From Bacillota bacterium (GTDB taxonomy: Bacteria > Bacillota > Dethiobacteria > SKNC01), in contig SKNC01000059.1 in the NCBI GenBank assembly GCA_007120745.1, forward strand, positions 1 to 37,031: 37,031 bases of DNA, given 5' to 3'. Of the stretch, positions 1-37,031 are shown piece by piece. The notes under the pieces were generated by a model. That model was not told the DNA's origin and searched no databases. It worked only from the letters and a program-made list of their open reading frames with translations. A program made the position numbers and the translations under genes. Position 1 is the stretch's first letter, and every line of letters begins with the position of its first letter.

Positions 1-888
1 AAGAAATATTCCCGGCTGGCCTTAATCATTAATTTTGTGCTTTTGGCTCTGGTTTTTGTCGACGGGATAGGGGTGAATCTTGGTGGTGCTTCCCGGTGGA
101 TAGGTATTGGCGGGTTTACCATTCAGCCTTCGGAATTTACGAAATTAGCCTTGATCCTGTTTACAGCAGCATTTTTATCTGGCAAAAGTATTGATGTAAA
201 AAATATTTGGGGAGGAGTGCTGCCGCCCCTGGTCATCATGGGGGCTTCCTTTCTCTTGATTCTTATGCAGCCGGATCTGGGAACCGCAGTGGCGATAGCT
301 GGTACGGTGATTGTGATTCTCTTTGCAGCAGGGATGCAGGGCAAGCATATTTTCCTGCTGGGAGCCGCAGGCCTGCCTCTCCTGGGATATTTGGCGCTGG
401 CGGAAGAATATCGCCGCCGACGTTTTCTCGCTTTCTTAAATCCCTGGGAGGACCGGCTGGACACGGGCTATCATATTATTCAATCCCTCTATGCTCTGGG
501 CCCCGGCAGGCTGTTTGGAGTGGGGTTGGGACGGAGCCGGCAGAAGTTTTTTTATCTACCGGAACCTCACAGTGACTTTATATTTGCCATGATCGGTGAA
601 GAATTGGGGTTCATCGGGGGAGTTACCGTAATTTTGCTGTTTTTCCTGCTGATCTGGAGAGGGTTTAAGCTGGCCCTTATGGCTCCAGACATGTTCGGCA
701 GCCTGCTGGCTGCTGGAATTATTTCCATGATTGCCATTCAGGTGGTAATTAATATAGGAGTAGTTACCGGTTCCCTTCCGGTAACAGGTATCAATCTTCC
801 ATTAATCAGTGCCGGAGGAAGTTCATTGTTTTTCACCCTATCCTCCATAGGAGTGCTGTTGAATATATCTAAGTACTCCCAGTATTAG
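1..888 (+). CDS. ftsW: FtsW/RodA/SpoVE family cell-cycle protein, 5' truncated by window edge
   Basis: Frame open from base 1 (KKYSRLALIINF...). SEDS-family motifs GGASRWIGIGGFTIQPSEFTKLALI, MQPDLGTA, FAMIGEELGFIGG and GINLPLISAGGSSL. Upstream of murG; spoVE is equally possible. Confidence 0.93.
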   Translation, partial: KKYSRLALIINFVLLALVFVDGIGVNLGGASRWIGIGGFTIQPSEFTKLALILFTAAFLSGKSIDVKNIWGGVLPPLVIMGASFLLILMQPDLGTAVAIAGTVIVILFAAGMQGKHIFLLGAAGLPLLGYLALAEEYRRRRFLAFLNPWEDRLDTGYHIIQSLYALGPGRLFGVGLGRSRQKFFYLPEPHSDFIFAMIGEELGFIGGVTVILLFFLLIWRGFKLALMAPDMFGSLLAAGIISMIAIQVVINIGVVTGSLPVTGINLPLISAGGSSLFFTLSSIGVLLNISKYSQY

Positions 889-1024
889 GAGCGCAATATT
901 TTTCCTTTAGACACGTCTTTCTTGTTGTGGTAATATTATTATAATTATGTTTACTACCCTGTATTTTTTCCACAAACTGTAATAGCTGAATCATACCTTT
1001 AACCCTGCAGCGAAAATCGGGTAG

Positions 1025-1085
1025 CGGTGCCACGGTGCCACGGGGACGGTTCTAGCGGTTCCTCGGGAACGGTTTCATCGTCCCC
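1025..1085. repeat. REP-like imperfect hairpin carrying GGGGACGGTTC
   Basis: Tandem CGGTGCCA x2 (1025-1040), then GGGGACG (1042-1048) pairing with CGTCCCC (1079-1085), enclosing GTTCC/GGAAC. Shares GGGGACGGTTC with 16910-16940. Confidence 0.6.
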
Positions 1086-1157
1086 GCAGCTCAAGGATGA
1101 AGGAAACCAAGGAATCTTTTGCTGTAGTGAAAATTGTTTTGTGGAAGGATGGACTGA

Positions 1158-2261
1158 ATGAGAATTGTACTGACCGGTGGAGGTACCGGGGGACATGTTT
1201 ACCCGGCACTGGCGGCAGCAAAATACATAAAAAAAATGGAACCCGCTGCAGATATATTGTTTATAGGAACTCAAAAAGGATTGGAAAGCCGGATTATTCC
1301 GGAGACAGGTTTTCCTCTGGAAACCATTGCTGCCAGGGGATTTCCCCGAAGAATTTCTCCGGACTTGATAAAAACTTTTTATTCCACCTCCCGTGGAAGC
1401 TGGGAGGCCCGTAGAATTTTAAAGCGTTATAAGCCGCAGGTTGTCATGGGAACCGGTGGTTATGTGTGTGGGCCGGTGGTTTTTTCCGCTTACCTGTTGG
1501 GAATTCCTTGTTTAATTCATGAACAAAATGTGATACCGGGGATGACCAACCGCCTGCTCTTTCCCTTTGTTAAAAAGGTGTGCCTTTCCTTTGAGGCTTC
1601 TTTAAAACATTTTACCGACCTTTCCAAAACTGTGGTTACCGGAAATCCCCGGGCTTCTGAAGTGGTTGACATCAGCCGGGGGGAGGGGATTAAGGCCTTA
1701 GGGCTAAACCCTAATTATAAAACTGTATTTATTGTGGGGGGAAGTCGTGGTGCATGGCGAATCAACCAGTGTATCATGGAGATTCTTCCTGAGCTGGTGA
1801 CCCTGCCGGGAGTGCAGTGGGTTTATGTTACCGGTCAAATTTATTATGACCAGGTAGTAAGTTCTGAAAAAATTAAAGAAATCATGCAGAATGAAAATGT
1901 TTTTATTCGTTCTTACATAGATCAGATGCCTCTGGCCCTGGCAGCGGCGGATTTGATGATTAGCCGGGCGGGAGCTACCATGCTGGCGGAGATTACTGCC
2001 CGGGGTATACCTTCGGTTTTAATCCCTTCGCCCAACGTAACCAACAATCATCAGGTTTTAAATGCCCGGGCACTGTCTGATGAAGGGGCGGCGGAGATGA
2101 TTCTGGAAAAGGATATCAGTGGAACCCTCTTGATGGATACCACAGCCAAAATGCTGCAGGATGAAAATTTGCTGAAAGCCATGTCTGATAAAAGCCGGAA
2201 ATTGGGATATCCGGATTCTGCACATATGATTTATAAAGAGATTCTGGAGTGTCTTTCTTGA
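1158..2261 (+). CDS. murG: UDP-N-acetylglucosamine--N-acetylmuramyl-(pentapeptide) pyrophosphoryl-undecaprenol N-acetylglucosamine transferase MurG
   Basis: MRIVLTGGGTGGHVYPALA N-terminus, HEQNVIPGMTNR, SRAGATMLAEITARGIPSVLIPSP. Confidence 0.96.
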   Translation: MRIVLTGGGTGGHVYPALAAAKYIKKMEPAADILFIGTQKGLESRIIPETGFPLETIAARGFPRRISPDLIKTFYSTSRGSWEARRILKRYKPQVVMGTGGYVCGPVVFSAYLLGIPCLIHEQNVIPGMTNRLLFPFVKKVCLSFEASLKHFTDLSKTVVTGNPRASEVVDISRGEGIKALGLNPNYKTVFIVGGSRGAWRINQCIMEILPELVTLPGVQWVYVTGQIYYDQVVSSEKIKEIMQNENVFIRSYIDQMPLALAAADLMISRAGATMLAEITARGIPSVLIPSPNVTNNHQVLNARALSDEGAAEMILEKDISGTLLMDTTAKMLQDENLLKAMSDKSRKLGYPDSAHMIYKEILECLS

Positions 2262-2404
2262 GGTAATCAGAACTATAAATCCATGTTACCCTGGAGACAG
2301 ATAAGGACAAGCAGCAAAAGCACATAATACAGTTTACTGCATAAAATATCATATAATTAACTTTCAAGACTGTTTTATATAGACCATTAATGGAGGATGC
2401 AAAA

Positions 2405-3310
2405 TTGATACAGTTAACAGCCGGGCTGCAGGAGATCGTGCCTGGAGGAATTAAAACTCAAGAACCCATGAAAAACCATACTTCTCTTCATATTGGAGGG
2501 CCCGCGGATTATCTGGCAGTTCCGCGGGAAATTAACCAGCTTAAAGCTCTTTTGAGGTTTTCCCAAAGAGAATTTGTCCCTTTTTTTATTTTAGGAGGAG
2601 GCACCAACCTTCTGGTAAGTGACAGGGGAATTCGCGGAGTGGTAGTTAAACTGGATAAGAATTTTAAAGAGATTCGGTTTGATGGAACCAGAGTGACTGT
2701 TGGGGCCGGCACATCCCTGCCCTTACTGGCGCTGAAAGCTGCCCAACAGGGCCTTTCCGGCCTGGAATTTGCCGGAGGAATTCCCGGCACTTTAGGGGGT
2801 GCAGTGGGCATTAATGCCGGTGCGTATGGAAACTGTATGGCGGATGTGGTCCGTTCTCTTAAGGTGATTACCTGGGAGGGGGAGATTATAGAATTTCAGG
2901 CACAGCAGCTGGATTTTAGCTATCGCTGTTCCGGGCTGCTAAAAAAGAACTGCATCGTGCTGGAAGCCAGCCTGGAGCTGGTTCCCGGAAATCCTTTGGA
3001 GATTCGGGAACGGATGGAGGGATTTTTATCCCAAAGGCGTTCCAAACATCCAACGGAGCCCAGTGCCGGAAGCGTTTTCAAAAATTTGCCCAATAAGCCC
3101 GCCGGCAGACTTATTGAGGGAGCCGGATGCAAGGGTTTACGGGTAGGGGATGCCCAGGTTTCCTTGAGGCATGCCAACTTTATTGTGAATTTAGGTGCCG
3201 CCACATACAGGGATTATTTAAAAGTGATTGCAATGGTCCGGGAAAGAGTTTATAAAGAATACAATGTATGGCTGAACCCGGAAATTAATATGGTAGGAGA
3301 AGAGAGCTAG
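2405..3310 (+). CDS. murB: UDP-N-acetylmuramate dehydrogenase MurB
   Basis: NHTSLHIGGPADYLAVP, GGGTNLLVSDRGIRG, GGIPGTLGGAVGINAGAYG, PSAGSVFKNP-like. Track start is ATG 2390, but GGAGG at 2392-2396 favours TTG 2405. Confidence 0.95.
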   Translation: MIQLTAGLQEIVPGGIKTQEPMKNHTSLHIGGPADYLAVPREINQLKALLRFSQREFVPFFILGGGTNLLVSDRGIRGVVVKLDKNFKEIRFDGTRVTVGAGTSLPLLALKAAQQGLSGLEFAGGIPGTLGGAVGINAGAYGNCMADVVRSLKVITWEGEIIEFQAQQLDFSYRCSGLLKKNCIVLEASLELVPGNPLEIRERMEGFLSQRRSKHPTEPSAGSVFKNLPNKPAGRLIEGAGCKGLRVGDAQVSLRHANFIVNLGAATYRDYLKVIAMVRERVYKEYNVWLNPEINMVGEES

Positions 3311-3322
3311 TGGAGGAGTGAA

Positions 3323-4594
3323 TTGGCTTTGGAAAAGTTTATTATCTCGGGCGGATCCAGCCTGTCGGGTAGATTACGGGTTAAAGGAGCAAAAAATTCT
3401 ATACTGCCAATTTTGGCTGCCAGCCTTCTTACTTCCGAGAGGGTTGAGCTGAAGGATGTTCCAGATATAAGTGACGTAAAAGTGATGCTAAATATTCTGG
3501 AGTGCCTGGGGGTTAAGGTATCCAGGGAAAAAGATATATTACTATTAGAGCCGGGTTCTCTTTACACCTCTGAAATTCCTGAGTCATTGATGTGCGAAAT
3601 GAGGTCATCAATTTTTCTTATGGGGCCTCTGCTGGGAAGGTTGGGTAAAGTTAAAGTTTCTTATCCCGGCGGCTGCGATATTGGCCCCCGGCCTATTGAC
3701 CTTCATCTGAAAGGCTTGATTTCCATGGGGGTCAACATTAAAGAGGAAAATGGCTGTGTTCAGGCCGAAGCCAGGTCTCTAAAGGGAAGCAATGTACATC
3801 TGGATTTTCCCAGTGTAGGTGCTACAGAAAATATAATGATGGCTGCCATATATGCCCGGGGAACAACGACTATACATAACGCAGCCAAAGAACCGGAAAT
3901 CATTGATTTACAGAACTTTTTAAATAAAATGGGAGCAAAAATTAAAGGTGCCGGAACCGATACCATTAAAATAGAGGGTGTGAAATCTTTAGGGAAGGTA
4001 AGTTATACGTTGATACCTGACCGAATTTTGGCCGGGACAATGATTATTGCTGCAGCCATTACCCGGGGAGAACTGATGCTGGAAAATGTGATACCGGAAC
4101 ACCTGGAAGCGGTTTCTTCCAAGCTCCGGGAGGCCGGTGTAGAAATTTGGGAAGAAGGAGATGTTCTTCATGTCAAGGGAAGAAAGATTAACGCCGTTCA
4201 ATCCGTAAGGACTCTTCCCTACCCGGGATTTCCTACGGATATGCAGGCCCAGACCATGACACTCTTGACACTGGCCCGGGGTACCAGCGTGATTACGGAA
4301 AACGTATTTGACGGGCGGTTCAGCCATGTAGGTGAACTGAAAAAAATGGGCGCCGACATTATGGTGGATGGAAGGTCTGCCGTAATTCAGGGAGTTAAGC
4401 AGCTTCACGGTGCTGTGGTAAAAGCTCCGGACCTGAGGGCAGGAGCGGCATTAGTGCTGGCAGGGCTGGCGGCAGAGGGCCATACCATCGTTGAAGAGAT
4501 TCATCATATCGATCGCGGGTATGAAAAATTTGAAGAAACCCTGAGAGGTTTAGGAGCCAATATAAAAAGGGTGGGAATTCCTGCGGAAGTTTAA
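3323..4594 (+). CDS. murA: UDP-N-acetylglucosamine 1-carboxyvinyltransferase MurA
   Basis: GRLRVKGAKNSILPILAASLL, PGGCDIGPRPIDLHLKGL, PYPGFPTDMQAQTM; TTG start. Confidence 0.96.
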   Translation: MALEKFIISGGSSLSGRLRVKGAKNSILPILAASLLTSERVELKDVPDISDVKVMLNILECLGVKVSREKDILLLEPGSLYTSEIPESLMCEMRSSIFLMGPLLGRLGKVKVSYPGGCDIGPRPIDLHLKGLISMGVNIKEENGCVQAEARSLKGSNVHLDFPSVGATENIMMAAIYARGTTTIHNAAKEPEIIDLQNFLNKMGAKIKGAGTDTIKIEGVKSLGKVSYTLIPDRILAGTMIIAAAITRGELMLENVIPEHLEAVSSKLREAGVEIWEEGDVLHVKGRKINAVQSVRTLPYPGFPTDMQAQTMTLLTLARGTSVITENVFDGRFSHVGELKKMGADIMVDGRSAVIQGVKQLHGAVVKAPDLRAGAALVLAGLAAEGHTIVEEIHHIDRGYEKFEETLRGLGANIKRVGIPAEV

Positions 4595-4630
4595 TGAAAA
4601 CGCCTTTTTAAAAAAGGCGTTTTCATTAAA
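4590..4630. terminator. 41-bp perfect palindrome (20-bp arms, 1-nt centre), probable intrinsic terminator overlapping the murA stop codon
   Basis: TTTAATGAAAACGCCTTTTT-A-AAAAAGGCGTTTTCATTAAA; arms are exact reverse complements. Confidence 0.8.
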
Positions 4631-4643
4631 AAGGGGTGAGATT

Positions 4644-5414
4644 TTGGACAGGCCTTACAACAAGTACAACTACCGGGAACCGGAAAAAGATAAGATAGAA
4701 ATCCGGTTAAAAAAAAGAAAAAATCAGTATTTCTATATTCTTTTCGCTTTCCTGGTTTTGTTGGGTTTTGTGGTACTTTTTCAATCTCCTATTTTCGAAC
4801 TGGAGCGAGTTGAGCTGGAGGGTCTTCACCGAATCGAAACAGAGGAGATTATCAGGACGTTGAGATTAAAACGGGGGATGAATATTTGGGAAGTGAACAC
4901 CGGTTTTTTACAGGTACAGTTGGAGGACATGCCCCTGGTTAGTTCTGCAGAAGTCAGGTATATACTGCCTCGCTCTATAAGTGTAACCATTGAAGAAAAA
5001 GTGCCGGTGGCATTATCTCCCTACCAGGATAGATATATTGAAATATCCCAAGACGGAACAATTCTTGGCTTTATCCACACTATGGAGGAGGGGAAACCCC
5101 TGCTGACAGGAATGGATTTCAACCAGCCTTATATTGGGAAAGCCCTTCCGGTGGAGCAGAACCAGGGGTTAGGAGAAATACTGGAAATTCTGTCCCGAAT
5201 GGGCAGGGAGGAGATCTCCATATTTTCTGACTTTAATGTGTCCAATCCCCTGAACCTGGTGGTCTATACCCTGGACGGCATGGAAATCTGGATGGGAACC
5301 GGGGACTATGGGGAGAAGATCAGGAAGGTACCGGAAGTCCTTACAGAAATTCAACAAAAGGAAAAGGAACCTACTTATATCGACCTGAGAGTTCCTCATT
5401 TTCCACCAAGATGA
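4644..5414 (+). CDS. ftsQ: Cell division protein FtsQ/DivIB
   Basis: Short basic N-terminus, single TM, POTRA-like FELERVELEGLHRIETEEIIRTLRLKRGMNIWEVN; lies between murA and ftsA; TTG start. Confidence 0.88.
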   Translation: MDRPYNKYNYREPEKDKIEIRLKKRKNQYFYILFAFLVLLGFVVLFQSPIFELERVELEGLHRIETEEIIRTLRLKRGMNIWEVNTGFLQVQLEDMPLVSSAEVRYILPRSISVTIEEKVPVALSPYQDRYIEISQDGTILGFIHTMEEGKPLLTGMDFNQPYIGKALPVEQNQGLGEILEILSRMGREEISIFSDFNVSNPLNLVVYTLDGMEIWMGTGDYGEKIRKVPEVLTEIQQKEKEPTYIDLRVPHFPPR

Positions 5415-5538
5415 TAGTTTGGCAATATCTTAAAAACTCGTAAAAATTATACGCTGTAAAAAAAGGGAATTTTTAATAAATGTTGAACTTCTTTTATATT
5501 GGATTTTATGTAATGTAGGTATCGGGGGAGGTTCAAAG

Positions 5539-6762
5539 GTGACAAAAAAAAATATTGTAGTTAGCATGGATATTGGCACTTCAAATATTAGAGTTATTGT
5601 AGGAGAGGTAACACCAGACCATACTTTAAACATCATAGGTGTAGGCACCAGTCCTTCCGGAGGTCTTCGTAAAGGAACCATTGTGGACCTGGATAAAACG
5701 GTACAGAATATAAACGAAGCGGTTTCTGAAGCGGAACGAATGGTAAACATGGAAGTTAATTCTGTTTTTTTAGGGATGGTGGGTACTCACATTACCTTGA
5801 TTAACAACCGTGGAATAGTGGCTGTTGCCGGAGAGGACAAGGAGATTACCATAGAGGATGTGGAAAGGGTTATTCAGGCATCCCGGGTGATTGCCATGCC
5901 CCCTGACCGGGAGATTATTGATATTATCCCACGGCAGTTCATTGTAGATGGTTACGATGGAATTCGGGATCCGGTGGGAATGGTAGGGGTAAGGTTGGAA
6001 GTGGATGCGATGATTATTACCGGAGCCGTTACTTCTATCCGGAATTTGATGCGATGTGTAAATCGTGCTGAACTGGAAGTAGACGGTGTTGTGCTGAATT
6101 GTATGGCCAATGCCGAAGTTTTATTATCTGAGGACCAAAAAGAACTGGGGGTAGCCTTGATTGATATTGGAGGCGGCACCACGGAAGTAGCCATGTTTCA
6201 GCAGAATGCCTTAAAAGATATTTCCGTCCTTCCCATGGGAGGCGACCACATTACCAATGACCTGGCCGTAGGGCTTCGCACCACCATTGAGCAGGCTGAA
6301 AAGCTGAAAGTGGAGCACGGCAAAGCATTGGTTTCCATGGTAGAGTCTCAGGAGGATATAGAAATTACCAGTGTAGGGGGGAAAGAAAACCGCAAGGTAA
6401 ATGAGAAGGTTCTTTGTGGTATTATAGAGCCCAGAGTTCAGGAGATATTACTTCTTGCCAGGGAAGAACTGGAAAAAATGGGCCATTTGAAATCTCTGCC
6501 GGCAGGCGTTGTATTGACTGGTGGAGCTTCTTTGATGGGAGGAGTTACGGAGATGGCAGAGGAGATTTTTGAATCTCCCGTCCAGCTGGCTCAACCGGAT
6601 TACATTGGGGTCAGCAGTCCTGTGTTTTCTACCGGTGTAGGAATTATTCACTATGTTGATAGGAATCAGTTGATTCCTATGGGTGGGAAAAAAGAAACAA
6701 AACTGGCGCTGCCCAGGTTTTTCGGGCGGGTCAAAAACTGGTTTTATGAAATCTTTGACTAA
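5539..6762 (+). CDS. ftsA: Cell division protein FtsA
   Basis: VVSMDIGTSNIRVIVGE, VALIDIGGGTTEVAMF, GVVLTGGASLMGGV; adjacent to ftsZ; GTG start. Confidence 0.96.
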   Translation: MTKKNIVVSMDIGTSNIRVIVGEVTPDHTLNIIGVGTSPSGGLRKGTIVDLDKTVQNINEAVSEAERMVNMEVNSVFLGMVGTHITLINNRGIVAVAGEDKEITIEDVERVIQASRVIAMPPDREIIDIIPRQFIVDGYDGIRDPVGMVGVRLEVDAMIITGAVTSIRNLMRCVNRAELEVDGVVLNCMANAEVLLSEDQKELGVALIDIGGGTTEVAMFQQNALKDISVLPMGGDHITNDLAVGLRTTIEQAEKLKVEHGKALVSMVESQEDIEITSVGGKENRKVNEKVLCGIIEPRVQEILLLAREELEKMGHLKSLPAGVVLTGGASLMGGVTEMAEEIFESPVQLAQPDYIGVSSPVFSTGVGIIHYVDRNQLIPMGGKKETKLALPRFFGRVKNWFYEIFD

Positions 6763-6788
6763 CCCAAAGGGTAAGGGGGTAATAATTT

Positions 6789-7844
6789 ATGATAGAATTT
6801 GATAATGATATGGAGCAGTTTGCTCAGATAAAAGTGATTGGGATTGGTGGCGGTGGAAGCAATGCTGTGAGAAGGATGATTGAGGCCAACCTGGAAGGGG
6901 TTGACTTTATAGCAGTAAATACGGATGCACAGGCTCTGCATTTGGCCAAGGCCAATGTAAAGCTTCAGATTGGGGAAAAGCTAACCAAAGGGCTGGGGGC
7001 TGGAGCCAACCCGGAAATTGGACGACAGGCGGCGGAGGAAAGCCGGGACCAGATTCATGATATGCTCACAGGCTCGGATATGGTTTTTGTGACTGCCGGA
7101 ATGGGCGGCGGTACAGGGACAGGAGCAGCTCCCATTATTGCTGAAGTAGCCAAGGAATTGGGAGCGCTGACCGTGGGAGTGGTGACCAAGCCTTTTAGTT
7201 TTGAAGGCAGGAAGCGCCGCACCCAGGCGGAAGAGGGAATTGAAATCCTCAAGGACAAGGTGGATACACTGATTATTATCCCTAATGACCGCCTTTTACA
7301 GGTGGTGGAAAAACGGACTCCTATAATGGAGGCGTTTCGTATTGCCGATGACGTGCTGAGACAGGGAGTCCAGGGAATATCGGATTTAATTGCCATTCCG
7401 GGCTTAATTAACCTGGACTTTGCCGATGTAAAGACCATCATGCTGGAAACCGGTTCTGCTCTTATGGGAATTGGTGTAGGCAGTGGAGACAACCGGACCA
7501 TGGAAGCCGCAAAGACAGCCATATCCAGTCCGCTTTTGGAGACCTCCATTGAGGGTGCCCGGGGAGTTCTTTTGAACATTACCGGTGGCTCCGATTTAGG
7601 CCTGTTTGAGGTAAATGAGGCCGCAGATATTGTGGCGGAAGCGGCAGACCCGGAGGCCAATATTATCTTTGGTGCAGTTATTGACGAATCCCTGGAGGAT
7701 GAGGTCCGGGTTACCGTGATAGCTACCGGATTTGAAGAACGCCGGGATCGGAAGCCCGTGATGGAGGGGATAGAGGAGGGCTCCTTCTCCAAGGATGATA
7801 TAGACATTCCTGCATTCTTGCGAAAGCGCAAGGCAATGAAGTAA
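6789..7844 (+). CDS. ftsZ: Cell division protein FtsZ
   Basis: [17 protein letters not shown], tubulin signature [19 protein letters not shown]-terminal [12 protein letters not shown]. Confidence 0.99.
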
Positions 7845-7884
7845 AAATACGAAAAATATTTGAAACAATCTTAAAAAATTTTGA

Positions 7885-7922
7885 TGTAAAAGCAGTCTTT
7901 TATAGACTGCTTTTACATTTTT
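7885..7922 (+). terminator. Rho-independent terminator after ftsZ
   Basis: TGTAAAAGCAGTCT-TTTAT-AGACTGCTTTTACA followed by TTTTTG. Confidence 0.85.
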
Positions 7923-7953
7923 GTCGGTAAAAAATTAAGTGTCTTTTCAAACT

Positions 7954-7986
7954 GTGACAAATTTTATAGGGACAATCCGTTATAAT
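7954..7986 (+). promoter_or_regulatory. Putative long-spacer sigma-A promoter of spoIIGA with overlapping Spo0A-box-like site
   Basis: GTGACA (7954-7959), 21 nt, TATAAT (7981-7986). The reverse complement of 7953-7961 is TTTGTCACA, 8/9 to TTTGTCRAA. Confidence 0.5.
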
Positions 7987-8065
7987 TATTCATAGATTTA
8001 ATTTCCCTGGCATATATTTAGAAGGATAAAGGGTAAGTCGAGAGTTTGGGTCAGAGGTGAACGTT

Positions 8066-8965
8066 ATGTATTTGGATGAAGTAATTGTTGTTAACCTGGC
8101 TATGAACTACCTGATTCTCTGGCTCACCGCCCGTCTTCTGCGCAAGGAATATGCTTCTAACCGCATGTTGTTAGGTGCTCTGCTGGGAGCTCTCTATGTT
8201 CTAACCGTATTTTTACCGGTGAAGGACTATTCATTCACTCTTGTTTCTAAATTTTTTCTATCCCTGGCGATTATCTTTGCGGCTTTTCACCCTCGAAGGT
8301 GGCAGGAATTCCTGTCTCTTTTGGGAATGTTCTATCTGGTGTCATTTACGGTTGGTGGGGCTGTTTTAGCCTGCTCGTTTTTCCTGGCCATGCCGGTACA
8401 GACATCTGATGGCGTTTTTACTCTTCCCTCTTTCACCGGTCTTAACCTGGTTCTTCCAATTTTTTTGGTGGTGCTCCTGGGCAGGTGGGGAATGGGATAC
8501 CTGGAGCAGAAGAAATGGCAGCACCTGTTTCAGGTAGACTTGATGATCCGGTTGATGGATAAGGAAGTGAAGGTTGAGGGAATGTTGGACACGGGTAACA
8601 AGCTTAAAGAACCCATTTCCCGGGAACCGGTAGTGGTTGTACAGTACCATGCCCTTCGGGAAATCTTACCCCAGGATGTAAAAGAATATTTTGATGAAAC
8701 CGATGATATGTTTCCGGATCTGATGTCAGAGGCTCTTACTACCTCTTCCCTGGCTTCCCGACTCTGTTTTATCCCCTACACTTCTCTGGGAAGAAAAAAC
8801 GGGTTTCTCATCGGATTCAGGCCTCAAGGGCTTAGCCTTTGGGAGCAGGACAGGGAAATAAAGGTGGCTCAAAAAGCAGTTATTGCTGTCTATCTGCAGC
8901 CTTTCTCGCCTCAAGCCCAATACCAGGCCCTTCTGCCTCCGGATTTAGTAGGAAACATGATGTAA
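8066..8965 (+). CDS. spoIIGA: Sporulation sigma-E factor-processing peptidase SpoIIGA
   Basis: N-terminal multi-TM MYLDEVIVVNLAMNYLILWLTARLL, aspartic protease motif GMLDTGNKLKEPIS; directly upstream of sigE. Confidence 0.95.
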   Translation: MYLDEVIVVNLAMNYLILWLTARLLRKEYASNRMLLGALLGALYVLTVFLPVKDYSFTLVSKFFLSLAIIFAAFHPRRWQEFLSLLGMFYLVSFTVGGAVLACSFFLAMPVQTSDGVFTLPSFTGLNLVLPIFLVVLLGRWGMGYLEQKKWQHLFQVDLMIRLMDKEVKVEGMLDTGNKLKEPISREPVVVVQYHALREILPQDVKEYFDETDDMFPDLMSEALTTSSLASRLCFIPYTSLGRKNGFLIGFRPQGLSLWEQDREIKVAQKAVIAVYLQPFSPQAQYQALLPPDLVGNMM

Positions 8966-8986
8966 AAAAAACTGGGAGGGATATTC

Positions 8987-9721
8987 TTGCTTTCTTTGAT
9001 GCCGAAATACAGGCTCCTGACCCGACTTTTTGTTTTGCGCTTTTTAAACTGGATAGGTTTAAGCGCCATGCCGGAAATTTTTTATGTGGGAAGCAGCGAG
9101 GCTCTTCCTCCACCGCTGACCCATGATGAGGAAAGTTTTCTGCTTCAAAAACTCAGAGAAGGGGAAAAAGAAGTTAAAAGCGTGCTTATCGAGAGGAACC
9201 TGAGGCTGGTGGTGTATATTGCCCGGAAGTTTGAAAACACAGGGGTTAATATTGATGACCTGGTGTCCATAGGAACCATCGGGTTAATTAAGGCAGTGAA
9301 CACCTTCGATCCCCATAAAAACATTAAGCTGGCAACCTATGCGTCCAAATGCATTGAGAATGAAATATTAATGTTTTTAAGGCGCAATAATAAGGTTAAA
9401 GCGGAAATATCATTTGATGAGCCCCTGAATATCGATTGGGACGGTAACGAACTGCTGTTATCCGATGTCCTGGGCACGGAGAACGATTTAATCTACAAGA
9501 GTATTGAAGCTGAAGTGGACAAAAGGCTTTTGTACATGGCTATGGAGAAGCTTTCCCCCCGGGAGAAAAAGATTATGGAACTGCGCTTTGGGTTGGCCAA
9601 CGGTCAGGAAAAAACCCAAAAGGAAGTAGCAGATATGTTGGGAATTTCACAATCTTATATATCCCGGCTGGAAAAAAGGATTATAAAAAGATTAAAAAAA
9701 GAAATTAAAAAAATGGAATAA
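8987..9721 (+). CDS. sigE: RNA polymerase sporulation-specific sigma factor SigE
   Basis: Pro-sequence-like N-terminus, [48 protein letters not shown]...[25 protein letters not shown] start. Confidence 0.96.
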
Positions 9722-9757
9722 TCAGGTATCTTCCCCCACCTTTTCCTGGTTTCTTCA

Positions 9758-9786
9758 GTATAAAAAAAACCATGAAGGAAATACTT
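9758..9786 (+). promoter_or_regulatory. Possible sigma-F-type promoter upstream of sigG
   Basis: GTATA (9758-9762), 14 nt, GGAAATACTT (9777-9786). Resembles GYATA / GGnnAnAnT, but the spacer is about 1 nt short. Confidence 0.3.
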
Positions 9787-9825
9787 TAAAATAATCTGAA
9801 AAGAAACTGGGAGGGAAACAAATTC

Positions 9826-10599
9826 ATGATGAATAAGGTAGAGATTTGCGGGGTAAATACCTCAAAACTTCCAGTACTGACCAGCAAAGAGATGAAAAAA
9901 CTTTTTGAAGAGTTTCAGAGTGGAGACCGGGAAGCCCGCAAAAAGCTGGCCAATGGAAACCTCAGGCTGGTTTTAAGTGTAATTCAACGATTTAATAACC
10001 GGGGCGAGTACGTGGACGATTTGTTCCAGGTAGGCTGCATCGGTTTGATGAAAGCTATAGATAATTTTGATTTAAGTCAGAATGTTAAATTTTCAACCTA
10101 TGCCGTTCCCATGATTATTGGAGAAATTAGAAGATATCTTAGAGATAACAATCCGGTTCGGGTAAGCCGCTCCCTTAAGGACATCGCCTACAAAGTTCTG
10201 CAGGTACGGGATGAGATGGCCAACCGGTTGGGCAGAGAACCCTCCATTACTGAAATTTCTCAGGAATTAAATATTGGCCGGGAGGAGATTATCTTTGCCC
10301 TGGAGGCGATCCAGGAACCGGTTTCTCTCTTTGAGCCCATTTATCACGATGGAGGTGACCCTATATTTGTTATGGACCAGATTAAGGATGATAAAAGTCT
10401 AGACGACCGCTGGTTGGAGGGAATCGCCATCAAAGAGGCGATCAATAAACTAAATGAGAGAGAACAGCTGATTTTGGACCTCAGGTTTTATCGAGGAAAA
10501 ACCCAGATGGAAGTAGCTGATGAAATTGGAATTTCCCAGGCCCAGGTATCCCGCCTGGAAAAGGCGGCATTGGGGCACCTGAAAAAATATATTCAATAA
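9826..10599 (+). CDS. sigG: RNA polymerase sporulation-specific sigma factor SigG
   Basis: NKVEICGVNTSKLPVLTSKEMKKLF N-terminus typical of SigG, DLFQVGCIGLMKAIDNFDLSQNVKFSTYAVPMIIGEIRRYLRDNNPVRVSRSLKD. Confidence 0.96.
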   Translation: MMNKVEICGVNTSKLPVLTSKEMKKLFEEFQSGDREARKKLANGNLRLVLSVIQRFNNRGEYVDDLFQVGCIGLMKAIDNFDLSQNVKFSTYAVPMIIGEIRRYLRDNNPVRVSRSLKDIAYKVLQVRDEMANRLGREPSITEISQELNIGREEIIFALEAIQEPVSLFEPIYHDGGDPIFVMDQIKDDKSLDDRWLEGIAIKEAINKLNEREQLILDLRFYRGKTQMEVADEIGISQAQVSRLEKAALGHLKKYIQ

Positions 10600-10622
10600 T
10601 TCTGCAGGAAGGAGATGGCTGT

Positions 10623-10841
10623 ATGATTAAACATGAAAAAATACTGGCGTTTACACTGAGTATATTGTTATTATTTTTCAGCATGTACTGCATCAGCTTC
10701 TCCCACGAGGCTGTCTGGTCCTTCAACCAGCATAACTTGAGCAGAATTATTGTCATCTGGCAGGAGGATGAGGAAATCCATGAAATTTATGATCCTTCTG
10801 AATTAACTCCTTATTTACCTGTAATTAAAGTTTATCCGTAA
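10623..10841 (+). CDS. Hypothetical 72-aa protein with N-terminal hydrophobic segment
   Basis: ORF with upstream GGAAGGAG and a terminator immediately downstream. Confidence 0.5.
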   Translation: MIKHEKILAFTLSILLLFFSMYCISFSHEAVWSFNQHNLSRIIVIWQEDEEIHEIYDPSELTPYLPVIKVYP

Positions 10842-10873
10842 GCCTTGTTTAAGCCAACTTCACTTATATATTT

Positions 10874-10902
10874 GCTGCCCATCTAAGGGCAGCGTTTTTT
10901 TT
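10874..10902 (+). terminator. Rho-independent terminator
   Basis: GCTGCCC-atctaa-GGGCAGC-GTTTTTTTTT. Confidence 0.85.
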
Positions 10903-11051
10903 TGCATTTTCCTCCCGCACTCTGTTATCAGGAAGTAATAACTTACCATCATTTCTGCATATTAACAGCGATGAAACCCCGTCACTTTCTAACATAATCC
11001 GAATCCTTTTTACATATTTGAAATAAATATGTTGTAAGGATGTGATTTGCG

Positions 11052-11255
11052 TTGTTAAAAGTTAAATCATGGATAAAAAACTTTGAGAGGTGTAAGTGCG
11101 GGGCTGTGCTGTATATAATGAATGCTCAAATCACACTGGTGAAAAAAGTGTATTTTCTGGCCTGTTCTGCCTGCGAAAAAAAGCATCACATCTATTATAT
11201 AAAACATGATTTGTTGAGCAGTGAATTTGTTTTTGATTATGCAGAGGAATACTGA
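11052..11255 (+). CDS. Hypothetical small zinc-ribbon-like protein
   Basis: 67-aa ORF with CKC...CSAC cysteine pattern; TTG start. Confidence 0.4.
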   Translation: MLKVKSWIKNFERCKCGAVLYIMNAQITLVKKVYFLACSACEKKHHIYYIKHDLLSSEFVFDYAEEY

Positions 11256-11405
11256 TACAAAAAATGAAATTAGTAGAAGAAAATCTATTAAAAGAAGGGC
11301 ATTTCCCCTTTCCCCTTATGATTTTAAAGCCTCAGAAAAAATGACGGAAAAATTTTCATATTTTCTTTAAAACTGCAGAAGGAAATTTTCAATTTTAAGC
11401 GAATA

Positions 11406-11453
11406 TAACAAGATATGGTATACAAAGGCATAAATAACAACAATATATGGGGT
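11406..11453 (+). promoter_or_regulatory. Two NrdR-box-like sites 32 bp apart
   Basis: TAACAAGATATGGTAT (11406-11421) and CAACAATATATGGGGT (11438-11453), compared with ACACWATATATWGTGT. Confidence 0.5.
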
Positions 11454-11476
11454 TGAAAAAATCAGGGGGGATGAAG

Positions 11477-11950
11477 GTGAAATGCCTGTTCTGCGGGTTT
11501 TTGGAAAGTAAAGTAGTAGATTCCCGGTCCACTGACGAGGGTTCGGCCATACGACGCCGGAGAGAATGTACGGAATGCGGCAGGCGCTTTACCACCTATG
11601 AAAAAATGGATGATGTTCCCCTGGTGGTAATTAAGTCAGATGGCAGGCGGGAGGTTTTTGACCGCAACAAAATTATTCGCGGACTTCTTACAGCGGGGGT
11701 CAAGCGGCAGATTGAACTGCAGACTTTCGAAGAACTGGTAGACGACATAGAGAGGGAGCTGAGAAACCGCTTTATACAGGAAATACAGTCTAATCAGCTG
11801 GGGAAAATGGTTTTAGAAAGACTTCTGGCACTGGATGAAGTGGCGTACGTGCGGTTTGCCTCCGTCTACCGAAAGTTTCAGGACATACAGTCCTTTAAAA
11901 ACGAACTGGACCATCTTTTTGATATAAAAAACAAACCTGTAAGGAAGTGA
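11477..11950 (+). CDS. nrdR: Transcriptional repressor NrdR
   Basis: MKCLFCGFLESKVVDSRSTDEGSAIRRRRECTECGRRFTTYE zinc ribbon plus ATP-cone. GTG 11477 is likely the true start (GGGGGG RBS 6 nt upstream); the track start is 11447. Confidence 0.95.
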   Translation: MKCLFCGFLESKVVDSRSTDEGSAIRRRRECTECGRRFTTYEKMDDVPLVVIKSDGRREVFDRNKIIRGLLTAGVKRQIELQTFEELVDDIERELRNRFIQEIQSNQLGKMVLERLLALDEVAYVRFASVYRKFQDIQSFKNELDHLFDIKNKPVRK

Positions 11951-14900
11951 TTATCATTTTTGAACTGACCACTGAAAAACAAACGGAAAAAAGTACGGCG
12001 GTAATTTTTGAGGAGATTCGGAAAAGAGACGGCAGGGTTGTTCCCTTTGACAGACAGAAGATTACCGAAGCTATTTTCAAGGCTGCCAAAGCCGTTGGGG
12101 GTGAAGACAGAAATATTGCAGAAATACTTACGGGTCAGGTGATCGAGTACCTGAGAAGAAGCAACCAGGACATCATTCCCACCGTGGAGGGCACTCAAGA
12201 TGCGGTGGAAAAAATTCTCATAGAAAATGGACATGCCCGTACCGCCAAAGCGTATATCCTTTACCGTTCCCGCCGGACCCGTATGCGGGAAGGGAAAACT
12301 GAATTAATGGATGCGGTGAAGGAAATCCTGGTGGAAACCAGCCGGGAAAATGCCAATATTAGCAACTCTCCCTCTGCCAAGATGCTGCAGATAGCCATGG
12401 CAGCCAGCAAGAACTACTACCTGTGCAATCTGCTTCCCGAGGACTCTGCAGAGGCTCACCGGGAGGCATCCATACATATTCATGACCTGGATTACTATGC
12501 CAAAACTTTAAACTGCCTGCAGATTGATTTAAAGAACCTCCTGCATGAGGGTTTTCATACCGGGAATGGTTGGATTCGCCCACCTCAGCGGGTTTACTCT
12601 GCTGCGGCCCTGGCTGCTATTATTCTTCAAAGCAATCAGAATGACATGTACGGTGGACAGAGTTTTCCACACTTTGACCGGGATATGGGAGAGGTAGTCC
12701 GAAGCTTCAAACATCAGCCCGATGAGGAGGAAACCTTTCAGGCCATGGAAGGGCTGATATATAACCTGAATACCATGCATTCCCTTAGCGGCAGCGAAAG
12801 AATCTGGGTCTATGATAAAAAGACAAAACGCTTTTCTACACGGAGCATGGAAGAATTTGATGAAAACTTTGAAGAGGGACGGTATCAAGCTTTCAGCTTA
12901 AACTATGACACAGGAGAAACAGAACTTAAAGATATTACCGCCTCTATAAAACATAAAAATGCTAATAAATTATACTCTGTAAAGCTTAAATCAGGTCAAA
13001 AAGTGACGGTAACAGATAATCATTCAGTAATGACAATAAATGATAATGGTGAAATTAATACAGCTGTACCTTCTGATTTAAAAAGAGCCCTGATGCCCCG
13101 GGAGCTTAACCTGAAAAAAGAAGAAATGTTTTTTGATTTAACCAGCTACCCTCACTCCAGCAAGTATGGCATGGATACTTTAGAGCTTACTCCTTCCTTA
13201 GCCAAATTAATGGGAATGTATACGGCCGAAGGCTCGGTGGATGGTTCTACCCTTTATCTGGCTTTATTTGATAAAGAGCTGGAAGAAGAAGCAATAGAGC
13301 TTTTAAATGAAATCAACTCTGATTTCACCGTTCGTTTAAGAATAGCAAAAGGAAAGCCCAGAGATCTTGCCTGCAATGTTGGTCAGCAGTTTGCGGCCTT
13401 TTTAGGGGATAAGTGTGGACGAGGTGCTGCAAATAAAAGGGTTCCTGATGAGATATTCTTTGCAGAAGAAATGTTAGTGAAATCATTTTTAGACGGATAT
13501 TTTTCAGGCGATGGTTATGTAGGGAATAACCGAATCGCAGCCACGTCTGTTTCTAAAGTGCTGAGGGATGGAATTCAGCTTTTACTTATAAAGTTAGGTA
13601 AACCTGTATCCATTCGCCAGGCAGTTCCTCAAAGCCAATTTGCTGCGGCAAATAAACGATATTTAGTTGCTGTTGGGGGGTATTACAGCAAAGACCTTTC
13701 TCTCAGCAGTTATAAAAAAGAAAAGCTTGAAGAATGTAATTCTCAAAGTGAGCAGACTCCTTATGATTACGAATATCTTCGTCCTATAATTAAAGATGTC
13801 TATGGTATACACTGCAAAAATGCAAAAAACTTTCGCTTAAAACCGGACTATCTTCAGGAGATTATCGAAGATCTGACAAGTCGTATACTGGAAAAAGAGG
13901 AACAAGAACTATTTAACAATATGACAAAAAAACAATTTTGGATGGATCAATTAGTTGATGTTCTGCCGCAGATTAAAACTACGGAAAGGTATCATCTACT
14001 TAAAAAGCTTAATAATGAAGAACTTCCTAGATTTAGTAAGTATTTACCTGTTTTTAATCCATATAAAGATATGTTAAAGCGTTTCTATCTCTCAGAGACG
14101 GTAGATGATAAAACAGGCAGCAGGATTGACAACAACTGCCAGAGTCCAGGCTTAGTTATGGAGTGGGCAAAAATTATTCTTAAGCAGAATGAAAAAATGG
14201 CTTCATTGCTAAAAACTTTATGTCGGGCAGTGAAGGTCTGGCCGTTACAGGTAGGGCAGCTGATTGATGAGCCTCATGAAGAATATGTGTATGATATTTC
14301 TGTTGCTGATAATGAAAACTTTTTAACGTCGGAAGGGATTTTTGTCCATAATTCTCGGGCTGGTGCTCAAGTCCCCTTCAGCAGCATAAATTTTGGAACG
14401 GATACTACTGATGAAGGACGGATGATTACCCGGGCCCTGCTTCAGGCTTTTGATAAGGGGTTGGGACGGGGAGAAAATCCGGTATTCCCCAACCTGGTGT
14501 TCAGGGTTAAAGAGGGGGTTAACTTTGAACCGGAGGACCCAAATTATGACCTGTTTCAGCTGGCTTTGAAAGTGGCTTCTCACCGGCTCAATCCTACATT
14601 CAGCTTTATGGACGCTTCCTTTAACCAAAAATACGGCGAAGAGGTTTCTTACATGGGATGCCGTACCCGGACCATAGCTAACCGGCACGGTGAGGAACTC
14701 TCCGCAGGGAGGGGCAACATTGCATCAGCCTCCATTAATCTGCCCCGACTGGCCCTGACTGCTAAGGAGCCTAAAGCCTTCTTTGAGGGATTGGACAAAA
14801 CCTTAAGGCTCTGCGTGCGTCAGCTCCTGCACCGTTTTGAAGTATTGAGCGAACTCAAAATGAAAGACCTGCCTTTTTTGATGGGGCAGAAGCTTTACAT

Positions 14901-15606
14901 GGGTTCTGAAACCCTGGAATGCAATGAGCCCATTCGAGAGATTATAAAAAACGGCACTCTGTCTATCGGCTTCATCGGCCTGGCAGAAGCACTGCTTGCT
15001 CTGGTAAATTCACATCATGGGGACAGTGAAGAAGCTCGTCAGCTGGGCCTCAGTATTGTAGAGCATATGTGGAAGCGGACTCAGCAGTACTGCGAAGAAT
15101 ACGACCTGAACTTTGCTTTATATGCTACTCCTGCTGAGGGACTGTCGGGGCGTTTTATCAATGCTGACCGCAAGCGTTTCGGGGTGCTTCCCGGAATTAC
15201 TGATAAGGAGTACTATACCAATTCTTATCACCTTCCGGTGAACTACCTGACTTCTCTTTTTGAGAAGATAAAGATTGAAGGCGAGTACCACAGTTATTGT
15301 AACGGCGGACATATATCATATGTGGAACTCGCCTCTCCCCCCCGGGATAACACGGCAGCTATTGAAAAAATTATCAGGCATATGGCCGCCAGCAACCTGG
15401 GTTACGGCGGAATCAATTATCCCATAGATGAATGTATCGCCTGCTGTTATTCGGGACTGATTCCTGAGGCCTGTCCCCAGTGCGGGGGAACGGAAATCCG
15501 CCGGATTCGCAGAATTACCGGCTACCTTTCTACGGAGGACCGGTTTAATTCGGCAAAACAGGCGGAACTCAGGGACCGAAGATCCCATATATATAACCAG
15601 TTTTAG
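11947..15606 (+). CDS. nrdD: Anaerobic ribonucleoside-triphosphate reductase NrdD, intein-containing precursor
   Basis: ATP-cone N-terminus, class III RNR motifs (GEEVSYMGCRTRTIANRHGEE, RGNIASASINLPRLAL), C-terminal RITGYLSTEDRFNSAKQAELRDR glycyl-radical region. GTGA overlap with the nrdR stop. Confidence 0.95.
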   Translation: MIIIFELTTEKQTEKSTAVIFEEIRKRDGRVVPFDRQKITEAIFKAAKAVGGEDRNIAEILTGQVIEYLRRSNQDIIPTVEGTQDAVEKILIENGHARTAKAYILYRSRRTRMREGKTELMDAVKEILVETSRENANISNSPSAKMLQIAMAASKNYYLCNLLPEDSAEAHREASIHIHDLDYYAKTLNCLQIDLKNLLHEGFHTGNGWIRPPQRVYSAAALAAIILQSNQNDMYGGQSFPHFDRDMGEVVRSFKHQPDEEETFQAMEGLIYNLNTMHSLSGSERIWVYDKKTKRFSTRSMEEFDENFEEGRYQAFSLNYDTGETELKDITASIKHKNANKLYSVKLKSGQKVTVTDNHSVMTINDNGEINTAVPSDLKRALMPRELNLKKEEMFFDLTSYPHSSKYGMDTLELTPSLAKLMGMYTAEGSVDGSTLYLALFDKELEEEAIELLNEINSDFTVRLRIAKGKPRDLACNVGQQFAAFLGDKCGRGAANKRVPDEIFFAEEMLVKSFLDGYFSGDGYVGNNRIAATSVSKVLRDGIQLLLIKLGKPVSIRQAVPQSQFAAANKRYLVAVGGYYSKDLSLSSYKKEKLEECNSQSEQTPYDYEYLRPIIKDVYGIHCKNAKNFRLKPDYLQEIIEDLTSRILEKEEQELFNNMTKKQFWMDQLVDVLPQIKTTERYHLLKKLNNEELPRFSKYLPVFNPYKDMLKRFYLSETVDDKTGSRIDNNCQSPGLVMEWAKIILKQNEKMASLLKTLCRAVKVWPLQVGQLIDEPHEEYVYDISVADNENFLTSEGIFVHNSRAGAQVPFSSINFGTDTTDEGRMITRALLQAFDKGLGRGENPVFPNLVFRVKEGVNFEPEDPNYDLFQLALKVASHRLNPTFSFMDASFNQKYGEEVSYMGCRTRTIANRHGEELSAGRGNIASASINLPRLALTAKEPKAFFEGLDKTLRLCVRQLLHRFEVLSELKMKDLPFLMGQKLYMGSETLECNEPIREIIKNGTLSIGFIGLAEALLALVNSHHGDSEEARQLGLSIVEHMWKRTQQYCEEYDLNFALYATPAEGLSGRFINADRKRFGVLPGITDKEYYTNSYHLPVNYLTSLFEKIKIEGEYHSYCNGGHISYVELASPPRDNTAAIEKIIRHMAASNLGYGGINYPIDECIACCYSGLIPEACPQCGGTEIRRIRRITGYLSTEDRFNSAKQAELRDRRSHIYNQF
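12781..14352 (+). mobile_element. In-frame intein (524 aa) with LAGLIDADG homing endonuclease in NrdD
   Basis: Extein junction NLNTMH|S...VHN|SRAGAQVPFSS. Ser1; block B-like VTVTDNHSVMT; two dodecapeptide-like motifs LMGMYTAEGSV and FLDGYFSGDGYV; block F/G YVYDISVADNENFLTSEGIFVHN. Confidence 0.95.
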
Positions 15607-15677
15607 GAAAACCAGCGGGAATCCTCGGGGTCTATTGACCCCGTGAGGATGTCACCTTTGGTAAAAGGAGGACAAGC

Positions 15678-16202
15678 ATGGAACTGAGAATTGCGGGTGT
15701 AACTGAAGAGAGTGTGGTGGACGGTCCGGGAATTCGACTAGTAATTTACGCCCAGGGTTGCCTTCAGTCTTGTCCCGGATGCCACAACCCGGAGACCCAA
15801 GACCTGGAGGGAGGTACCCTGGTAACCCTGAAAGAACTGGCTGAAAAAATATGCAGGAATCCCTTCTTAGACGGGCTAACTTTCTCCGGAGGAGAACCCT
15901 TCCTGCAGGCGCAGGCCTTTGCCAGATTAGCCCAGGAGTTTAAGCCCCGGGGCCTTACCCTGGTAACCTATACAGGCTATACCTTTGAATATCTTTATAA
16001 CGAAAGCCGAAGGGATTTGAGCATTTATCGACTGCTGAGAGCAACCGACCTGTTAATTGACGGACCCTACCTCCAGGAAAAAAGAGACCTTAACCTGCTT
16101 TACCGGGGTTCCCGCAACCAGAGGATCATCAATGTATCCAGGACTCTTTCCAGTGGGAATCTGTCGGTAGACGAGGGAACATCAGCGGGTTTACGCTATT
16201 AA
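15678..16202 (+). CDS. nrdG: Anaerobic ribonucleoside-triphosphate reductase activating protein NrdG (radical SAM)
   Basis: VDGPGIRLVIYAQGCLQSCPGCHNPETQ (CX3CX2C), TFSGGEPFLQ; downstream of nrdD. Confidence 0.95.
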   Translation: MELRIAGVTEESVVDGPGIRLVIYAQGCLQSCPGCHNPETQDLEGGTLVTLKELAEKICRNPFLDGLTFSGGEPFLQAQAFARLAQEFKPRGLTLVTYTGYTFEYLYNESRRDLSIYRLLRATDLLIDGPYLQEKRDLNLLYRGSRNQRIINVSRTLSSGNLSVDEGTSAGLRY

Positions 16203-16311
16203 ATTCCTGTAATCAGGCTTCCAGCACAGACTTCGTTTTAACAATTAAGCAGTTATGTAGGAAGCCGTAATTAAACCTATATTAATAAATCGATAGACAG
16301 AGGGGGATGTG

Positions 16312-16344
16312 AAAATGCACACGGAAAAGTGTGCATTTTTTTTA
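16312..16344 (+). terminator. Rho-independent terminator
   Basis: AAAATGCACAC-ggaaaa-GTGTGCATTTT plus T tract. Confidence 0.85.
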
Positions 16345-16390
16345 TTTTCTGCATATATTTATAAATAGAAGAATGCCGGGAGGTTTGTAC

Positions 16391-16657
16391 ATGTTGAAGA
16401 CTTCGGATTTAAAAACCCGAGAGGTAATCAACATACAGGACGGGAGAAGGTTGGGCCTGATCAGCGACCTGGATATTGACCTGGAACACGGGAGAATTCG
16501 GTCTATCATTATTCCTGGCTCCGGGAAGCTGCTGGGCTTTTTTGGCGGTGACCGGGATTATGTAATTCCCTGGAGCAAAATAGTAAAAATTGGTATAGAT
16601 ACCATTCTGGTGGATCTACCCAATTATTCGTATGATAAAGAGGATTATTACACCTGA
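16391..16657 (+). CDS. ylmC: YlmC/YmxH family PRC-barrel sporulation-associated protein
   Basis: MLKTSDLKTREVINIQDGRRLGLISDLDIDLEHGRIRSIIIPG...DYVIPWSKIVKIGIDTILVD. Start moved from track 16331 to ATG 16391. Confidence 0.88.
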   Translation: MLKTSDLKTREVINIQDGRRLGLISDLDIDLEHGRIRSIIIPGSGKLLGFFGGDRDYVIPWSKIVKIGIDTILVDLPNYSYDKEDYYT

Positions 16658-16727
16658 TGCATTTTTCATTAAAGGAAACATTATCGCCTTTCAGTCTGTA
16701 AAAAAACGAAAGAAATTATAAAAATCA

Positions 16728-16754
16728 AAAAATGCCTTTACCAGGCATTTTTTA
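16728..16754 (+). terminator. Rho-independent terminator after ylmC-like gene
   Basis: AAAAATGCCT-ttacc-AGGCATTTTTT. Confidence 0.75.
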
Positions 16755-16909
16755 TGTCAAAGCATAAATTCACGGGCTGCTGTCCCCATGATTGAGGAGA
16801 CATACCGCAGGAATGCCCGCTGTCTACCCACTGTCTTCATGACACCAGCCGGCTGACTGCCTGACACCGGGCATCCTTAAAGATATCACTGCAGTCCAGT
16901 GTGACAAGC

Positions 16910-16940
16910 GCGACAACCGGGGACGGTTCTCCATTGTCGC
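16910..16940. repeat. REP-like hairpin carrying GGGGACGGTTC
   Basis: GCGACAA-ccGGGGAcggtTCTCCa-TTGTCGC; nested stem. Shares the core with 1042-1052. Confidence 0.7.
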
Positions 16941-16965
16941 ATTCTGAAAAATTGTCTCCCGGGGG

Positions 16966-17871
16966 TTACTTGAGCACCTGTTTATAAATATCACGAACCT
17001 CTGAAACCGGCCTGTCTTTTCCTAGAAATGCTCCATTAAGCCAGACTTCAAAGTGCAGGTGGATGCCTTGTCCAGTGTTATTCACGGAATCCCGCGTGCC
17101 CGTATTTCCTGTTGTTCCTATCTTTTGACCCTTGTCCACCACAGTTCCAACTTGAATACCGGACTCAATACTGTTTAAATGTGCGTAACGGGTAACAATT
17201 CCTTGTTCATGCCGGATCCATACCTGTTTTCCCCTGAACTTGTCCAGGAGTTCATCCGGAGTGATTTCAGCTTCGTGAGAGATTTTTACGGCCTCCTCAT
17301 ATTCCTCCCGGGTCATTTCTTGAAAACCATGGTCTGCCCGGATAACCATTCCGGGGCCTGCAGCAAGAACCGGAGTATTTTTGGTTACCGAAACCCCCGA
17401 GCTTCCGCTGTAATAATCCAGGCCTTCATGTACTCCGTTTCGGTATCTTCTGGGTGCATTGGGAAGCTGTCCGTCTACGGAACTTACTTTTGCCCCCTGG
17501 ACAGGATGACTTAAAAATGAGAATAAAGAAATCAGTTCCTGGCTGCTCACCTGTGTAATATCTAAATCAGAATTTTCCCCGGCAGCAGTTAAGTAGTCCG
17601 GCAAATTTCCTTCAGGCTGTTGAGTGCCTTCATTTTCCCATAGAAAAGAAAAAGCTTCAATGCTATCATCGAAGTATCTGCCGTATAAATGATGGTCAAT
17701 ATCTTCTCCGTTATATGAACGCACATTAGATTCCTCCATATCCGGGGGCTTTGCCGAGGAAAAGAAGGAATCTTCCGTTAAGGAGAATCTTTGAATATCC
17801 ATGCATCCGAAAGAAAAAGAAACCATAAATAAGAAGATTATCAGTGCATAAAATAGTTTTACATTCTTCAT
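16966..17871 (-). CDS. M23 family metallopeptidase (LytM/SpoIIQ-like), secreted or membrane-anchored
   Basis: N-terminal hydrophobic segment; HEGLDYYSGSSG...TPVLAAGPGMVI...VTRYAHLNSIES...GIHLHFEVWLNG. Start MKNVKLF chosen because the track start (17892) overlaps the predicted -10. Confidence 0.88.
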   Translation of the reverse strand: MKNVKLFYALIIFLFMVSFSFGCMDIQRFSLTEDSFFSSAKPPDMEESNVRSYNGEDIDHHLYGRYFDDSIEAFSFLWENEGTQQPEGNLPDYLTAAGENSDLDITQVSSQELISLFSFLSHPVQGAKVSSVDGQLPNAPRRYRNGVHEGLDYYSGSSGVSVTKNTPVLAAGPGMVIRADHGFQEMTREEYEEAVKISHEAEITPDELLDKFRGKQVWIRHEQGIVTRYAHLNSIESGIQVGTVVDKGQKIGTTGNTGTRDSVNNTGQGIHLHFEVWLNGAFLGKDRPVSEVRDIYKQVLK

Positions 17872-17890
17872 GAATTTCCCTCCCTTCATC

Positions 17891-17919
17891 ATTGTAGCAA
17901 ATTTTATTTCCCGTTACAA
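17891..17919 (-). promoter_or_regulatory. Sigma-A-like promoter for the M23 peptidase gene
   Basis: Reverse strand TTGTAA - 17 nt - TACAAT, followed by an AGGGAGGG RBS. Confidence 0.6.
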
Positions 17920-18255
17920 ATAATTCCTGGGACAGCTCTCCATAAATAAGAAGAGCAATCCGGTGCTATGAATATAAAGTTTTGTAAATAAGCTAAATGG
18001 AAGTACAGCCTGCTGAAAAAAGCTATCATTTAGTTTTTTTGTATAAAAACATAGTTTTTATGAAAAAGATACAAATGTATCCGTTTCGGCTTTATTTGCA
18101 GGAAATGAAGCAGGAATCCCAGTATTGTGAAAAGAATACTGTTTTGTATGAGTTTTAAATAAATAAAACTGTAAGAAAATAAAATGAAGAGAACAGGCGG
18201 CTGTTGAGGACGCCGGGAAAATTCTTTTAGACGTTCAAAAAGGAGGAAAGATATA

Positions 18256-18777
18256 ATGACAAAACCTGCAGCAGCTATAGAAATGGAAAGTGGAGAGGTA
18301 ATTAAGGTAGAGCTGGATCCGGAGAATGCTCCCAATACAGTGAAGAACTTTATTCATCTGGCACAAAAAGGTTACTATGACGGGTTAATCTTTCACCGGG
18401 TTATTCCAGGCTTTATGATTCAAGGGGGCTGTCCTCAGGGGGTAGGCACGGGCAATCCCGGATATTCAATCCCCGGGGAGTTCACCATGAATGGTTTTTC
18501 CAACCACTTGAAACACAGCCGCGGGGTGATTTCCATGGCCCGGTCCATGGCTCCTGACTCCGCAGGCTCACAATTTTTTATCACTGTGGCTGACACTCCT
18601 CACCTGGATGGGCAGTATGCTGCATTTGGGCGGGTAACAGAAGGGATGGAAGCAGCGGATAAGATTGCCGCAGCGAAAAGAAACCATCATGATAAACCTC
18701 TGGAGCCCCAGGTGATAAAAACCATTACAGTTGACACATTTGGAGTAGATTACGGGGAACCGGAGAAAAGCTCATAG
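18256..18777 (+). CDS. ppiB: Cyclophilin-type peptidyl-prolyl cis-trans isomerase
   Basis: FHRVIPGFMIQGGCPQGVGTGNPGYSIPGEF, GVISMARSMAPDSAGSQFFITVADTPHLDGQYAAFGRV. Confidence 0.96.
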   Translation: MTKPAAAIEMESGEVIKVELDPENAPNTVKNFIHLAQKGYYDGLIFHRVIPGFMIQGGCPQGVGTGNPGYSIPGEFTMNGFSNHLKHSRGVISMARSMAPDSAGSQFFITVADTPHLDGQYAAFGRVTEGMEAADKIAAAKRNHHDKPLEPQVIKTITVDTFGVDYGEPEKSS

Positions 18778-18809
18778 AAATAAAAGCTAAATTAATTTCT
18801 CATATAAGG

Positions 18810-18845
18810 TCCTCAAGTTGAAGTGCTTGAGGATTCTTAATTTTT
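18810..18845 (+). terminator. Rho-independent terminator after ppiB
   Basis: TCCTCAAG-ttgaagtg-CTTGAGGA then TTCTTAATTTTT. Confidence 0.65.
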
Positions 18846-18998
18846 ACACCTTTTTCCCTTGAACCGGAATTGTTATCCATGTTATAATGGTGGCAATGTC
18901 GAAAAAAACTTGAAGTTATATGTATCTGCAAACCGCTTTTCAGTGACAGCTATGTGCGAATTAAGAAGGGGTTACTTTATAGAAAGGAGATTGCCGGA

Positions 18999-19727
18999 AT
19001 GTTCAAAAATACCAAAACGGTCTGGAAAAAGGTTTTATATATTGTCCTTGCCCTGTCTCTGGTTGCGGGGCTGGTTGTAAGTGCTGTGTATGGAATTTTT
19101 GACTCCATTCACGATCGGGGGATTGCAGAAGGCTCACCGGAGGATGTGGTAGCCCTGGTCAATGGAGAGGAAGTTTATAGAAAAGATTACAGCTTTCAGC
19201 TGGATTATATGAAATCCTTATACGAAATGCAGGGAGTTGATTTCAGAAGAACTGATTCCCAGGACATCTTACGTCAGCTGGAAGTTTATGCCCTGGAGGA
19301 ATTGATTAACCAGAGACTGATTATTCAGCAGGCCCGGGAAGAGAATATCCAGGTGAGCCACCAGGAGGTTGAGGAGGAGTACCAGGAGGTAGCTGCTCAG
19401 TTTGATGACGAAGAGGACCTGCTTTCAGAACTGGCGGAAATTAATCTTACCAGGGATGGCTTTATGTCGCTAATCCAGGAGCAGCTGTTATTTCAACGGT
19501 ATATGGAGAATTACCTGGATGAAGTAGATCCGGAGGAGCTGGAGGTTTCTGAAGAAGAATTGGAAACCATGTATTCCCTTTACAGTTCCCAGATTGAAGA
19601 TTTACCGGATTTTGAAGAATATAAGGATCAGCTGGAGCAGGAGTTAATACAGCAAAAGTATGACCAGCTGGTAGAACTTAAGCTGCAGGAATTACGTGCG
19701 GAGAGTGATATTCAAATCCTTCTTTAA
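18999..19727 (+). CDS. SurA N-terminal-domain-like membrane-anchored chaperone without an evident rotamase domain
   Basis: N-terminal TM, VVALVNGEEVYRKDYSFQLDYM, LEELINQRLIIQQAREENIQVSHQEVEEEYQEVAAQF. Confidence 0.8.
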   Translation: MFKNTKTVWKKVLYIVLALSLVAGLVVSAVYGIFDSIHDRGIAEGSPEDVVALVNGEEVYRKDYSFQLDYMKSLYEMQGVDFRRTDSQDILRQLEVYALEELINQRLIIQQAREENIQVSHQEVEEEYQEVAAQFDDEEDLLSELAEINLTRDGFMSLIQEQLLFQRYMENYLDEVDPEELEVSEEELETMYSLYSSQIEDLPDFEEYKDQLEQELIQQKYDQLVELKLQELRAESDIQILL

Positions 19728-19757
19728 GCAGCCTGTACCATACTTTTCTCCAGTTGT

Positions 19758-20024
19758 TTGATAATTCAAAGTGAGGTGTATGCTGTGGATTTATGTTTAT
19801 TAAGTCAAAATAAATCTAATGCACCGGAAAATAATGAGGCCGTGAAAAACCCTCAAAAAGAAAACATTGTTGAGAACCATGGTCCGGAGGCTGCCGGTCA
19901 TGGGGGTGAAACCGGCCTGGAGGAAGCACCTGAGGAAAACCCCATGGGCAGCGGGTCCACATCAGTTAAAACCTCCTGGTGGGAAAAAGTATTTAAGAAT
20001 TTTCGAAGCTGCAGCGGGGTTTAA
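19758..20024 (+). CDS. Hypothetical 88-aa low-complexity protein
   Basis: Intact ORF followed by a terminator hairpin; acidic/polar composition; start uncertain. Confidence 0.35.
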   Translation: MIIQSEVYAVDLCLLSQNKSNAPENNEAVKNPQKENIVENHGPEAAGHGGETGLEEAPEENPMGSGSTSVKTSWWEKVFKNFRSCSGV

Positions 20025-20055
20025 TATAGTAATTTAAAAATAAGTTTTATTATCT

Positions 20056-20082
20056 ATGCTGCCTCCGGGCAGCATTTCTGTT
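20056..20082 (+). terminator. Terminator-like hairpin
   Basis: ATGCTGCC-tccg-GGCAGCAT-TTCTGTT. Confidence 0.6.
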
Positions 20083-20215
20083 CATTCAGGCAAAAAGTTT
20101 ATGGGTAATGAGAGATGTTGACAGAAAAAACACCGTATTAAAGGTGAGATTGGATGAGTTGCCTTTGCCAACAGCGGAAGCAGGCATGCCATAAAATTGA
20201 AAGGGGAGATGAGTT

Positions 20216-20989
20216 GTGATTGGAGCCATCGCCGGAGATATTATTGGCTCTGTTTATGAGGGGACCCCTATCAAATCCACAGATTTTGAATTATTCAATC
20301 CACACTGTACCTTTACCGATGATACCGTTTTAACTGTGGCTACTGCGGACTGCATCGTAAATGGTAAAGACTATGCCAGGACGTATAAAGAGTACGGCAG
20401 GCGTTATCCCCGGGCAGGATACGGGGGAAGGTTCATCCACTGGCTTATGTCCCCGGGATATGAGCCCTATAACAGTTTTGGGAACGGTTCGGCCATGCGG
20501 GTAAGCCCGGTGGGATTTGCCTACCAGAACCTGGAGGAAGTTCTCACAGAGTCCCGGCGAAGTGCAGAGGTTACTCACAACCATCCCGAAGGGATAAAGG
20601 GGGCCCAGGCGGTGGCAGCGGCAGTTTTTTTAGCCCGGAAAGGAAGCACCAGGGAGGATATAAAAAACTGCATACAGGATACCTTTGGGTACAGCCTTCA
20701 GCAGAGCCTGGACCAGATTCGACCCGGCTACCGTTTTGATTCCAGCTGCCAGGGTTCGGTTCCCCAGGCAATCACTGCTTTTCTGGAGTCAGAAAGTTAC
20801 GAAGATGCAGTAAGAAAAGCCATTTCTATCGGTGGGGATAGTGATACCATAGCCTGTATCGTGGGGGGTATTGCCCAGGCCTGTTACAAGGATATACCGC
20901 TTTTTATTATTGAAAAGGTGGAAGAGATCCTGCCTGAAGAATTTTTAGAGGTGGTATATATTTTCAATAAATATTTCCCGTCTTCATAG
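20216..20989 (+). CDS. ADP-ribosylglycohydrolase family protein (DraG/ARH-like)
   Basis: GAIAGDIIGSVYEG, CTFTDDTVLTVATAD, GNGSAMRVSPVGF, AISIGGDSDTIACIVGGIAQA; GTG start. Confidence 0.93.
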   Translation: MIGAIAGDIIGSVYEGTPIKSTDFELFNPHCTFTDDTVLTVATADCIVNGKDYARTYKEYGRRYPRAGYGGRFIHWLMSPGYEPYNSFGNGSAMRVSPVGFAYQNLEEVLTESRRSAEVTHNHPEGIKGAQAVAAAVFLARKGSTREDIKNCIQDTFGYSLQQSLDQIRPGYRFDSSCQGSVPQAITAFLESESYEDAVRKAISIGGDSDTIACIVGGIAQACYKDIPLFIIEKVEEILPEEFLEVVYIFNKYFPSS

Positions 20990-21222
20990 AATTATCGTGA
21001 GCACCAAGAAAATAAATGGAAATTGATTTCGGCCGGTATGGTTTTCCTGGTTTCACAAATAATAGTTGTAAGAATCAGTATAAGATAAAAAAACGCACAG
21101 AGGGCAATCAACAACCGCTATCCTTTAAGAAGTTATAATAAATGATAAAAGGCATTTCAATGGGATTGGTTCTATAGTATAATACCCATAAGGGGTATTG
21201 TGGCGAAAGGAGTTGATATTCT

Positions 21223-21483
21223 ATGTTGGAAGTAACTGAAAAGGCTGCGGTAGAACTGAAAAAGTACCTTAAGGAAGATGGCCAGTTCGTTCGTATATAT
21301 ATAAGCGGTGTCGGTTGAGGAGGCTCAGTCCAATACGGCATGTCTCTGGAAGAGGCAAAAAAAGAAGACGATTATGAAATTAACGTGGATGATGTTTCCA
21401 TCATTTTGGACCGCGGGGCCTATGAGAAACTGGAGCGTCAGAAACTGGACTATATTAATGGATTGACCATTACCTCTAAGTAA
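21223..21483 (+). CDS. HesB/IscA-like protein with in-frame TGA (21316-21318), probable selenoprotein
   Basis: Read through TGA: MLEVTEKAAVELKKYLKEDGQFVRIYISGVG[U]GGSVQYGMSLEEAKKEDDYEINVDDVSIILDRGAYEKLERQKLDYINGLTITSK. Upstream and downstream parts share one frame and both fit the family; RBS AAAGGAG. Confidence 0.85.
21324..21354 (+). promoter_or_regulatory. Putative bacterial SECIS stem-loop just downstream of the UGA
   Basis: CUC-ag-UCCA-au-AC-GGCAU-GU-cuc-UGGA-a-GAG. Apical loop starts with GG, 18 nt after the UGA. Apical stem is weak. Confidence 0.4.
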
Positions 21484-21551
21484 TTTATAAACAAACTGCT
21501 CCCCCTTTCATTTTTATTTAAAACCCCCTTTAAATTTATATTTTTTTCTAT

Positions 21552-21579
21552 GACAGACATGGTGTCTGTCTTATTTTTT
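21552..21579 (+). terminator. Rho-independent terminator after the HesB-like gene
   Basis: GACAGACA-tgg-TGTCTGTC-TTATTTTTTT. Confidence 0.8.
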
Positions 21580-21835
21580 TATGCATAAGAAAAATGATAA
21601 TTTTATGTTTCCCGGCCAAAGTTTTTTGAAAAAATTTGTTAAAGCAGGTCATCGGGACAGACATTGGAAGATAACTTTTGGCTGGACAAGTGGGTTCACA
21701 GTGTGTTTTTGGCATAATTTTAAATGTTAAAATAGCTTAAATATTCTTAAACACAGCAGAGGAAGGATTTATTAAAAAGATAGAGAATAGATCTAAAGTG
21801 GATAAAATTAGTCCAAATTAGATTGGAGCATTAAA

Positions 21836-22252
21836 ATGCAGATTACCCGACAGACGGAATATGCGGTTAGAACCATGGTTGAACTGGCCAGCATTCCTTA
21901 CGGTGAGCTGTTGAGCACCCGCATGATTTCCAAACATCAAAAAATCCCCGAAGTTTTTTTAAAGAAGACGATTCAACTTTTGGCCAGGGCCGGTCTGGTG
22001 CAGACTCGAAGAGGCAGTCACGGGGGAGTTCGTTTGATTGTTCCTCCGGATAAAATTACCCTGGCGGATATTTTAACAGCGGTAGAAGGGGAAGTGGCAC
22101 TGAATGTCTGCCTGAGGGAAAGGGATATCTGTCCTAACCAACCTGTATGTAAGGTCAGGCATATTTTGCGGAGATCACAGGAAACGCTGGTAAGGGAACT
22201 GAGCCGGGAAAGCCTGCTGGATATTGTAACCGGTAAAGTTTTTGATGATTAA
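21836..22252 (+). CDS. Rrf2 family transcriptional regulator with Fe-S-type cysteine cluster
   Basis: MQITRQTEYAVRTMVELAS, RRGSHGGVRLIVPPDKITLADILTAVEG, CLRERDICPNQPVC. Confidence 0.93.
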   Translation: MQITRQTEYAVRTMVELASIPYGELLSTRMISKHQKIPEVFLKKTIQLLARAGLVQTRRGSHGGVRLIVPPDKITLADILTAVEGEVALNVCLRERDICPNQPVCKVRHILRRSQETLVRELSRESLLDIVTGKVFDD

Positions 22253-22307
22253 TTGGACTAAAGTTAACAAATATGAAATTTATAAAATGAAAGGGAGAGG
22301 ATTATTC

Positions 22308-23939
22308 ATGTTTTGCAATCAATGTGAACAAACCGCCAAAGGTACAGGATGCACCGTATCCGGAGTTTGCGGTAAAAAACCGGAGGTAGCGGCTCTGCAG
22401 GACCTTCTTATCACTTTTGTCAAAGGACTTTCACTTTATGCTCATGAAGGGCGAAAAAAGGGTGTGGAGGACCAGGAAGTGAACCGCTTTACCACGGAAG
22501 CGCTGTTTACAACCCTTACCAACGTAAATTTTGACGCGGAAAGATTCCAGGCTTACATTCACCGTTGTGCTGAATTAACTAAACGCATACAGGAAAAAAC
22601 AGCTGATGCCGGAGGAAATACAGATTTTATGGGACCTGAAGCGGACCTGGTACCAACTGCCGACCTGGATGGATTAATCAAGCAGGGAGAGGAACTGGGG
22701 CTTCCGGTAGACAAAGAGGCCGGTGAGGATATTGAGTCCTTTCAGCGAACTACCCTGTTTGGAATTAAGGGAGTATCGGCTTATGCTTATCATGCTTACC
22801 TGCTGGGGCAGGAGGACCATCGGGTTTATGCTTATATTCACGAAGCCCTTGCTGCCATGGGTGATAAAAATTTAGGGTTAGAGGACTGGATTGGCCTGAC
22901 ACTGAAGTGTGGGGAAATTAATTTGCTCACCATGGAGCTGCTGGATCGAGCCAACACAGAAAAGTATGGTCACCCGGTTCCCACGGAAGTGCCCCTGGGA
23001 CATAAAAAGGGTAAGTGTATGCTGGTTTCCGGACATGACCTGAAAGACCTGGAGGCTTTGTTAAAGCAGACGGAAGGGAAAGGAATTTATATTTACACTC
23101 ATGGAGAGATGCTTCCCACTCATGGTTATCCGGAATTAAAGAAATATGAGCATTTTTATGGGCATTACGGGACGGCCTGGCAGAACCAGAAGAAAGAATT
23201 TGCCCAGTTTCCTGGCTCCATTGTCATGACTACCAACTGCATCCAGAAGCCCCAGGATTCATACTCGGAAAACATTTTTACGGTAGGGCCCGTAGGCTGG
23301 CCTGGAGTCAAACACATTGAAAATGAAGATTTTACACCGGCCATTGAAAAGGCGCTGGAGATGCAGGGGTTTGAAGAGGACCAAGATAAGGGAAGTGTTT
23401 TGGTAGGTTTTGGACACAATGCCGTTCTGGGAGTGGCCGGTAAGGTAATTGAAGCCGTGAAAAATGGGGATATCAAGCATTTCTTCCTGGTGGGGGGATG
23501 TGACGGTGCCAAACCCGGGCGAAGCTATTATACGGAATTTGTAGAAAAGGCTCCGGATAACACTGTTATTTTAACCCTGGCCTGTGGGAAATTCCGCTTC
23601 TTTGATAAGAAACTGGGAGATATCGGGGGAATTCCCAGGCTTCTGGATATGGGCCAGTGCAATGACGCATATTCTGCCATCAAGGTGGCGGTGGCGCTGG
23701 CGGAGGCCTTTGACTGTGGGGTTAATGACCTGCCACTGTCCATGATACTTTCCTGGTATGAGCAGAAGGCCTGTGCCATCCTGCTGACCCTGCTGCATCT
23801 GAATGTTAAGGATATCCGCCTGGGACCCAGCCTTCCCGCCTTTATTACTCCCAACGTGCTGGATGTCCTGGTGAAAAACTTCAATATCCAGCCTATTAAA
23901 ACAGCGGATGAAGACCTGGCCGAAATACTTGCCTGGTAA
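22308..23939 (+). CDS. hcp: Hydroxylamine reductase / hybrid-cluster protein
   Basis: MFCNQCEQTAKGTGCTVSGVCGKKPEVAALQDLL, GGCDGAKPGRSYYTEF, TLACGKFRFF, MGQCNDAYSAIKVA. Start moved from track 22242 to ATG 22308. Confidence 0.97.
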   Translation: MFCNQCEQTAKGTGCTVSGVCGKKPEVAALQDLLITFVKGLSLYAHEGRKKGVEDQEVNRFTTEALFTTLTNVNFDAERFQAYIHRCAELTKRIQEKTADAGGNTDFMGPEADLVPTADLDGLIKQGEELGLPVDKEAGEDIESFQRTTLFGIKGVSAYAYHAYLLGQEDHRVYAYIHEALAAMGDKNLGLEDWIGLTLKCGEINLLTMELLDRANTEKYGHPVPTEVPLGHKKGKCMLVSGHDLKDLEALLKQTEGKGIYIYTHGEMLPTHGYPELKKYEHFYGHYGTAWQNQKKEFAQFPGSIVMTTNCIQKPQDSYSENIFTVGPVGWPGVKHIENEDFTPAIEKALEMQGFEEDQDKGSVLVGFGHNAVLGVAGKVIEAVKNGDIKHFFLVGGCDGAKPGRSYYTEFVEKAPDNTVILTLACGKFRFFDKKLGDIGGIPRLLDMGQCNDAYSAIKVAVALAEAFDCGVNDLPLSMILSWYEQKACAILLTLLHLNVKDIRLGPSLPAFITPNVLDVLVKNFNIQPIKTADEDLAEILAW

Positions 23940-23997
23940 GGTGCAAGATAGTAAAAAATACTAAATAAACAGCACCATTAAAAAGGAGAAAAAATCA

Positions 23998-24324
23998 ATG
24001 GACGAAAAAAATATTGTGGGTAAAGTGATAAATTTGGCAGGACTGGTGGACTACCAGGAAAACTCTGTGGTAAGCAGGCAGGTTATCGCGCAGAAGACGG
24101 GAACGGTGACCCTTTTTGCCTTTGACCGGGGGGAAGGGCTCAGCGAGCATACCGCGCCCTTTGATGCCCTGGTTCAGGTGTTGGAGGGGGAAGTAGAGAT
24201 AACCATTGCCGGGGAAAGTCATGTGGTGAAAGAGGGAGAAATGATTATTATGCCCGCCAACAAGCCACACGCCTTGAAAGCACTGACACAGTTTAAAATG
24301 ATGCTGGTGATGATCCGGTCTTAA
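23998..24324 (+). CDS. Small cupin domain protein
   Basis: DALVQVLEGEVEITIAGESHVVKEGEMIIMPANKPHALKAL. Confidence 0.92.
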   Translation: MDEKNIVGKVINLAGLVDYQENSVVSRQVIAQKTGTVTLFAFDRGEGLSEHTAPFDALVQVLEGEVEITIAGESHVVKEGEMIIMPANKPHALKALTQFKMMLVMIRS

Positions 24325-24336
24325 GTAACCGGTAAA

Positions 24337-24379
24337 AGAGGCCCTACATTTCATTCCTGGAGGGCCTCTCTTATTATTC
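24337..24379 (+). terminator. Rho-independent terminator after the cupin gene
   Basis: AGAGGCCCT...AGGGCCTCT then CTTATTATT. Confidence 0.7.
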
Positions 24380-24433
24380 TGAGAATTATTGTAGGAGCTC
24401 CTGACGTGGCATCGGATACAGGTGTCCTTCAGC

Positions 24434-24472
24434 ACTTTCGGCAGTACTCCTGGTGGAAGTACTGCCGAAAGT
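24434..24472. repeat. Perfect 15-bp inverted repeat with 9-nt loop between convergent genes
   Basis: ACTTTCGGCAGTACT-cctggtgga-AGTACTGCCGAAAGT. Confidence 0.85.
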
Positions 24473-24538
24473 CAGGAAATTTCTGGAATCCGGGAGTCAG
24501 GAAGGACTCTTATGTTTAGCTGATTTTCGCGATTGAGG

Positions 24539-25555
24539 TTACAGCTGTGCTTTGAAATGCTCAGAAACCTCTTTCAGCATCCGGTAGGATTTTTCCACGG
24601 TTAGCTCTCCGTCGGGGTTGACGAGGCAGCACCGGGAGGGGGCCAACCAGGCCTGGGAAAGAATCTGCTCCCTGGGAACTCCGGTATTTTCTAGATAGAC
24701 CCACATCTCTTCCAGCTTTTCAATCATGGATTTGACATTTTCCTTTTCATACTCCTCCGTAAGGGTAGGCGTAATGCCCCAGGAGATAATTCCTCCCCGG
24801 TCTAAGAAGTCCTTTACGTCCTCCTTATAGCGGGAAAAAATATGGCCCCAGGTAAAGACATCTGCGGAGAGGATATCCAGGTCCAGCTGAAGGAGGAAAG
24901 ACCAGTCCGGGTTACCGCAGAGATGAACCCCTTTGGGTCCCGGGAAATTTTCCAGGAAGGAACGGTAATCCCTTTGAGCCCGGTCGCTGGCATATCCCGT
25001 AAAGGCTTTAAAAATCATTTCCAGTCCCGGTTCATCTACCCAGACAAAAGAGCCCGGGTGTTTTTCCAGCATATCTTTCAGCTGTACCTCTGTTTTTCGG
25101 GCCACAAAATCAAAGATGATCCCCTTTACCTCCTCATGATAGATCATGGATTTTTTGTTTTCATCCAGGATTTTTAACCCCAGGCTTACCGGTCCAATGT
25201 TTTGTCCCCGGACATATTGATAAGGGGAAAGGTCCATCTCCAGGAACCGGTGAAACAGTACGGAGTATTCCGGTGAAAGGCGGAAAAAATCATCGTTATC
25301 CCAGTTGTTCAATAGATGGTCCAGCTCCCCATAGAATTTTTCCAGGGAAAAACTGATCCGCTGTTTTTCAAAGTCTACGATGATACCGGGAAAATGTTCG
25401 GAAATCTGCACGTACATGTCTTCATAAAAGCTGTACCTGGGCAGCTGCGGCCAGAAAGGAATGTCCAGGGACAAGGATAGTTCCAGGGCCCTTTCTATGT
25501 CGGTATGGGGCATAATTCCCATGGCCGTGGTCTGGCAGTTTCCTGTTAATTTCAT
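24539..25555 (-). CDS. UROD/MetE-like (uroporphyrinogen decarboxylase / cobalamin-independent methionine synthase fold) protein of unknown substrate
   Basis: GNCQTTAMGIMPHTDIERALELSLSLDIPFWPQLPR, FVWVDEPGLEMIF, KGVHLCGNPDW, GIISWGITPT, SRCCLVNPDGE. Confidence 0.8.
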   Translation of the reverse strand: MKLTGNCQTTAMGIMPHTDIERALELSLSLDIPFWPQLPRYSFYEDMYVQISEHFPGIIVDFEKQRISFSLEKFYGELDHLLNNWDNDDFFRLSPEYSVLFHRFLEMDLSPYQYVRGQNIGPVSLGLKILDENKKSMIYHEEVKGIIFDFVARKTEVQLKDMLEKHPGSFVWVDEPGLEMIFKAFTGYASDRAQRDYRSFLENFPGPKGVHLCGNPDWSFLLQLDLDILSADVFTWGHIFSRYKEDVKDFLDRGGIISWGITPTLTEEYEKENVKSMIEKLEEMWVYLENTGVPREQILSQAWLAPSRCCLVNPDGELTVEKSYRMLKEVSEHFKAQL

Positions 25556-25747
25556 GTTTTTTAAGCCTCCTTCATAGTTTGGAATGACTTCTTGAAACAT
25601 GCCAGTGGGGGAGGTTCACTTCAACTCCATCATAACATGAGAACTTTTGAAAAAATGCCTGAAAAACAAATGTTAAGAAAATTTATATAGTATAATGAAA
25701 GAGGAAAACATATAGGGAATTTTTTAAACTTTGAAAGGAGCAATTTT

Positions 25748-26542
25748 TTGAAAGATTTTATTATACGGAAAAATTCCGGGCTAACATACCTGACAATACC
25801 CTCTTTTACCAAACAAGGGGTGGTACATGGTTTTTCCACGCGACTGGTGGAAGGATGCCAGGTTTCTTCATATGCTCTTGATACTGGATCTGATGGAAAA
25901 GAAGAGTTCAAAGCCATTAAAAATCGACGGTTGTTTGTTGGTGCTTTAAACCTGGAGGGTGATTTTTGGGCATTAAAACAGGTTCACGGCAGGCGGGTAT
26001 TTTCCGTGGGAGAAAAGGTTTACTCAAAGGGTGAAGAACAAATGGAAGGAGACGGCCTGGTTACGAATCAAGGGGGTGTTATCCTCACCATGTATTCAGC
26101 AGACTGCGCCATCATTTTTCTCTTTGACCCGGTTCAGCGGGCAGCGGCCCTGGGTCATGCCGGTTGGAGAGGAACTCTGAAGGGAATAGGCCCCGAACTG
26201 GTGAAGGCCATGACTTCTTCATACGGATGCAGGCCGGAGAATATTATGGCAGGGATCAGCCCTGCCATTGGAGCATGCTGTTATGAAATAGGAGAAGAAG
26301 TAATAGAAAAATTGTACCAGGTAATGAAAGAGCCTGAAATGTTTATAAAACTCGGGAGAAGTGGAAAATATATGCTGGACCTGAAGCTTCTTAATGCAAA
26401 ACTTTTAAAGGAAGCAGGAATCCAGGAGGAGAAGGTGGCGGTAAGCAGTCACTGTACTTTTTGCAACCCGGATCTATTTTTTTCCTACCGGAGAGACGGA
26501 GGGTTTGCCGGAAGGATGATGTCGTTGATCTGCCTTCCTTAA
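25748..26542 (+). CDS. pgeF: Peptidoglycan editing factor PgeF (YlmD/YfiH, laccase-like domain)
   Basis: QGVVHGFSTRLVEG, LKQVHGRRVF, GDGLVTNQGGVILTMYSADC, LGHAGWRGTLKGI; TTG start. Confidence 0.93.
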   Translation: MKDFIIRKNSGLTYLTIPSFTKQGVVHGFSTRLVEGCQVSSYALDTGSDGKEEFKAIKNRRLFVGALNLEGDFWALKQVHGRRVFSVGEKVYSKGEEQMEGDGLVTNQGGVILTMYSADCAIIFLFDPVQRAAALGHAGWRGTLKGIGPELVKAMTSSYGCRPENIMAGISPAIGACCYEIGEEVIEKLYQVMKEPEMFIKLGRSGKYMLDLKLLNAKLLKEAGIQEEKVAVSSHCTFCNPDLFFSYRRDGGFAGRMMSLICLP

Positions 26543-26696
26543 CTTTTAATTTCAAGAAAAGCATTTAAATTCTCGACTTTTTGAGGTAAGGTGTATTAAA
26601 ATAGTAGTATATGGTATTGAAAAAATCTCTTTGTGGACAGACCTGAGGCTTTTCTGCGAAGGGAAAAATAAAAATCAGCAGCATACAGGGGAAGAT

Positions 26697-28028
26697 ATGA
26701 GAAAAAATCACTTGAAATTAATAAGAGGGGAGAAAAAAGAACGCACTCCCTTTCAAAAGCTATCGAGAAAAATTACGGTAAGTCTGCTTTTGATTATCCT
26801 GGTTTTTTTCCTGGCCCGGGCTGTTTTTTTGTGGGGATATGGTATGGCCGCCTCGTACCTGGTGAGTACTGTTGTTACGGAAGAGAGACTGCTGGAGGAA
26901 AAAATGTCGGTAGAAGGCGTAATTATCAGGGATGAGAAGGTAATTACTTCTCCCCGGGAGGGATATTTGGTTTGGGCCTTAGATGAAGGAACCCGGGTGG
27001 GGGTAGGACGTGTGGTGGCAGAGGTTGTTTCCCAGCCTCCCGTTGATGATGGTATTGAAGGGCCTGTTTTGGAGCATGAAGAGAAGGACATAACAAATAT
27101 GGAAGAAAAAGAATCCCAAGATGAAGGAAATGAAGATGTGGATTCATCCATGTTGGAGGACAGTCCGGACTCTTTATATATAGATGGGGGAAATGAAGAC
27201 GAAACTCTGGACCTGAAAGAAATTGAATACCAGGCATCAGTTATGGTAAACCGGCTCAGAAAAGCGATCCGGGAGGGCAATATGGAGGAGGCCGAAAGTT
27301 ACTATAATCAGCTAGAGAGCCTTTCCCAGGAGCAGTTAATTGTACACAGCAGCCTTCAGGCGGGCAGCAGTAAAATTATTTCCCCATTTTCCGGCATTGT
27401 ATCTTACTATATGGATGGATTGGAAGATTTCTACCAGCCCTCTTTAATTCATTTTTTAAGCAGCCAGCAGTTGAAAGTTTTAAACGAAGAAATCAAAAAA
27501 ATTAGTTTTGGTGAAAAGGTAGGCCGGGGTTCTCCTATTTTTAAAATCGTGGATAACTACACCTGGTATTTTACCGTTCCTGTGACTCCATCCCAGGGAG
27601 AAATACTCCAGGGAGCGAGAAGATTATTTTTACGGTTTGATTTTATATCTCCCCATGACACCAGGGTTGAAGTTTATCACCTGGAGCAGGAAGAGGACAA
27701 AACTCTGGTAACCTTTAAAGTAAATGAACAGTTAGATAATTTTTATCTTCACCGTCAGGCTGGTGCAGAGGTTATTTATGCGCACTTCAGGGGCATAACT
27801 GTACCTGAGGAAGCTCTGGTTGAGCAAGGTGAGGAAATCGGAGTTTACACCATTGAAAAAGCAGTGGTACGTTTTCGTCCCGTTGAGATAAAAAGAGAAC
27901 TGGAGGGAGAACTGGTGGTGGAAGGACTACCTGCAGGAAGAGTTATTATTCAGAATCCCCGGTTTTTCAGGCAGGGACAGTACATTCCTTCTCAACAGGA
28001 GGAACAGGAAAGAGAAGAACAGCTGTGA
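26697..28028 (+). CDS. HlyD-like (membrane-fusion/adaptor) single-pass membrane protein
   Basis: N-terminal TM, biotinyl-lipoyl-like VEGVIIRDEKVITSPREGYLVWALDEGTRVGVGRVVAEV, acidic linker, C-terminal barrel-like segment. Confidence 0.75.
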   Translation: MRKNHLKLIRGEKKERTPFQKLSRKITVSLLLIILVFFLARAVFLWGYGMAASYLVSTVVTEERLLEEKMSVEGVIIRDEKVITSPREGYLVWALDEGTRVGVGRVVAEVVSQPPVDDGIEGPVLEHEEKDITNMEEKESQDEGNEDVDSSMLEDSPDSLYIDGGNEDETLDLKEIEYQASVMVNRLRKAIREGNMEEAESYYNQLESLSQEQLIVHSSLQAGSSKIISPFSGIVSYYMDGLEDFYQPSLIHFLSSQQLKVLNEEIKKISFGEKVGRGSPIFKIVDNYTWYFTVPVTPSQGEILQGARRLFLRFDFISPHDTRVEVYHLEQEEDKTLVTFKVNEQLDNFYLHRQAGAEVIYAHFRGITVPEEALVEQGEEIGVYTIEKAVVRFRPVEIKRELEGELVVEGLPAGRVIIQNPRFFRQGQYIPSQQEEQEREEQL

Positions 28029-28046
28029 TAAAAGGAGACAGGTGAA

Positions 28047-28721
28047 ATGGAGCTGTTGAATCAAAATTATATGAAAATTATAGAACGAATAAATAAAGCT
28101 AAGGAGAAGTCCGGCAGGCAGAAGGATGAAATTAAACTGATTGCCGTAACCAAGGGGATTCGTTCAAAAGCAATAAAGAAGGCTGCTTCCCTGGGAATCG
28201 TTCATTTTGGAGAAAATCGGGTGCAGGAGGTCCTTCCGAAGATGGAGGGCCTTCCAGAACATCTTAAGTGGCACTTTATTGGCCACCTGCAGAGCAATAA
28301 GGTGAAAGACGTACTTCCCCGTTTTTCTCTAATCCACTCTCTTGATAGAATCTCCCTGGCAAAAGAAATAAACAAGCGTTCAGAAAAAGAAAACCGGGTG
28401 ACTGATGTCCTGGTTCAAGTAAACGTGGCAAAAGAAAAGTCGAAATTTGGTCTTTCTGTTCAAGAAACAGAAGGATTTATTGAGAAGGTTGTAGAAAAAT
28501 TTCCATATATAAAAATTTTGGGATTGATGACCATTGCCCCTTATGTGGAGGATGCCCAGGAGGTCAGGCCCATATTTCGGGAATTAAGAAACCTGGCCCA
28601 GGAAATTGTGATTCCCGGGGCGGAGCTAACAGAGCTCTCCATGGGAATGAGCAATGATTTTGAAGTTGCCGTAGAAGAAGGGGCCACTATGGTCAGAATT
28701 GGGTCAGCTCTTTTCAGGTGA
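28047..28721 (+). CDS. ylmE: YggS family pyridoxal-phosphate homeostasis protein (YlmE)
   Basis: IKLIAVTKGI, HFGENRVQEVLPKMEGLPEHLKWHFIGHLQSNKVKDVL, ELSMGMSNDFEVAVEEGATMVRIGSALF. Confidence 0.95.
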   Translation: MELLNQNYMKIIERINKAKEKSGRQKDEIKLIAVTKGIRSKAIKKAASLGIVHFGENRVQEVLPKMEGLPEHLKWHFIGHLQSNKVKDVLPRFSLIHSLDRISLAKEINKRSEKENRVTDVLVQVNVAKEKSKFGLSVQETEGFIEKVVEKFPYIKILGLMTIAPYVEDAQEVRPIFRELRNLAQEIVIPGAELTELSMGMSNDFEVAVEEGATMVRIGSALFR

Positions 28722-28809
28722 CCTGTCAAGAACAAAGATGTTTTAACTGCAGTGGAGCAATAATTTAACTTCCAATGGGTTATCATTATAAGAGGTCAAA
28801 GGAGGAAAA

Positions 28810-29256
28810 ATGATGGGTTTAAAGTTTTTTGAGAAAGTTCTGGTTTTTTTAGGCCTGGCTGAAGAGGAAGAAGAACACAGGGAGATGGTATCCAACCATG
28901 ATACCACCAATCCCACTCCCCGAAAAGGAAAAGTGGTAAGCCTTCATACCAGCAAAAATTTACGGGTAATCGTAGCTGAGCCCGGTGCTTTTGAAGAAGC
29001 GCAGGAGATTGCTGAGAACTTAAAAAATAATCTTCCCGTAGTTATTAACCTGGAGGGTACGGAACGAGACACTTCCATGCGGTTAATTGATTTTATCAGC
29101 GGCGCCGCTTTTGCTCTAAATGCCAATTATCAAAAAATCAGTAATCATATTTTCATCTTTACCCCGAATAATATAGATATTAACTCCACCATTACCCGCA
29201 GTGAGGTGGATGCTTTTACCTCCGGTTCCTTGGGAGATTCAGAGCTGGAGGACTGA
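28810..29256 (+). CDS. sepF: Cell division protein SepF
   Basis: EEAQEIAENLKNNLPVVINLEGTERDTSMRLIDFISGAAFALNANYQKISNHIFIFTPNNI. Confidence 0.95.
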   Translation: MMGLKFFEKVLVFLGLAEEEEEHREMVSNHDTTNPTPRKGKVVSLHTSKNLRVIVAEPGAFEEAQEIAENLKNNLPVVINLEGTERDTSMRLIDFISGAAFALNANYQKISNHIFIFTPNNIDINSTITRSEVDAFTSGSLGDSELED

Positions 29257-29315
29257 TGGTTCCCTGGAATCAAAAAATTGTGGTGAGGTGATATCCAATT
29301 TTAGATTTTCCCCGG

Positions 29316-29591
29316 ATGATAGACATCATTTTTAATACTCTTAGAATATTTTTAATTGCCCGGATAGTTTTAAGTTACTTTTCGTTTAACCCTTACGGCA
29401 AACCCTGGCTGGTTCAGCTTAAAAGGATAATTTACCAGGTAACGGAACCCATATTACTTCCCTTCAGAAGTATTATCCCTTTAGTCAACCTGGGTGGTGG
29501 TTACATTGACTTATCCCCACTGGTTGCAATTATTTTATTAGGCTTTATCCAGAGGCTTTTAAAAAACCTGGTAATGCAAGGTTTGGGATAG
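29316..29591 (+). CDS. ylmG: YggT family membrane protein (YlmG)
   Basis: Two TM segments, YFSFNPYGKPWLVQLKRIIYQVTEPILLPFRSIIP. Confidence 0.9.
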   Translation: MIDIIFNTLRIFLIARIVLSYFSFNPYGKPWLVQLKRIIYQVTEPILLPFRSIIPLVNLGGGYIDLSPLVAIILLGFIQRLLKNLVMQGLG

Positions 29592-29640
29592 AGGCAGGAA
29601 TACTTCTGTACTTTCAACAGTTTTTAAAAAAGGAGATATT

Positions 29641-30414
29641 ATGCAAGGAGAAAACCATTTTTCCCCTCTGGAAAAGGAAATGCTGGAACGAATTCAGGAC
29701 AAAGTGGAGATGGTTCTTCGTTCTAATTTTCCCCAGGTAACTGATTTTTTAGACCCCCACCAGCAGCGGGTAATGGAGTCCTGCTTGAGGGCCCGTAATG
29801 AGGTTAAGTTTTTGACGTACGGGGGGTATCCGGGAGCGGAGAGGGCAAAGATAGCGGTCATGCCCAACAACTGGATCGCAAGATCCATTGATCTTGGAAT
29901 ATCCCTGGTGGAGGTCAGGGGTGCTGTCAAATTTAAAGAACTGACTCACCGGGATTATTTGGGAGCGGTATTAAATTTGGGCTTAAAAAGAGAAAAACTT
30001 GGGGATATTGTTGTGGGGGAACAGGGTGCGGTGATTATAGTGGATACCTTTGTGACTGATTTTCTACAGCAGAATCTAACTCAGATTAATACGGTACCGG
30101 TTACGTTGAAGGAAATTACACCGGAGGAGCTGGTAATTCCGGAGGAACGCAGTAAAATCATAAAAGGGACCGTAGCTTCCCTGAGGCTGGATGCAGTAGC
30201 TGGCCTGGGCTTTGGGTATTCCCGGTCAAAAATTGCCCGGGCTATCAAGGCAGATCATGTAAAACTAAACTGGCAGAGAGTTAACGACCCCTCCTCTCAA
30301 CTTAAAAAAGGAGATGTAATTTCTCTAAAGGGCCGCGGAAGGATTGTAATAGAAGATATAACAGGGGAAAGCAAAAAAGGTAGAGTGAGAATTGTTGTAA
30401 AAAAGGTACGTTAA
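29641..30414 (+). CDS. ylmH: S4-domain RNA-binding protein YlmH
   Basis: FLTYGGYPGAERAKIAVMP, HRDYLGAVLNLGLKREKLGDIVV, C-terminal S4 domain LGFGYSRSKIARAIKADHVKLNWQ. Confidence 0.94.
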   Translation: MQGENHFSPLEKEMLERIQDKVEMVLRSNFPQVTDFLDPHQQRVMESCLRARNEVKFLTYGGYPGAERAKIAVMPNNWIARSIDLGISLVEVRGAVKFKELTHRDYLGAVLNLGLKREKLGDIVVGEQGAVIIVDTFVTDFLQQNLTQINTVPVTLKEITPEELVIPEERSKIIKGTVASLRLDAVAGLGFGYSRSKIARAIKADHVKLNWQRVNDPSSQLKKGDVISLKGRGRIVIEDITGESKKGRVRIVVKKVR

Positions 30415-30497
30415 CAGGGAAGGACTTTGCTAAAATTTGGCGAAAAAGAAAGAAAACAATACTCTTTACTAACTGCTGAATTGAGGAGGTTTTGAAC

Positions 30498-31007
30498 ATG
30501 CCATTAACTCCGCTGGATATCCAAAATAAGGAGTTTTCGTTAGCGCTGCGCGGTTTTAATCGAGAAGAGGTTAATGATTTTCTGGACAGGCTGACCAAAG
30601 ACTATGAAGAAATTATTAAAGAAAATGTACAGATGAAGGAGCAGGCAGAGTCCCTGGAGGGAAAACTGGAGCACTACAAAAAAATTGAGGAAACTCTGCA
30701 AAAGGCCATTGTTATTGCCCAGGATACTGCGGAAGAGGTAAAAAGAAATGCCAGCAAGGAGGCCGAACTGATACGCAGAGAGGCTGAAAAAGATGCTGCC
30801 AGAATCATAGAAGAAGCCCGGTATAAAGCCAGCAGGATTGTAGCCGAGCACGAAGACTTAAATAAGCAGGCCCAGGTTTTTAAGCTGCGGCTTCGCTCCC
30901 TGGTGGAAGCCCAGTTAGCTGCCCTGGAATCCGAGACATGGCTGGATTTAATGAATGATGAAAAAATGCCGGAGGAAGAGGAGTCTCAGGAGGAGGATAC
31001 GGCATAA
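30498..31007 (+). CDS. divIVA: DivIVA domain cell-division/polarity protein
   Basis: PLTPLDIQNKEFSLALRGFNREEVNDFLDRLTKDYEEIIKEN plus coiled coil. Confidence 0.95.
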   Translation: MPLTPLDIQNKEFSLALRGFNREEVNDFLDRLTKDYEEIIKENVQMKEQAESLEGKLEHYKKIEETLQKAIVIAQDTAEEVKRNASKEAELIRREAEKDAARIIEEARYKASRIVAEHEDLNKQAQVFKLRLRSLVEAQLAALESETWLDLMNDEKMPEEEESQEEDTA

Positions 31008-31061
31008 TATTTATTTTTCTGGGTTAAGTTTCCTGAGATTTAGGGAATACTTAATAAAAGT

Positions 31062-31079
31062 CCACGTCTTTCGTCGTGG
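31062..31079. repeat. Short CCACG...CGTGG hairpin resembling an IS200/IS605-type terminal hairpin (remnant?)
   Basis: aaaagtCCACGtctttcgtCGTGGgatggatgtc; no transposase nearby. Confidence 0.3.
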
Positions 31080-31159
31080 GATGGATGTCTTCCAATGTGA
31101 TTGTTGACATTTATAAAAAAAATGTTATATTAGTAATAATGAATATCTAGAACAATTCG

Positions 31160-31405
31160 ATGAACGGGTCCAGTACGCAGGATATTTCTGTTCAGAGAGC
31201 CAGGGAAGCTGAAAACTGGCCTTTAATACCTGCCGAATATCTCCCGGGAGTGCTGTGCGAAATTCTTGTGAAGAGTAGACACATGAAGAGTAGACACAGC
31301 CGGTGGTGCCGTTACCGCCTGTGACCCCATGCAGTCATTTATTTTTTATGCTATCCAGGGTGGTACAGCGGGAATAATTCCCGTCCCTACAGGACGGGTT
31401 TTTTT
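31160..31405 (+). promoter_or_regulatory. T-box leader (isoleucine) with antiterminator/terminator upstream of ileS
   Basis: AGTA (31172-31175) in stem I, CCTGCCGAAT-ATC specifier region (ATC 31239-31241), T-box AGGGTGGTACAGCGG (31357-31371), terminator CCCGTCC-ctaca-GGACGGG-TTTTTTT (31380-31405). The 5' limit is approximate. Confidence 0.92.
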
Positions 31406-31441
31406 GATTTTATAAATAGAATAAGCGGAGGGATAAACATC

Positions 31442-34249
31442 ATGGACTACAAAGAAACATTGAATCTGCCAAAAACAGAGTTTCCCATGCGGGCGAATTT
31501 ACCCAAGAGGGAGCCGGATATCCTGAAATATTGGGAGGACATTAATATTTATGACCTGGTTCAAAAGGCCAGGAAAGGGAAAGAGAAATTTATTCTTCAT
31601 GATGGCCCCCCCTATGCCAATGGGGATATTCATATGGGTACAGCCATGAACAAAGTTTTGAAAGATATTGTGGTGAAGTACAAAACCATGAAGGGGTATG
31701 ACTCACCCTATGTTCCCGGGTGGGATACCCACGGCCTACCCATCGAGCATCAGATTATTAAAACTAAAAAAATTAACAGGCACGAAGTGGGAGACCTGGA
31801 ATTCAGGCAGGAGTGTCATAATTATGCTTTAAAATTTGTGGATATACAGCGGGAACAGTTTATGCGGCTGGGAGTCCGTGGGGACTGGTATAACCCGTAC
31901 CTTACCTTAGCCCCTTCCTTTGAGGCCCGGCAGATTCAGGTGTTTGGAGAAATGGCCAAGAGAGGTTATATCTACAAGGGGCTTAAGCCGGTTTACTGGT
32001 GCACCTGCTGTGAAACAGCTCTGGCTGAGGCGGAAGTAGAATATGACGAGCGAAAATCTCCATCTATTTTCGTTAAATTTCCCGTCATTGAGGATAAAGG
32101 TTTGTTCGAAGAGGGAACAAAAAACCATGTAATAATCTGGACCACTACACCCTGGACACTTCCTGCCAACGTGGCGGTAGCCCTGCATCCGGAATTTGAT
32201 TATGTGCGTATCAAGCTGGAGGATGATCACTATATTATGGCAGAAGGTCTGGCCGCCCGGGTGATGATGGTTTTAGACCGTACCGACTGGGAAGTGGTGG
32301 GACGCTACAAAGGCTCTGACCTTTCCGGATTAAAATATAAGCATGCCCTTTTGAATAAAGAAGGAGTGGTGGTTACCGGGGATCTGGTAACCCTGGAGCA
32401 GGGATCTGGGTGCGTGCACATTGCTCCCGGCCATGGTATGGAGGACTATCAATTAAGCCTGGAATATGACCTTCCCATTGTGGCCCCACTGGACGATAAG
32501 GGGGTTTTCACCGATGAAGCAGAGCAGTTCCAGGGGCTGTCCTATGGGGAAGGAAATAAGGCGGTTACCACGGAATTGAAAGAGAAAAACCTGCTCTTTC
32601 ACCTGGACTTCTTATCCCATCCCTATCCCCACTGCTGGCGCTGTAAGAGGCCGGTGATTTTCCGGGCCACGGAGCAGTGGTTTGCATCTATTGAAGGCTT
32701 TAGAGAAGCCGCTTTGAATGCAATTAAAGAGGTACATTGGATTCCCTCCTGGGGAGAAGAAAGAATCAGCAAAATGGTGGGAGAGCGCCATGACTGGTGT
32801 ATTTCTCGTCAGCGGGTCTGGGGAGTTCCTATTCCCATATTCTACTGCACCCAATGCAATAAAGAGCTGATTAATGATGATACCATCAAGGCTGTTCAGG
32901 ACTTGTTTGCCAGAGAAGGTTCTGATGCCTGGTTTAAGAAAACTGCGGAGGAAATATTACCGCCGGGGATTCAATGCAGCGACTGCAGCGGATCCGGATT
33001 CCGGAAGGAAACAGATATTATGGATGTGTGGTTTGACTCCGGGTCCACCCACGCTGCGGTCTGTGATGCCAGGGAAGAGCTGGGATGGCCGGTAGATTTA
33101 TACCTGGAGGGAAGCGACCAGTATAGAGGGTGGTTTCAGTCCTCTCTATTAACCTCGGTGGCAACCCGGGGGAGAGCTCCTTATCGTTCAGTTCTGACCC
33201 ACGGCTGGGTAGTGGACGGAGAAGGGAAAAAGATGTCCAAATCCGTAGGAAATGTAATTGCCCCCAAAGAAATTATAAAAAATTACGGTGCTGATATTTT
33301 GAGGCTGTGGGTCTCCTCATCAGACTTTAGAGGAGATGTCAGGGTTTCTCCTAATATACTGCAGCAGCTGTCGGAGGTTTACCGAAAAATTCGCAATACC
33401 GCAAGATACATGCTGGGCAACTGCCAGGACTTTCATCGTAAGAGAGACCAGGTGGAGTATGATAAACTTTGGGAAATTGACCGCTGGGCCCTGCACAGGC
33501 TTCAGGAGCTGGTGGAAACCGTTACCCGGGCGTATGAGAAGTACGAATTTCACCAGGTATTTCATGCCATTCATAATTTCTGTGTCATTGATATGAGCAA
33601 TTTTTATCTGGATGTTCTGAAAGACAGGCTGTATGTATTTCCCGCCGGGGACAAGAGCCGCAGAGCTGCTCAAACGGTCATGTATAAGATTTTGACTTCC
33701 CTGGTTATCATGACTGCTCCCATACTGACCTTTACGGCGGAGGAAATATGGAAGCTTTTGCCTGAAAAAGAAGAGGGTGCGGAAAAGTCGGTACAGCTTG
33801 CTTCCTGGCCCAAAGTAAATGAAAGCTGCCTGGATGAACGTCTGAAGGAAAAATGGGATGAAATACTGGAGGTGCGGGATGAGGTTTCCAAAGCCCTGGA
33901 GGAGGCCAGAAGAAGAAAAGTGATATCCGGCTCTCTAGGGGCGGCGGTAGATATTTATCCAGCTGAAAAAGTATATGAACTGCTGAAAGAATATGAGGAG
34001 CAGCTGCCCATGATATTTATCGTATCCCAGGTAAACCTGCATTCTCCTACGGACCTGGTCATGGAAGGAGCGTACGCCAGTACCACTATTAAGGACCTGA
34101 AAGTTGGCGTGAGCCAGGCCCGGGGCGGAAAATGTGAAAGATGCTGGAACATCAGTGAAACCGTAGGCTCTTACCGGGAAAACCCGGAAATATGCCACCG
34201 CTGTTATTCTGTAGTAAAGGAACTGGATGTTCCTCTTTCTGCCGATTAA
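31442..34249 (+). CDS. ileS: Isoleucyl-tRNA synthetase
   Basis: HDGPPYANGDIHMGTAMNKVLKD (HIGH-type), GWDTHGLPIEHQ, KMSKSVGN, C-terminal CERCWN...CHRCY zinc site. Confidence 0.98.
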   Translation: MDYKETLNLPKTEFPMRANLPKREPDILKYWEDINIYDLVQKARKGKEKFILHDGPPYANGDIHMGTAMNKVLKDIVVKYKTMKGYDSPYVPGWDTHGLPIEHQIIKTKKINRHEVGDLEFRQECHNYALKFVDIQREQFMRLGVRGDWYNPYLTLAPSFEARQIQVFGEMAKRGYIYKGLKPVYWCTCCETALAEAEVEYDERKSPSIFVKFPVIEDKGLFEEGTKNHVIIWTTTPWTLPANVAVALHPEFDYVRIKLEDDHYIMAEGLAARVMMVLDRTDWEVVGRYKGSDLSGLKYKHALLNKEGVVVTGDLVTLEQGSGCVHIAPGHGMEDYQLSLEYDLPIVAPLDDKGVFTDEAEQFQGLSYGEGNKAVTTELKEKNLLFHLDFLSHPYPHCWRCKRPVIFRATEQWFASIEGFREAALNAIKEVHWIPSWGEERISKMVGERHDWCISRQRVWGVPIPIFYCTQCNKELINDDTIKAVQDLFAREGSDAWFKKTAEEILPPGIQCSDCSGSGFRKETDIMDVWFDSGSTHAAVCDAREELGWPVDLYLEGSDQYRGWFQSSLLTSVATRGRAPYRSVLTHGWVVDGEGKKMSKSVGNVIAPKEIIKNYGADILRLWVSSSDFRGDVRVSPNILQQLSEVYRKIRNTARYMLGNCQDFHRKRDQVEYDKLWEIDRWALHRLQELVETVTRAYEKYEFHQVFHAIHNFCVIDMSNFYLDVLKDRLYVFPAGDKSRRAAQTVMYKILTSLVIMTAPILTFTAEEIWKLLPEKEEGAEKSVQLASWPKVNESCLDERLKEKWDEILEVRDEVSKALEEARRRKVISGSLGAAVDIYPAEKVYELLKEYEEQLPMIFIVSQVNLHSPTDLVMEGAYASTTIKDLKVGVSQARGGKCERCWNISETVGSYRENPEICHRCYSVVKELDVPLSAD

Positions 34250-34380
34250 ATTTGTTGGAAGCTGTAAGTGGGTATTTAACGGTAGATAACGGGCTGTGCT
34301 GATAACGGCATTACGGAGTTTAATTATCAAACGTGCAAAAAGAACGGTTTGCAGGGATTAACAAGTTCATCAATACTTTA

Positions 34381-34430
34381 AAAGAACAGGAATATCTTGA
34401 CAAGAATTCCTGTTCTTTTATATTTTTTTA
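34381..34430 (+). terminator. Rho-independent terminator after ileS
   Basis: AAAGAACAGGAAT...ATTCCTGTTCTTT then TATATTTTTTT. Confidence 0.85.
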
Positions 34431-34499
34431 AATATAAAACATCTGCATAACCACAGGTAATATAGCATATTTTTGGGTAAATTATAATGAGGGGTGTTT

Positions 34500-34796
34500 A
34501 TGGAACAGTACAGGAAGAATATCCTGATGAAAGAGCTCAATAAAAAAATTGAGAAGCTCAGCCAGGACATGGAAAGGTTTAATCTAGCAGAATACCTGGA
34601 ACTTTTAAATAATCCCCGCAGATTTATATGGATAAATTTTGTGGGCGGCCTTTTCAGAGGGCTTGGGATTGCCCTGGGGGCATCAATTTTAGGTGCGCTG
34701 GTTCTATTTATGCTGCAGCGATTGGTGGTTTTGAATTTGCCCTTAATCGGAGATTTTATTGCGGAACTGGTACGGATTGTTCAGACGCATATGTAG
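34500..34796 (+). CDS. Small DUF5665-like membrane protein
   Basis: EYLELLNNPRRFIWINFVGGLFRGLGIALGASILGALVLFMLQRLVVLNLPLIGDFIAELV. Confidence 0.75.
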   Translation: MEQYRKNILMKELNKKIEKLSQDMERFNLAEYLELLNNPRRFIWINFVGGLFRGLGIALGASILGALVLFMLQRLVVLNLPLIGDFIAELVRIVQTHM

Positions 34797-34905
34797 CAGA
34801 AAGGAATCATGTAAAGCCCTTAAGTTTCCTTAGTTTTTTATACTGGATGGAAACCATAATTCAAATTTAAAAAAAGTGCTTAATAAATCCTATGGAGGTG
34901 ACCTG

Positions 34906-35424
34906 GTGAATCTTAAAGAAGCAATTGAAAAAAGACATAGCGTTAGAAGTTTTAAAGTGGAAGGAATATCTGAAGAAGCCATTCAAACGCTGCTGGAAGC
35001 GGCCTGCCAGGCTCCCACTGCCGGCAATATGCAGGCATGGAGATTCTATGTAGTAAGAAATGAAAAAATCAAAAGGGACCTGGCAATTTCTGCGTTAAAT
35101 CAAATGTGGATGTCAAGGGCACCGGTTATTATAGTTTTATGTGCCGACATGGCCCGGGCAGAACGTTTTTATGGTGAAAGGGGGAGGAATCTATATGCTC
35201 TGCAGGATACGGCAGCTGCTGCTCAAAATTTATTGTTAACGGCAGGCTCCTTAGGACTGGGGGGATGCTGGGTAGGAGCTTTCAGCGAAGCCAGGGTGGC
35301 AAAACTATTAGACTTACCCCATTCCGTAAGACCTTTAGCCCTGCTCCCCATAGGTTATCCGGATGAAGAAGGGAAGGAGACCTCCCGATTAAAACCTGAA
35401 GAGGTAACTGTTTTTGTGGACTGA
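34906..35424 (+). CDS. Nitroreductase family protein
   Basis: AIEKRHSVRSFKVEGISEEAIQTLLEAACQAPTAGNMQAWRFYVV, LGLGGCWVGAF, LLPIGYPDEEGK; GTG start with RBS TGGAGGTGA. Confidence 0.93.
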   Translation: MNLKEAIEKRHSVRSFKVEGISEEAIQTLLEAACQAPTAGNMQAWRFYVVRNEKIKRDLAISALNQMWMSRAPVIIVLCADMARAERFYGERGRNLYALQDTAAAAQNLLLTAGSLGLGGCWVGAFSEARVAKLLDLPHSVRPLALLPIGYPDEEGKETSRLKPEEVTVFVD

Positions 35425-35430
35425 TATATT

Positions 35431-35474
35431 TTACAGCTCTATATCTGACAAATTATAGCCCTATATCTGACAAA
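35431..35474. repeat. 22-bp direct tandem repeat (2 units, 2 mismatches)
   Basis: TTACAGCTCTATATCTGACAAA / TTATAGCCCTATATCTGACAAA, ending at the RBS of the next gene. Confidence 0.9.
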
Positions 35475-35488
35475 GGAGAAATGACAAA

Positions 35489-36175
35489 ATGAACCCGGAT
35501 TTTTACCAGAAGTTGAAGGAGATGGAAGCTGAAATTTTAGAAGCGTTGGAGAAAAATAACGGAATGGGTAAACACCAATCTTTCCGTGACAGTGTTGAAG
35601 AACTTTCTTTATATGATAACCACCCTGCTGATTTGGGTAGTGAAAACTTTGAACGGTCTAAAGATTTATCTCTGCATGAAAATCGACTGCTGGAACTAGA
35701 GAAGATAAGAAAATCCCTGGTAAAAATAAAAAAAGGTATTTATGGGACCTGTGCATCCTGTGGCGAAACCATTGAAAATTCAAGACTGGAGGCCCTTCCC
35801 TATGCGGACCTGTGTGTGCATTGTTCAGAAAAATCCAGAGACGTAAAAGACTCTCATTCCAGGCCTGTAGAAGAGGATGTTCTTTCTCCTCCCTACGGCA
35901 GAGTTACTAAAGATGGAGAGGACTATGCGGGTTATGATGGGGAAGATGCCTGGCAGGAAGCAGCGCAGTACAATCGTTTACCTCACGTGCATTATGAAGA
36001 TGTGGACCCGGGAGAAGACGGAGAAGACCCCGGAGGCGATATAGAAAATATGTCGGTGGCAAAGGATCTTGGTGGGACGTATGTGCAGACGTACTGGAAG
36101 AATGATGGGAATTTTGAATTGGGAAAAGAGAGAAAAGGGAAAAAAGGAAAGAAGGGAGACTCCCCCTCTATTTAA
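35489..36175 (+). CDS. yteA: TraR/DksA C4-type zinc finger protein, YteA-like sporulation-associated
   Basis: ELEKIRKSLVKIKKGIYGTCASCGETIENSRLEALPYADLCVHCSEK; YteA-like yhDNHPADLGSENFERSKD. Confidence 0.9.
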   Translation: MNPDFYQKLKEMEAEILEALEKNNGMGKHQSFRDSVEELSLYDNHPADLGSENFERSKDLSLHENRLLELEKIRKSLVKIKKGIYGTCASCGETIENSRLEALPYADLCVHCSEKSRDVKDSHSRPVEEDVLSPPYGRVTKDGEDYAGYDGEDAWQEAAQYNRLPHVHYEDVDPGEDGEDPGGDIENMSVAKDLGGTYVQTYWKNDGNFELGKERKGKKGKKGDSPSI

Positions 36176-36210
36176 CATGAAAGCTCTCCCGGCTGCAAGA
36201 TTCAGTTAAT

Positions 36211-36234
36211 GAACCCACCCGGGTTCTTTTTTTT
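36211..36234 (+). terminator. Rho-independent terminator
   Basis: GAACCC-accc-GGGTTC-TTTTTTTT. Confidence 0.8.
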
Positions 36235-36300
36235 GAGTACCTATTTGTGTCCATCTGCCTCTAAGAAAACGGGGTTAGGGTTGTCTACTCAATATGTTTT

Positions 36301-36792
36301 GTGCTAGAATGGAGAAAGTTAGGGGTGATATTTTTGGCTTTAATTTTGCTGGGACTTTTCATTGTTTTTTCCGACCAGTTAAGCAAACAGCTGGTAGAAA
36401 AATATTTATATCTGGGACAGTCCATACCGGTTGTTCCTGAAATATTTCATATCACCCTTTTACGAAATCCGGGAGCACTTTTTGGGTTTATGCCAGGCGG
36501 CCGCTGGATATTTATAATCGTTACTTTGGTATCACTGGCTATTATGGCCCTGCTTATGATAGAAATACCCAGAGATAAACTTTACATGAGGTTGGGGATG
36601 ACCTTAATCATCGGAGGAGCTCTAGGTAATTTGATTGACCGGATACGCTTCGGATATGTGATTGATTTTATTGATTTTCGTTTTTGGCCTGTTTTTAATA
36701 TAGCAGATACGGTTCTCTGTCTGGGAGCGGTTTTTTTTCTTTTTGAGTACATCACCAGTAGTTTAAAAAATGACCAGTCAGGAGGCTTATAA
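36301..36792 (+). CDS. lspA: Lipoprotein signal peptidase LspA
   Basis: SDQLSKQLVEKYL, LRNPGALFGF, GGALGNLIDRIRFGYVIDFIDF, FNIADTVLCLGA; GTG start. Confidence 0.95.
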   Translation: MLEWRKLGVIFLALILLGLFIVFSDQLSKQLVEKYLYLGQSIPVVPEIFHITLLRNPGALFGFMPGGRWIFIIVTLVSLAIMALLMIEIPRDKLYMRLGMTLIIGGALGNLIDRIRFGYVIDFIDFRFWPVFNIADTVLCLGAVFFLFEYITSSLKNDQSGGL

Positions 36793-36794
36793 AA

Positions 36795-37031
36795 TTGTAT
36801 CCAGTTTTATTTGAAATAGGGTTTATAAAAGTATATTCCTACGGAGCTGCCCTGGCTCTGGCCTTCTTGCTGGGGACATTCCTGGCCATGAGGGAGGCTC
36901 CCCGGGTGGGCATTGAACAGGAAAGGCTTTTGGACTTAGCTATTTTGATTGGTATCTCTTCCCTGGTGGGTTCTAGGATTGCCTATATTATTCTCGACCT
37001 TAATTATTATCTGGAGGTACCCATGAGAATC
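36795..37031 (+). CDS. lgt: Prolipoprotein diacylglyceryl transferase Lgt, 3' truncated by window edge
   Basis: TTG start; LYPVLFEIGFIKVYSYGAALALAFLLGTFLAMREAPRVGIEQERLLDLAILIGISSLVGSRIAYIILD. Open to the window end; not in the supplied ORF track. Confidence 0.88.
   Translation, partial: MYPVLFEIGFIKVYSYGAALALAFLLGTFLAMREAPRVGIEQERLLDLAILIGISSLVGSRIAYIILDLNYYLEVPMRI

Follow-up and report, generated by a model that had tools for sequence, protein, structure and literature searches.

The analyzed window is a stretch of 37,031 nucleotides from a Bacillota bacterium (positions 1 to 37,031 of contig SKNC01000059.1, assembly GCA_007120745.1); the assembly has a size of 1.44 Mb in 137 contigs and is 90% complete. 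On the forward strand of the window, a single reading frame extends from an ATG at position 21223 to a TAA at 21481–21483, with a TGA in codon 32 (21316–21318) as its sole interruption. If this TGA is read as selenocysteine (Sec, residue U32), the gene (21223–21483) codes for a Sec-containing protein of the A-type (HesB/IscA-like) superfamily with a length of 86 residues. A sequence-only reading of the window had described the frame as open except for codon 32, preceded by a good ribosome binding site and followed by a terminator. All three features were found again: a Shine-Dalgarno-like AAAGGAG motif (21206–21212, forward strand) is located 10 nt upstream of the ATG, and a strong hairpin resembling an intrinsic terminator, with a T run behind it, lies at 21552–21570 on the same strand. 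The promoter proposed in that reading is weaker than stated, since the -10-like hexamer TATAAT exists (21178–21183, forward strand) but a promoter scan found no acceptable -35 partner for it.

The gene is followed on the same strand by genes of a regulator of the Rrf2 family that has three Cys residues close together (21836–22252) and a hybrid-cluster protein/hydroxylamine reductase (Hcp; 22242–23939), both of which are also neighbors of the homologous gene in the genus mate G002. The other loci examined lack the Rrf2-Hcp pair in their 1.5-kb flanks, which makes this neighborhood genus-level evidence only; it weakly suggests a role related to Fe-S or nitrosative stress. Other parts of the window contain an anaerobic ribonucleotide reductase gene (NRDD; 11947–15606) split by a LAGLIDADG-containing intein, a T-box leader (Rfam; 31151–31391) located 5' of the isoleucyl-tRNA synthetase gene (31442–34249), and on the reverse strand an open reading frame of 353 amino acids (24539–25600) without matches in Pfam and NCBIfam.

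The read-through product matched the Pfam family PF01521 above the gathering score (33.1 bits compared to 26.3; E = 7e-8), and NCBIfam IscA/HesB models matched it on either side of the TGA, in agreement with the family fit that had been noticed earlier for both halves of the frame. In the AlphaFold model of the protein (mean pLDDT 90), which superimposes on Escherichia coli IscA and SufA with TM scores of 0.77–0.83, the A-type fold is retained. The two curated models for HesB-like selenoproteins scored below their cut-offs (TIGR01911, 24.8 bits compared to 66.35; NF038090, 49.5 bits compared to 85).

A search of 60 related genomes yielded matches in 35 of them, and each match contained exactly one TGA apart from one 27-residue fragment. 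A fragment of this length at G001:C162:15722-15805 shares 96% identity with the window protein's C-terminus and possibly overlaps the end of contig C75. When the TGA was read as Sec in the 30 loci that were fetched, it fell into one alignment column and was mostly flanked by the residues GVG-U-GG. In a sample of 250 genomes from the phylum, 70 matches were obtained, 45 with a TGA and 25 without; two of the TGA-containing matches additionally list a TAA, and none had a TAA or TAG without a TGA. Cys homologs from other phyla carry a Cys exactly at the U32 column, which corresponds to the first ligand of A-type carriers and is where the sequence-only reading had placed the TGA. The alignment of U and C columns proposed in that reading thus bore out the assignment, and these comparisons show that selection maintains the UGA where A-type carriers have the first Cys ligand of the cluster. 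A genome-wide reassignment of TGA in the lineage, to Trp, Gly, or Cys, would also place a TGA within a coding frame, but is so improbable as to be negligible, because TGA is the stop codon of a MurG-like (1158–2261), an HlyD-like (26631–28028), and an alanine-racemase-like gene (28047–28721) in the window and in-frame TGA codons occupied Sec positions in the genes examined (hesB, selD, and fdhA).

The sequence-only reading had also suggested a search for a SECIS element downstream of the TGA. A SECIS-type hairpin with a 7-bp stem (TGTCTCT/AGAGGCA) and the apical loop GGA (21348–21350) is located at 21341–21357 on the forward strand, starting 22 nt past the TGA with its loop 29 nt past it. The rules of the bSECIS model as quoted in PMC13188914 concern stem length, loop length, a loop G, spacing, and a minimum free energy of -7.5 kcal/mol or lower. 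The hairpin agrees with the first four of these, and the folding energy amounted to -11.8 kcal/mol for a 54-nt window and -7.1 kcal/mol for the bare hairpin. Since 12% of synonymous shuffles of the 54-nt window and 3% of those of the hairpin alone folded equally well, folding energy alone separates the hairpin poorly from shuffled sequences, and the case rests on comparison. Among the compared relatives, which are not phylogenetically independent, 43 of 44 distinct Sec (TGA) homologs preserve all five core pairs, as opposed to 1 of 30 homologs in a Cys comparison set consisting mainly of Proteobacteria. The third base of codon 41, a fourfold-degenerate position inside the hairpin, is a T in all 44 Sec homologs but in only 2 of 19 Cys homologs. 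One stem pair shows compensatory changes (A-U, G-U, G-C, U-A, and U-G), and the observed covariation was seldom attained by shuffled controls. The comparison shows that the RNA hairpin, with its loop 29 nt downstream of the UGA, is also under selection, and the conservation of the frame, of the TGA position, and of the hairpin across many genomes goes far beyond chance. An interpretation as a pseudogene, or of the TGA as a sequencing or assembly error, could draw on the in-frame TGA itself and on the sel genes missing from the organism's own assembly (see below), but is extremely unlikely given that the same TGA occurs in 30 of 30 independently assembled relatives and that both halves of the protein remain under selection at the protein level and the hairpin is kept.

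SelB, bound to a bSECIS hairpin, brings Sec-tRNA(Sec) (selC) to the UGA, and SelA together with SelD makes Sec. The genes selA, selB, selC, and selD were all undetected in the window's own assembly at its 90% completeness. Matches to tRNA-Sec in this genome were below the cut-off and were rejected; the loci of this genome checked by ARAGORN carry genes for tRNA-Ser and tRNA-Arg. Its matches to the SelB model were read as other translation GTPases, judging from frame length and partial profile coverage. Among the 60 relatives, SelB-level matches were present in 58, SelA matches in 58, and SelD matches in nearly all, and selD of the relatives is itself a TGA-containing gene. ARAGORN placed a tRNA-Sec near selA in four of the scanned sel loci, and these four include those of both genus mates, G001 and G002. 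In these two genomes the genes are arranged collinearly as selC-selA-selB-lysR-folE, with lysR and folE identified by their translated sequences rather than by family search. Contig C125 of the window's own genome starts at position 6654 of the corresponding G001 contig, between the end of lysR (6482) and the start of folE (6888), and runs on through the fol genes. Because C125 thus begins between lysR and folE of a collinear sel cluster, the sel operon is expected just past the contig end.

The same genome also encodes a full-length formate dehydrogenase (FdhA) with one canonical Sec-TGA at U124 (motif CARLUHAPT) and, downstream of it, a hairpin whose loop reads GGUCU. FlpD (PF02662), searched for as a further Sec gene, was absent from this genome, and the copies of the relatives lack a TGA. 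Taken together, the prevalence of SelB in the relatives, the collinear genus mates, the break at C125, and the genome's own Sec-containing FdhA indicate that the absence of the sel genes is most likely an assembly gap caused by a contig break at the locus. The sequence-only reading had named a genome without selABCD as a finding that would speak against it; this is literally what the 90% complete assembly contains, but the contig break explains it. The missing genes would also be in line with a loss of Sec decoding by the organism that left the gene as a recent relic. This explanation is very unlikely, although less so than a pseudogene or sequencing error, since the assembly is incomplete and fragmented into 137 contigs, one of which starts next to the sel operon position of both genus mates, since FdhA retains its intact Sec-TGA and SECIS-type hairpin, and since the window protein is free of decay.

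The conserved TGA and hairpin, the TGA stops, and the organism's own FdhA thus speak against all four alternatives (pseudogene, sequencing error, TGA reassignment, and lost Sec decoding), which were rejected. Sec decoding is supported by the location of the TGA at the ligand-Cys column (30/30 relatives), the conserved hairpin (43/44), the Sec machinery that nearly all relatives possess, and FdhA, and the earlier view that this is a real Sec gene rather than a pseudogene is upheld. From the sequence data, TGA codon 32 is almost certainly decoded as Sec, and there is a high probability that the apparently stop-broken gene is a working selenoprotein gene of the HesB/IscA (A-type) superfamily.

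A catalogue of 2006 includes HesB-like selenoproteins (PMC1794560), whose motif is UxGP (PMC13188914). Like the members of this group (TIGR01911, NF038090; PMC1794560, PMC13188914), the window protein combines an A-type domain, Sec at the first ligand-Cys position, and a subsequent bSECIS; unlike them, it has no Cys-rich tail, scores below both model cut-offs, and reads UGGS instead of UxGP, with UGGP in most homologs. The precedent invoked by the sequence-only reading therefore holds for the kind of protein, whereas the fit to the described subfamily is poor. With the IscA/SufA/ErpA carriers the protein shares the fold and the first ligand position, but it has Sec in place of Cys, and the C-terminal ligand Cys pair (CxC) of three-Cys A-type carriers is gone. 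The window protein contains no Cys at all, and neither do those of its three closest relatives (G001, G002, and G003). Most other Sec homologs keep 1–4 Cys downstream of Sec, L139 being one further homolog without Cys after Sec. As the A-type site consists of the first Cys and the C-terminal Cys pair (PMC7144353), this clade keeps the Sec position alone. A second Sec-containing HesB paralog of the genus mate G002 (L167; G002:C1:1961273-1961518) has its TGA at the same position and an intact hairpin, but differs from the window protein by a KUGVP motif and one terminal Cys and represents a distinct subgroup, resembling the sole copy in G004. The protein thus belongs to a known kind of selenoprotein, of which it is a divergent variant with Sec alone, and is not a new system; what is new is that it and its three closest relatives are Cys-free and lack both the CxC ligands and UxGP, and that the window protein scores below both curated cut-offs.

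Since no other Cys is available, Sec32 would either be shared across subunits or serve as a lone nucleophile, and the protein would not be a classical three-Cys carrier. In the former case, the selenolate of U32 may stand in for the thiolate ligand of A-type carriers, and iron, an Fe-S cluster, or another soft metal could be held via Sec32 of two or more subunits. Alternatively, Sec32 might act as a lone nucleophile, which the data do not separate from metal or cluster binding. A metal or cluster role of the window protein, somewhat less likely than not, can be proposed tentatively; two of the three canonical ligands are missing, which speaks against it. It is rather unlikely, although conceivable, that the clade in which Sec is the sole thiol or selenol residue forms an all-selenolate metal or Fe-S site across a dimer or tetramer without any Cys ligand. 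There is nearly an even chance that the Sec is real but belongs to a selenoprotein that works in redox chemistry or binds a metal(loid) and has nothing to do with the delivery of Fe-S clusters. The loss of the cluster-completing CxC tail, with zero Cys left, is consistent with such a function, as is the HesB-like selenoprotein of the archaeon Methanococcus maripaludis, which was identified by mutagenesis and 75Se labeling and has no known function (PMC11097638). That protein is an A-type relative in which Sec has been demonstrated, but it uses the archaeal Sec system. On the other hand, the retained A-type fold and ligand position and the Fe-S-related neighbors Rrf2 and Hcp argue for a link to Fe-S clusters, and a resolving Cys for dithiol-type redox chemistry is lacking.

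Whichever role applies, a clade of genuine members escapes the curated models for Sec-containing HesB proteins, and a sel operon missing from an incomplete metagenome-assembled genome is not by itself a reason to dismiss Sec decoding. About 20 years after HesB-like selenoproteins became known, their function is still described as unclear in recent papers. In a protein whose site is reduced to one Sec and that contains no Cys, any activity of the purified protein, be it metal binding, alkylation, or redox chemistry, could be assigned to Sec unambiguously.
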